Below, in pieces: positions 1 to 64,000 of a stretch of 64,000 nt of DNA (position 1 is the stretch's first letter; the number at the start of each line of letters is the position of its first letter). The position numbers and the translations under genes are program-made. The DNA lies in the NCBI GenBank assembly GCA_029204225.1, contig CM055097.1:28943192-29007191 (forward strand). Reading direction: 5' to 3'. The notes under the pieces were generated by a model. It was given only the letters and a program-made list of their open reading frames with translations. It did not search any database and had not been told where the DNA came from. This DNA is from Diphasiastrum complanatum. Its lineage: Eukaryota; Streptophyta; Lycopodiopsida; Lycopodiales; Lycopodiaceae.

Positions 1-2297
<2,297 letters not shown>

Positions 2298-2780
2298 TCA
2301 TTGCCAGGCACTCACTCTACTTTCATGCTTCCTAATCCTTGGCTTGGGGGTGAAGCTTCTAGAGTTGATTGGTTGGGGGGTTTCTCCATTGTGTGCTTTC
2401 CATTGTGTTTGTCTTGTAAGCATCATCTTGAGGAGATTTGATGAAGGTCCTTCATCATCACCATCTAAACTAAGATCCATAACATCATCATCAAGATTGT
2501 TAGATCCATCCACATCATCATTACTTGAAGACACTTTTGGAATGTTCCCCTCATCAAAAATGACATCTTTACCAATAATCACCTTATTAGTAGTAGGAAT
2601 GTAAACCTTGTAGTCTTTACTCACCTCACTATATCCAACCTTTCCTTGAAGATGGATCCTCCTTGGTCCTCTGATCAAGATTAATGTTGACATAACATGT
2701 GCATCCAAAAGTTATCAGAAAGTTGACACTCGGCCTCCTCTTGAATAGCATCTCAAAAGGTTCTAGTCCAACCGTGCAAC
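2298..2780 (-). pseudogene. Ty1/copia integrase C-terminal fragment
   Basis: Translated on the minus strand, this gives the stretch that follows the integrase core in copia polyproteins. First comes an 'EMLFKRRPSVNFL' and 'FGCTCYV' part (2690-2780), then 'KVGYSEVSKDYKVYIP' and 'KVIIGKDVIFDEG' (about 2580-2660). These match the family pattern FGC..YV...G(Y/F)S...K.Y.....K....RDV.F.E. A frame change separates the two parts. An acidic Ser-rich linker follows, as is usual between integrase and reverse transcriptase (RT), and then the ORF ends. No core or RT remains attached. The upstream edge coincides with the putative LTR end at 2781, which suggests that another copia element inserted into this one. 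Confidence 0.8.
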
Positions 2781-3224
2781 TGATAAGTTGCTAGATATAT
2801 ATACATGGATAACTAATTAAAAGAATGTTTTGTACTTTACAATTAGGGTTCAGGCACTACGTATTGTTGGTAGTTGCCTTCGAACAATATCTGATTCTGT
2901 TAGAGATTCTGTCTAGTCGTGATTCAATGTACTCGTTGATCTGGGATTGTGGCCGATTGTTTTGATGGTTAAATAATCAAATTTGGTCAGATGGTCTGAT
3001 ATGGTTGAACTATCGAAGATGACCGAATAATCAAGGATGACCAAATAGTCAAAGGTGTCTGAACAATCGAGAAAACACTATCACTAATTCATTTGTATTT
3101 ATGTAGACTATCAGAAAAGAAGTGTATTTCTATAGAGTATGTTACTATACAAGTATTTACAGGAAACAAGTGAATGGATCTAGATTAACAGAGAGATAGG
3201 GATGGAGAGGATAGAAATCCAACA
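2781..3224 (-). mobile_element. Putative copia 3' LTR (about 444 bp)
   Basis: On the minus strand a purine tract, AAGAGGGGG, is followed at once by TGTTGGATTT, the usual join of polypurine tract and LTR start in plant copia elements. It lies just downstream of the RNase H remnant. The far edge is placed at 2781, where the minus strand reads ...CTTATCA and the older copia integrase fragment begins. The far edge is inferred from a TG..CA pair, because no second LTR copy is present to confirm it. Confidence 0.55.
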
Positions 3225-3660
3225 CCCCCTCTTAATTTGGATTGTTGAATGCCTTGATTTTCAAATTCGAGATAGCACAACTTGCTAAATATGTCAACTG
3301 CCATGTAATAGGTTCTGCAAAATTCCAGACTTACCTCCTTGTTGAGTGTTTTGCTCCTAATGTAGTGGTACTTAATCTCGATGTGCTCTTGCTCCTAGAC
3401 TGAAATCTAGAATTGATCGATAAAGCGATAGCACTTTGCTTGTCGCACTAAATAATTGTTGTCGCTCCTAGAGTGAAATCTAGGATTGATCGATAATGCA
3501 ATAGCACTCTGGTTGTCACACTGAATAATTGTTGGAGCAGATTGTCTGAGACCAACACCAGACAATAAATTTTTCAACCAAATTGTCTCTTTGTAGCTTG
3601 AGAGCTTTTAATGTATTCTGATTCTATAGACGACATTGCAATGGAGGTTTGTTTTTCGAA
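3225..3660 (-). pseudogene. Ty1/copia RNase H C-terminal remnant
   Basis: Minus-strand translation shows, in order, 'IAMSSIESEYIKSSQATK' (family pattern ALSSTEAEY.A...A.KE), 'CDNQSAIALSINPRFHSR' (the diagnostic copia RNase H motif) and 'EHIEIKYHYIRSKTLNKEV' (pattern KHI.I.YHFIR......G.V). A degenerate stretch then leads to the polypurine tract. Frames shift several times and a 73-bp internal duplication repeats the CDNQSAIALS segment. Upstream the gene ends abruptly at about 3660, where TCGAG-rich repeat sequence takes over, so integrase and RT are missing. Confidence 0.85.
3391..3537. repeat. 73-bp tandem duplication inside copia RNase H
   Basis: Two direct copies start with GCTCCTAGA at 3391 and 3464 and differ at a handful of positions. 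Each encodes the CDNQSAIALS-NPRFHSR region on the minus strand, so the duplication happened within the RNase H pseudogene. Confidence 0.85.
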
Positions 3661-3925
3661 TTCGAGACTCAATTTTTTCAAAAAAAAATCCCAAAAATTC
3701 GAGTCTCGATTTTGAGTCTCAAATTTTTCTGGACCAAATTCAAGTCTTCGGGTCTCAAGTTTTTCGAGCCCTTCGGAAAAAGAACTCAAGCCCTTCGAAA
3801 AAAAATCGAGACGAGTAGACTCAAATTTCCTATGAAAAAAATTCGAGATTTTTTTAGACCCGAATTTTTCGAGTCTTTCAGAAAAAATTCGACTCTAATT
3901 TTTCTTCGGCCATTTTCCAAATTAT
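3645..3925. repeat. Degenerate TTCGAGTCTC / TCGAATTTTT repeat
   Basis: Words such as TTCGAGTCTC, TCGAGACTC and AAATTTTTCG recur irregularly on both strands. The composition resembles the clearer minisatellite at 6040-6615 and the stretch at 48110-48190. ORFs here follow the repeat and are not credible genes. Confidence 0.7.
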
Positions 3926-3930
3926 TGGCG

Positions 3931-4051
<121 letters not shown>

Positions 4052-4529
4052 TATTAATATATTTTTTATTTCAAATGATGGATTTTGCAGCTTGTATCTG
4101 ATTATTTCTGGACTTGTTAATTGTACGTGTGCTTCTATAAGATATGTCTGTTTTTGTTGGTTGAACTCTACGTACAAATCATTTTGTACTTTATGTTAGT
4201 TTTTGGGATTTTATTGTAACTATTGGTTATCAAATGTTAGTATGTTACAAAGTACTTCGTACATAATTAGTTATGTTATAAGATATCATTATGTAATACT
4301 ATGCACATTTTGATAGATTCGTGTATTTAAATTTTGTGGTCTTAATATAATACCAAGGAAGTAAAAGGGTACTGATAACTTATTATCGACTATAAAAAAA
4401 AATTCGTGAAAATTTTGTTTCGTGAATAGTTATTAGTTTTAATATTTATGACCATCACCGTTTTAAATATCTCGTCTTGTTCGTGTGTTATGTTAACCGA
4501 TATGGTTTACAAAGTTCATTATATGTAAT

Positions 4530-5271
4530 TGCAATTTTGTTCACTTACTGTGTTAATGAACGAGTTACAGATTTTAAGAGAATGTATCTTTTGGATATTG
4601 AAGATTTATAAATATTAGTAATATAGTAAGTTTAAATACATTTCTGTAAAAATTATCAGGATTTATTGTAGTCATGAGTATTCATATGTAATGAATTAAT
4701 GTATATTACTTGTATCAATACAACTGATTTGTTTATAAATATTATTACGCAATTGAGAATAAAGTTTTATTCCGTTTTGTTTTGTTTGTTATGTGACTAT
4801 CGAATATCATGTTATGAATTCATGTCTAGAATCAAAAATATTTTTCTGGCTGTATGCATGTTCATGAACGATGTACGTAGGTTTTGATTAATAGTAGAAA
4901 AACAAATCTTTTGTATGAGGTGGAAAACCCTTATGCATATAATGTTATGTATGTATGTTGGTGGAAAATCCAACAAATGTACGTAATTTACAAGAAATGT
5001 ACAGAATAACGTACTTGATAAAACAGTACACGGTCATTCATATTTTGTTCTGTGGTTTTGTATATCTGAACCTGCTTTTCTTTTTATCTGGTGATAGATA
5101 GAGAACAATTATATTTCGATTTAAATAATCAAGTTACCAAACAAGAAAATAAAATTTTATATAAAGGAACAAGATCTTTTGTACATGTAATAATACGTGC
5201 AATAGTTAGTTACTGATGTAAAATTAGTAAAATATGGTTTGTTTAAATGTGTGACTTTGTTGTCTCAATCA
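4530..5271. repeat. Dispersed AT-rich repeat, copy A
   Basis: This roughly 740-bp segment reappears in the same orientation at about 40497-41265 and, shorter, at about 41621-42206. Shared landmarks in order are GTGTTAATGAACGAGTTA, CTTGTATCAATA, TCATGAACGATGTACGTAG, GGTGGAAAACCCTTATGCAT, CTGGTGATAGATAGA and a common end near TGTTGTCTCAAT. No coding capacity beyond a 62-aa ORF is seen. No terminal repeats could be defined, so its class is unknown. Confidence 0.85.
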
Positions 5272-5667
5272 TACTATATATTAAAACTATTTTAGAGAGA
5301 GAATGTCGTCGTGCTTAACTATAGCTTATTGTCATGCCTACAGTCATGGCTACAAGTCTTCTTTTTCACACACACACAGATGTCAAATTCTTTTTTTCCT
5401 CACATCCTCCTTCCTCCATTGATACTACACCCCGCCCTCCATCCTCCTCCCTCCATAGTAGTTCCTACGTAGTGCAGAATCCTCCTTCCTTGGTCCGCTA
5501 CTAAAACGATGATTCTTGATTTTTCAAAATCCAAACTTCTAGCTGTTGATTTTTTATTTTGCACCTACAACTGATCACTGTGACGGGAGTGCCTTGAAGG
5601 ACAGTCGAATGGTAATGGATTCTAAATTAGTAGGTTTCCTCCCTAGACTGGAGTCCGCAGGCCAGAA

Positions 5668-5668
<1 letters not shown>
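5272..5668. other. Unassigned, pyrimidine-rich stretch
   Basis: It contains a short CA run and CCTCCTTCCTCC-type sequence leading into the CT tract. No gene is recognisable. Confidence 0.4.
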
Positions 5669-5756
<88 letters not shown>

Positions 5757-5803
5757 CCTCCCTCCCTCCTCTCTCTCTCCTCTCTCCTCCTCCCTCCCTC
5801 CCT

Positions 5804-5871
<68 letters not shown>
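5669..5871. repeat. Compound (CT)n / CCTCC microsatellite
   Basis: (CT)n at about 5669-5752, a CTCC/CCTC-rich interruption to about 5812, then (CT)n to 5871. Confidence 0.97.
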
Positions 5872-6039
5872 GCCCATGAGAATCACTTGTTGTGCCAACG
5901 TGCTAATACACTTGTTGGCAAATGCATCGAAAAACAACAAAAAAATAGGACCATCCATAATTCTCATCCGTTTCGAGTTAGGACAGGTAAGAAAGAATGA
6001 ACGGATAGAGACTTATTTTTGTGATCCTTCCCTTCAATG

Positions 6040-6615
6040 AACTCGAATATCTAGACGAACTCGAATTTTTGGACGAACTCGATTTTTGGAACAAACTCGA
6101 TTTTTGAACGAACTCGAATTTTTGGACGAACTTAAATTTTTACTCATCTGAAATCTTTTGAGGCTCAAATTTTTCTAGACTCGAATTTTTGGGAATGAAG
6201 CTCGAATTATTTAGACGAACTCGAATATTTTTGGATGAACTCGAATATTTTTTGGAAGAACTCAAATTTTTGTACGAAGCTCAAATTTTTCTAGACTTGA
6301 ATTTTTGGACGAACTCAAAAGATTCTAGACTCGAGTTTTTGGATGAACCTGAATTTTTCTAGACTAGAATTTTTGGACGAACTTGAATTTTTGGATGACC
6401 TCGAAAAGATTCTAGACTCGAGTTTTTGGACAAACTCGAATATTTTTGGACGAACTCGAATTTTTGTACGAAGCTCAAATGTTTCTAGACTCGAATTTTT
6501 GGACGAACTCGAACATTTTTGGACGAACTCGAATTTTTGTACGAAGCTCAAATGTTTCTAGACTCGAATTTTTGGAAGAACTCAAAATATTCTAGACTCG
6601 AATTTTTTTGGACAC
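6040..6615. repeat. TCGAATTTTTGGACGAAC minisatellite
   Basis: About 30 imperfect copies of an 18-20-bp unit close to ACTCGAATTTTTGGACGA, with variants TCTAGACTCGAATTTTTGG and GTACGAAGCTCAAAT. The overlapping ORFs on both strands (for example 'ELEFLDDLEK') are consequences of the repeat. Confidence 0.9.
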
Positions 6616-7084
6616 GAAATTTACACACGTTCGCCAAGTTTTTAGAGACAAGAGCCACCTCAGATGTACCCACACTGAGTTGGGCGAACATTCATTAGCG
6701 GAAATATGGGCTCAAAATGGGCCTTTTGGGAAATTTCACTTTAGAGAGAGGTTACGTAGAGAGAGAATGCAAACTGGTAACTTCTGGTCGTCGTTTTTCG
6801 AGTTTTCGACTTTGCCCGATGTTTAACTAGTATGGTTAACTTCAGACAATAGTTAGTTTAGCATAAGATGTAATAACTTCTCTTCATGCTCATTCCAAAA
6901 TTCGGGACTAGAGCTTTAAGACTGAAAATCTTGGTGTGCTCAATGCAAAAACTGAAGCGAGAGAGACAAAAGTTTTGAAATCACTGTATGCTTTTAGTAG
7001 AATATGAGGTGGACGATTTTTCAATGCGACAAAAACATTACAAAGGTAAGGAATGCTAGATATATTCAAATTGATTTACTGTAG
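6616..7084. other. Region upstream of the transposase-like gene
   Basis: No gene is recognised. It may hold the left end of the element whose genes follow, but I could not find the inverted end seen at 20653 or 26700. Confidence 0.4.
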
Positions 7085-7098
7085 GTAGATTCATTTAC

Positions 7099-9755
7099 AT
7101 GATTGTAGCTTTAACAATGGCAATGTTCCATTTGCATGTTGTTCTTCCGATGGAATGCACTCCAATTATTAAGAAAAATGTGAAAGTTGTAGAGAATGCT
7201 GCAGCAATAGTTAGAGAATTGAGAATGAATAATCATATGAATATAGATTTGTGGGTGGATGGATCAATTTATCCTAATGATCTAGCTACCAATTTGTGTC
7301 TAGATTTTAAGTCCATAACTCATCTTCTCAGATATGTATATGAACGGATTACTTGGTTAATGTCAAAGGTTGCGTGATATTGGAATGCATAGCATATCTT
7401 GTCTGAATCAACAATTAGTTTGCTAATCAACAATTGCAACGTGCAAATCAACAATTGCTTTATTATGTGCAACACACTAGTGCTGAAAACAATGCACTCA
7501 AGAATGCTATGTCATAGTTGAATGCAACTGTCACTACTCTTCGAGGATCTAACCAAGAAATGTTAGAATCCAGGAAAAAGTTGCGATCCGAGAGTTTAAA
7601 ATCCGTTGTTGATCTAAAAGTTCTCAATAAGACAATGATGAAGAGGAAAAGAAAGAGAGTACCAATGAAGAATATTGATGACCTATCTGTACATAGCGGC
7701 AATCAGAAAAAAAGAATTCGAACATTCAAGTATGTTGTCATCTAAACTGTTTATTTGATTTGTATATGTCATTTAAGTTTGATTTGCACCTAATAACATG
7801 GATTATTTATTTATTAAACATAATTTGAGTTTCATATGTTTGTTGCAGATCATGTTTGGTGGCAAAGAACTATTTAACAGATCGTTCATGCATTGTATCA
7901 TCTTTAAGTCATGTTTTAACAAGAAAGTCAACAAAGGAAATGATAAAAAAATGCTCGGTTTGAAAAAATGAAAAATAAAATTGTAGAGACTGTTTTGATT
8001 AAGGTTCAATCATACTTGGATGCAAATGTGATACAAGGTGCATGTGATGTATCTGGAATTAACAGAAATGCTTATTCTACTTTTTTTAGAATAGTTAAAG
8101 AAGTTTTTTCCCAAGCAATGGTGAAGAAAATTAATCTTCCGCGTTCATATCGGGTAAGATTAGCTAGAATTTTTTATAATGATGGAATGTTCAAAGTAGT
8201 TGGCCAACCACTTCATATAACTAAATTATACAAATCAGAATATGGTGAGCTCAATTACAACGATTGCAACAATATTTTCCTTGATATTGAAAATGTTCTA
8301 AAATACATTATTTGATTCTACAAACTAGACGAACATCAAGTAAATGAAAAGATCATTATTGTAATAAAATTGGATAAATCTGAAATCATCAAGAATCAGA
8401 AGTTGGAACGTGTGAGTGTCACTTTGATGAACAAAAGTTCAGATACAGATGATTGAACATTTAGTGTTCAATCAGAAAATCACATATGGTGGTTGGTGGC
8501 ATTCCAAGTATACATTTCAATTTTCATTTAGAATATCTATATTAACAATTCATATCTTGTCAGTTTTTATTGACATGTCATGCATTACTTGTTTCTCTAT
8601 AGGTCTTGAAAGATGACCATAAAATACTAACATGGATATTTTCAAGAAAAAATTATGGCGAGATTATAAAGAGACATTTGGAGAGTGAGAAATTTACAGC
8701 TGAAAACCATGGAAGTTTTCAAATTCAATGGCACCTTGCAGGGGATTTGAAAACATTAAAGTGTATGTATAATGTCTCTCATGGGGCAACATCAAAGCAT
8801 CCATGTCTTTATTGCATGAAGGATTGTTACAATATGAATTTGGGACGATCAACAAACACTGGCCCAACACAGAGATCCAAATATAAAAAGTGTTCTGCCA
8901 ACACGAAGCTGAAGATCCAAATATGAAAAGTGTTCTGCCAATTCCATTAAAATATGTTCACATATACACATTGCATGTTGAGGTTCGTATTATTGAAAAA
9001 CTAATTTACTTGCATATTCTACTAGCATGGAATCATAAACCAGAGTCAGTGGCTAAAGCAGCAATTAGGAGGTTGGAAATAATTCTGTCAAATGCAGGAC
9101 TACATAAAGGGAATGTCACGATTGAAAAAAGTGACAGACTCTCAGGGAAAAAAGAAAACATTTCTAATAAGCCATCAATTGGAGGTGCTAAAACAAGAAG
9201 ATTCTTATCCAATCACACTTGCAAAGAATTAAGTGTCAGATACGAAATTTGGAGAGACATTGTTCACGCCACACAAACATTGGAAGGAAGTAATCGAGTG
9301 GAAAAGAGACAAGTGTGGACCAACTTAGACAAACTCATAGGTGTTATCAGGAAAGAAAACCTATCATCAGAAGATATGAGGACTTTGCAAAATCATTGCA
9401 CCACATTTGTAAAATTTGTACATGATTGTTGAGGAAAAGACAACGTTACTCATTACATGGTGCTAATCTATATCATTATCTGGTACTTTTCTCATTCAGG
9501 CTTATATTTTTTTCTACTGATGTAACTAATCAAAACTATTGTTTGTAGCACATCCTTCTTCATCATGCAACTTATTTTGCAAAGGAATATGGGAGCTTAA
9601 GTATCTGGTCATCATAAGACATGGAAAAATCTCATTGGCAAGCAAGGGGAGCATTTCATAGAGCAACAAATCATGGAGGACACAAGTCAAGATATAAATA
9701 TTTAGTTCAACTTTTTCAATTGCTTTTACAGAAGAGCACAATTAAGATATCAAGC
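7099..9755 (+). pseudogene. Transposase-like gene, copy 1 (multi-exon, decayed)
   Basis: Four exons can be placed by comparison with the copy at 24782-26092. Exon 1 (to about 7732, donor GTATGT) holds 'DLWVDGSIYPND' and a Lys-rich segment ending 'KKRIRTF'. Exon 2 (about 7850-8506) holds 'VIQGACDVSGINRNAYST', 'IIIVIKLDKSEI' and 'VQSENHIWW'. Exon 3 (about 8604-9470) holds 'WHLAGDLKTLKCMYN', then 'SKHPCLYC', then 'PLKYVHIYTLHVEVRIIEKL' and 'GKDNVTHYM'. Exon 4 (about 9549-9755) holds 'YGSLSIWSS' and 'DMEKSHWQARGAFHRATNHGG'. The order Asp strand, GD motif, CxxC, TLH, VTHYM, E..H resembles an RNase H-fold transposase-like family that I recall, unnamed, from invertebrates. That family link is from memory. 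Several in-frame stops and a tandem duplication at 8873-8940 break it. Confidence 0.7.
8873..8940 (+). repeat. Short tandem duplication in transposase exon 3
   Basis: AGATCCAAATATAAAAAGTG and AGATCCAAATATGAAAAGTG, each followed by TTCTGCCAA, occur about 42 bp apart. The related copy near 47340 has the phrase once and reads through in frame, so this duplication is what shifts the frame here. Confidence 0.8.
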
Positions 9756-9854
9756 TAAATACTCGCCAAGTATTACGATATTTCGGAAGGCATTCAAATT
9801 CATTACAAAAGAGAGATCCTTGTAATATATCAAAAATCTATTATAGAAAATTAT

Positions 9855-10140
9855 TTAATTATCATCATCATTCACTTCAAGATTCACACGGATGGTATTG
9901 TCATAAAGGCATAATCTCCTTTTATATGGATCCAAAAATTCTAATTTTTTCCTCTTGCTCATGTCAATGTAACTCGAATAAAGGGCCATTGCAGATGATC
10001 TTTTCGTAGTCTCATTGAGAGTATAACCCAATATCTTAATAGCCAAATCTCTCTTCACAAAAATTATTTTATATGTTCCTCTTGCGTACTTATGGCCTCC
10101 AAAACAAACTAATAATGATTTCATGGCCATAATGACAGTG
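9855..10140 (-). pseudogene. C-terminal remnant of the element's middle gene (gene B)
   Basis: Minus-strand translation gives 'MAMKSLLVCFGGHKYARGTY', 'KIIFVKRDLAIKILGY' and 'RSSAMALYSSYIDMS'. This aligns along its length with the end of the gene at 23289-24754 ('MAVKALSFYLGGHKFVKTN', 'KIIFVKRSYVLNILGF', 'RSSHYSLYSTYIEYS'). Only this terminal part is present: at about 10140 it joins directly to protease exons running the other way. It converges with the transposase-like gene, as in the 20.65-26.70 kb element. No known domain is recognised. Confidence 0.7.
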
Positions 10141-10904
10141 ATTACATAAGGTTTAGGGTTCATGTACGTCAATGATGAGGGTGTGTGTAATCCAGTTTGT
10201 TTGAAGATGAACTCTATTACACACACACACACACACAAAATTGCCAGGACCCATATACAGAAAATACTGAAACTCTTTCCAGTACCAAATGCAAAAACAT
10301 ACTCGAAGCTGAAAATGGTTGATGCAGAGATATAAATGTTTCAATATCGATTCGACGCGCCCTTGTAATTATTCATTGGTTAATTTTCCTAACGTGCGCG
10401 CTGATCCGATATTCAATCAAAAAAATTTGATATCGGTTTGACGCGCGCTTGTTTCCGTTGTAGATTTTATTCTTACATTCTGCACGTTGATCTGATATCT
10501 CATAATGTTCAAATTTGGATTCTACAGTCCTCCCAGCAGGTTGATTCTGTCAGTTGTGGTTGGTATATCGTATGCAATGCCAAACACTTTTTTAATTGGC
10601 TTGCATTACAAGATGGACTTCCAAATCTGGAAGAGGTAAATTTTGATTAATTACTATTAATTGTGTTTTTGTTTTTTTCATATACAAACTCCTATTAACT
10701 GGTCTTTGATTAATTACATTCAACTGTGTTTATGTTTTTTTTCAGTTTAAATGTCCGAAGGTCTTCCCAATGGAGATAATGCACTTCAGATAGGAGACCA
10801 TAAAGCTTGTGATCGAAAATTCATATCCAGTTGCAGTGGCCGAGTGTTCTCCACCCAAGCTACTTCCAACCGGAGAAATGGATTTAGAGATCATAGATAG
10901 CTGA
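10141..10904 (+). pseudogene. Ulp1/C48 cysteine protease C-terminal exons, copy 1
   Basis: Three exons of an Ulp1-like (SUMO-protease family) catalytic domain. The first (about 10141-10334) contains 'CLKMNSIT', the position of the catalytic Asp strand in this fold, here Asn. It is disrupted by an AC microsatellite at about 10218-10239. The second (10527-10635) contains 'QQVDSVSCGWYIVCNAKHF', with the oxyanion-hole Gln and the nucleophile Cys of the Q......CG signature, and ends at donor GTAAAT. The third (10746-10904) holds 'FKCPKVFPMEIMHFR' and the C-terminus '...MDLEIIDS', with one premature TAG after 'MHFR' where the 39.0-kb copy has Gln. The N-terminal half and the catalytic His exon are absent. 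Confidence 0.75.
10335..10526 (+). repeat. Protease intron carrying ATATCGGTT-GACGCGC motif cluster
   Basis: The intron between the Asn and Cys exons contains AATATCGATTCGACGCGC, GTGCGCGCTGATCCGATAT, GATATCGGTTTGACGCGCG and TGCACGTTGATCTGATATC. Two are in one orientation and two in the other. The same motif set recurs at 39355-39535 and at 53100-53755. It looks like a protein-binding array or the end of a small element. Confidence 0.6.
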
Positions 10905-11100
10905 TCCTGTTTAAATATTCGTCTCACTTGATGTGAATGAGACACATGCATATTCTAGGAAAAGAGCCAATTTGCCTAGTATAGAAATAACCTACTTTAG
11001 TTCATTTTAATCTAGGAAAACATCTCTTTTTTCCCATATCAAAACCAATTTCATTTTTCTTGTAATATTTACAAGAACACATGTAGCAAATATCCACGCA

Positions 11101-11535
11101 CACTACAAAGGAGGAGGCGCAGGCAAAAAAAATTTTGCATGGATATAGCCGTGGATAGGTGTGGATATATGCGTGGATACGGTCGCACGGATGTTCTACG
11201 CAAGTGTCATTTTTGACAACAAATCAGCCGGATGTCATGAAATTCAAACTTCGTATATAATCCACGCCATAGTAAGATTTTAAAAAAATAGACTTGGCTT
11301 TCACGTGGATATTGCATGGCAAATTATCCAGACGTGGATTATCCAAGCGAAATTTTTTTTATCCACGCGAAATCTAGAGGGCTGGGACCGTGGTACTGCA
11401 TGAATAAAAAAAAAATTATATCCACGTGGTATTTATACGATTAAGTCTCTGGATTTTGCGGATTATACATGTGGTATCCACGCGATTAAGTCTCTGGATT
11501 TTGCGTGGATTATCCACGTGCAAATTTTTTTGACC
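11101..11535 (+). repeat. CACTA-type left end with subterminal repeats
   Basis: It begins CACTACAAAGGAGG, the classic CACTA terminus. Many copies of a WTCCACGYG / CGTGGATA unit follow on both strands (for example GTGGATTATCCACGTG). Dense short subterminal repeats in both orientations are typical of CACTA/EnSpm ends. Further clusters lie at 12308-12400 and 27031-27396. Confidence 0.6.
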
Positions 11536-12307
11536 AAAAAAAAAACATTTGGCGCAAACCAAAATGACGGTTCGCTCCTAAACTAGAGGTCGACTTTTTT
11601 TTTTCTGTTGTGTGAAAGAGAGAAAAAGAGAATATAGATGGGAGTGAGGATGAGATGGGGATGAATGTGAGTGAGAAGATTGATAGTGTTTAGGGTTTTT
11701 ATAAGTTCATTGATGGATGTTAATAGTATGTGTTTTGTGATCATAAGTTTTAAGATCTTTTTTGTTTGTGATGTAGGCTTGGATATGAAAAATGAAAAAA
11801 AGAGCTTTCATTCCAAAGGATTGAAAGATCAAGTGCATGCAAAAGGAAAAACAAAGATTGCAAAACAATGGAGATACAATAGTAAAAGTAAATTCACATT
11901 TATTTTGATTCATTTGATATTTAGTTGATAACTTAATGTGTTATCTATTGATGCATTATATTGTGGTTTCCATTACTTTCCATTGTGCTTTCCATTGCTT
12001 TCTATTGTGCATTCTAGCATGCAAATCATATGGGAGTGAAAGAGTAGTGAAGACTGTTAGATTAGAAGAGTAAGCAATGACAAGAAAGCAATAGATCAAT
12101 AGTAAGCAAGAACAAGCAAGATCAATAGAGCAAGCAATAGCAAGAGCAAGATCACTAGCAAGGAAGAGCAACCAAAAGCAAGCAAGCAAGATCTATAGAG
12201 CTTGGAAGAGCAATAGCAAGCAAGAGCACTAAACACTAGATTAGGAAAACCTATAAAACTTGAAAGCAAAAGAAGAGGAGCAAGAATGCTCGCGAAAATG
12301 TTGTTTT
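11536..12307. other. CACTA 5' region with AGCAAG-rich low complexity
   Basis: An ORF at 11671-11928 is Lys-rich at its end but matches no family I know. From about 12060 to 12240 the sequence is an irregular repeat of AGCAAGCAATAGCAAG-like words. Confidence 0.45.
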
Positions 12308-12400
12308 ATTGGCATTCAAGTTTCGCGTGGATTATCCACGCAGAAGTTATCCACACATGGATAATCCACGCGATATCCACGCGTGGATGTTCTACACGGT
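12308..12400. repeat. Second cluster of CACTA subterminal motifs
   Basis: GTGGATTATCCACGCAG, TGGATAATCCACGCG and ATCCACGCGTGGATG occur within 90 bp. They are the same unit as at 11101-11535. Confidence 0.7.
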
Positions 12401-13675
12401 TTTTTTTTCCCTCTCTTCACACGTGAGAGGGTCCCCCACGTGGGCTTGCATGCTTTGAATGTCATTCATGCAAGTCACAATCTTTTCTAGATTTTATAAG
12501 AATATTTTATTTTAGGATTTTACATAAAATATATTTTTTAATATGATGGAACATAAAAAAATCAATTCAAAGATCATTATGGTAGTATTCAATTGTTAAA
12601 ACTAGTTTTATATTGTTATAAATTTTATTTTTCTTGAGATTTGACATACAAGACAAAATTATGAGATAAGAAATAGTACATATTATTATTAAACAAGTAG
12701 TTTGACAAGTTTTTTAAGATTTTATGACATAATATTATGTCAAATCGGTGATGTCATAAAACATTTAGTTTATTAATAATCTAGGTGTCATAGATTTGAT
12801 ATAATTTGATGACATAATTATATGGTCAAATACATTTTTTTTGCTTTTGTCATGTGGCCTCTTAAATGGTTGCATGGGGTCATTTAGATTCATGATCAAA
12901 AGCATTTTGCTATATTGAGGACCTTAGTGATATGTGACCTATATGATATATCTTTTTTATTGTTGGTGTGTGACCTATATAACCTTATACGAAATCATAG
13001 TAATTAGTTAAAATATCATTTAGCATTGTAATAAAGATGTTGATCAATGGTGTGCTATCTAGTATATGATTGATTGAGATTGTCTAATTGCTCGTCTTTT
13101 CTTTTCGATTCGAGGAACATCATCTTGCATACAAAGCAACCATAGATAGAAAGGGCGAATGCATATTGCTCGTCATGAGATACCATGGCACACTAGGCCA
13201 ATCCAAAGAGATTTATTCCTAACTAACTCGAGCCAAGTATTAACTAATCAAATGAGTGATTGAGTGGGCAATGAATCAATCGAGTATATGACTGATTGTT
13301 TGATTTTGATCATTCCATCTTAAAAGAAAGATTGAGTGAGATCATCACTCATCTTGGACAAGAGTTCAAACTGAAAACTTCGAACATTGACTGCTATGTG
13401 GTCTTTAAATTAGTTGAGATAGGCCTACGCGCACTATCTATTGATGTCTAACATTTGTCAGTATGAACCTCATTTTGATTGCTTGTCATGTGTTGTCTCA
13501 CCCAAGCAATTTTCTTGATAGCAATGTTACTAGAATATTAGACTTACATTAAGTATAAATAGTATATACATGGATTGGATGTTGGCATGTCTTTAACAAA
13601 TTTTATTATATTTGTCCAGTTCATACAATCTCATAATGATTACTTATGATGTGGTATAGAGTAGCTGGCTACAAT
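12401..13675. other. AT-rich stretch without recognisable gene
   Basis: Poly-A/T-rich between the subterminal motifs and the first CACTA exons. No family match on either strand. Confidence 0.4.
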
Positions 13676-14460
13676 GTGTATATGTCATCAACGATGTCAT
13701 CATCATCAGATAGCGATTCATCTCATGATCGCAACAGCAGGTATGTATTGTTATTGATATTGACATCATTTGTACTTTATTTTTTATTTGAATATGAGTG
13801 TATAATTTTTCTTGCAAATTTATTCTTACAATGACATTTGATTGGAATTATGAATTCTAGAGAAATTATCGTACCTCCACGTGATTTAGAGAAAAAAAAA
13901 AATTGAGCTCTATCACAGAAAAAATGAGCAAGCAAGACTAAAGTACAATGAACAACTATTGACTGGTTCATCTTCAAGCTCTTCCATCAGTCGATGTAGG
14001 CCGCCTATTGATCCATCACATGTATGTATATTGATTTATGTAATAATTTTTTTATTTGTAATAGTGATGTACTCCGATTTGCTTGAGGATTGTGATATAG
14101 TATATTGCTCTTTGGAAAGCCAAGGCACCACTCCATCACAAATGAAGGTTGCAAATGCACTAAATGTACAAAGACTATTTTGTCAATTTTTGTCACATGT
14201 TACAATTCGTCACATGTTAGAATTTGTCAATTTTCACTTGAATGACACTAAAAGAATTTGTGCAATTTGCAATTGGATTATTGGACCAGTTTCAACCAGA
14301 ATATAATGAGAGGATACCATGTACATGCACACAATGCAAAGGCATTAAGATTTGGACAAAGAGGATTGTCAACGATCATAGTTGGGCCAATGGAGTGCAC
14401 ATAGAGAATCCAAGAGTGCGAGATATAAACTCTTTAAAGTGTTCTTTGGAAATGCTTTAA
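13676..14460 (+). pseudogene. CACTA tnp2 N-terminal exons (transposase-associated domain)
   Basis: Small exons with clear donors occur at about 13676-13741 (GTATGT) and 13861-14026 (GTATGT). The last block (about 14089-14460) contains 'LKEFVQFAIGLLDQ', 'RIPCTCTQCKGIKIW' and 'VNDHSWANGV'. These match the transposase-associated domain at the start of plant CACTA transposases, pattern G..EF..FA......I.CPC..C.......V..HL...G. The rest of the protein is separated from it by a repeat and a SET-like insert and resumes at 16381. Frames shift between blocks. Confidence 0.65.
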
Positions 14461-14539
14461 TCTTTGACCATTATGACACTTCAAGTATAGTAGTTTGGCC
14501 AATAAATATTGAGCGATAGGATGAGTGCCACGATACTTT

Positions 14540-14713
14540 GAAGTTAATCTCTCACTTGCTTCTAAGAGAAAAAATCCAAATAGAATGATTAAATGAAGTT
14601 AATCTCTCACTTACTTCTAAAAGGAAAAATCCAAATAGAATGATTAGATGAAGTTAATCTCTCACTTGCTTCTAAAAGAAAAAATCCAAATAAAATGATT
14701 AGATGTAGTTAAT
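14540..14713. repeat. 55-bp tandem repeat, three copies
   Basis: Units starting GAAGTTAATCTCTCACTT at 14540, 14595 and 14650 are nearly identical over 55 bp. A partial fourth starts at 14705. Confidence 0.95.
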
Positions 14714-14754
14714 CTTGATTTCCATATCCAATCACCCATAATAGACTCATTCAC

Positions 14755-14758
<4 letters not shown>

Positions 14759-14842
<84 letters not shown>

Positions 14843-15040
14843 ATGAAAGAGTTAAAGGTAACCAACACTCCCAATTCTAGGAAGGTGTGTAGCCCTTGTT
14901 TTCTTCCATTAAAGATGTGGTTCAAATGTTTTTTGTAGGAATATGAGTTCCGCAAAAAAGTCCAAATGCCGCAGGGAGGGAGCATGTGATGACATTCTGG
15001 AGTAGGATATAATTGTGTGGTTCGGGAGTTTTAATTAGCA
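14759..15040 (-). repeat. Stray satellite unit with (GA)n tract
   Basis: (GA)n at 14759-14840, followed by sequence that is the reverse complement of one unit of the array at 43.0-46.3 kb: GTTAAAGGTAACCAACACTC, CTAGGAAGGTGTGTAGCC, GGAGGGAGCATGTG. So one monomer of that array lies 28 kb away, inside the CACTA region. Confidence 0.85.
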
Positions 15041-15059
15041 CTCTGTAATGTTCTCTTTG

Positions 15060-15957
15060 TTTTTCTCTTCATGTATCACATGAATATTGATTTTGGATTA
15101 TCATTGGCCTTAGATGATGCTCTTGTTGTTGATGACCCCTTGCATGATATAATTAGTTCATCAATGCCTTGTGATTCAATCCATGTCTCCAAATCTCTAT
15201 AACGTTCTTACCACCCAACCACACCTATCCTAGATGTTGCACATGAGTCCTCCACGATACTCCACGTGGATTCCACAAACTTGACCACCCCTTTAAAAAA
15301 GAGAACACATCTTGGATGTATTATGACTACTTTGAAAGATAATTGCAAATTACTACACACTGTTGATGTGTCAAAAGACATTCTAGGTCCTTTGTCTGAC
15401 CTTCCTCTTCCACCTAGCTTGCAACCATTAGTAAAAACTTTCATTGGAAGTAGATATTCGTGTTGGCCACTCCAATCACCATTACCATTAAATGGAACGC
15501 CATTTACGTATTGGGGTCGAATGTACATGATCATGCCTAGTGAACACTGCCATATGTAGGACCTCAATACAATTGGGGTGATTGGCATGCTTTTTGTTGT
15601 CACCAATGGAGAATGCAAGTATATGGCTTGAATTCAAATGCTTGTTCTTTAGAGAAGCAGTGCATGCAAGGAGGCAACATCTCAAGGGCAAATCGTACAT
15701 ACATTGATGGACGCCCAGATGTGCATGGAAACATTGTTGCATATATAAAAAGTTCCGTTGGCCACCCTCTATTGACAAATTGTGATATTGAAGAATGCAC
15801 CAATGGAAAAGAAGAATATTTTACTAGGAATGTAAAGGGCACTTATGTAATGGTCTGTGCCACTAGATCTATCAAGTTTGGGGAGAAATTGTTCATCAAG
15901 TATAGTTTCAACCGTCCTCTACCCAAATGTTTGCAAAAGATAATAAGTCAAATGTGA
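15060..15957 (+). pseudogene. SET-domain-like gene fragment inside CACTA region
   Basis: The downstream block (15613-15957) reads 'YIDGRPDVHGNIVAYIKSS', then 'TNCDIEE', then 'VMVCATRSIKFGEKLFIKY'. This follows the C-terminal SET-domain pattern (GN.A..IN....PNC.......VFA.RDI..GEEL..DY), as in protein lysine methyltransferases. The upstream block (about 15200-15560) gives 'VKTFIGSRYSCWPLQSPLP' and 'TPFTYWGRMYMIMP', probably the same protein in another frame. The catalytic NHSC box is altered (IKSSVGHPLLTNC). It sits between the N-terminal and core exons of the CACTA transposase, so it is either a captured host gene piece or a separate insertion. Confidence 0.5.
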
Positions 15958-16267
15958 GGATTTAAATTTTGTTGATATGCAAAGATGTATAATTCATGCA
16001 TCTTGATTGTATTTGGTTTGTGTCATTAAATATGTCAAATATTAGGAGCATTATTCGTCAAGCATTATTCATCATTTGCCTAGATGTTTACATAAAATAA
16101 TAAGTGAAAGCTAATGAATGTGAAATTCATAAATATTTAAATATGTAGAAGCGTGCAATTCTTTGAGTTCATTAAAATGTTAACAAGTTGAAAAGAAAAA
16201 TGGTCTAATAGATACATTGGTATGTTCATACTTTTTAAACAAAGAGGTACTTTATATTCATATGCAA

Positions 16268-16328
16268 AATTTAGATCTATCAAGTATTGGGAGGAAATGT
16301 TTATCAAGCATTGTTTCAGCCTACTTTT
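16268..16328 (+). repeat. Partial duplicate of the SET-like exon end
   Basis: TAGATCTATCAAGTATTGGG followed by GAGGAAATGTTTATCAAGCA is a diverged second copy of the sequence near 15865-15925, which encodes 'RSIKFGEKLFIKYSF'. Confidence 0.7.
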
Positions 16329-16380
16329 TGTTATTTTGGTATACAGGATTCTTCATCCTCATTTAGTGTTGGAGACAATA

Positions 16381-16850
16381 ATCCTCGTAATGGTCGACGT
16401 AGACAACGAATGCAATACAACGGTCCTCATATAAAGCAATTACCTCGTCGTCTACATCAAGGCTTAAAAGAGACGATGAAAATTAATGAGCGCATTAATC
16501 AAGAGACTAATGCATCTGAATCTAGCTCATCTAGATCTACTTCTTTGCAAACAAGTTCCAATGATGAAAATGATCTTCCAATGAATGATGAATTTGAAGT
16601 CATGGGAGACATGTTGGATGATATGTACGAGAACAATAGTGTAGCTAGACACAATAAACAAGATGAGGAGGCACTTTTGTCTAAAGAAGAAAAGAAATTA
16701 TGAGAAGAATCAAAGACCGCATTGTATTCTGGAGCAAAGACATCTCGTTTGGCGACTTCTCTACTTCTATCAAATCTTCAAGCCAAATATAGATGGAGTG
16801 ACCAAAGCCTCACATCATTATTTGATTAAATTCTTTTTCATCTACTTGTC
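16381..16850 (+). pseudogene. CACTA tnp2, N-terminal core segment
   Basis: After an acidic Ser-rich stretch ('NDEFEVMGDMLDDMYE') comes 'EESKTALYSGAKTSR', then 'ATSLLLSNLQAKYRWSDQSL'. The family reads E..PLYPG..K.S.L....RL..LK...GWSDKSF, so the assignment is firm. One stop separates the two parts and another follows the WSDQS box. The next part of tnp2 begins at 17643, after a roughly 0.8-kb interruption. Confidence 0.75.
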
Positions 16851-16928
16851 ATTTTTGCTTTGAAACAAAATTTACTCTTTGGACATCTAGTGATAATTTT
16901 TTTACTATGACTTCTTTTGTCACATTAG

Positions 16929-16954
16929 GGCCCTTTTTGAGCTCAAAAAGGGCC
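16929..16954. repeat. Perfect 26-bp palindrome
   Basis: GGCCCTTTTTGAG followed directly by its reverse complement CTCAAAAAGGGCC, with no spacer. Confidence 0.95.
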
Positions 16955-17104
16955 TCTTCCTTGCCTAAACATGTTTGCTAATTAGGATTAATTAACTCAT
17001 TAATCATCCTATGTGGCAGTTCACCCTAGGTTTATCATAGGTTAACTTTTATTTTAGTAGGCTTCACTTAGGCCTAACATAATATAGCAAGGACACTTGA
17101 TTTT

Positions 17105-17435
17105 TAATGTAGCCAAAAATTTTAAATCCAATAAAACATCTATTTTTTCAAGCCCTTCAAAATTCATCTTTTTAAGCTTAGAATGAGTGAAAAGGGGGTC
17201 CAATATTTCCTTGGGCCCCCATTTTGAAAAAAAAAATATTGAAAAAGAAAGGGAGGAGGGGGATGGGAGTACATGCCGCCGCGCCCCCCCCCCTCTCCCC
17301 CTCTTTCTTTTTCAAATTTTTTTTTCAAAATGGGGGCCCAAGGAAATATTGGGCCCTCTTTTGACTCATTCTAAGCTTAAAAAGATGAATTTTGAAGGGC
17401 TTGAAAAATGATTATATTGGTATTTAAAATTTATA
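17105..17435. mobile_element. Foldback (hairpin) insertion within tnp2
   Basis: The two arms, about 17105-17270 and 17272-17435, are near-perfect inverted repeats around a GC-rich centre (CCGCCGCG). Landmarks are TTTTTCAAGCCCTTCAAAAT with its complement ATTTTGAAGGGCTTGAAAAA, and GGAAATATTGGGCCC with its counterpart. It has no coding capacity. It lies between the WSDQS and CPKDC parts of tnp2 and has the form of a foldback element or MITE. Target duplications were not identified. Confidence 0.8.
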
Positions 17436-17642
17436 TTTGAGCCTTGTCAAATCATCATTACTATGGGTTGAGCAAGTAGAATTAGAGGAGGGTTACTAGG
17501 AGGGTTAGAATCTGGAGATCTATTTTACACAATTGGATGTGTCATGTCATATGGACCATTCCATCTCAATTGTCACTCTCTTATTGGTACACATGTCATC
17601 ATTAACACTAATTATAATTAGTAGGCCAAAAATGACCCTAAT

Positions 17643-19680
17643 GTGTACAGACTATTGAAAAACAAAATTCTCCTAGAAGGGAATGTCATGCTTGATACAA
17701 GAGATGAGGCACGAAAGATGTTGTCTAATATCGGGATGCACTACAAGCAATATCATGCATGTCCAAAAGATTGTATTTTATATCGAGGAATGTACGAATC
17801 ACTCAAGAATTGTCCCATTTGTGATACTCCTCGATATAGAGATGATTTGCAGGGAGCATCCATTCCATACAAAGTTTTACGACATTTTTCAGTAATTACA
17901 CGATTGCAACGTTTGTTTCGTTGTAAATCTATTGCACAACTTATGGACTAGCATGCACATCATACCTCTACAGATGGATGTGTTCAAAAGAAATTTGTGA
18001 GCTGGATCTTTGCAAGAGACATGAGGATATGGTGGAGATTGTGTGCATATTTGAGAGATATTTTCTGACTTCCATCATGGACTCACAAGTGCATTTATTG
18101 GTGCACTTGGTTGAAGAAGTTTCTATTGATGGTCCAGTGCACACTAGGTATAAGTGGATAGATTTTTTTTGCATGTGTATTTAAACTAAATCAATTGATA
18201 CATGAACTTATTAAATAAAACACCTATTTTTAACCATTTGTAACTTTTTAGATGGATGTTCTTTATGGAAAGATACATGAAAGTCTTAAAAGATTTTGTG
18301 CGTCAAAAAGGCAAGGCCTGAAGATAGCATGTCAGAGGGATGGTTAGTACATGAATCTCTCTTTTAAGTTACTGAAATTTTGCACCAACTACATCCATCT
18401 GCTCCACTATTGTGGCGTGATGAGGAAGCCGAAGAGGTAACTAGTGAAAAACCTCAAGGGTTGGGAAAAGTCCATAGGTTGGCACCCTTCCAACGAGAAA
18501 ACATTTTTACATTCATGCTTTATAACTGTGGAGTTATGGATAAATGATTAGACCTATATGAAGAAGACAAAAAAGAGAGGGCCTTGTCTAGAGAGCGGCA
18601 ACGACAGAATAGAGGTAGACACATGGCCACAAGTTCACATGATCTTGATCCATTGCCCAAGCAATGCATTATAGAGTGGATGCATAACACACTACAAAAA
18701 GCAACAAAAGAGAAACAAAAAGTATCAAACGCAGAATGGGACTTTGCAAGAGGATGCAAATGGAAGGTATTATTCTTTAGATACTTTATTATTAGAACAT
18801 TCTTGTTTATAACAATATTTGTTTAATCATTTTAAAACACCATGTTCATTCACAGTGATTATTTATGAGATTCATGTTTGTCATGTGGCAATGCAAAATG
18901 TATAATGCTATATGGGCTTTTGGTTTCCACTTTCGTGCTGAAAGGATTGATAACAAGAGACGCACACACGATTGTGGTGTAATAGCATCTTTCCAACAAG
19001 AAAGTCAAAGCAGTGTACGAGATCAGAATCCCATCTCAGGAGATATAGAATACGTATGAACTATACAAAATATTTATGATGTTTCATTTGGTGAAAGTGG
19101 ACACTATTTTTTTATCTGATGTGAAATGGTTCAAAGTAGTTTGTAGAGGTCCAAATGCAACCGTAAAATCGAATCCAAGTGGATTTTTTGTGATTGATTC
19201 ATCAAAAATATTGAGCATGGAGTCCTTTGACACATTGATATTGCCTCATCACTATGAGCAGGTGCACATGCTATGCTCTCATGTTTTTCATTTTATTGCA
19301 AGTGACTTCAGTATTTGAGTTTTCGATATGCTCTAAAATAGTGATTTTTGCAAGTGTTTTTTCAACCAGATCGACTAAACAAGATATGGTGGTTTGTAGT
19401 TCAAGTTGAACCACGTTCATGATGAGTATTTGAGGGTGCAAATGTTGAGAATGAAATGGAAAACCTTCATTTTAACTATGAGTTTGAGCTACCTAGAGAT
19501 GTAGTAAATCGTCAAACCATACTTGAAGCATCCACTTCCATAGATGTTGAGAATAGAAATTCTAATAGTCAGGATGATGAAATAATTTTTGAAAGTGAGA
19601 GTGATGATGAAAATCATCTAAGAGGAGATGAATTGCAAGATGTTGTCACTGATGAAATTGATTTTTGTAATTCTGAATAA
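17643..19680 (+). pseudogene. CACTA/EnSpm transposase (tnp2), core and C-terminal exons
   Basis: 'EARKMLSNIGMHYKQYHAC', 'KDCILYRGMYESLKNCPIC' and 'KVLRHFSVITRLQRLF' (17700-17930) match tnp2 closely. A deletion then removes the catalytic core. Sequence resumes in the DUF4218-like part: 'DSQVHLLVHLVEEVSIDGPV' then, across a clean intron (about 18149-18251), 'RWMFFMERYMKVLKDFVR'. Later exons give 'MATSSHDLDPLPKQCIIEW' (to about 18764), 'GVIASFQQESQSS' with 'DQNPISGDIEYV' (18865-19058), 'VKWFKVVCRGPN' and a C-terminal acidic tail ending at 19680. Missing core and several stops make it inactive. Confidence 0.85.
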
Positions 19681-19859
19681 AAATTGATTATTGCAATTCT
19701 GAATGAAATTGATTCTTGCAATGCTTTCAAATGATTGTTATTTAGCCAAATTAGAATCTCATTTATGGTCAAGTAAGTGAAAAGCCATTTCTTTGGAGAT
19801 AATGTCAGTGAAGGTAGATGTACGGCTTCATGTTCCAAGAAAATTCTCATTTTTTAACA

Positions 19860-20200
19860 AATGTTGCAAAGGCTGGAAATCACTAAAAGCATGTGAGTTA
19901 ATGAAATCACCACCACAAACTATGACAAAATCAAGTGTTTCATCATAGTCAATCCCCTTGAATTGAGCATATCCTTTGGCAACTAGTCTTGTTTTATAAT
20001 TGTTCACACTACCATCTTGATTAAGCTTGATCTTAATGACCCATTTGCAAATAGTAACATTTTGTATCTTTGATGGAGGATCAATAATTTTACAAGTATC
20101 TCAAACAATGCATCATATACTCACTTTTCATTGCATCAAATCACTCTCTTGTTGCTACAGTTTCATTCACACTTGAAAAAACATCATCAAACTTAAGGTA
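19860..20200 (-). pseudogene. Ty1/copia reverse transcriptase N-terminal fragment
   Basis: Minus-strand translation reads '[16 protein letters not shown]', then '[18 protein letters not shown]', then '[20 protein letters not shown]' and 'TLDFVIV'. This is the unmistakable start of copia RT (CKWV.K.K...DG...R.KARLVAKG..Q..GIDY.ETF.PV). It contains a stop before FDAMK and ends after FVIV, so the catalytic YVDD region is absent. Confidence 0.9.
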
Positions 20201-20652
20201 GTAATAAGGACACAATCATCAACTTGTAATTGCTTCTCTCTTCTTTGTATTTGAACCTTGATGGTTGCATTTGGGCTTTGATTCCATGTTAAAATCAGAG
20301 GTTATGAACCTCATTTGAATATTAAACATTGAAAAAGCATCGAAGGTTTCACTTATATCTAATAGATATAAAACTAGCACACAATTCAACCTATTTTGCA
20401 TCTAATTGGCAAGGGCTTTTAAACACCAGAATAAAACTAGAAATAATTGATCTCCACATCCTGTCACACACGTGGAAAGTATAGTACTTTGTTCAGATTC
20501 AGATCTATTCATTAGACATAAAAAATATCACATTCATCATTCATCAATTCCTCATTAGCAAACTTGTCAAAATCATCATCTCTTGATAATCTCTCAAAGT
20601 ATGTACAAATGAGCTCTCAATCCATATCAAATGATCTCGGATATGAGATTAG
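20201..20652. other. Unassigned, probably decayed copia sequence
   Basis: No further family match between the copia RT fragment and the left end of the TIR element. Confidence 0.4.
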
Positions 20653-20692
20653 GCATTAGAGGAGTTTTCAATATCAAAAAGACCCTTTGTAA
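20653..20692 (+). repeat. Left terminal inverted repeat
   Basis: GGCATTAGAGGAGTTTTCAA followed by TATCAAAAAGACCCTTTGTA pairs in inverse orientation with 26655-26700. Confidence 0.8.
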
Positions 20693-20764
20693 AGATACTT
20701 TTATTTTTTTCTTTAGTTTCAACCTTCATTAGGCCCAATCAAAATGCACAGATTTGAAATCTAC

Positions 20765-22072
20765 GTAACGTAGTTCAAATTAACCTGAAGCCTTGCCCTA
20801 GCCAGTATACTCAGGATAATTTCTTGTCTAAATCTGTACACCTGGCTTGATGTGTACTCAGGAAGTGTAAACTGCAAAATAGAACATTCATGTATCAGTA
20901 ACGGCCAATAACATCACCAGAATAGAAAACTAATCATGATTCCAAAATAAGAATAAACAGAATTTATTACCTTAGAAATATCAACATCTTGTTGAAGGAT
21001 GAACCACTCAAAAAACAACTTGGCATTGTACAATGTGTACCACCCACAGCTGAATGAATCATTTTGCTGAGGTGACTGCAAAATAATTCAGCACACAAGA
21101 AATCAATTATGAAACAGAATGAATAAGATTAAAAATATTTCATTAGAATACTGATTTCAAAATGTTATTAAGAAAGACAGAGTTTACCTCCAAGCTGACG
21201 ATCTGTCAGTCCACGGAATGGGGAACGTCTGTAGGAATATATTTACTTAGATATGGAATGTATATATCTACCTCCTTATGCATATTTCTCACCGAATTCA
21301 TCTTGACACAAAAACATTTAATAATATTATTTACAGATCTCTTAATAGAGATCATATTTGAACTCCAGTGGTCACTACAAAATAAGATTGAAATTTTCTT
21401 AGTTGCAATTCTAAGAACTATTTTCATTGACAATGCCAATGTTAATGCATAAAACAGCAAGAAGCATTTAATATAACTTACTTCGTATGATAAGGTATGA
21501 GCAGATACTTTGTTGCTGGTGTGAATCCACTTGTCAGACACTGTGACATTGTTCTCCTTGAAGCCCTGAAGCAGGAAGTTACTCTGCACCAGCAACTCAT
21601 TTGATGAATCTCTTGCAATGTCATATTGCAAGAGTGTAAGCCCGGACTCTATCACAAGATCACTGATAGAAGCCCGTTTGTCTTTGAGATCCAGAACTCT
21701 AAAATTAATACTAAAATCAAGTTCATCTAGTCTAAAACAAAAAGGAGTACCAATTTTATCTATAGCATCCGATATGTCTTTCTCAAATTTAAGATAATCA
21801 TCCGAATCTATATATGTACAAAAATTTGGAGGAGGAGGAGGAGGTGGATGTGTAGTATCTACAGCAATTATAGGAGTATCCAAAACAGAGGTAGCTATAT
21901 TTACAGCATTATCAACAGCAGCATTATCTACAATGGATTCTGGGATATGCTTCACAGAATCTGAAGGGTTAGATTTCACTTTCTTAGGATCGCGCTTGGG
22001 GGCTATGTGCTTCCTAGGACGCTTCGCAGAAAGATTAGTCCTATCTACAGGAGTTGGTTTAGGAGCAGCAGG
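20765..22072 (-). pseudogene. Ulp1/C48-type cysteine protease of the TIR element
   Basis: Reading down the minus strand: a Pro/Lys-rich linker with a nuclear-localisation-like 'KRPRKHIAPKRDPKKVK', a Pro7 run, a helical region of about 120 aa ('YIDSDDYLKFEKDISDAID'), then the protease. A frameshift near 21540 lies before 'LLIPYHTNDHW', the catalytic-His motif, which is completed across an intron (about 21375-21481, GTAAGT..TAG). Next is 'CVKMNSV', where Ulp1 has its catalytic Asp in a DS motif (here Asn), then a stop in place of Trp after 'PHSVD'. After a second intron comes the exon with 'QQNDSFSCGWYTLYNAKLFF' (nucleophile Cys). The last exon ends 'YRFRQEIILSILARARLQV' and stops at 20765. Its frame continues directly upstream into the histone-like segment, separated only by TAG at 22073. 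Confidence 0.75.
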
Positions 22073-22471
22073 CTAAGATACATGTAACCTATAGTACCTA
22101 TCCCTCATTCTCATCAGAAGCTGAAAATCTTTGGGCATTATGGTAACCCTCTTGGTATGGATGGCAAGCAAAAAAGAATCCTAAAAAAAAAGGCTAATAT
22201 AATCTTCAACAGCCTCCTGAAGGCACTGAAGAGCACTCGGTGTGAATCTAACGTGCTGTCCGAAATCATTTCTTGTTATCTTCCGGACAGCACGGTAGAA
22301 TGGAGCTCTTGGGATCAACAAAGTTGTTGACCTCTGATACTTGCATATCTCAGAGAGCCACTTGCTGCGGTTGTGCATTCTAGGTCTAGCAGGTGGTGTG
22401 ATGGCAACCACAGGAGATGAGGATGAGCCAGGAGAGAAGAAGTCCCTCCTTGTCTGCTTTCTCCTATCCAT
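22073..22471 (-). pseudogene. CENH3-like histone H3 fold
   Basis: An ATG in good context (GTCCATGG) opens a protein with a tail of about 40 aa and then a full H3 histone fold: 'LSEICKYQRSTTLLI' (alpha-N), 'APFYRAVRKITRNDF' (alpha-1), 'VRFTPSALQCLQEAVEDYIS' (alpha-2), 'DSFLLAIHTKRVTIMPKDFQ' (loop 2 and alpha-3). Loop 1 looks one residue longer than in canonical H3, and the wording LLIP.A.F.R.VR.IT, EDY, DS.L.AIH, KDF is closer to plant centromeric H3 than to canonical H3. The tail lacks the ARTKQTARKS start. A TAG at 22181-22183 falls where CENH3 has Ser (one base from TCG). A second TAG at 22073 follows 'RMRDRYYRLHVS'. There are no introns. It lies head-on in frame with the Ulp1 region, so it is either the N-terminal domain of one fusion protein or a separate captured gene. 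Confidence 0.8.
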
Positions 22472-23288
22472 GGACGTGAATTATGTGATAGCAGACTTGT
22501 GCGTGAAAGTTAGGATGAGAAGGGAGGGATGATAAAGAACTCGTAGAGGACCGCTATGTATGGACAGAATGTACGGTATATCGGACCTATGCGAGCCGAA
22601 TATCAGAGAGAACGATTAGATTTGAGAAAAGATGCACAAGTGCGATATGGGGTGACACGTAGGCAGATGTATCGGACCTGTGCGCATGGAAGACAGTAGG
22701 AGGAATTTCGATTGTGAAGGGCACGCACAAATGCGATATGCGGAGCGAAAAAAAAAAAAAGTGAAATTTTTTTTTATCGAAATTTGTGATTTTATATCGG
22801 GGTTCGCACGTGCGAAAGAACGTCTGGTCACACGTGTGGGAGTTGTACGGACAAATGTGAGAGTGACACATATCACCCTGTCACATTACACGTGTGAGAT
22901 TTGTATGATCGAATGTGAAAGCGACATGTGTTTATGAGCAATCGAATGAACATGCGACACGTGTGCAAGTGTCATCTCACACATGCTTGCGTCTGTTGTC
23001 CAATTGAAAGTAGACACATGTCATAACTCCGTTGACCAAATGTGCAAAAATTTAGTATAAATGGCACAAAAAACCGATTAATTTTTTACCTTTTGCATTC
23101 TCAAAATTTGCGACATATCGCTTTTGTGCGCGCTCATTGCTGTCCGTTTGCTTGCAACTATACCTACTCGCGCACAAGTGCGATATTTTGTATCTGTCTG
23201 CCGTACATATCCATCTTCTACACCATTTTGATAGTTAGTTTTGGTTCAGTTCTCCTGTGCGCACAAGTGTGATATTCACGTTACTGCC
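22472..23288. promoter_or_regulatory. Divergent intergenic region with GCGCACAAGTGCGATAT motif array
   Basis: Between the start of the histone-like gene (-) and gene B (+) lie many related motifs: GCACAAGTGCGATAT (22634), TATCGGACCTGTGCGCA (22669), GCACAAATGCGATATG (22725), TCGCACGTGCGAA (22803), several ACACGTGTG palindromes (22830-22970), GCGCACAAGTGCGATATT (23170) and GCGCACAAGTGTGATATT (23259). They occur in both orientations. This is probably where both genes are controlled, and could be a binding array for an element-encoded protein. Function is inferred only from position and repetition. Confidence 0.6.
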
Positions 23289-24754
23289 ATGGCCTCTTCC
23301 TCATCATCACGAGAATCAGGCTTGAGTTCATTTCCGAGCGAATTTGGGATTACTGAAAACCTAGACTACTTCCACAGTCTATTCAGGCCATATCTACATG
23401 TTTTCAGGACTGCACAACCAAATTCTGACGTATTTTATGAACATTATGTCAGATTCAGAGATATACTTAGCAAGCTTGTTTTCTCCATAGGTCCACTCCA
23501 GTACATGCATTATACTGATCTTGTTCATTTCATCCCAGCTTTTAGACATAGATTGGATAGAACGTTCACCAAACTGTTTGATTTTTTCAAAAGTAGTTCT
23601 ATGTGTCCGTATTGCAACAAGAAATGTCGATTGGTTGAATATCAGAGTGGTTTCGTACTTTTTCGGTTAGTTCAGATCCCAGATGATAATGAAGTTCCTG
23701 TTGCTTGCCCTCCTTTTGCACCCTCCTCTGTTCAGTCAGCCATTAAGGATATCAGTCACTTTCTTATCGACACTCTTGATAAAGAAAGTGACTTCATTGA
23801 TGTAAATACTGATGTTCTTCGGGATTCTTTCATTGGCCAAAATACATCTGATGATGAATCCAAATCTATGGAGGATTCGAAATGTCTTTTCAATTTGACT
23901 ATATATTATATTAATGATGATGTATATTTTACTACTGCTGATTTATGTAAATTTTTTGACTATTGTGAGGACGAGGTTCTATGTTTATTATCCGGCACAA
24001 TTTTCAAATTCTCCGACTTTGTAGATTTTGAGACAGATGACCTTGTTGCTGGTATTGATTTTGATGATGAGGAGGGTCTTATGACCAGTGAAGAATGTCT
24101 GAATAAGACTTTATCAAATATAGCTGAGAATGGGTGAGGCAGACCATTCGATGAAGAATTCACGGCATTTCAATCCCAGATGGGCTTCCCTCGTCCATCA
24201 TTACTGCATTTCACTGATGATTCCACTTCAGTACGTGGTCATTATATTAATCATCTTGATCTGGTTGCTGCTGATGATGAAGAATGTGTAAGTGTTTAAT
24301 CTTCCTTGCATTTGAATATTTTCAATCACTGAATGTGTTTTTGCTAACATATTTCCTATTGCAGGATTCTCTCATAATAGATGATTTTGCTGCGAGACGA
24401 GGTGGTTTCAGACAACACGCATCCTCATTCCAGAGGGACAATGGACTGGGCCACTATCTTCGACATTTCTTGAAGAATGAGATCTGTATTGCTCATTCCA
24501 AGCTGAGCCCAGTCGGGGAGAGTCTTATAATGGCAGTTAAAGCTTTGTCATTTTATCTAGGAGGACATAAATTTGTTAAGACAAATAAGATCATTTTTGT
24601 CAAAAGATCTTATGTTTTGAACATTTTAGGCTTTATTGATGGGAATGTTCCTTTAAGGAGCTCCCATTATTCATTGTATTCCACTTATATTGAGTATAGT
24701 GGAAATAAAGAATTAACCATACTTAGTTCACAATGTATTAATATTATTCAATGA
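23289..24754 (+). pseudogene. Gene B of the TIR element (unknown function, CxxC..C motif)
   Basis: The start is taken at GCCATGG (23289): 'MASSSSSRESGLSSFPSEFG'. Exon 1 runs to 24287 (donor GTAAGT) and exon 2 from 24365 (acceptor TTGCAG) to 24754. The N-terminal part has a helical region and 'MCPYCNKKCRLVEY', a possible zinc site. The middle has an acidic Ser-rich linker, then 'DVYFTTADLCKFFDYCEDEV', somewhat like BRO/KilA-type DNA-binding wording, though I would not assign it. Exon 2 has 'MAVKALSFYLGGHKFVKTN' and 'IIFVKRSYVLNILGF', conserved in the remnant at 9855-10140. A TGA at 24135 is the only stop in about 440 codons, so the gene was young when it broke. I do not recognise the family. 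Confidence 0.7.
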
Positions 24755-24781
24755 ATGTAATGTAATAATGAGGCTAGTTAC

Positions 24782-26092
24782 CTGAAACGCTGCCAACCAC
24801 CATATATCATTTTCTGACTGAACACTGAATTTGAAATCTTCTTGGTTCTCTGTTTTTTATAGAGCACCATTCATGAGAGTTATACTAACCCTTTCCATCT
24901 TCTGCCCTTTCACAATTTCTGACTCATCTAACTTAAGTACTATGATTATTTTGCCATTCACCTTTTCATAACTATCATAGAATGTGACGATGTATCTCAG
25001 CAAGTAATTTAGATCAACAAATAAATTGTTTGATGAATTATAGAATATCGATCTTCCATCAGTTTCATACACCTCTTCAGTATGAAATGGAGTTCCAGTG
25101 ATCTTATGCATACCTATGTTTAATGTATCTCTCTCTTTCTTCAAGTGATATGTCCTAGGAATTGGGACTTTTCTAATTTGAATTTGCTTGAAATCTTCTC
25201 TAATTAGTTTTAATATTGTTGTATATGCTTCCCTACTAATACCTGCAAAATCACAAGCACCCTGAACTATAGTTTTATCTAAAATATTTTGAATGTCCAC
25301 CATCAAAGACTCTACTATCTTACACTTTACATTTGAAATCCTATTGTTCATCATGATACGCTCAGTAGATTTGCAAGTCAATATTGTGCCCAATGACATT
25401 CCTAGTGAAGCATTGTCTTTAATATTCCGAGGAGCTACTAATGTAGACCTGCAAAAAAAACAGATAGTTAACAGAATATCACCATAGCTGAAATTAAATC
25501 CAAATGTCATTGAAAAACTTACAAAATTTAGAATATGCTTACTTGAATGCACGGATCCTTCTATTTCGATAACCTCCTTTTGAAAGCGTTTGAATATCCT
25601 TGCAACTTTGTTGCTTTCGCTTGTTACTTTCAGCCTTCTTCTTTACCAAATCCACATCTTTCAGTAATTGTAAGTTTTCAATACGAATAGACTGTAAGAC
25701 TGATTGCATTTGCTCTAGTTCTGATTTGATATTGATTGTTATCTTCTGTAATGATTCATTATTTTTTTTAAATTGTTCATTTTCTTCTAACGTCTTTTGG
25801 AGATGACAATCTATATTCTGACAATAAGAGAATATCCGAATTAACTCACCTTCTAAAAAGTGAATATTATTCATAAAAAGTTGTTTTCCATGGTTTTGCA
25901 ATCTTTCACAATATCCTAGTAATCCACTATGCCCATTGCATATCCATGTAACTAAATGAGTTATTGAAGAGAATGTGAGATGTGTCAAAGTGCTTGGATC
26001 TTGTGGATATAATGTTCCATCTGTCCACAAATCCACGTTTTTCTTTCTTTCTGCCCTGTAACGAAAACGATCTTCAGCAGATATTTAAACTC
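24782..26092 (-). pseudogene. Transposase-like gene, copy 2 (5' exons only)
   Basis: Exon A (about 26092-25543, donor GTAAGC) reads 'ERKKNVDLWTDGTLYPQD', then a coiled-coil region of about 100 aa ('LEENEQFKKNNESLQK') and 'GGYRNRRIRAFK'. Exon B (25448-24782, acceptor TTTGCAG) reads 'STLVAPRNIKDNASLG', 'TIVQGACDFAGISREAYTT', 'KIIIVLKLDESEIVKGQKM' and 'VQSENDIWWLAAFQ', then a perfect donor GTAACT. It aligns exon for exon with 7099-8506. The LDESE strand probably carries the first catalytic Asp. One TAA follows 'LMNGAL'. The downstream GD/CxxC/TLH/E exons seen in copy 1 are absent, because gene B's end lies only 28 bp beyond the donor. This copy is therefore internally deleted. Confidence 0.7.
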
Positions 26093-26654
26093 CTTTGCCT
26101 CCTCTTCTCTACAAAGGTGCCAAATCAATAGGGATATCTACATGTAGATAATATAATGTCATCATCAAAAAAATAATAGAGTAATCAGTTGCATCAAAGT
26201 ACTATGACCAGATTCTATGAAGCAAAACAAAATACTTATCTTTGATTATATTATATACTATGTACGATCAATCCAATCTCCATGCTTGTATGCTTGATTC
26301 AAATTTGAAAATGTCGCTCATTTTTTCATTCCAATAGGTAGTTGGCACTCATATTTCCATTCTCGTGGAAGGAATGCATATGTAAACATTTTGCAATTTT
26401 TCCTGATTCGAATTTGGGGATGGCGGTCATATTCTAGATTCAGTGAAAATATTGCTCTTTTTGTAACCAATGGAGGGAATATTTTTGAATTTAGTCAAGT
26501 TATACTGCGAACTGTTAACAGTTCTTAACTATGACTATAGACACTGTGGTTAGATCATTGGGAGTTGGGGAGGCCTTGGGAGTGGTGTGGGCAAGCAAAT
26601 AAACAATATTGTTTTATTTATTTTGATATTTTTATATATCCTACATGGCATTTC
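26093..26654. other. 5' flank of the transposase-like gene inside the TIR element
   Basis: No gene is recognised. As the region upstream of the minus-strand gene it should hold its promoter, but no specific element can be called. Confidence 0.4.
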
Positions 26655-26700
26655 TTAAAGGGTCTTTTTGATATTGAGAACTCCTCTAATGTAGAGTGCC
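26655..26700 (-). repeat. Right terminal inverted repeat
   Basis: TTAAAGGGTCTTTTTGATAT followed by TGAGAACTCCTCTAATGTAG and AGTGCC is the inverse of 20653-20692, with about 7 extra bp near the tip. Confidence 0.8.
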
Positions 26701-26701
26701 A

Positions 26702-27030
26702 TTAGGGTAGACCCTAAACCCCTGGCTATCAAAGTCTTAGATCATGCGTAATTACCCTCTTGGTAGCTCGAGTCAACTGTCTTACAAAAGTAGGTGGCCG
26801 ACCTCATCAAAAATCTCAATCATCTAGGAACATCATGATATAATTCACTTTAGAAAAATATTTATTTAACTAATTCCATTTCATTATCAACATGCAAAAA
26901 TAAAAAAAAACCTCATCATAATATAATTTACTCTAGAAAAAAAATTATATAACTCATCATAATATAATTCACTTTAGAAATATATTTATTTAACTAATTT
27001 CATGTCATTATCAACATGCAAAAAAAAAAA
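26702..27030. repeat. Direct repeat of about 80 bp between TIR element and CACTA end
   Basis: ATAATTCACTTTAGAAA...TTTATTTAACTAATTYCAT...TATCAACATGCAAAAA occurs at about 26838-26909 and again at about 26962-27030, with a shorter partial copy between them. Confidence 0.8.
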
Positions 27031-27396
27031 AAATTGCGTGGATAATTCACGTAGAAGATATCCACGCGTGGATATCTTTAACGTCCGGTCTGGTCCAGTG
27101 AAGTTGTTGTACAACAAACTGAAATCTGTGTAGATAATTCACGCGTGGATTATTCACGCGAAACTGCCTTCCGGTGCCGCCAAGCTTCCCTCCCAAACAG
27201 TTGCTGGAATTTTCAAAATTCAATTTGGCGTGGATAATCCACGAGCATAAATTTTTCGGCGCCGTGTTCAAAAACTTTTTGGTGTGGATAATCCATGCGT
27301 GGATGTTCCACGCAAACAAAATTTCGGAAAATCGATTAAGTGTCGGGTCTCGCGTGGATACTCTGCGTGGATAAACATAGAGTTTTCTAGTTGTGA
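27031..27396 (-). repeat. Probable CACTA right end with subterminal repeats
   Basis: Repeated GTGGATAATTCACGCG, TCCACGCGTGGATATC and TGGATAATCCACGAGC units lie in both orientations, the same unit as at 11.1-11.5 kb. The cluster stops at GAGTTTTCTAGTTGTG (27396), whose complement CACAACTAGAAAA differs at two positions from the common CACTA tip CACTACAAGAAAA. The 3-bp flanks do not match, so the pairing with 11101 is likely but unproven. Confidence 0.5.
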
Positions 27397-27763
27397 TTGT
27401 ACTAGGGATGGGTATCGCTCAGACAGACTCAACTCCATACTAGATTTGAACAATATGATCCGCGTGATTTGTGCTCTTATATCTCAAAGCCACATAAGTC
27501 AACTATGACAGCAGTGGTCAGGTTTGAGTAGTTAATCATCCTCAAGAAATGGCGCACAAGGCCATATTGATTGACTCTGAAACTCTGCCAAGAATCACAT
27601 TGACTGTTCGCATGTTTGTGGATTAACAACTAGGCTCTAAACTCAAGAGTGTGAGATCATCATCCCGTATGGTGCACATTGAGGGCCTACTCTTGTCGTC
27701 CATCTCAAACTGTTACATCACACTTTGCCGCTCCCGCAGCTTAGTGTGTTATAACCCAACTTC

Positions 27764-27994
27764 GTCATGAATAAATATAGAGGCTACGTGTGGCGTTGGA
27801 GGGAACTGCTTGTTGCGTGGGATTGTCGTTGGGCAACTCGGCTAAAGAGGGTTTTCAATGGAGTTTCAACCCGGGCGAAAAAAGGGGAAGTTATTGAGCA
27901 GTCGCGGCGAGGGGGAAGTATCGGAGGCAAAAAAGGGCAAAATAACCGCGAATCCTTTCAAACTACCATCTTAGGAGCACGCTACGTACAGAAC
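27764..27994 (+). repeat. Duplicated segment, copy 1 (pair at 42758-42987)
   Basis: About 230 bp from CATGAATAAATATAGAGGCT to CGTACAGAAC, shared with 42758-42987 with scattered differences. There it follows a Ty3 integrase tail, so it may derive from a Ty3 3' region or LTR. Confidence 0.85.
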
Positions 27995-28650
27995 TCCACG
28001 ACTGTTAATGTCGTTCTAATTTCGCCACGTGTCAGCTGTCCGCCTACGATGCCGCGTGCCCCACGTCCAAGTGGGCGCGCTTTTACGATGTCGCGCATCT
28101 AAAATCCATCGACTCCAATATAATCCTCGCTTGCTCTCTCTTTTCTCGCGCAGAAGAATAGCATTTTGATCGATCGATCCTTTGCGCTTTGCAATATTTA
28201 TTCTCCCCCCGAGGCAATCAATTTCAGCTGGTTTCCATGTGCTTTGATTCTATGAATTCTTAAAGTGTTAGCTTTGCTCCTGCTGATCGGATTATTAACT
28301 TTTTGATTTTGCATCTTTCTCATTTTTTCAAAGGTATCAATGTGTGCAGTATGTTGCCCTTATTTCTGACTTATTTGAGTAATGAATCAATCGGATCGTG
28401 ATTATCATTAGTGGTTGCTACTAGTGCTTTTCTACCGTTTATGCAATTGAAAACATGCTCCTACAAGCGGGACGAAAGGTTTCTAGCTGCTTCTTGAGCT
28501 CCGCTGCGACGCTCCTGTTTTGATCGCTGGCTGTAGGAGGCTGGAGGAGTAATTGTGGAACCTTCATTTCAGAAGTTTTTATTTCCGTTCGCTCTCGGGA
28601 ATTTTGATCAGCAGGAAGAACTCCCATAACAATCGCTATAAACTTCAGTT
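27995..28650 (+). other. GC-richer, promoter-like stretch
   Basis: It contains CCACGTGTCAGC (a G-box-like CACGTG), a CCAATATAATCC word near 28115 and CT-rich leader-like sequence (TTGCTCTCTCTTTTCTCGC) before the ORF at 28651. This is the most host-like sequence in the window, but no transcript feature can be proved. Confidence 0.35.
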
Positions 28651-29007
28651 TTGGTGATTGTGGGGGAGGCGGAGAGTAAGACGTCAGGTACAGTGAAGAT
28701 TCTTCTCAGTATAGAGCTCGGGCGAGGTAGTCATCGAGGAGGCAGAGGCGTAGGTGTATATCAGGGATATAAACATATGGATATGGAACATCAATTGCAA
28801 GCTGGTAGATCACCGCGAGGCACTAATGGAGGAGGCAGAGGCGTAGGTACATATCAGGGATATGAACATATAGATATGGCACAGCAAGGTGGTAGATCAC
28901 GAGCAACTAACAATGAATGTAGAGGAGTTCAAACTATTGAGTATGAAAGAGGAAGAAGATTTCAACCAGTCCTGCTAGCCCGCTATCACAACCTAACTGA
29001 AAGGTAG
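28651..29007 (+). CDS. Hypothetical Gly/Arg-rich protein with internal repeat
   Basis: A 118-aa ORF opening with GTG in this frame. It contains two copies of a roughly 38-aa unit: 'GGRGVGVYQGYKHMDMEHQ' and 'GGRGVGTYQGYEHIDMAQQ', each followed by an Arg/Ser-rich part. The C-terminal part is 'ARYHNLTER'. RGG-type repeats occur in RNA-binding proteins and in the N-termini of plant Argonautes, but no conserved domain follows, so I assign no function. It could be a first coding exon whose partners are lost or lie outside recognisable sequence, or a chance ORF over a roughly 114-bp tandem repeat. Confidence 0.35.
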   Translation: MVIVGEAESKTSGTVKILLSIELGRGSHRGGRGVGVYQGYKHMDMEHQLQAGRSPRGTNGGGRGVGTYQGYEHIDMAQQGGRSRATNNECRGVQTIEYERGRRFQPVLLARYHNLTER

Positions 29008-30640
29008 TGACTCCGTACCCCATTGTTTCTCAGTGATTACTAGACCACCCCATCCTAAACTTCATACACGATACTAGTAACTTAGCAACCCTATTAATAT
29101 GTTACTTAGGAATAACTCGTAAGTAAATTTTTTTTTAGCTTCACTTTTTAGAATTTCAATTTTCTTGGTATACGTGATTTCTATGAAATTTTGATTATAG
29201 ACTTCTGTTGCCATATTCATTAGTCTTTCTTGATCTTGAAAACTAACATACAACCATAAATATAGCTATCAAATGTATGTGTGGAATGTTGTCTACAATC
29301 GTTGTTTGGGCCAAATACATATGGTCAGCATTTCTAGTCGACTCCCGTTAACTCCCACTACTGTTGCAATACTAGATTCAAAAGCATACAACATATTTCG
29401 GTAACTGTGGTAATCGATGATAGTCGTGACGATATTCCGACAAAGCTTAGTAAACAGGCCAAAGAAAATCCCACAGTTGCGACTCTATTCATTGGCAAAA
29501 TGTTCAAGACAAACTAATCAGAAAAGAACCTATACAAAGGCAGAAACCCAATCTAACTAGGTCATTCTAGAACATACTGAAACTGCATGACTGCCTACAT
29601 GTCTCCGACATTCAGCACTGCCAAAAACTTAGGCTTCTGACTGATAAGCGCCCCTCTTGCACCAATCTGTGCGTTGAAAGGGATCTGAAGCAGATCTATG
29701 AAATGTGAGGTTTCAGAGGAATGACTGAAATATATGAGACTGATCACAACATACAAAGTATCCCAAACCTTAAAAATGAAATCTAGAAGCAAAAGCTGCG
29801 TTCAGCATGTCAAATGGATATGCAAACTAAATAAAATAGCCTTCAACTAAGGTTCTACTCTTAAAATTTTTGACCACTACCACATAATATCTTTTAACAT
29901 TTATTTTTTTACAAACTCCATTGACCTTTTTACAAACTCCATTGACCGACCTCAACACATAGTGCCTTGCAATGCCTTTGCAAGGCAAGCCCAAAAATTA
30001 AAAAAAAAAACGTATTTCCACGGAACATAATCGGTACGGTTTCGTTCTGAAAAATTCCACATAACCAATTTCTCGGGATCTTTGGGTGAATATAACAGGA
30101 AATAAAAAATAGGATCATATTGTTTCTCGTAATTCAGCTACGTCACAGCTTCCAAAGTGATATCAGAAATGAGAAAAAGTGACTGCAAAATATACAGGTT
30201 ACTTCAGAAACTTCTAAGCTTTATATGACCTTGAAACATGTTTTTTTAAAAGCTCTTAGAAATCAATAATGTGCTGCCAGAAATCTGAAACTTTATGATT
30301 ACAGAAATCATGAAAAGTAGAGCATTATTTGAGGCTTTGGAATCGGTGCTAGACAAGTTTCAGATATCTAAGCGGTATTTTAAAAACTTGTACACTTTTC
30401 TTATGCTATAAAAAATCTTGCCAAACTAGGTTGTGTCAGAGTCAGTCTCCCTCTACATTTTAAATCGGAATTATGTCAACGTTGGTCTCCCTCTACGTTT
30501 TGAATCAGATTTGAACAAGAAAAATCATCAGAAACCAAGGTTCTTTAAGCGATGGTTGTCAAAATTTGAGATTTGAGGACCATGCAAAAGTTTCTCAGGC
30601 ATAAAAATTGCAAACCCTACAAATTTGTAATCTAAACTCT
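29008..30640. other. Stretch without recognisable gene
   Basis: No family matches on either strand. Short imperfect repeats such as TGACCTTTTTACAAACTCCAT occur near 29905-29945. Confidence 0.4.
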
Positions 30641-30922
30641 GCTTATGCTTGTAAGTAATGGAAGTAGAGCAAAGAGAACTGAAAATATGCCTTTCGGTTG
30701 CCCTCATGTGCGCCCTCATACTGCCAGAAACTTGCATGCATTCGGTGTGGAAATGGTGGAGGGATGGGCGCTTCCATCCCTCATCAACCTGGCAGTACTC
30801 TCTCTCTCTCTTTCTCTCGGGTTCCTCTCTCTCTTTCACGAGTTCTCTCTCGGATCGGGCCAGGAAGGCTTTCGCAACTTGTGGCCCTATGAGAAGAGAT
30901 TTTTGGAGGGGATAAAAAGGAA

Positions 30923-30951
<29 letters not shown>
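30923..30951 (+). repeat. G29 homopolymer
   Basis: An uninterrupted run of 29 G after AAAAGGAA. It is preceded at about 30800 by a short CT-rich patch. It could be a genuine G-quadruplex-capable tract, or its length could be an assembly estimate. Confidence 0.85.
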
Positions 30952-30953
<2 letters not shown>

Positions 30954-31353
30954 GTTTGCGGTCGTGGCTAGTTAACTTAAATTTTTTTTTTAAAACTTAA
31001 GTTTGCATGCAATGCTGGTGATAACGGGGGTGGAGGGGTGCATAATTTTTTTCATATGCAAAAGTTTTGGTGTATTTCTTGTGGGTTTTTTCAAGCCATA
31101 TTGGTTTGAGTTAATTGAATGCAGTACTGTAATGGCTTGTGTATGGTGTTAATTGGTTTTTAATGACATTAAGGTGGTTAACTTTTATTTCGTTGCTTGT
31201 TGTTAGAATTGCAACATTCATTGGTATAATTTAATTAGTACATTGCTCTATTAAAAACACTCAGTTTTTTAGACATTGTCTTATTAACAATCATTATACC
31301 CATAATAAAATTAAAACTGAACGAAATTTTTTTAATTTTTCAGTTACACTTGC

Positions 31354-32120
31354 AATGGACAAAGATGATGTTCCAGTGACAAGGGACACGAAATTCCGTC
31401 CGACATCACAGCCAGTGATGACACGGAAATCCGATTGGCATCACCAGACAGTGACGAGGCTCTCGATTCTAATAAATTATTGCACACTCTGGACAAAGCA
31501 GTACTAGAACTTCACCACAGTAACAAGCAACGCGATAACCAAATGCAGAATCTCTTTAACCAACTATAAGTCATCACCTCAACTAATTTGGGCTACCAAT
31601 CGGAGGTATTCTCCGGTGAGAAAATATTTAAGCTAGCGCCCGGAAGTTGTTGAGGACCAGGTTAATCGTTGGACAAGCTATTTTAGCTTGCACAATGTCC
31701 CAGAGGATAAGTGGATATCCTCAGTTCTGTTGTTTCTGGAAGGCAAGGCCTCCTCATGGTGGAAAGAACTTTCCACGAAACCGGTAACTTGGGCTAGATT
31801 TTTAACAAAATTCCGTAAAGCTTTTGTCACAATATAGACGATTTCGAGTAATATATCCGTTTTATTAACCACAAGATAGGCAATCCAGAACTGGATGGTT
31901 ATGTCCAAGAGTTCTTGGATTCTTTGGCAAAGGTGCCACTATTTGATCGTAAGTTGGCACAGTGGTAGTTCATCTTTGTGGATTGCCAGCCGACTATCAA
32001 AATGAGTGTAAACGAAATATCCTCCATTCACTGGAAGATGCTATCCATGTGGCCAAGGCCTAGATAGCATCGTTGTTGTCTCGCGAAAAAGTGCGCACAG
32101 CCAAACTGTCCTGAAACCCC
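31354..32120 (+). pseudogene. Ty3/gypsy gag remnant
   Basis: It starts 'MDKDDVPVTRDTKF'. The diagnostic gag core is at about 31640-31830: 'VNRWTSYFSLHNVPEDKW' then 'LFLEGKASSWWKELSTKPVTW' and 'FLTKFRKAFVT'. The pattern V..W......L.G.A..WW......W..F...F is typical of plant Ty3 gag. Multiple stops and frame changes lie before and after. No zinc knuckle is visible before the join with pol sequence near 32120-32190, which implies an internal deletion. Confidence 0.8.
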
Positions 32121-32189
32121 AAATGGAAAAGACAACCAATAAGCGGAAGAAGCAGTTTTTCGACGAGGATTTTTCGATAAATCTGATTT

Positions 32190-32830
32190 CTTAGAAATAG
32201 ATTTTAAAAACCATACTTTGGTATTTAAAAATAAGTTTGATCAAATTGTTTCTATTTCTGGAGAGATCGATGTACTTCCATCGCCGATGATTTCCTCAGC
32301 TGAATTAATAAAAAAACTTCATGATTTTGAGTATGAACTCTTTTATTTGGTTTTAAAATCTCATATGCATTGTGATGTTGTTGATGTGAATATGTTTTCA
32401 TGTTTTAAAACCGAAAATTTGCATCATGAACAACAGCTACTGCAAGATTTAAAACAAGAGTTTAGTGAAGTTTTTTAGAAACAGCTACCTTACGGACTAC
32501 CACCCGCTCGGTCGGTGGACCATAAGATAGATCTTTTGCCCCCAATAGTCGTCTTATCTTCAGACAACCATATCGGTTTAGTCAAAAGGAAGAGGAGGAA
32601 GTGGCTAGGCAAATCGAGAAATATCTCAAGATAGGGCACATTAGACCAAGTAAGTCTCCATGGGGAGCACATGTCCTTCTTAAGAGTAAGAAAGATGGGG
32701 GTCTGAACAAACTTATGGTAAAAAATAAATACATGTTGCCCAGGATGGATGATCTCATAGATCAGTTGAATGGAGCTAAATACTTCACAAAAATTGATCT
32801 ACGTATGAGAAAAACCATCAAATTATGATA
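32190..32830 (+). pseudogene. Ty3/gypsy pol remnant (linker and start of reverse transcriptase)
   Basis: 'LLQDLKQEFSEVF', then '[19 protein letters not shown]' (pattern F.DVFP.ELPPGLPP.R...H.I.L.PG). In another frame come '[19 protein letters not shown]', '[20 protein letters not shown]' and '[17 protein letters not shown]'. The segment of RT with R.CVDYR is deleted or shifted. The sequence breaks off right after the first RT Asp strand (KIDLR), so the YVDD box, RNase H and integrase are missing here. Confidence 0.85.
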
Positions 32831-32871
32831 CATCCGGAAGATGTAAAAAAGGTGTTGATGACTTCTCTATC

Positions 32872-33704
32872 TGTAATGGACTTTTGTGTGAGAAATTGGC
32901 AAAAATCTAGCTTGGTATTTTTTATGATAGAAGTTTGTAAGTGAATCTCACATGTGTGGAGGATGTTCTCACGTGTGGAGAATTGTAAAGTAAATCAAAA
33001 TGTTTGATATAGGGGTCTCATAGAATTTCATAGTCAAGCATTTAGGTGTAGGATGTTGATAGGGTCAAATTTGGCATAGATGGCAAATTATCCATTTCCA
33101 CTTGTAATGCCAATATTGAGCCAAAATAGAGCCAAACTTGTGCCAATTAGAGTGTAGACAAGTGTCATGCTTTTGTTTGATGAAGCTTAAGAGGTCATAG
33201 GATTTAGAGGTGGAACCTTGTGAGGTCCAATAGAAAATTGAGGTGTGCTTGAATATAGTCCAATAGAATTTAGAGGTACATGGATCAATGGTCCAATAGG
33301 ATTAAGAGATGAAAAAGTGTGATCCAATCATAGTTAAGCATAGTGGTAGCTCATGAATCTACTAGTATCATTGTACTCCTCATTTTGGATCTAATTGATT
33401 TTGAGATTGAGGGGATTTTGAGTGTCATTGAATTTCTAGCTTTCTCTCTCTACCCGAGAGCTCATGATGGTTTTTCTCTCTCTACTCGAGGAGAGCAGCT
33501 TGTTTTTACTTAGAATATTTTTGGAACACTTCCCACACGTGTGAGTGAGAATTGGAAGTGATTGAATGCATGTAGTAGTGTGTTTTTGCCATAGGATACA
33601 AGATTGATCTTGAATCTCAATCTAGTCTTGATCTTGGTGCATCTACACACCTTAGGAGATCACAAGTACATGTAGTGGACAGTCCACACGTGTGAAATTC
33701 AACA
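32872..33704 (+). mobile_element. Copia-type LTR (about 833 bp)
   Basis: It ends ...AATTCAACA directly before a Met-tRNA primer site. Its start near 32872 is set by resemblance to the LTR at 52249-53067, whose beginning also reads GTGTGA..AAA..GCAAAAAT...CTTGGTA. Both LTRs carry CACACGTGTG words. Only this 5' LTR and the leader survive. Confidence 0.6.
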
Positions 33705-33717
33705 TGGTATCAGAGCC
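33705..33717 (+). promoter_or_regulatory. Copia primer-binding site (initiator Met-tRNA)
   Basis: TGGTATCAGAGCC is the standard plant copia primer site and lies immediately after the LTR end. Confidence 0.85.
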
Positions 33718-34601
33718 TACCTAAGGTTACCATGCATTTTGATCCATTTGAGTGAAAACTATTCATCAATCTTGAGCTAGAAATTGTCAAGGCCCATTTT
33801 CCTAGCTATCTTGTTCAATTTTGGATCAAAAGAGATCAAAAGGACATTGATTGGGTCTGACCTGGTACTGTACGGAATCAGGTGCTCAGACACGTGTGAG
33901 GAACATCCAATTTCAGTTTGGGAGTTCTCTTTCATGTTTGATCCAAAAATCTTGCTAGATAGCTTGTTTTGAAGCTATTTTTGTCTAGTTTCTGATGCAA
34001 TCAGTTTCATTCCATTTGGTTGAGCCAATCAAAAGTTATAAGCTTTTGAAGAGGGTTAGGTAGGGCACCTAGACCTGGGTGGACACATTTGGTTTGGTCA
34101 AAAGATTGCTTGTTTGATCCAAAATCACAGTTGAATGCTTACCAATCTCATCTACATGTGATCTAGGCATTGTTTTGAGATCTTAGTCATTTTGTTTCAT
34201 GTAATATCATTGTATTTGAGTCAAATTTGGTTTCTTAGTGTATTTCATATGTGCTAAGAGTGTTTGATCCTAACTTTGCCCATACTCCATCATTTGATGT
34301 GAAGTAGATCTAGTTTTGGAGAGATTGAGATAGCTAGTGAGAATCATCTCACAGTTTGTTGCAAGATCTTGCATAAGAGATGGTAGCACACCATTATTGG
34401 ATCCTATAATGAGAGAGAAGCAACATTTTTTGTTCATCACTTTTATTTATCTCCACTTTACATGACTTCAATGAGTTCATACTTGTTGCAACCAAGTGAG
34501 AGATTGTCTACTTCCAATTATTCAATATGGAAGTTGAGGATGGAGTCCATCTTGATACTCCAAGATGTGATGGACATTCTATGGCAATGAGTTCAACTAG
34601 G
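33718..34601. other. Copia leader and start of its ORF, truncated
   Basis: The untranslated leader follows the primer site. An ORF beginning ATGGAAGTTGAGGATGG at about 34527 is cut off at 34602, where CACTA sequence starts. Confidence 0.45.
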
Positions 34602-35222
34602 CGATTTATGGCCACAAACAGTGGGGACTTCAATTGTCCTACCAAAGGCCCCATGGATCTTCTAGAGGAGAGAAGAGAAGAGACGATTGTAAAGAAGGCA
34701 ATAGCCTCATTTCGAATTCCGACAGGACACATGCGATGCCTAAAGGGTACCTTCACAAGGGACAAGAAGCTAAGTGGATTAAAGTCTCATGACTGGCATA
34801 AATTTTTTCAGGTTGGCATGGCATATTTTTTATGTTGCTTCCACCTCAACATTGTGGATTACATTTTTTAGCATGTCCTGTGATTTCATGATGATCTAAT
34901 TGTGCATATATGTATTTCAATGACCAAATTGTTTTTGTGCATGCAGTTTGTGTTTCCCTTAATTTTGAGAGGGTTCTTGACAGAGGACTTAAGGAGTGCA
35001 ATCTACAAGCATGATGCATCATCATCAAATGGTTTGATCACACAAGACACACCTTCTCGATCTCACTAGTTGTCAACATCGCCATTAGTTTTTGAATATC
35101 AGCTTATTAATAATGAAACTATAGGAGATATTTGGGTAGAATTAGAGATAGACTCATTTGGTTTGGTAGATTTGTCACATGATGATGCGGCAAATGATAA
35201 CGATGAACCACCAAATGAATAA
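34602..35222 (+). pseudogene. CACTA tnp2 C-terminal remnant in inverted-repeat arm 1
   Basis: 'RIPTGHMRCLKGTFTRDKKL' and 'SGLKSHDWHKFF' match the tnp2 stretch that ends L.GLKSHDCH. Then, after an intron-like gap, 'LILRGFLTEDLRSAIYKHDA' matches the following LRG.L..D.R.AI box. The rest is an acidic tail '...DIWVELEIDSFGLVDLS' ending in a stop near 35222. The DUF4218-like part between them is gone. The left edge at 34602 is a sharp join with copia leader. The counterpart in arm 2 continues further upstream. Confidence 0.8.
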
Positions 35223-36931
35223 CTGAGACAGTACAATGTATTTCAACTCATTGTAATATCAATCATATTGCTCATAGATGCAATTACACTTTATTAATTG
35301 ATGCTATCAAATGGAAAATCACAAATCATAACTGTTTTTGTATCTCACCAAAGCATCATAGTCATGTGGAATTATCTCAAGTCTACTTTGAAATTTTGAC
35401 ACGTCATCAAAGCAACTTGATTCAACTATCAAAGAAGTCATGAAAATTTTAAAGGTGGATGAGATAGTGCCTTCCCTTTGCATATTTTCACGTATGCAAA
35501 CAAGCCTTGATGGCTCCTCCTTGGATCTTGATGTCCACTTGATGTAACTGAAAAACTGTCTGATGCACTTCTGCTAGTAAGTAGTAAATGCTAATAGCAA
35601 TACTCTAATAGATCTACGAAAAAGCTTTCTAGAGACTATAGAAGTCTTTAGTGATCAGCTATTTACACTAAAGCAGTTCAAGCTTATCTGGTAGGACAGC
35701 TAATCAGGTCGTAGATCGTAATTGGCAGTTAGCCGTAATGCGCTATCATCGATTCAGTTAGGACTTCCTGTAAGTTTACTTGCAAAGCAATTAGGACAAG
35801 TCTTCAGTTTCATATCAGGTAGAACAATAGCTATCATCCTTCGACATGTTCAACTTTCGGCGGAGTCATACGATATGTTGGAGGTTGTCGGATATGTCGG
35901 AGCAACCTTTTGAGTGATTCCCGAGTATTTCCACAGACTGTAGATTTCATTCTCATGGAAGAGAAGAGATAACCAATATTGGTTACTGAAATAATGGCAT
36001 CTGCATATTTGCAAATCATGACATTATTCATGTATTTGCATAATGCTCGGAGCTACTTATCCATTATATGGAATAAGTAGCTGAAATCTACTTATTCCAT
36101 ATAATGGACAAGTAGCTTTCAAATATGGTTATTGGAATCACTTATGTGGCTGGTACATTGAGGACAACAATAAACAGTTGTTCATTGATCATTATTGTTC
36201 CTCCTCTCAACATAATAGTCACATATGCATCATCAGTAAATACTATAGTTCTTACAAATTCGTCACATATTTCTAGTATCAATAGAGGATCCACACTTAT
36301 ATGCAATTGTCTACAACTACGAAAAGTTCAGTTGAAAGCAAACTTTCTAGTGATTATTACTACTTGATGATTGCGCCATGATTCATATAACTTTGTTTGT
36401 AGACCATGAAAAGAGTGTGCCTCAAAAATGCAAAAATCATTGGAGAACAAATATCTATCAAAAACAAAATTATTAGAAAACCATTAGGGAATACTAGAAC
36501 TCAAAATGGGCCCTTTGTCAAGATGTTGTTTTTGACTTCGCATGCTTTCAATACTTATGTGTCCCAATGAATGGTGTCCATTTGTGACGAACTGTAATAG
36601 TGGTTGACGTACGGAAATTGTATTTAACTTTTCCGGCCAAATTTTTGTGATTTTCAAATATCCCGCCTAGTAGATCAAACAATTGTGATTGGGCCACAGT
36701 TAATGTCCGAATACTCTTATGTTGCCCGTCATTGTACACTCGAGGTTGATTTGACGTCCATAGTCGTAAACTGTAGTTAACTAATCCTTGTAGTTTAGAA
36801 ATTTCTTGTCATTCATAGGTATACATCTCATTTTCTTCATTCTATCTCTTATTTTGGATTGTCATTCTTAGGTTTACCTCGCAATCTCTACATTCTCTTC
36901 GTTCTCAGCCTGTGTGTTTGTATTTTCGACT
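35223..36931. other. Spacer between tnp2 tail and gene C
   Basis: Shared with arm 2, with no recognised coding sequence. Across 36500-36720 lie TAATAGTGGTTGACGTACGG-type sequences, and a CT-rich leader-like patch precedes the gene C start. Confidence 0.5.
36051..36117. repeat. 67-bp hairpin
   Basis: Left arm AGCTACTTATCCATTATATG + GAATAAGTAG, loop CTGAAAT, right arm complementary over 30 bp with a single mismatch. In the other inverted-repeat arm (about 55974) only one half is present. Confidence 0.95.
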
Positions 36932-38280
36932 AATGGCTACACATAATCAGAGACCAAGAGAATCCATTGATGCAATCAATATTTGCAATGAAGAAAATGC
37001 AGAAGATCAATGGATACCGAGAATATATCAAAAATATCAATGGATCTTAATTCGTCCCTCTACAAAAGGCTCATTTCAAAAAAGAAAAAGATCGGATAAC
37101 ATATATAGAAGCTCTTGGAAAGGCAGGATAATGAATTTTAAAGTATCACCTACCGGTCAATCTATCACGGAAGTTTTAGTTCAGCATGCTTATCTTCACA
37201 ATGAGTTCAACATTCATGATTTGAATCCAAATGATAGAAGAAAATGTAATTGTAAGTTTTCAGATTTAATTTATTTCAGGTTAGCATTTTCTTTAGATTA
37301 TATTTTTCTTCTGATATTTTTGTTGGTTTTGCAGATTTGCATCCATCAAATTTCATTGAATGGCAAACAGTTCAATCGATTGCAGGAATAATCGATGTCA
37401 TACATTCGGATATCGGTATTTTACAATATAAAGGTCGTTCTCCAAAATCACTTTTAGATTCAGGAGTTTTCTTTTATGATCACATCTATTTTCCTGATGA
37501 AAATGGTTTAGTTGGTAGTTTAGAGCCATATCCTCTACCAGATTTTTTGAGTGAGGAATGGATTTCTCCTGATGCAGCAATTTCAGAAAGTTTTTGATCT
37601 AGGCTATATATTGATATTCAGAGTATATTAAAATATAGCACTGGATCAAAGAATAATAGATTAAGTTGGTATCTATCTTTTACTATTTTTGTTGATTTTT
37701 TTTCCAAATGCAATGTTCGGAGAACGAAAACATTGTTTATTTGTAAGGACCTGAGTGCTAAAATAATCGCCGAGTTGTTGGATGATGGTTGGGATACAAA
37801 ACAAAATCAACAAGTTGAGTGCAGAGTATGTTACTCATCCGTGATATTAGATATCACATCGAAAAACAAATGCTCACTTTGATGCTGTATTATAGAAGAT
37901 GGATTAAATGCAAAAATGTTTGGAAGCCACTTAATCAAGATTTTGGTATAAACCCTCAAGAGCAACTTCAGATAACAATGAAAAAAAATAACAACATTCT
38001 TGCAATGGTTGAGGTCAAGGAAGATTGGTGTCTCAATCACATTCGATCAGAACTAGACATGTTGCAATTCGATCTACCTTAGTACTATCAATTTCGATTG
38101 AATAGTGTAAAGGTACGTTATGCCATATAAAAATATTTCTTTTTTTCTATTTCTAAGTGAATCAGTTTAATAAAATATATTAACTAAAACAAGTTCTCTT
38201 GTGCAGGTAAGAGTAAATCAAGAAGAGCATATAAAATACAAAGATATTGGAACATCCATCGAAATTGAAGATCCATAGAT
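36932..38280 (+). pseudogene. Gene C, copy 1 (unrecognised, two or more exons)
   Basis: The start is taken at ATGGCTACACATAATC (36932). Exon 1 (to 37251, donor GTAAGT) has 'KYQWILIRPSTKGSF', the basic 'QKRKRSDNIYRSSWKGRIMN' and 'TEVLVQHAYLHNEFNIHDL'. Exon 2 (from 37336, acceptor TTTGCAG) has 'NFIEWQTVQSIAGIIDVIHS', 'GVFFYDHIYFPDENGL' and 'YPLPDFLSEEW', then TGA, then 'LFICKDLSAKIIAELLDDGW'. A frame change leads to 'LYYRRWIKCKNVWKPLNQ' and 'NHIRSELDMLQFDLP'. A last segment (from about 38207) has 'NQEEHIKYKDIGTSIEIED'. I do not recognise the family. The other copy (53783-55125) carries the same TGA after 'ESF', so both derive from an already broken gene. Confidence 0.6.
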
Positions 38281-38394
38281 TATGAACTATGGAATTTTGT
38301 ATTATGTAATACAATTTTTTGTATACATCATTTTTGAAAATATATGAATCACTTTTTCTATGAGGCTCTTTCATTTCTATGATTTTCATTTCCA

Positions 38395-38510
38395 TGGTGC
38401 AAAACACAATGTAATTGCAATTGGATAATATGAGGTTTCAATTACAAGATTCATTGTCTCCTGCAGGAAATGCATTATCTCCATTGGGGAGATCTTCAGT
38501 CACTTGAACT
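38395..38510 (-). pseudogene. Extra Ulp1-type terminal exon
   Basis: Minus strand: 'ISPMEIMHFLQETMNLVIE', 'SYYPIAITLCF'. It aligns with the terminal protease exon of the copies at 10746 and 38956 ('FPMEIMHFRQETIKLVIENS'). A second such exon lies 450 bp further on, so two protease copies abut here, or the exon was duplicated. Confidence 0.65.
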
Positions 38511-38955
38511 CTAGCGACCACTACAATCAGATATCGAATCAATGCTTGTCCTTGTTGAAGTCTCGTATATATCGATTGTATTTTTTGTCTTCATTTTCTT
38601 GGTCTGTATTGTCCTTGTCTTGGCATATTTAGATATGTTCAGATGATGATCTGATCAAAACTTTGCTGCAACAAATCTAAGTGAACTAATGTCGCATGTT
38701 TGGATTGGTTGTGGAAAAGGTTCAATCAGATCATCACTCTGAACTTATCCAGAAAAGACCATGGTAAAGGCAAGGCAGACCAAGGCTATGAAAAACAAAC
38801 ATGTCGGAAAACCATAGAAATTGAAGATGAATGAATCATAACCTGAATTAATAACAAGAAAAAAAAACAAGTAAGAACAACCATAGAAAAACTTTAAAAT
38901 TTTCTCGGGTATATGTGTCTCATCCACATCAAGTGAGACGAATATTTAATCATCA

Positions 38956-40500
38956 TCAACTATCTATAATCTCTAAATCCATTTTTCGAGTTGGAAGTAG
39001 CTTGGGTGGAGAACACTCAGCCATTGCAACTGGATATGAATTTTCTATCAAAAGCTTTATGGTCTCCTGCCTGAAGTGCATTATCTCCATTGGAGAGACC
39101 TTCGGGCATTTAAACTAAAAAAAAACATAAACACAGTTAAATATAATTAGTCAAAGATTAGTTAATAGGAATTTGAATATGAAAAAAACAAAAACACAAT
39201 TGAAAGTTATTAATTGAAGATTACCTCTTCCAAATTTGGAAGTCCATCTTGTAGTGCAAGCCAATTAAAAAAGTGTTTGGCATTGCATACGATATACAAA
39301 CCACAGCTGACATAATTAACCTGCTGGAAGGATTGCAGAATCTAAATTTTAACATTATGAGATATCGGATCAACGTGCAGGATGTTATAGTTAAATCTAC
39401 AACGGAAACAAGCACGCGTCGAACCAATACCCAAAAAATATTGTTTGAATATCGGATCAGCGCGCACGTTATAAAAAGAAACCAAACGATAACTACAAGG
39501 GCGCGTCGAACCGATATTGATAAATTTTTACCTCTGCATCAACAATTTATAGCTTCGTATATGTTTTTGCATTTGATACTGGAAAGAGTTCCACTATTTT
39601 TTGAATATGGCTCCTGGCAATTTTGTGTGTGTGTGTAATAGAGTTCATCTTTAAACAAATTGGATTATACACACCCTCATCATTGACGTATAAGGACAAC
39701 ACATATAAGCTCTAATGATTACTACAATCAGAAAACAATAAATTTATGAGAATCAATGTGAAATCAAAATTCATATGAAAAATTCAACATAATAAAATCT
39801 GAAAAAAAAACACTTACTTTGTTATGTATGGCAGCACGAGAATTGGAGTCCTCAGTCTGACGTATTGGGGTATATCATCATGCAGTAAAATCAGGAAAAT
39901 CAAATGCAGCCATGAATTGAAGGAAAAACAATGCTACATCTATAAACAATGGGGTCTGGAAAAACTCCATCCAGTACTGAATGGCCCCACCTCCTACATT
40001 GTCACCTAGCATTTTATCCCTATGTTCTAATTCATCTATATCTAAACTAGAAAGAGAGAGACCAGCATTGGTTTTCGGCATCCTAAAACTATATCGAGTA
40101 CCTAAAGCTTTAAGATATGTGTTTAACAATTGGTCATATTGTACATGTTGAGGAGTATTTACAAAGGCAAGTGCAGGGGGTGACGGAAGTAATACAAATA
40201 AACCAGAAAAAGAATTGTCATTCAAAATTGATTCTACCTTTACATTAACAAAATCATCTAAATCATTTTCTAGAACAGGAGGTGGGGAACTAATATTTAT
40301 GGGGGTAGGAGGAGGAGATTTATTAGGAGAGAAACATTTAGCAAGAGAGGGTAAAGATGGAGTTCTGGGAGGAGTAGATCGAGACTTAGGAGAAGAATTG
40401 GGAGGAGAATGCCTAGAAGAAAGAATCTCATTCAGAGGAGATGGCTTGGAAAAATCCCTCGTTTTATTTGTAGCGTCAAGAGACCTCTTTTTCAATCTGG
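38956..40500 (-). pseudogene. Ulp1/C48-type cysteine protease, copy 3
   Basis: From the high end: a linker rich in Pro, Ser and Lys ('KKRSLDATNKTRDFSKPSP') and a helical region ('HVQYDQLLNTYLKALGTRYS', to about 39880), then 'LRTPILVLPYITK' with donor GTAAGT (about 39810). Joined to the next exon this would make the His motif, but that exon is disrupted. Next are 'CLKMNSIT' with an AC repeat (about 39540-39720), the nucleophile exon 39225-39332 ('QQVNYVSCGLYIVCNAKHFF') and the last exon 38956-39114 (Gln kept in 'MHFRQETIKL'). The acceptor before the nucleophile exon is lost (CTGCAA where the 10.5-kb copy has CTACAG). The N-terminus is truncated at about 40500 by the dispersed repeat, so it is unknown whether a histone domain was present. 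Confidence 0.7.
39355..39535 (-). repeat. Motif cluster in copy-3 protease intron
   Basis: ATATCGGATCAACGTGCAG, ACGCGTCGAACCAATAC, ATATCGGATCAGCGCGCAC and GCGCGTCGAACCGATATT. Same motif set and position as the intron at 10335-10526. Confidence 0.6.
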
Positions 40501-41265
40501 TGATAGACAGACAATATGTAGTTGCAATTCTGTCCATTTACCGTGTTAATGAACGAGTTATAGATTTCATTCAGAGAATGTATCTTATGGATATCAAAGA
40601 TTTACAAGTATTGTTAATATAGTAAGTTTAAATGCATTTCTATAAAAATTATCAGGATTTATTGTAGTCATGGGTATTCATACGCAATGAATTAATGTGT
40701 ACATTACTTGTATCAATATAAATGATTTGTTCATAAATATTAGTATCCAATTGAGTATAAGATTTTATTCAGTTTTGTTTTGTTTGTTATGTGACTATCG
40801 AATATCATGTTATGAATTCATATCTAGAATCAAAAATATTTTCGTAGATGTATGCATGTTCATGAACGATGTACGTAGATTTTAATCAATGGTAGAAAAC
40901 CAAATCTTTTGTATGAGGTGGAAAACCCTTATGCATATAATATTACGTATGTATGTTGGTGAAAAATCTAACAAAAGTACGTAATTTACAAGAAATGTAC
41001 AGAAAAACGTACTTGATAAAACAGTACATTGTCATTCATAGTTTGTTCCATGGTTTTGTATATGTAAACCAGTTTTTTTTTTTTGCCTGGTGATAAATAG
41101 AAAACAATCATATTTCAATTTAAATAATCAAGTACCAAACAAGAAAATGAAATTTTCTATAAAGGAACAAGATCTTGTGTACATGTAATAATACATGCAA
41201 TAGTTAGTTACTGATGTAAAATTAGTAGTACATGGTTTGTTTAAATGTGTGATTTTATCGTCTCG
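40497..41265. repeat. Dispersed AT-rich repeat, copy B
   Basis: Homologous to 4530-5271 with the same landmarks in the same order. It begins where the copy-3 protease gene is cut off. Confidence 0.85.
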
Positions 41266-41620
41266 ATATCATAGTAATTAGATAGACGTTCTTATGTATA
41301 CAAAGAAATAGAACAACTTAGACTAGTTAATAATAAGCATTTTTTCTATTTGATGTTTCGTTTGATTATCTTAAATTTTGTCTTGGTCTTTGTAATTGAT
41401 TAAGAAATGTTGCCTATCATGTTTAATAGTTTTCCTTCGGCTGGTTTTTCTATGTCGTGCTATTAAGTTCATGTACAATCATACCTCCTCGTACATGCAC
41501 GAATATATGTAATTGTTGGTAGTTTATTAATCATGAACATTTTTGTATCAGTTGAAAACTTTTTGCATTTGTAACATTTTGTATATTCGCTAGTGAATTG
41601 TGTTACGACACAATATTGGC

Positions 41621-42206
41621 ATGTAGTCATAGATCTTTATATGCAACGAGTTAATTTATGCTACTCGTATTAATACAACTGATTTGTTCATAAATATTAT
41701 TACGCAGTTAAGTATAAGATTTTATGCAATTTTGTTTTGTTTGTTATGTGACTATTTAATATTGTGTCTAGAGTCACAAATATTTTCATAGATGTATGCA
41801 TGTTCATGAACGATGTACGTACTTTTTAGATAATAGTAGAAAAACCAATTTTTGTATAAGGTGGAAGACCCTTATGCATATAATATTATGTATGTACGTT
41901 GGTGGAAAATACAACAAAAGTACGTAATTTACAAGGAATGTATAGAAGAACACACTTGACAAAACAGTACATGGTTATTCATATTTTGTTCCATAGTTTT
42001 GTATATGTGAATCTATTTTTCCGATCTGGTGATAGATAGACAACAAATACATTCCAATCTAAATAATCAAGTATCAAACAAAAAAATGAAATTTTGTATA
42101 TAAGAACAAAATCTTTTGTACATGTAATAATACATGCAATAATTGGTTGTTAATATAAAAGTAATATGTAGTTTGTTTAAATGTGTGATTTTGTTGTTTC
42201 AATATT
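41621..42206. repeat. Dispersed AT-rich repeat, copy C
   Basis: Starts later in the unit than copies A and B (from GTAGTCATAG...) and ends near TGTTGTTTCAAT. It is more diverged. The interval 41266-41620 between B and C holds no recognised feature. Confidence 0.8.
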
Positions 42207-42705
42207 GTTACAACTACATCATGAAGCGTTGCACAAATTATGTGAAACCCGATTGATGGCAGATCATGCGTCAGCAGCAGAGAAAGCCCGCCGCAAGGCA
42301 TGGCACGATCATCAATTGCACAAAAAAGATTTGAAAGCAGGAGATCTTGCATTGATGTACAAAACTAAGGGCCAAGATTTTTATAACCTATTTTCACAGT
42401 ACTGTACATGCCTGCAATTGATCAGCCAAACTAGTATTTAGTGTAATGGACCCACCAAATTCACCTATAAGTTGGCTGAATTCGATTCATTCCTCACTTG
42501 TGCTAGCGAAGCTCTTGCAAATTTTTCCCACGACCAAAGCCTTCCAAACTTCCTGAACTACTTTCTGATATACTTTCATGCATTTTACATTTTCTTTCTG
42601 ATCATCATGTCTTATACAGATACTTCCCAGTCTCCGCGTTATATTATCCATCGTGGTGTCCCATCTGCAACGGACATCATGATCCTTCCTAGCACCAGTG
42701 GATGA
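42200..42705 (+). pseudogene. Ty3/gypsy integrase C-terminal remnant
   Basis: 'LMADHASAAEKARRKAWHDH' then 'QLHKKDLKAGDLALMYKTK' fits the Ty3 integrase tail (A.....K..HD......F..GD.VL......). After a frame change comes 'NGPTKFTYKLAEFDSF', the usual ..G.YKL...D.. segment. No catalytic DDE core precedes it, because copy C of the dispersed repeat abuts. It is followed by the 230-bp segment shared with 27764-27994. Confidence 0.7.
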
Positions 42706-42757
42706 CCCTTGCGGAGCCTTTGCTTACTGCAATGGGTATTCATGAGAGAGCCTTTTC

Positions 42758-42987
42758 ATCATGAATAAATATAGAGGCTACGTGTGGCATTGGAGCGAAC
42801 TAATTGTTGCGTGGGATTGTCATTGGGCAACTCGGTTAAAGAGGATTTTCAATGGAGTTTCAATCCAGACGAAAAAAGAGAAGTTACTGAGCAGTCACAG
42901 TGAGTGGGAACAATCGGAGGCAAAAAAGGACAAAATAACTGCGAACCCTTTCAAACTACCATCTTAGGAACAGGGTACGTACAGAAC
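42758..42987 (+). repeat. Duplicated segment, copy 2 (pair at 27764-27994)
   Basis: Same content as 27764-27994. Here it follows a Ty3 integrase tail. Confidence 0.85.
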
Positions 42988-43009
42988 CATGAAGCATAAA
43001 TGAATGGTA

Positions 43010-43386
43010 TCTAAAGCCTAAACTCTAAAACATAAATAAAGATAATATGAACTAGGGTAGCATGAAGTAGTAATCATGAAACATAAACCAGTGGCATCAC
43101 ACTTATATGCACACGCAAACACACACACACCCACCCTATACCCTAAAACCTAAACACACACGAAGAGAAAAAAAAAAACATAGTAGATTGCTAATCAAAA
43201 TTCCAGAACCGTACGATTATATCCTATTCCCGAATGTCACCACATGCTCCCTCCCTACGGCGTTTGGTCTTTCTTGTGGAACTTATCGTGCAACAAGAAA
43301 CATTTGAACCACACCTTTAACGGAAGAAAACATGGGCTACACACCTTCCTAGAATTGGGAGTGTTGGTTACCTTTAACTCTTCCAT

Positions 43387-43453
<67 letters not shown>

Positions 43454-43761
43454 ATGAAACATAACCAATACATAACACATAAATTAAAGTAACAAGAATA
43501 AATTAAGATCCTACAATTTAGAGTAGCATGAACTAGTAAGCATCAAACATAAATCAAGATACTACGAATTAGGATAGCTTGAAGTAGTAATTATGAAACA
43601 TAAACGAGTGGCATCATACTTACATGCATATGTACACATGCACACACACACCCTATACCCTAAAACCTAAACACACATGAAGAGAAAAAAAAAAAGAACA
43701 TAGTAGAAGGGCTACACACCTTACTAGAATAGGGAGTGTTTGTTACCTTTAACTCTTCCAT

Positions 43762-43826
<65 letters not shown>

Positions 43827-44271
43827 GCATGAAACATAACTAATACATAGCACAAATAATGATCTTGCAAAACAAAGTAACATGAATAATTTAAGATCTT
43901 ACAATTTAGAGTAGCATGAACTAGTAAGCATGAAACATAAATCAAGATAGTATGAATTAGGGTAGCATAAACTAGTAATCCTGAAGCATAAACGAATGGC
44001 ATCTAAAGCCTAAACCCTAAAACCTATAACCTAAACACACACGAAGAGAAAAAAATGAAAGAACATAGTAGAGTGCTAATCAAAACTCCCAAACCGTACG
44101 ATTATATCTTATTCCAAAATGTTACCACATGCTCCCTCCCTACGGCGTTTGGGCTTTCTTGTGGAACTTAAGGTCCAACAAGAAACATTTGAACCACACC
44201 TTTAACAGAAGAAAACAAGGGCTACACACCTTCCTAGAATTGGGAGTGTTGGTTACCTTTAATTCTTCCAT

Positions 44272-44345
<74 letters not shown>

Positions 44346-44650
44346 AGTATGAAACATAACTAATACATAACACATAAATTAAAGTAGCAAGAATAAATTT
44401 AAATTAAGATCCTACAATTTAGAGTAGTATGAACTAGTAAGCATCAAACATAAATCAAGATACTATGAATCAGGATAGCTGGAACTAGTAATCATGAAAC
44501 ATAAACGAGTGGCATCATACTTACATGCACACGCACACGCGCACACACACAACCTAAAACCTAAAACCTAAACACACACGAAGAGAAAAAAAGAAAGAAC
44601 ATAGTAGAAGGGCTACGCACCTTCTTAGAATTGGGAGTGTTTTTACCTTT

Positions 44651-44730
<80 letters not shown>

Positions 44731-45165
44731 ATGAAACATAACTAATACATAACACATAAATAATGATCTTGCAAAATAAAGTAACATGAATAATTTAATA
44801 TCCTACAATTTAGAGTAGCATGAACTAGTAAGCATGAAACATAAATCAAGATACTATGAATTAGTGTAGCATAAACTAGTAATCATTAAGCATAAACGAA
44901 TGGCATCTAAAGCCTAAACCCTAAAACTTAAAACCTAAATACACACGAAGAGAGAAAAATGAAAGAACATTGTAGAGTGCTAATCAAAACTCCCAAACCG
45001 TACGATTATATCCTATTCCAGAATGTCACTACATGCTCCCTCCCTACGCGTTTGGGCTTTCTTGTGGAACTTATGGTCCAACAACAAACATTTGAACGAC
45101 GTCTTTAATGGAAGAAAACAAGGGCTACACACCTTCCTAGAATTGGGAGTGTTGGTTACCTTTAA

Positions 45166-45229
<64 letters not shown>

Positions 45230-45678
45230 AGCATGAAATATGACTAATACATAACACATAAATTATGATCCTGCAAATTAAAGTAACAAGACTAAATTAA
45301 GATCCTACAATCTACAGTTGCATGAACTAGTAAGCATGAAACATAAATCAAGATAATATGAATTAGAGTAGCATGAACTAGTAATCATTAAATATAAACG
45401 AATGGCATCACACTTATACGCACACGCACACGCACACACACCCACCCTATACCCTAAAACCTAAACACACATGAAGAGAAAAAAAAAAAACATAGTAGAG
45501 TGCTAATTAAAACTCCCGAACCATACGATTATATCATATTCCAGAATGTCACCACATGCTCCCTCCCTACGGCGTTTGGGCTTTTTTGTGGAACTTATCG
45601 TCCAACAATTAACGGAAGAAAACAAGGGCTACACACTATCCTAGAATTGGGAGTGTTGGTTACCTTTCACTCTTCCAT

Positions 45679-45777
<99 letters not shown>

Positions 45778-46215
45778 ATGAAACATAACTATTACATAAC
45801 ACATAAATTAAAGTAACAGGAATAAATTAAGATACTATAATTTAGAGTAACATGAACTTGTAAGCATGAAACATAAATCAAGATAATATGAGTTTGGGTA
45901 GCATGAACTAGTAATCATGAAAGATAAACGAGTGGCATCACACTTACATGCACAGACACACACATGCACACACACACCCTAAAACCTAACACACAAGAAG
46001 AGAAGAAAAAAAAAGAACATAGTAGAGTACTAATCAAGACTCCCGCACTGTACGATTATATCCTATTCCAAAATGTCACCACATGCTCCCTCCCTACGAC
46101 ATTTGGGCTTTCTTGTGGAACTTATCATCCAACAAGAAGCATTTGAACCATGCCTTTAACAAAAAAAAAACAAGGGCTACACACCTTTCTAGAATTGAGA
46201 GTGTTGGTTACCTTT

Positions 46216-46310
<95 letters not shown>
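43010..46310. repeat. Satellite-like tandem array with embedded (CT)n tracts
   Basis: About seven units, each ending in a CT tract: 43389-43450, 43764-43823, 44274-44344, 44653-44728, 45168-45228, 45680-45774 and 46218-46310. Long units (about 510 bp) contain CACATGCTCCCTCCCTACG and TTTGGGCTTTCTTGTGGAAC (near 43243, 44125, 45030, 45554, 46080). Two short units (about 375 bp) lack that part. The order by CT tract is long-short-long-short-long-long-long. Each unit also has CA runs and telomere-like ACCCTAAAACCTAAACAC. The ORFs ('MLPPYGVWAFLWNL...SLSLSL') recur only because the unit recurs. Confidence 0.9.
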
Positions 46311-46313
<3 letters not shown>

Positions 46314-46399
46314 TCTTTGCTTTTGATTGTTTTTTTAAGCCATTTGATGGTGGTTTTTATGAAATTTGCTAAAATAATTTTATTAGTAAGGTCACTTCC

Positions 46400-46780
46400 T
46401 AGGTCTTGCTGGAGTGAAACTAACCTTTATCGATGGATTTGTTGGACTCAATTTGTATGTATCTTCTAAAAAGCCAAGTATACTACTACTTTTGTATAAC
46501 TCGATTCAAACTTGTGTTTTAAAACCAACTCACTTCAAATATATGCTAAGAAACCAACTCAACAAGACTATCAAGGCTCTAAAATCAAATAATTGTGGTT
46601 GATTATTGGTCAGTCTATACTTGAAGGACATACATAATTCTTGAGAGTGGAGATCATTTATTTTCTTAGGCCAACTATGGAGTTCCCCAACGGGTTTATA
46701 AAAACATTTGTTAAGAAGTGTGGTCATTTCAAGGACAAACGTAATCAAGAAGGCAGCATGAAGGCCACAATGTAGTGAAA
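46400..46780 (+). pseudogene. Possible copia integrase core remnant
   Basis: 'TIKALKSNNCG' resembles the copia integrase start of 'K.LRSDNGGEY', and about 100 bp on a frame gives 'NYGVPQRVYKN' where TPQQNGVAER.N would be expected. Stops interrupt both. The match is short, so this is tentative. 46781-47169 beyond it holds nothing recognisable. Confidence 0.4.
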
Positions 46781-47169
46781 GAATCTAAAAAATGTGGTAG
46801 TGTTGAGTCACTTTTTGTTCATTTTGATGTATCAACTGGGGCGGGAATTCATAATAGCTTAATTCAGATTCTCTATTTTCTTTATGTGTATTCACTATGA
46901 ATGCTTTCTGATACTTTCTCAATTGACACTCACTCAATTCGGAATGTCTAATCTCGAAGGAAACATGGTTGTCTCGGACGCCTAATTGTTCGCTCCTTTC
47001 ATGGTTGTCTCTGACACCTACTAAGACATTCATCCATTTGATCTAAGTTAATGTTGTTGTTGAAGTTTGATAAAGTTCCTGAAATGTTCTCTATGTTGGA
47101 CCTTTGTTTCCTATTCCACATCTAATATCTTTGAAAGCCCTCCAACAGAGTGATATCAAAGCCATGACT

Positions 47170-47755
47170 TTGGAAGTTTTCAAATTTAATGGCACCTTGC
47201 AGGGGATTTGAAAACATTAAAATGTATGTATAATGTCTCTCATGGGGCAACATCAAAGCATCCATGTCTTTATTGCATGAAGGATTGCTACAATATGAAC
47301 TTGGGATGATCAACAAACACTGGCCCAACACGAGAAGCTGAAGATCCAAATATGAAAAGTGTTCTGCCAATTCCATTAAAATATATTCACATATGCACAT
47401 TGCATGCTGAGGTTCGAATTATTGAAAAACTTATTTACCTGTATTTTCTACTAGCATGCAATCATAAACCAGAGTCTATGGCTAAAGCAACAATTAGGAG
47501 GTTGGAAATAGTTTTGTCAAATGCAGGACTACATAAAGGGAATGTCACGATTGAAAAAAGTGACAGACTCTCCAGGAAAAAAAAAATGTTTCTAATAAGC
47601 CAACAATTGGAAGTGCTAAAGCAAGAAGATTCTTATCCAATCACACATGCAAAGAATCAAGTGTCAGATATGAAATTTGGAGAGAAATTATTCAAGCCAC
47701 ACGAACACTGGAAGGAAGTAATCGAGTGGAAAAGGGACAAGTGTGGACCAACTTA
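47170..47755 (+). pseudogene. Transposase-like gene, copy 3 (exon 3 fragment)
   Basis: Nearly identical to 8710-9325 over its whole length: the WHLAGDLKTLKCMYN and SKHPCLYCM part (47170-47310), then the ORF 47352-47768 with 'PLKYIHICTLHAEVRIIEKL' and 'AGLHKGNVTIEKSDRLSRKK'. Unlike copy 1 it lacks the 42-bp duplication, so the junction reads cleanly. It stops at GGACCAACTTAT, where unrelated LTR-like sequence begins, so the VTHYM and E..H parts are missing. Confidence 0.8.
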
Positions 47756-48225
47756 TAATTTTTGCTAAAATCTTGAAGGCTTCACAAAAATCCCAGAAAA
47801 ATCCTGATGCCTTTGCTAAAATACCTCGAAACGCGAAAATACGTTGAACATAGTCTGGAGAGGCCTCAAAAATTTCGCAAAAATACCTTGAAATGCGAAA
47901 TGCCTCAAAAAGATTTTCTAGAGGGATATGCATGAAGGCTTCGCTAAAATTTCGTGAAAATCGACAAATCCTTGCGAAGCTTTCACAAAAATTGACGAAT
48001 CTTCGCAAAATTGTCGTCAAAAATTTTGTGAAACGTGAAAATACTTCAAAAATGCCTTCTGACAGGGCATGCCTCAAAAAACTCGCGTATGTTGTTTAGA
48101 AAATTCAGTACATCATTTGGAAAAATTACGTGCTCGTCCAAAAATTCGAGTTCGTTCCGAAAATCGAGTTCGTCTAACAATTCAAGAGGACAAATTTTGA
48201 TCTTAGTTATTCATATTTCTTCACA
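47756..48225 (+). mobile_element. Probable copia LTR 3' part, TCGAA/GCGAAA-rich
   Basis: It ends ...TTCTTCACA directly before a primer site. Internally it is a degenerate repeat of words such as CTTCGCTAAAAT, GCGAAAATAC and AAAATTCGAGTTCGT, related to the minisatellites at 3645 and 6040. The left boundary is the join with the transposase fragment. Confidence 0.45.
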
Positions 48226-48237
48226 TGGTATCAGAGC
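48226..48237 (+). promoter_or_regulatory. Copia primer-binding site (initiator Met-tRNA)
   Basis: TGGTATCAGAGC follows an LTR-like CA end. The internal region behind it is lost after about 190 bp. Confidence 0.75.
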
Positions 48238-48426
48238 TTGTGTTACAGGTTTTGAAAGGATCAAGCACATCTATCAAAGATTTGGAGGAGTTTTTATCTC
48301 TAGAGCATGCTAGAAGAGCTTCTACTCAAAAATCAAGGATTTTGCATGTGTAGATTTGATCTTTTGTAGATCAAAAATCAATTTAGATTTATGAACTTGA
48401 TGCATTTCAATTTCACGTGGCTCCTG

Positions 48427-48650
48427 CAATCAATAGATTGATGCCATGTGTCATATGTCTAGAAAACTAGTTTTTGGCCTTATTAGCCACTAGAACTTGA
48501 ATTAAATCATACGTACAACCTATATGATTATGGTACATGACAAGTACACTATTTTCACACGTGGGAACAGGCTCCACACATGTGTATTCATCCTATATAC
48601 ATTATTTTTGGCCTCTACCAAGCTTATTTTTGCATTTTTCACACTCTTCA
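48427..48650 (-). mobile_element. Truncated 3' LTR of the 48.4-53.1 kb element
   Basis: Direct repeat of 52837-53067 (for example TTGATGCCATGTGTCATATG and GGAACAGGCTCCACACATGT). It corresponds to the first 224 bp of the LTR in minus orientation, and the rest is missing. Confidence 0.8.
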
Positions 48651-48780
48651 AAAATCTAGCTTGGTAAATCTAGCTTGATGGAAAACATGATGATCTTGAA
48701 CTTGACTCCATGGGCTGAATTGGTCTTTGCTGGTTCAAAAGGTGTGAAGATCAGCCAATGAGCTTGATGTTGATCTGAAA

Positions 48781-50733
48781 TCACCATATCCATGATAGTG
48801 CTTCTTTGATGTTGACATCTTTGATGAACTTGAGAGCTTTGCACCATCCTAGCATCTTCAAAATTGATTCCTTCCAAATTTCATGTAGCTGCTTGACTTT
48901 GAGTCTTGCTCCTTCTTCATGTGCATGCTCCTTCATGAGAAAATAAAGATTTCTTCTTGATTTATTAGGATCACAAAGATCTAACATCATGTTACCATGA
49001 TCTAGAGAATTAGACTTATCCAAATTGGCAAGACTGTGCATGCTATAATAACAAAGTGTTTGCATCATATCTTCATGCTTGTTTACCATGCTAATCTCAG
49101 ATCCAATGAGGCTAAATACTTCATTATGGAGATAAGTGTCTTTAGAAGATGATTCACTTACTCTCATAAAGAGTTTACAATTTGCCTCAATACAAATTTT
49201 CAAACTATGAGTGAACAAATCACTTTTGCTCTTACATGACTCAAGAGCATACATTTGATGAAATAACCATTTGCTTTCTAATTGATTAAAAATCAATTTC
49301 AACCTTTTAAGAACATCATCTATGTTCTCAAGAGAGACTTCATACTCAACTAGTATGGCTTTACTCCAATTTTGAGATGTAATGATCTCACTAAAGCAAA
49401 TTGATTTATCAAATGACATAGGAGAAGTAAGTATGAGATGTATACCACATGAGGTATGCTCCTCTTTCCCTTGAAATGTGAGCCACATGGACTCAACCAT
49501 GTTTCTTGAGATTCTTTTTGGAATCACAACTTGAGAAGGTCTCTCCTCTTCAATCCTTGACATACTTGAACCTTGAGAAGGACTCTCCTCCTCAATCCTT
49601 GGCACACTTAAACCTTGAGATGACTCCTTAAGATCCTCTTCATGATGCTCCTTTTTTATGGAAATTCGATACCTCCATGTCTCATAATGATCACAACAAT
49701 CATGAACATTCAATATGCACTTCCTATGATTATCAAAATTACTTATGCTAGAAACATAAGTCCAAAAATCACCACAACTTGGCATGATTTTTCCAATATT
49801 GAAATCAAAAGGTATTTCCATCTCAATAAGGTTGACTACTTGCTTATGGATATAAGTGTCCACTTTGGATGCTTCACTTATTCTCATAAGAAGTTTACAA
49901 CTTGCCTTTAAGATTGAAAACTTACAATTTTCATCTTTATGAATGAACACATCATTCATGATCTTATTGAAACCAAAAGATCCTACATTATGAAGATATT
50001 TCCATTTCCTTGACTTCATAACTAATGTAAGCTTACAAGGAAAACATATTTTGCTATCTTTTAAGGCATCACACTCAACTAGTATTGCCTTAATCCACCT
50101 TTGAGATACAAAAATCTCTTCAAAGGAAAATGGTTCTTCATAAGTTGACATGAGAGCATAAATGAAACTATTTTCATTTTGTGATTGCCCCTTATTCTTG
50201 ATTGATTTCTCTTGGATAGTAACAATAAGTTTGAACTTGTCCAAATATACAAGCAAAATACTTTCCAAGGTCATAAAATAAATCCAAGCTACTTTCATGA
50301 AAGTGACATCTATCTTTGCATCTTGAACCAAACAATGCACTTCCAAATGAAAAATTTCAAAAGATTCAACATGTGTTGTGATGGACTCTTGAAGACAAAT
50401 CTTGCAAGTCCTTGTGAGATACCAAGCCTCATTCACCTTTCCACAAAGGAAACACCTTTCCTTGGACTTGTCCTTCTTGTATTTGCATTTTGAACTTGAA
50501 GCTCCATCCTTCACCTCGGCCCCCTTGCTTTGGTTCTCCTTGGATGGATTGGTCTTCTTTTTGTAGCATCTTGAGAAAATATATCCTCCCTTGCCACAAA
50601 GGTTGCACTTAGGATCCTTTCTTTCCTTCACTAGGATGCCACCTATTGATGCCATGTGAATAAAAACCTGTGATATGATTCTACAAATGTAATTTGTGAC
50701 TTTCAAGAGACTAGATTTGAACATCTTCAACAA
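48781..50733 (-). CDS. 650-aa ORF: gag-like zinc knuckles plus a repeated unknown module
   Basis: An uninterrupted reading frame, by far the longest in the window. Residues about 40-55 give 'KCNLCGKGGYIFSRCYKKK', a CX2CX4HX4C zinc knuckle with Tyr in the His position. Residues about 92-110 give 'RCFLCGKVNEAWYLTRTC'. So the N-terminus resembles the end of a copia gag. The remaining roughly 540 aa hold no protease, integrase or RT. Instead a roughly 110-aa module appears twice: 'SQRWIKAILVECDALK'...'CKLLMRISEASKVDTYIHKQ' and 'SQNWSKAILVEYEV'...'CKLFMRVSESSSKDTYLHNE', with 'RIEEESPSQ' repeats between them. It lies between LTRs at 52249-53067 and 48427-48650, so the element is non-autonomous. An open frame of this length in AT-rich decayed DNA suggests recent selection or recent origin. 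Confidence 0.6.
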   Translation of the reverse strand: MLKMFKSSLLKVTNYICRIISQVFIHMASIGGILVKERKDPKCNLCGKGGYIFSRCYKKKTNPSKENQSKGAEVKDGASSSKCKYKKDKSKERCFLCGKVNEAWYLTRTCKICLQESITTHVESFEIFHLEVHCLVQDAKIDVTFMKVAWIYFMTLESILLVYLDKFKLIVTIQEKSIKNKGQSQNENSFIYALMSTYEEPFSFEEIFVSQRWIKAILVECDALKDSKICFPCKLTLVMKSRKWKYLHNVGSFGFNKIMNDVFIHKDENCKFSILKASCKLLMRISEASKVDTYIHKQVVNLIEMEIPFDFNIGKIMPSCGDFWTYVSSISNFDNHRKCILNVHDCCDHYETWRYRISIKKEHHEEDLKESSQGLSVPRIEEESPSQGSSMSRIEEERPSQVVIPKRISRNMVESMWLTFQGKEEHTSCGIHLILTSPMSFDKSICFSEIITSQNWSKAILVEYEVSLENIDDVLKRLKLIFNQLESKWLFHQMYALESCKSKSDLFTHSLKICIEANCKLFMRVSESSSKDTYLHNEVFSLIGSEISMVNKHEDMMQTLCYYSMHSLANLDKSNSLDHGNMMLDLCDPNKSRRNLYFLMKEHAHEEGARLKVKQLHEIWKESILKMLGWCKALKFIKDVNIKEALSWIW

Positions 50734-52235
50734 TCTACAAGGACCTACAAAAGATCTAGCTCACAAACCTAAGAATCAATCTTCACAGTAATGACTAGTC
50801 ACTTGGAAACTTTGCTTTGATCACTAAGACAAAAGCACACAATCTTTGAATCAAATCACTAAAGAAATCGGATCCAATCTCCTATTGGACTCATCAAATA
50901 CCAATGACTCTTTCTTTTGAAAGTTGAAATGGATATGAAAAAGATTTGACACCTAGATTTTCCTTTTCACTTGACTAGTTCTCTCAACACTTGAGATTCT
51001 TGAACAAAAGATGGGTTTTGTTTCAAATACATGAAAATCAAACTTAATCACTTCTTTTGGACTCACTCTTGACCCAAATAATCTCACACTTGAATGAATT
51101 TGATTTGATTTGACAACAAACTATACCACCAATTTTTCACAAAGCTTAAAAAATTAGACAACTAGAGATTCACAAAGATCTCAACCATGCATGAATACTC
51201 AAATATGGACTCCTCCTCATTCTAGACATCCAATGGGATCACAAATAGACCCTCACACTCTCACAAAGAAAGTTGAATAGAACTAATTTGAGTTTCATAC
51301 ATTCTATGTCAATTTTTGCTCAACAAATTGAATTCAATCACTCCTATTGGATTCCACCAATTACTCTACTTTTGAGACTTGGAATGAATTTCAAAATCAA
51401 AAGTTGTGATTTTTCTCACTAAGATATTGTGCTTCAAAGAGCTAATGCCACTTAGAAAGATTTGATCACTTAGGAGAAGACAAACTCTCCACCAATAACA
51501 ACACAAAATGAGCTTCTAGATCTTGCCCTCTACAAAGGAAGGAACTCTTAGAAAATTGGATCTCTCTCTATACATTTGTCATAGAGACCTTATTTTCTAG
51601 AACTCTCAATTTAAGCCAATCTATGTCAAATTCTACAAAAGATTTGCATAGATGCTCTATATGCACTAGAAGCTCTCAAAGGTTTCACTTGGAGGACAGA
51701 TCCAAGGATGTTTTCTAGCAAATTGATGCTTCTAAACTTGACCCTATCACTCTTGAACAAATCTAGAGTGATGGTACAATAGATTTCAACCTCTCACCTT
51801 GCATATCACTCCTAAATCTATGATTTTTAGCAAAATCTCTCTCAACTTCAACATGCACTCAAAAAATCAGAGATAATCAATTAATGCACCTAATTCAAGC
51901 TTCAAATTTAATTTTCTGGCTGATCTAATCCAAGAACTAATCAAGGGATTAGATTCACTTTAGAAAATGCTTGATTTTGCACCAAAAATCACTCAAATTG
52001 GGTATGTGAGTCAAATTCTACAAATTTTTTAAATTCCTCAGTAAAAATCTGAGCTGTATGGCCTCACACGTGTGAAAAGAATTCCTACAGTCCACAACAA
52101 GATCTGGACCAAAAATTTTGAGGATAGCTATCAAATCCAACTCACCCCACAAAATTTGACTAGTTTCCAAAAAACTGCTAATTTTGGCTTTGATTTGGAT
52201 TAACCCTATCAATTTCAACAAAACCTCTTGTACTT
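50734..52235. other. Leader of the 48.4-53.1 kb LTR element
   Basis: 1.5 kb between primer site and ORF on the minus strand. It is broken by stops in all frames. Decayed gag sequence is possible, but no motif was recognised. Confidence 0.45.
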
Positions 52236-52248
52236 GGCTCTGATACCA
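52236..52248 (-). promoter_or_regulatory. Copia primer-binding site (initiator Met-tRNA)
   Basis: The plus strand reads GGCTCTGATACCA, so the minus strand reads TGGTATCAGAGCC, immediately inside the LTR end at 52249. Confidence 0.9.
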
Positions 52249-53067
52249 TGTGCAAAAAGTACAAAAAGGACCAAGAGTGGATCCTAATCTGATCCTCAAG
52301 AGGGATTGGTTGTCAGATTACTTGATCTATTAATCTACTTCAGATTAAGATCAATCTAGATCAATTCTAGACACAAAAACCTAACAAGAACAATCATTAA
52401 TTGAAGGTAAGTGTACTTTATGGTTTCACACATGTGAAACATCGTCTGAGTACGGACTCCAACCTAAAAATCAAGTACACATTGATAGAACCTCAAAACA
52501 ATCAAAACAAATGTAGACAAATGGAGAGAATCACTCAAAATTGCTTCCCATTGATTATGGCCAAATGTGGCTCTATATATACAATAAGTGGGAGCTCGTG
52601 GTACTGATCATCCCTCTGATCCCACATGTGTGAAGGTGCTTTGTCATATGATGATTCATCATGCAAAACTGACACTTGGACAAAACCTTCTATTTTGGGC
52701 ACTTTTGGTCCATTTTCCTTCTATATGGAGGTCTACTTCGAAATCTTCTAGAAGTCAAAATTTGCCTACTTCAACTTATTCCACACATGTGAGCTGTCCT
52801 CTACACATGTGATATGACACCTAACCAAAGGATTTGGATCATGCAATCAATAGATTGATGCCATGTGTCATATGTCTAGAAAACTAGTTTTTGGTCTTTT
52901 TAGCCACTAGAACTTGAATTAAATCATATGTACAATCTATATGATTATGGTACATGACAAGTACACTATTTTCACACGTGGGAACAGGCTCCACACATGT
53001 GTAATCATCCTATATACATGATTTTTGGCCTCTACCAAGTTTATTTTTGCATTTTTCACACTCTTCA
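52249..53067 (-). mobile_element. 5' LTR of the 48.4-53.1 kb element (819 bp)
   Basis: On the minus strand it starts TGAAGAGTGTG and ends CTTTTTGCACA beside the primer site. Its first 230 bp recur at 48427-48650. CACACATGTG and CACACGTG words recur, as in the LTR at 32872-33704. Confidence 0.8.
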
Positions 53068-53782
53068 TACTTTCCAAAGCTAAGGAGAATCTATCGAGTC
53101 AAGCTTTGATCATTCATATTATCTTCCAATATCGGTTCAGCGCGCAAGAATAGCCTCTCTGGTTTTCACATGCAATATATGCGCATCAATTTGCTATTTG
53201 GTGAAATAATGGCCGTTGAAATTTTTCGAAATTATAATGATTGGATATAAAAAATGTCAAATATTTATAGTTTAACCTTGCCAATTTCAGCAATAAATTA
53301 TAGATGTGGCCATAATTTTGTAGCTTTAATTGTAGACATGACCATACTTTAGTTGAAATTAATTCTGGTTTATTCGATATCGACTAATCATTTTGATGAT
53401 AGATGGATATTTAGTTTGATTTGATTGACAAGCCTCGGAGTAATCATCATCGTAATCCGAACCTCGGACATCCAACCCACCACGTTTGCAATCATTTCAG
53501 ATTTTCTCTATATATACTGATAGACGACGATGAAATTTTTTTGCTTAAAGTTCTTACAGTTCTCTACATTCATGCGATAGCGATTCAGCGTACTCGCAAA
53601 AACTGCCTACGATATGCTATTATTCGCACGCGCCCATCCGCTACCAGCTATCGGTTTGGTTGAGCTCAGGTATCGGTTCGACGCGCTCGACCTGACTTCT
53701 GATCTTGGGTTCTCCTTCTTCGTGCGCTGATCCGATATTGGACATTAATAACGCAGACCAAGCAAATAGCACGAGGCCACGC
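53068..53782. other. Unassigned stretch with ATATCGGTT-CGCGC motifs
   Basis: No gene is recognised. It contains AATATCGGTTCAGCGCGC (53130), GCTATCGGTTTGG (53648), GGTATCGGTTCGACGCGC (53671) and GTGCGCTGATCCGATATT (53722), the same motif family as the protease introns. Arm 2 of the inverted repeat begins just after. Confidence 0.55.
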
Positions 53783-55125
53783 TGATCTTCAATTTCGATG
53801 GATGTTCCAATATCTTTGTATTTTATATGCTCTTCTTGCCTTACTCTTACCTGCACAAGAGAAATTGTTTTAGTTAATATATTTTATGAAACTGATTCAC
53901 TTAGAATTAGAAAAAAAAGAATATTTTTATATGGCATAATGTACCTTTACACCATTCAATCGAAATTGATAGTGCTGAGGTAGATCGAATTGCAACATGT
54001 CTAGTTTTGATCGAATGTGATTGAAACACCAATCTTCCTCGACCTCAACCATTGCAAGAATGTTGTCATTTTTTTTCACTGTTATCTGAAGTTGCTCTTG
54101 AAGGTTTATACCAAAATCTTGATCAAGTGGCTTTCAAACATTTTTGCATTTAATCCATCTTCTATAATACAGCAACACAGTGAGCATTTGTTTTTTGATG
54201 TGATATCTAAATGTCATGGATAAGTAACATACTCTACACTCAACTTGCTGATTTTGTTTTGTATCCCAACCATCATCCAACAACTCGGCAATTATTTTAG
54301 CACTCAAGTCCTTACAAATAAACATTGTTTTTGTTTTTCGAACATTGCATTTGAAAAAAAAGTTCAACAAAAATAGTAAAAGGTAGATACCAACTTAATT
54401 TATTATTCTTTGATCCAGTGCTACATTTTAATATACTCTGAATATCAATATATAGACTAGATCAAAAACTTTCTAAAATTACTGCATCAGGAGAAATCTA
54501 TTTCTCACTCGAAAAATCAGGTAGAGGATATGGCTCTAATCTACCAACTAAACCATTTTTATCATGAAAATAAATGTGATCATAAAAGAAAACTCCTGAC
54601 TTTAAAAGTGATTTTGGAGAACGACCTTTATATTGTAAAATATCGATATCTGAATGTATGACATCGATTATTCTTGCAATCGATTGAACTGTTTGTCATT
54701 CAACAAAAATTGATAAATACAAATCTGCAAAACCAATAAAAATATCATAAGAAAAATATATTATAAAGAAAATGCTAACCTTAAAGAAATTAAATCTGAA
54801 AACTTACAATTGCATTTTCTTCTATTATTTGGATTCAAATCATGAATCTTGAGCTCATTGTGAAGATAAGCATGTTGAACTAAAACTTCTGTGATAGATT
54901 GACCGACAAGTGATACTTTAAAATCCATTATCCCGCCTTTCCAAGAGCTTCTATATATGTTATCCGATCTTTTTCTTTTTCGGAATGAGCCTTTTGTAGA
55001 GGGATGCATCAAGATCCATTGATATTTCGATATATTCTTGGTATCCATTGATCTTCTGCATTTTCTTCATTGCAAATATTGATTGCATCAATGGATCCTC
55101 TTGGTCTCCAATTATGTGTAGTCAT
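53783..55125 (-). pseudogene. Gene C, copy 2
   Basis: Inverse copy of 36932-38271: 'KYQWILMHPSTKGSFRKRKR', 'SSWKGGIMDFKVS', 'LFICKDLSAKIIAELLDDGW', 'LYYRRWIKCKNV' and 'EEHIKYKDIGTSIEIED'. The ATG is conserved (55125). Exon 1 is frameshifted early, the same TGA after 'ESF' is present as in copy 1, and a further stop follows 'RRWIKCKNV' (TGG to TGA). After 'SIEIED' the sequence runs into the motif-rich stretch below 53783 instead of the stop seen in copy 1. Function unknown. Confidence 0.6.
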
Positions 55126-56567
55126 TAGTCGAAAATACAGGCACGCAAGCTGAGAACGGAGAGAATGCAAAGATTGCGAGGTAAACCTAAGAATGACAAT
55201 GCAAAATATGAGATAGAATGAAGAAAATGAGAGGTATACTTATGAATGACAAGAAGTTCCTAAACTACAAGGATTAGTTAACTACAGATTACAACTATTG
55301 ACATCAAATCAACCTCAAGTGTACAATGACAGACAACATAAGAGTATTTGAGTAGTAACTGTGGTCCAAACACAATTGTTTGTTCTGCCTGACGGGATAT
55401 TTGAAAATCACAAAAATTTGGCCAAAAAAATTAAATACAATTTCCGTTCGTCAACCACTGTTACAGTTCGTCATAGATGGACACCATTCATTGGGACGCA
55501 TAAGCGTTGAAAGCGTGCAAAGTCAAAAACAACATCTTGACAAAGGGCCCATTTTGAGTTCTAATATCCCCTAATGGTTTTCTTAAAATTTTGTTTTTGA
55601 TAGATATTTGTTCTCCAATTATTTTTGCATTTTTGATGCACACTCTTTTCATGGTCTACAAACAAAGTTATATGATCCTGGCGCAATCGTCTAGTAATAA
55701 TTACTAGAAAGTTTGCTTTCAACTGAACTTTTCGTAGTTGTAGACAATTGCATATAAGTGTGGATCCTCTACTGGCACTAGAAATATTTGACGAAGTTGT
55801 AAGAACTATAGTATTTAATGATGATGCATATGTGACTATTATGTTGAGAGGAGCAACAATAGTGATCAATGAACAACTGTTTATTGTTGTCCTCAATGTA
55901 CCAACCACATAAGTGATTCCAATAACCAAATTTGATCACATTTCAGATTCATTGCTACTCAGTACAAGATATTCTATATAATGGATAAGTAGCTCCGAAC
56001 ATTATGCAAATACATGAATAATGTCATGTTTTGCAAATATGCAGATGCCATTATTTCAGTAACCAATATTGGTTATCTCTTCTCGGCCATGAGAATGAAA
56101 TCTACGTTCTGTAGAAATACTCGGGAATCACTCAAAAGGTTGCTCCGACATGTCCGGCAACCTCCAACATATCGTATGACTCCGACGAAAGTCGAAGAAG
56201 TCGAACATGTCGAAGGATGATAGCTATTGTTCTACCTGATATGAAGCTAAAGACTTGCCCTAACTGCTTCGCAAGTAAACTTACAGGAAGTCCTAACTGG
56301 ATCGATGATAGAGCATTATGGCTAACTGCCAATTACGATCTACGACCTGATTAGCTGTCCTACCAGATAAGCTTGAACTGCTTTAGTATAAATAGCTGAT
56401 CACTAAAGACTTCTATAGTCTCTAGAAAGGTTTTGCATAGATCTATTAGAATATTTCTATTAGCATTTACTACTTACTAGCAGAAGTGCATCAGACAGTA
56501 TTTCAGTTACGTCAAGTGGACATCAAGATCCGAGGAGCCATCAAGGATTGTTTGCATAAGTGAAAAT
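55126..56567. other. Arm-2 spacer
   Basis: Inverse counterpart of 35560-36931. No coding sequence is recognised. Confidence 0.5.
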
Positions 56568-57090
56568 ATGCAAAGGAAAGGCACTGTCTCATCCACCTTT
56601 AAAAGTTTCATGACTTTTTTGATAGTTGAATCAAGTTGCTTTGATGACGTGTCAAAATTTCAAAGTAGACTTGAGATAGTTTCACATGACTATGATGCTT
56701 TGGTGAGATACAAAAATGTTATGATTTGTGATTCTCCATTTGATAGCATGCTATTAGTTCATGTGTGGAATTTCTATCTACTTGGTTTTGGATTTCATGC
56801 AAGTAGGATTGGTCAAATCATCAATTTGTTGGATGATGTTGTTTTTTCATATTGTGAGACAATTTGTAAACACACTATGAGAATAAGTGAATCATCCTCC
56901 AAGGACACATCTGAAGGCCGCGTGATTGCGCATTTTTTTCGGATCTTGTGCTAAACTGCCTTCACGTTGTTCCATTGACACAGGCTAGTCTCACTAGATC
57001 TGAGATTAGCATGGTTATCAAGCATGAAGATATAATGCAAATTCTTTGTTATTATAGCATGTATTGTCTTGCCAATCTCGATGCGCCTAA
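56568..57090 (+). pseudogene. Fragment of the repeated module found in the 650-aa ORF
   Basis: 'VSHDYDALVRYKNVM'...'ETICKHTMRISESSSKDT', then, after an insertion of about 80 bp and a frame change, 'RSEISMVIKHEDIMQILCYY' and 'SMYCLANLD'. The second half matches the C-terminal module of the 48781-50733 ORF ('GSEISMVNKHEDMMQTLCYY') closely. The distance from DAL to KDT is 72 residues, the same as in the first module there. The first part lies in sequence shared by both inverted-repeat arms. The part after about 56748 is in the extra segment found only in arm 2. Confidence 0.6.
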
Positions 57091-57680
57091 TTCCACTACA
57101 AGAGGACAGGCAATTACCAAGGTTTTTTTTTAGCATTTCTTTGAAAGATAGTTTTAAATGAGTAGCAGGGGGAGTGAAATGCTCGAGCCTCGGGTCTGGT
57201 GTTTGGCCTCGATATAAGCCTACCAAATTTGAGCTTGTTTTTAAAACATTTATAGAGAGGGTTATAAATTCACTAGAGGGCCTCAAAACATACATCAGAA
57301 TACTGAAGCTAATTTGAGGGGTATATCGAGGCTAATGTTGGTATAAGCCTACCAAATTTCAACTTGTTTTTTAGACATTTATAGAGAGAGGTATGAAGAG
57401 GGTCCAGGTGGCCAGAGGCATTCAGGACACTCTGCTAAGCGAGGATAATACCCAGACTAATGAAAAAAAGACCCCTCGATATAAACCATGTTATAAAACA
57501 AAATGTAAATGGATCTCACTTTTGGAATTTGTTACCTATCAACATATTGAATTCCATTTTCTATCAACATTGGTTGCCATATGCACAATTGAATAAAGAA
57601 ATTTATGTATCACAAAAAAATGATGATCACAAATTGTGTACTCACATGCATTGACTTCTTGTTCGATGTCAAGTAGTCAA
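57091..57680. other. Arm-2 specific segment
   Basis: It contains two diverged copies of a phrase built on ATATAAGCCTACCAAATTT and TTTATAGAGAG (about 57210 and 57340). No gene is recognised. Confidence 0.5.
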
Positions 57681-57759
57681 TTAATGAAGTGTAACTGCAT
57701 CTATGAGCAATATGATTAATATTACAATGAGCTGAAATACATTGTAATGTCTCAGTTAT

Positions 57760-58990
57760 TCATTTGGTGGTTCATCGTTATCATTTGTCGCATCGTCATG
57801 CGACAAATCCACCAAACCAAATGAGTCCATCTTTAATTCTACCCAAATATCTCCTATAGCTTCATCATTAATAAGATGATATTCAAAAACCAATGGTGAT
57901 GGTGACAACTAGTCAGATTGAAAAGGTGTGTCATGTGTCATCGAACCATCTGATGATGATGCATCATGCTTGTAGATTGCACTCCTTAAGTCCTCTATCA
58001 AGAACCCTGTCAAAACGAAGGGAAACACAGACTGCATGCACAAAAATAATTTGGTCATTGAGATACATATATGCACAATTAGATCATCAGGAAATCATAG
58101 GACATGCTATAAAATGTAATTCACAATGTTGAGGTGGAAGCAACATAAAAAAATATGGCATGCCAACCTGAAAAAATTTATGTCAGTCATGAGACTTTAG
58201 TCCACTTAGCTTCTTATCCCTTGTGAAGACACCCTTTAGGCATCGCATGTGTCCTGTCAGAGTTCAAAATTAGGCTATTGCCTTCTTTACAATCGTCTCT
58301 TCTCTCCTCTAGAAGATCCATGGGGCCTTTGGTAGCACAATTGAAGTCCCCACCGTTTGTGGCCATAAATCAGCCATCTTTTCCACTTCTTTTAAGTCAT
58401 CTCGTGTGTCTTTTTTATCTTTCAACCTGGTCAAGTGCTCCCAAATCGTACTCCCGACATTCTTGAATATATGCATCGGGTACAAAAGATGATTTATAAA
58501 CAATTCTCCCCAATATGAGAGTTCATGAAATATTGATAACCTCTTCATGCCAGGAGGGAGTCGCCCTAGATCTTGATTGGATCTCCAAATCTGAAGCCAA
58601 TCACTTGCCTACAATATTAACAAACAAGCACACACATTTAATGCAGATTATATGATTCGTTAGAAGAAATATAATGAGAGTAATCATAAAATAAATAACT
58701 AGCGTACTATTAATTGGACCAAATATGTATTGTACCTTCATGGATAGCCCATCACACATAGGGTGATCGAGTGGAAGGTATCGAGTGTGCCCCTCATAGA
58801 CCATTTTTCATAGATGTTGTGAGTGACGTGCCTGATACTCGTGACAAACAGGGCATGCATTGTAGCCACTAGTTTGGAGCCCTACATTGAGACAAAACAA
58901 CCAACTTAATCATGGGTCCACTGTTTGAATTGAAAGAAAATTTGTGGATGCACATAAAATTCAATATAATATCATGAATCAAACCAATAG
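57760..58990 (-). pseudogene. CACTA tnp2 remnant in inverted-repeat arm 2
   Basis: From the high end on the minus strand: 'NACPVCHEYQARHSQHL' (zinc-type CP.C......), 'MVYEGHTRYLPLDHPMCDGL' (pattern Y.GHRR.LP..HP), 'MKRLSIFHELSYWGELFINH' with 'YPMHIFKNVGSTIWEHLTRL' (pattern SIFFELPYW......H..DVMH.EKNV), 'DKKLSGLKSHD' and the acidic tail 'DSFGLVDLSHDDA'. This is the tnp2 core region missing from the 13.7-19.7 kb copy. Stops and frame changes occur throughout. Beyond 58371 it has no counterpart in arm 1. Confidence 0.85.
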
Positions 58991-58998
58991 CAAGGATA

Positions 58999-59139
58999 TG
59001 TCACCTGAACATTTCCCATAACCAAAAAAGTTGTACTGACACACATGCATACAATTATTTTAGTAAAAAACTCGAAAATACTGCTAGAAACGGAAAGTCA
59101 TGAAACTATAAGAGAAAATTGGGCTTACTTATTCTAACA
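58999..59139 (-). mobile_element. Copia 3' LTR start
   Basis: On the minus strand AAGGGAGAG is followed by TGTTAGAATAAGTAAGCCC, a polypurine tract and LTR start. The far limit at 58999 (CAGGTGACA) is only a TG..CA guess. Confidence 0.45.
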
Positions 59140-59333
59140 CTCTCCCTTAAGCCCTAGTTTATCTTTCTTACAAAGAGCTTTTTTCTAAAAAAAACTCAAA
59201 CTTATTAGCACTTAAAGCTTCAGTGAGTATATCAACTAACTGATTCTCTGTCTTACAATGCACTACGTCTATTTCATTAGATAAAAACTTCTCTCTAATG
59301 AAATGATATTTAATTTTATTATGAGACTGGAGA
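59140..59333 (-). pseudogene. Ty1/copia RNase H C-terminal remnant
   Basis: Minus strand: 'SHNKIKYHFIREKFLSNEID', 'VVHCKTENQLVDILTEALSA', 'KFEFF'. This is a textbook copia RNase H tail (KYHFIRE......V.H..T..Q.ADI.TK.L....F). It is cut at 59333 by the Ty3 element. Confidence 0.9.
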
Positions 59334-60143
59334 AGTGAATAGAGCAATGAAGGTTATCCTTTTTTATTTCTGTTCTCTGCATTGTTGAGTGTGAGTGACT
59401 TCGGGTCTACTAGCAATCTCGTGCACATTACTTAAATCATTCTTTGGTCAGACAGTACGATATTTCATTACAGTCGTTTGCTCTGTTTCCGTGAAGTTGA
59501 TCTAAAGAACTGTTTAAATTAATGTACCCGTCTGTGAGAATACTTTGTGTTCGACATTTGAGAGAAATATCTCTTGGTGCAATTTTCCACAATTGTTGAT
59601 AAGAGAAGTACGTATGTTTGTGAAATGCTAGTCCCTGCCTGAGGAACTGAGTTATTGATCTGTATTCATGTTAGTAATGAAGATACTTGTTTCTAACATA
59701 TTCGCGAACTATTTGAGTTCTTTAACCATGATTGGACTTTAGTTGTTGAGGACTTCTGTCTAGAACACATTAGTTCAAGAATAAGATTAACTTTTTGTCT
59801 ATTCGTACATGTCTCCATCGAACATAACACAAATTCCTGTTGACAACTTAATCAGCTAGAGTGTAATTCATTTGAGCTACTCTGATAACATTTCAGAACA
59901 TTTTTTCATTTGGTTTGATAGAGGAAGATTGTTGTTTGGAATTCATTTATCAACACACACCACAATACAAGTAATATTTATTACTTATAAAATGTCTGTT
60001 GACAACTAGATTAACATCCGACTCCATTTCATTCGAAATAAGTCAAGTTTGTATCAATTAATTAGCTTTATAGTGGTTATCTCCTTGGGGAACGACATAA
60101 ATACTACACATATCTAACAATTCTTTGTTGGTGTATTACGACA
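59334..60143 (+). mobile_element. Putative Ty3/gypsy 5' LTR
   Basis: It spans from the cut edge of the copia remnant to ...TTACGACA, just before a Tat/Athila-style primer site. The left limit is inferred. The partner LTR would be outside the window. Confidence 0.5.
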
Positions 60144-60146
60144 TTC

Positions 60147-60166
60147 TTTGCGCTGTTGCCGAGGAT
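60147..60166 (+). promoter_or_regulatory. Ty3/gypsy primer-binding site
   Basis: TTTGCGCTGTTGCCGAGGAT differs at a few positions from TGGCGCCGTTGCCGGGGAT, the usual site of plant Tat/Athila-like Ty3 elements (tRNA-Asp type). Confidence 0.65.
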
Positions 60167-60291
60167 AGCCAAATAAAGTTGATACAAACTGACAACTCCA
60201 TCTCCATCCTCAGTGTATGTCAAATAGAGTTGCTCGACTAGAAAGATATCAAAAACTTTGAGAATAATTTTTCAAAAAAATTCAGGAATCT

Positions 60292-61604
60292 TTGCAAAGA
60301 GGAGAATCACCTTTCTTGAATTTTAATTCTGAAAATCCTCTTTTTGAAGCTTCTGAAACAGCTGAACCAGGTTCTAAAGTCGTAAATCCGGAACCAGATC
60401 CAGAACCAGAACCAGAACCAAATATGGAAGGCCCTAGTCCACGTTTCACTTCAATCTCGAAGATCAAATATGATTATTTTAAAGGAACATCTTCAGGTGA
60501 TGTTGACAGTTATGTTTCACAGTTCGAGTCGATTGCCAACTTGAATAATGAAGGTGTTGATTCTGTCAAGCTACGAATTTTCTCTGGTCTTTTGAGATAG
60601 TAGCGTGCATATGGTACGTCAAGTTGAACTAGGACGTGTCGCCACCTGTTTACTACTGAAAGATGTGTTTCTTAACCAGTTTAGAGAAATCGGTTATCTG
60701 TCCAAAATTCTCGGATGACTTAACAATGTCCAAAAGAAGAAAAAAGAATCCCTTCGAAGGTATACATGAAAAGTAAATAATTTGATTGGAAAATTAACTG
60801 GTGTGTACCCTGTCGCGATGCAGATTGAGTGGTTTTTGGTAGGACTACCACCAAAAATTGATCAATATTGTAGGCAAAGAGATATGACTTCTTTATTAGT
60901 AGTCATAGCGAGTGCTGAGAATTATGAGACTTCCAAAAGCTAGCACGTAAAAGATGTTCTACTAGACGAACTCGGAAGTCTAAGCATGATGCTCTAGTGA
61001 CAGTGAAGATGAATCTAAATCTGAATCCAGTTCAAGTTCTTCAAGTTCTGAATTTGATTCTAGTGACTCATCAGATACAAAAACTGATGATATTGATTGC
61101 AGAATGAAATGAAAGTCCAAATGAAAAGAAGACAATAAAACAATTGAGAATAATTCTGTGACATCTAAACTTGAAAAGCTTTGGAAAAGTAATATAGCTG
61201 ATCTTAATAAGAAGTTCAACGACCTGAAAGTACAAATTTCAAAAGTTGCAAACAAAAGACCGAAAGTTTCTTCTTCAAATTCAAGACTATGGTGTACAAA
61301 ATGCAGTACATATGGGCATTCTAAAGAAGAATATAGAGTTGTGAACATAAAGTATGTTGAAGATCCTTCTTACGAAGAATTATTTATATTTCAAAATGAT
61401 GCAACTACCAATTATGTTCAAGGTTCTACAGCACCATTCCAACAAGGAAAACCAAAGCTTGCACCAAAGAGACACAACCCACCAAAATTTGTTGGTCCTT
61501 CTAGTTCAAATAAACCTGTTTCGAGAAACTGTTATATCTGTGGTGAACTAGGACATTTTTTGCTCGACTATTCGCAGCCACGAAACCCGATCGGATTTAT
61601 ATAG
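60292..61604 (+). pseudogene. Ty3/gypsy gag
   Basis: It begins 'MQRGESPFLNFNSENPLFEA', with a PEPEPEPE linker, then the capsid-like start 'KIKYDYFKGTSSGDVDSYVS' up to a TAG at 60600. Continuing in shifted frames are 'FREIGYLSKILG' and 'NNLIGKLTGVYP'. The C-terminal ORF 61158-61604 holds a coiled segment and two zinc knuckles, 'CTKCSTYGHSKEEY' and 'CYICGELGHFLLDY'. In both the last Cys of CX2CX4HX4C is Tyr. Multiple stops lie in the middle third. Confidence 0.8.
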
Positions 61605-62261
61605 ACCTTTGTGCTCAAACTGCAAATAACCAGACCACAAGTATCCGGATTGTCCACAACCATTGAAGTCACATCCAAAGTACCAGTATGTTGTTGCTCC
61701 TGCTGATACGAAATTAAAATCTCCAACCGATGCTGTTGTGCAGAAGATTGATGTCATCAAAGTGAAACAATCTTGATCAATCTTGGCCAAGCGATGTTGA
61801 GAAGTTATTCAAAGTGACTACGAGAAGCAAAAGCTCCTCGAAACCTGACACGAAAGTATCCTCACAGAAGAGGAGAAAGTCCTCGAAGAAGAAATCTTCG
61901 AACAAAACAATAACTAAAAAAGATCATAAAGTTGATCCTGATTATGATTGTGATGCAGCTAAGTTATTTTCAAATAATATTTCTACAGAAGTAAAAAAAA
62001 TATTAATTCTGAGCTACAGATAGCTGATGTAGAGAAGAAAGTCACCTTTGAGGAAGGGGACATAGAAATCACGAAGACAAAACTTTCGGAGGCTATTATT
62101 GACAAGCCTATCTCAAAAGCGAAGATGAAAGACTATGACATTGCCACTGATATTGTTTACTTCGTCCTAATTTTACTTTCGAGCAATTATTGGCTGACAA
62201 TAATTACTATCCTAAGTAGTAGAAAAGTCTTTTTGCTCCTAAGAGGAAGAATTCAATCTCT
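61605..62261 (+). other. Gag-pol linker of the Ty3 element
   Basis: A Lys/Ser-rich ORF at 61814-62023 ('KRRKSSKKKSSNKTITKKD') and broken frames. No domain is recognised. Confidence 0.5.
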
Positions 62262-62684
62262 TTGTCGGTTGTTGGCATATTATCCTTTGATCTTGGAGAT
62301 CTTGGAGCACCAAAGATCGACGTTACAATTGTTGGATGTTTAATTGAGAAAGCGTCAATTGACGCAGGTTCGAGTGTCAACATAATAACTGAAGACACTG
62401 CTCATGCCTTGGGTTTGACCAATATTCAACCAACCCAAAGAAATATCAAATTGGCCGATTCTACACGAAGAAAGCCTATTCGTGAATTAAAGGACGTGAT
62501 TGTATACATTCAAGCCAAGCCTTTTACGATGAACGTCATTGTTATCAAACCACTTGGTTTGTCATCTTACTCTGTTTTAATTGGACGACCTTGGCTTTAT
62601 CAGACTAATGCAAGTGTACACTGGAAGTCTAGAGAGCTAAGATTACAGACTGGCGAGAAAAGTAATGATGGTAAACCAAAATAA
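62262..62684 (+). pseudogene. Ty3/gypsy aspartic protease
   Basis: 'EKASIDAGSSVNIITEDTA' gives the active-site box (D-[ST]-G normally, here DAG), followed by 'LADSTRRKPIRELKDVIVYI' and the second conserved part 'YSVLIGRPWLYQTNASVHW' (family: ..ILGR.WL....A..). The 140-aa length fits a retropepsin domain. The Ser/Thr to Ala change next to the catalytic Asp would be expected to impair it. Confidence 0.85.
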
Positions 62685-63065
62685 CATATTATTACCTAGA
62701 GTCGTGATAGATATGAAGGCAAAACTCCTGTGAGTGACATGAGTTTCACTTCATAAGATTCTTCTTATGATCTTAATATATTCTCTAATATATCAAACAT
62801 CGAAGTAAATTATTTTGAATGCTGTGAGAATAACAATTCGTTGGAGGATGAAGAAGAATTCTTCGAGATCTACAACGCAAATGCTAATGTGAGTACACCA
62901 AAAGCGGCAGACCAAAATTGTGAAAATTCTGATGCAGATGATGAATATATAAATGACGAATTTGAAGAATTTGAAGAAGAATTCGGTGATAAAGACCAAG
63001 CTGACAACAAGGATAAATTTGTGGAGTCAACCATATGCAAAATTCATGGCCATACCTAGGCCAGT
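62685..63065 (+). other. Acidic linker between protease and RT
   Basis: 'DEEEFFEIYNANAN' and 'YINDEFEEFEEEFGDKDQAD', a low-complexity acidic stretch typical of the region before RT in Tat/Athila-like elements. Confidence 0.5.
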
Positions 63066-64000
63066 ATGACGGAAGGTATACTTCTGCCTGATTCTACACA
63101 GTTGATTGAACTTGCACCTAGAAAATTTGTGCATGTTTCTAAGTTCCTTGGAGAGACAGAATTAGTGGAATTTACTGAGTTGTTGAAAGAGTACCAAGAT
63201 GTATTTGCATGGTCACTCAAAGATTTGAAAGGAATCCCTCTGGAATTTGGTGAGCACCGCATTGATCTGAAAGATGATGATGCCCCTATTTGACAGAGAC
63301 AGTATCGTCTTAATCCAAAGTACTCTATGATGGTAAAAGACGAACTCAACAAGCACCTTAAGGCAGTTTATCCCATCTTAACTAGTGAATGGGTATCTCC
63401 TATTCTTGTAGTTCCAAAAAAGAAGTCTGGCAAGATTCAAATTTGCTAGGATTTCAGGAAGCTGAATGTTGCTACAAAGAAAGATCACCATCCATTACCT
63501 TTCACAGATTTCATTCTAGACTAGGTCGCTAGTGGGCAAGAACGTTACAGTTTCTGTGATGGTTTCTCTGGTTATAACAAATTTGGAGTAAGGAAGGAGG
63601 ATCGACTGAAGACTACTTTTATTACTGATTGGGGCACATATGCCTACAATAAGATGCATTTAGGTCTTTGTAACGCACCAGCTACATTCTTGAGAATTAT
63701 GACTACTTTTCTAAGAACATTTCTGGAAATTTTCATTGATTATTTATGTGTTTACATTAATATCAAGACTCATATTTAGAAGCTAAAGCTTACATTGCAG
63801 AGATGTTGAGACACTTGTTTGTCACTTCACTCCAAAAAATGTTTTTTCGGTATGAGAGAAGGTATACTTCTGGGTCATAGAATATCCAGCCAAGGAATTG
63901 AAGTCGACAAAGATAAAGCGGAAGTCATAAAAAATCTGTTGATACCTATGAATCTACCTGAACTAAGAGGTTTCTTAGGACATGTTGGTTATTATTGAAG
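63066..64000 (+). pseudogene. Ty3/gypsy reverse transcriptase (runs off window)
   Basis: 'FTELLKEYQDVFAWSLKDLK' and 'PLEFGEHRIDLKDD', then after a TGA 'QYRLNPKYSMMVKDELNKHL', 'SEWVSPILVVPKKKSGKIQI', 'DFRKLNVATKKDHHPLPFTD', 'ERYSFCDGFSGYNKFGVRKE', 'MHLGLCNAPATF' and 'IFIDYLCVY'. HHPLPF and DGFSGYN place it near the Tat/Athila branch. The catalytic FIDD box reads IDYL, losing the second Asp. Stops occur at 63291, about 63448, 63522 and later. 'ISSQGIEVDKDKAEVIKNLL' and 'PELRGFLGHVGYY' mark the start of the connection to RNase H at the window end. Confidence 0.9.

Follow-up and report, generated by a model that had tools for sequence, protein, structure and literature searches.

A high-copy TIR transposon clade in Diphasiastrum complanatum encodes a histone H3 variant

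Introduction

DNA transposons which carry a histone H3 gene are known from fungi. The H3L hAT element of Pyrenophora tritici-repentis includes TIRs, a transposase gene, an ORF of unknown function and an H3-like gene, with ESTs, which is unlike the fungal H3 (Manning et al. 2013, PMC3538342). Its copies, 10 of about 5.6 kb and 16 of 2.3 kb, are very similar to each other, and the part of that article available to us describes neither a protease fusion nor diverged families. A captured histone H3 is likewise carried by hAT elements of Pseudocercospora fijiensis and of five further fungal genomes (Dhillon et al. 2019, PMC6710886). According to the sections of that source at hand, the captured host H3 is intronless, is present in hundreds of copies within elements of 9.5–9.9 kb and is accompanied by a hAT domain, an 8-bp TSD and copies inactivated by RIP.

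In plants, the VANDAL/KIU MULEs of Arabidopsis encode a protein with a Ulp1 domain and carry short noncoding repeated motifs. VANC proteins bind the noncoding repeats of their own elements and induce the loss of silent marks (PMC10398659), and some VANC genes carry Ulp1 (PMC13317346). These elements are non-TIR MULEs for which the accessible text of PMC13317346 names no histone fold (the word "histone" occurs 0 times). Selfish DNA encoding an H3-like protein on its own is also found among viruses, whose single H3 histones are thought to interact with the histones of the host (PMC9145170, as far as its available text goes).

A preliminary description of a locus in the genome of Diphasiastrum complanatum proposed a CENH3-like histone fold inside a TIR element and knew of no described transposon with such a gene. 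Since the fungal hAT elements already provide transposons with an H3 gene, this claim needs narrowing. The literature searched includes no plant case, no fusion of a histone with a protease and no set of diverged transposon families with a conserved H3 fold, which does not prove that none is published elsewhere; the parts of PMC11687628 and PMC4357034 at hand hold no plant transposon with H3. What appears to be new here is an H3 fold fused to a protease-like part in diverged, conserved families. The elements resemble the Pyrenophora hAT in being TIR DNA transposons with an H3-like gene, and the Pseudocercospora hAT in copy number, size and an intronless H3, but their fold is diverged, is under selection and is followed by a Ulp1-like region. 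They share with VANDAL/KIU elements a Ulp1-like protein and short repeated motifs in a plant DNA transposon, but have TIRs and a putative transposase without a Pfam match, and the anti-silencing function which is that of the VANDALs is proposed here by analogy. Like the viral H3s they are selfish DNA encoding a lone H3-like protein, and unlike them they are TIR-bounded and high-copy in host chromosomes. A viral origin was considered and rejected: a scan of IMG/VR viral contigs gave 76 pattern matches, none of which was confirmed as a relative.

Results

The window element and its H3-Ulp1 gene

The window, that is the whole stretch of 64,000 nucleotides analysed (contig CM055097.1 of assembly GCA_029204225.1, forward strand positions 28,943,192 to 29,007,191), lies on contig C6 of the genome searched (1.74 Gb, 5,176 contigs). 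A repeat search in the window identified 35-bp inverted ends which bound an element of 6.04 kb holding an H3-type fold. The two arms are 97% complementary and are separated by 5,968 nt. Their end pattern, CATTAGAGGAGTTNTCAATATCAAAAAGACCC, has 599 + 588 exact matches genome-wide (1,187 in all) and the reversed control pattern 0 + 0. The features of this copy, in window coordinates, are:

20654..26691, no strand: family A element, window copy, TIR to TIR (inverted-repeat search)
20654..20688, plus: left terminal inverted repeat (repeat search; end pattern with 1,187 exact genome matches)
20785..20871, minus: exon 4, truncated at about 20785 in the window copy (comparison with other copies)
20971..21075, minus: exon 3, Ulp1/C48-like, QQND..SCGW motif (window ORF alone PF02902 E 5e-4, just under the Pfam cut-off)
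21188..21374, minus: exon 2, Ulp1/C48-like, HW motif (PF02902 E 2e-8 with the exons of the 30-copy majority sequence joined)
21482..22471, minus: exon 1 of the H3-Ulp1 gene, with tail, H3 fold, basic linker and start of the protease region (one frame from the ATG; precedes GTAAG; splice site by eye)
22073..22075, minus: second in-frame stop, codon 133 (translation)
22079..22387, minus: H3-type histone fold, alpha-N to alpha-3 (PF00125; tblastn to H3 and to other element-borne folds)
22181..22183, minus: TAG stop, codon 97 (translation; codon state compared over 30 copies)
22472..23288, no strand: divergent intergenic region, flanked by the H3-Ulp1 gene and by gene Y (short repeated motifs ATATCGCACTTGTGCG and ACACGTGT abundant)
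23289..24134, plus: gene Y, first part (no Pfam match)
24365..24751, plus: gene Y, second part (relative in family E loci, blastp E 1e-11)
24860..25447, minus: putative transposase, middle part (role assigned tentatively; no Pfam match above cut-off)
25539..26036, minus: putative transposase, upstream part (role assigned tentatively; weak coiled-coil-like Pfam matches only)
26657..26691, minus: right terminal inverted repeat (repeat search; end-pattern count)

The two structural proposals of the preliminary description, an intronless H3-type fold readable from alpha-N to alpha-3 and its position inside a TIR element, were both borne out. The fold is read on the minus strand from an ATG at 22471 to 22073, its product starting with MDRRKQTRRDFF and continuing into the fold as RSKWLSEICKYQRSTTLLIPRAPFYRAVRKITRNDFGQHVRFTPSALQCLQEAVEDYISLFF, a stop and DSFLLAIHTKRVTIMPKDFQLLMRMRDRY. 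The 96 residues preceding this first stop match PF00125 with an E of 5.3e-17, and the fold of an open copy, L004, with an E of 1e-28. Within 164 codons, two in-frame stops interrupt the window copy.

The preliminary description mentions neither these stops nor the continuation of the frame past the fold, where a linker and then spliced Ulp1-like exons follow. In the 30-copy majority sequence, the fold (with the majority TAG inside) leads in frame through the basic linker KRPRKQTAPKRAPKKVK into a Peptidase_C48 region (E 2e-8), the three GT...AG introns of the protease region being placed by eye. In L074, of family A2, a single open frame of 284 residues spans the fold, the linker and the start of the protease region. 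The His and Cys motifs of Ulp1 are present and Asp was not found at the expected site; the place of the catalytic Asp of Ulp1 is presumably taken by Asn (KMNS), and protease activity is uncertain for this reason.

The window copy is shorter than other copies. Pairs of TIR ends elsewhere, on C1 and C2, are 9,451 and 9,371 bp apart, which suggests complete elements of about 9.4 kb. Two stretches are missing from the window copy: about 1.35 kb near 24711, which L032 and L033 have, and at 20785 a segment of about 1 kb or longer, which is present in L032–L034. Target site duplications are 8, 9 and 3 bp in hAT, MULE and CACTA elements, respectively. None was found at the ends of the window copy; among five end pairs checked, which may span different elements, one has a TSD of 3 bp (gac), one (g)tca and three none. 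The putative transposase parts tested, whose coding sequence is partial, have no Pfam match above cut-off and no recognisable hAT, MULE or CACTA transposase domain. In the divergent intergenic region of the 30-copy majority sequence, ACACGTGT occurs seven times (maximum of 2 in 300 shuffles) and CGCACTTGTGCG three times (0 in the shuffles), the motif list having been drawn up post hoc, after the sequence was viewed.

The window as a whole is a nest of such elements. At 7950–10611 a further relative includes putative transposase parts (45–67% identical), a gene Y fragment on the opposite strand and a Ulp1 fragment; a convincing H3 fold was looked for there and was not found. At 36948–40537 a related sequence carries gene X on the plus strand. 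Its minus strand holds a Ulp1 fragment (39249–39368) and an ORF (39881–40537) which by eye resembles the linker preceding Ulp1 and has no H3 fold; this is possibly a family which lost, or never had, the fold. Further putative transposase and gene X fragments lie at 47172–47516 and 53963–55107.

Copies in the genome and host H3 genes

All 40 copies scored with the 399-bp stretch as DNA query (40 of 1,557 first-look candidates) match over the full or nearly full length; identity is 100% for the window copy itself and 94–95% for the other 39. Thirty copies, including the window copy (L001), were compared over the first 164 codons: five (L002, L004, L007, L016 and L021) are free of stops and shifts and 25 are broken. 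At codon 97 the first base is T (TAG) in 18 copies and G (GAG) in 10, with 2 left unmatched by the test; these proportions of stops and of codon 97 states are biased because the 30 copies were chosen as those nearest to the TAG-bearing window copy.

A search with canonical H3 identified 13 host H3 genes at 97–99% (L035–L047) as well as H3.3-like exons. Among the 150 scored of its 6,060 first-look candidates it also gave over 100 folds with 44–57% identity. With a protein query, a candidate host CENH3 exon of 36 residues was found at C3:74791650-74791757 (reverse complement 1141–1248 of L103), followed directly by gtaagt and with an unusual LLLRPLPF. A search for later CENH3 exons in the following 2.75 kb, and nearby among the best 150 matches listed, found none. 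A DNA motif for W..EALxALQE, tried as a probe for host CENH3, gave six matches, none of them CENH3, which by eye we take to be a retroelement motif.

At least seven families and an order common to A, B and D

At least seven families were distinguished. Beside family A, 10 E-type loci among L051–L064, 20 loci picked for diversity from the lists of matches (L071–L090) and L104–L106 fall into A2 (also referred to as a subfamily), B, C, D, F and E/E2. Among these loci, A2 has five members, B four, C two, D and F one each, and the remainder are E/E2. Representatives of six further families match PF00125 with E-values of 7e-29 to 8e-24, and a profile of 15 element-borne rows matches the H3 chains of the PDB from residue 1 on (E 1e-40). 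Family B starts with MARTKQTARLTTF, C with MARAKQTTR, D with MARTKQIARPKS and F with MARTKQTARLTSF.

Downstream of the fold, Ulp1-like sequences with the HW and SCGW motifs are present in B and D. With exons joined by eye, PF02902 is matched above the Pfam cut-off in A (2e-8), B (1.6e-5) and D (1e-4). In family C, where a copia-like element cuts the copy, only the Ulp1 part preceding the catalytic motifs was found. Gene X follows the H3-Ulp1 gene in A, B and D, and putative transposase sequence accompanies it in L032, L033 and L034 and is missing from L031, which has a deletion there.

In E/E2, the start MARTKQTARDPRV and the fold are split by a long low-complexity stretch; the two lie in one frame with an intervening stop in L053 and in different frames in L063. 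These loci (L051–L064, L084, L088) present an H3 tail start (L053, L063), a Pro/Gln-rich stretch and then the fold. Family E loci carry a relative of gene Y; Ulp1 was looked for in about 1.5 kb downstream of four of them and was not found. The E/E2 type makes up many of the best matches of the canonical H3 search and of one later search.

A high-copy TIR transposon clade thus encodes a histone H3 variant, and it is almost certain that this variant forms part of a conserved, element-encoded H3-Ulp1 fusion.

Selection on the fold

Majority sequences of 29 A copies (L029 was dropped, its anchor missing) and of five A2 copies were compared. Over the fold, dS is 0.364 and dN 0.019, giving a dN/dS of 0.053, with 19.5 synonymous and 4.5 nonsynonymous differences (Fisher p 1.6e-10 on rounded counts); dN/dS is 0.311 over the linker and 0.153 over all 264 codons. 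The fold is therefore under purifying selection between A and A2. In 15 pairs among six other families, with C, D, F and E2 represented by single copies and A compared only to A2, pS is 0.73–1.0 (saturated) and pN 0.17–0.42. The columns equivalent to H3 residues which touch H3' and DNA are invariant across the 15 aligned element-borne rows; they include what we take to be the equivalents of H3 R83, H113, R116 and T118. Two of the checks suggested in the preliminary description, a search for further copies within the element ends and a dN/dS test, have thus yielded a multicopy family and support for selection.

Tails that start like H3

The proteins start with MARTKQTAR in L073, L053 and L106, with MARAKQTTR in L081, with MARTKQIAR in L090 and with MDRRKQTRR in 29 of the 30 A copies. 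Of the features of an H3 tail (ARTKQTAR, K9 and more modifiable lysines), the start is kept and few lysines lie past K4. In a post hoc test on five proteins (A, B, C, D and F, the tails of C, D and F being those of one or two copies each), lysine makes up 2 of the 27 K + R past residue 9 of the tails, compared to 57 of 149 elsewhere in these proteins (p 0.0015). Both of these lysines come from family D, which has a lysine near position 9 (ARPKS) and a further one ahead of the fold. The tail of host H3 has 7 K and 4 R. Among A copies, 3 of the 30 have a lysine at residues 10–37; in the E copy L063, a family outside this test, a lysine follows soon after the start (DPKV). It seems that the elements have kept the requirements of an H3 and that most of the sites on which silencing marks depend are gone.

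H3 or CENH3?

Identity of the element-borne folds is 40–54% to host H3, 39–53% to the CENH3s of Arabidopsis and rice and 33–47% to the host CENH3 candidate exon. A single copy nearly identical to host H3 or CENH3, which the preliminary description had considered as the sign of a stray pseudogene, is not what is seen, and a host H3/CENH3 pseudogene is ruled out by the copy number and the low identity to host genes.

For most rows H3 is as near as CENH3, or nearer. The exceptions are family B, where CENH3 (43–46%) is 2–5 points nearer than H3 (40–42%), and family F, which is one point nearer to one of the Arabidopsis and rice CENH3s. In a tree of 20 rows and 104 columns, with long branches and with provisional reference CENH3 sequences, the element-borne folds group with CENH3 against H3 with a support of 92/96; support is 66/0 for these folds alone, 94/92 for A+A2+B+C+D+F and 100/99 for E+E2. 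In AU tests, a clade of the folds with H3 and without CENH3 is marginally rejected (p 0.032), and the p value is 0.08 for E with H3. Placement with plant CENH3, which is neither demonstrated nor rejected, gives p values of 0.396 for all folds, 0.343 for E and 0.344 for the remaining families, subject to the provisional references and long branches. LLIPxAxF, which is present in most families, matches the CENH3s of Arabidopsis and rice.

In view of the identities, the tree and the AU values, the folds appear to be H3-derived with a mild CENH3 lean that may be due to long-branch attraction, and as judged from sequence their CENH3 affinity looks weak. The CENH3-like character initially proposed is thus weakly supported, by the tree and by the marginal rejection of the clade with H3, but not by the identities, which are not consistently nearer to CENH3, nor by the tails, which start like H3. 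The longer loop 1 noted at the same time holds, by alignment with H3, for the window copy (one residue) and for A, A2 and C (+1) and F (+4), but not for B, D, E and E2 (+0).

Discussion

A chromatin or anti-silencing function encoded by the element is possible, if somewhat short of an even chance. In this reading the protein would pair with host H4 and be deposited on the element's own chromatin. A bolder and less likely form is that these plant transposons assemble nucleosomes of their own: an H3 variant which keeps K4, has lost nearly all lysines open to silencing marks and is fused to a SUMO protease would provide the element with a silencing-proof chromatin. Because K4 is present and hardly any other lysine, the tail of the protein would be unable to carry the repressive K9/K27 methylation which silences plant transposons, and the protease part may remove SUMO from nearby silencing factors. 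The element would in this way supply an anti-silencing chromatin protein to itself and, in trans, to broken copies. Its motif-rich divergent promoter would be the natural target, as in the VANC systems of Arabidopsis; given the Ulp1 part and this repeat-rich promoter, VANC/KIU anti-silencing in VANDALs would be the closest functional parallel.

Alternative explanations were weighed. The H3-like subunit, with host H4 or alone, might wrap or bend the element ends during transposition while the Ulp1 part processes a SUMOylated partner. The conserved DNA-contact and dimer-interface columns, the stronger conservation of the fold than of the linker and the co-occurrence, in L032, L033 and L034, with putative transposase sequence all speak for such an architectural role, but the kept H3 tail start is left unexplained, and we regard this role as unlikely. 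We attach the same low likelihood to a decoy or dosage effect, in which the protein would titrate H3 chaperones, H3K4 readers or SUMO enzymes throughout the genome rather than act on its own chromatin: a cost to the host would be expected and the repeated promoter motifs suggest local action, even if the kept tail start and fold and the very high copy number are in keeping with it.

Centromere targeting, in which the fold would mimic CENH3 and direct the element, or its integration complex, to centromeric chromatin, is rather improbable. It draws on the tree support of 92/96 and the p value of 0.032 mentioned above, on LLIPxAxF in most families, on the longer loop 1 of A, A2, C and F, on the slightly greater proximity of B to CENH3 and on a cluster of TIR ends on C1, where 27 of 84 lie in the last 6.6 Mb (p 2e-12, the region being picked after the list was seen). 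This cluster may be read as centromere, subtelomere or general TE density. Against centromere targeting stand the identities, in which CENH3 has no consistent lead over H3, the loop 1 of B, D, E and E2, which is not lengthened, the LLLRPLPF of the host CENH3 candidate exon and the distribution of the A family: the 34 of 40 matches for which contig size is known (42–102 Mb for the contigs among C1–C23 with a size shown) are spread along chromosomes, eight of them in the last tenth. Passive amplification of a host H3 or CENH3 copy taken up once, as known in fungi for the hAT/H3 elements with decayed copies (PMC6710886, in the sections available), would agree with stops or shifts in 25 of 30 copies but is very improbable given the dN/dS of 0.053 between subfamily majority sequences, the saturated synonymous change beside a more conserved protein between families and the fold-linker-Ulp1 order common to A, B and D.

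Should silencing-proof chromatin be the correct reading, a transposon lineage would have recruited the core unit of chromatin, altered the part which the host marks for silencing and kept the result by selection. The escape of a transposon from epigenetic silencing would become testable with one protein, and a natural histone H3 with a tail almost reduced to K4 would be at hand. In genomes of this kind, transposons can inflate the counts of H3 variants obtained with PF00125.
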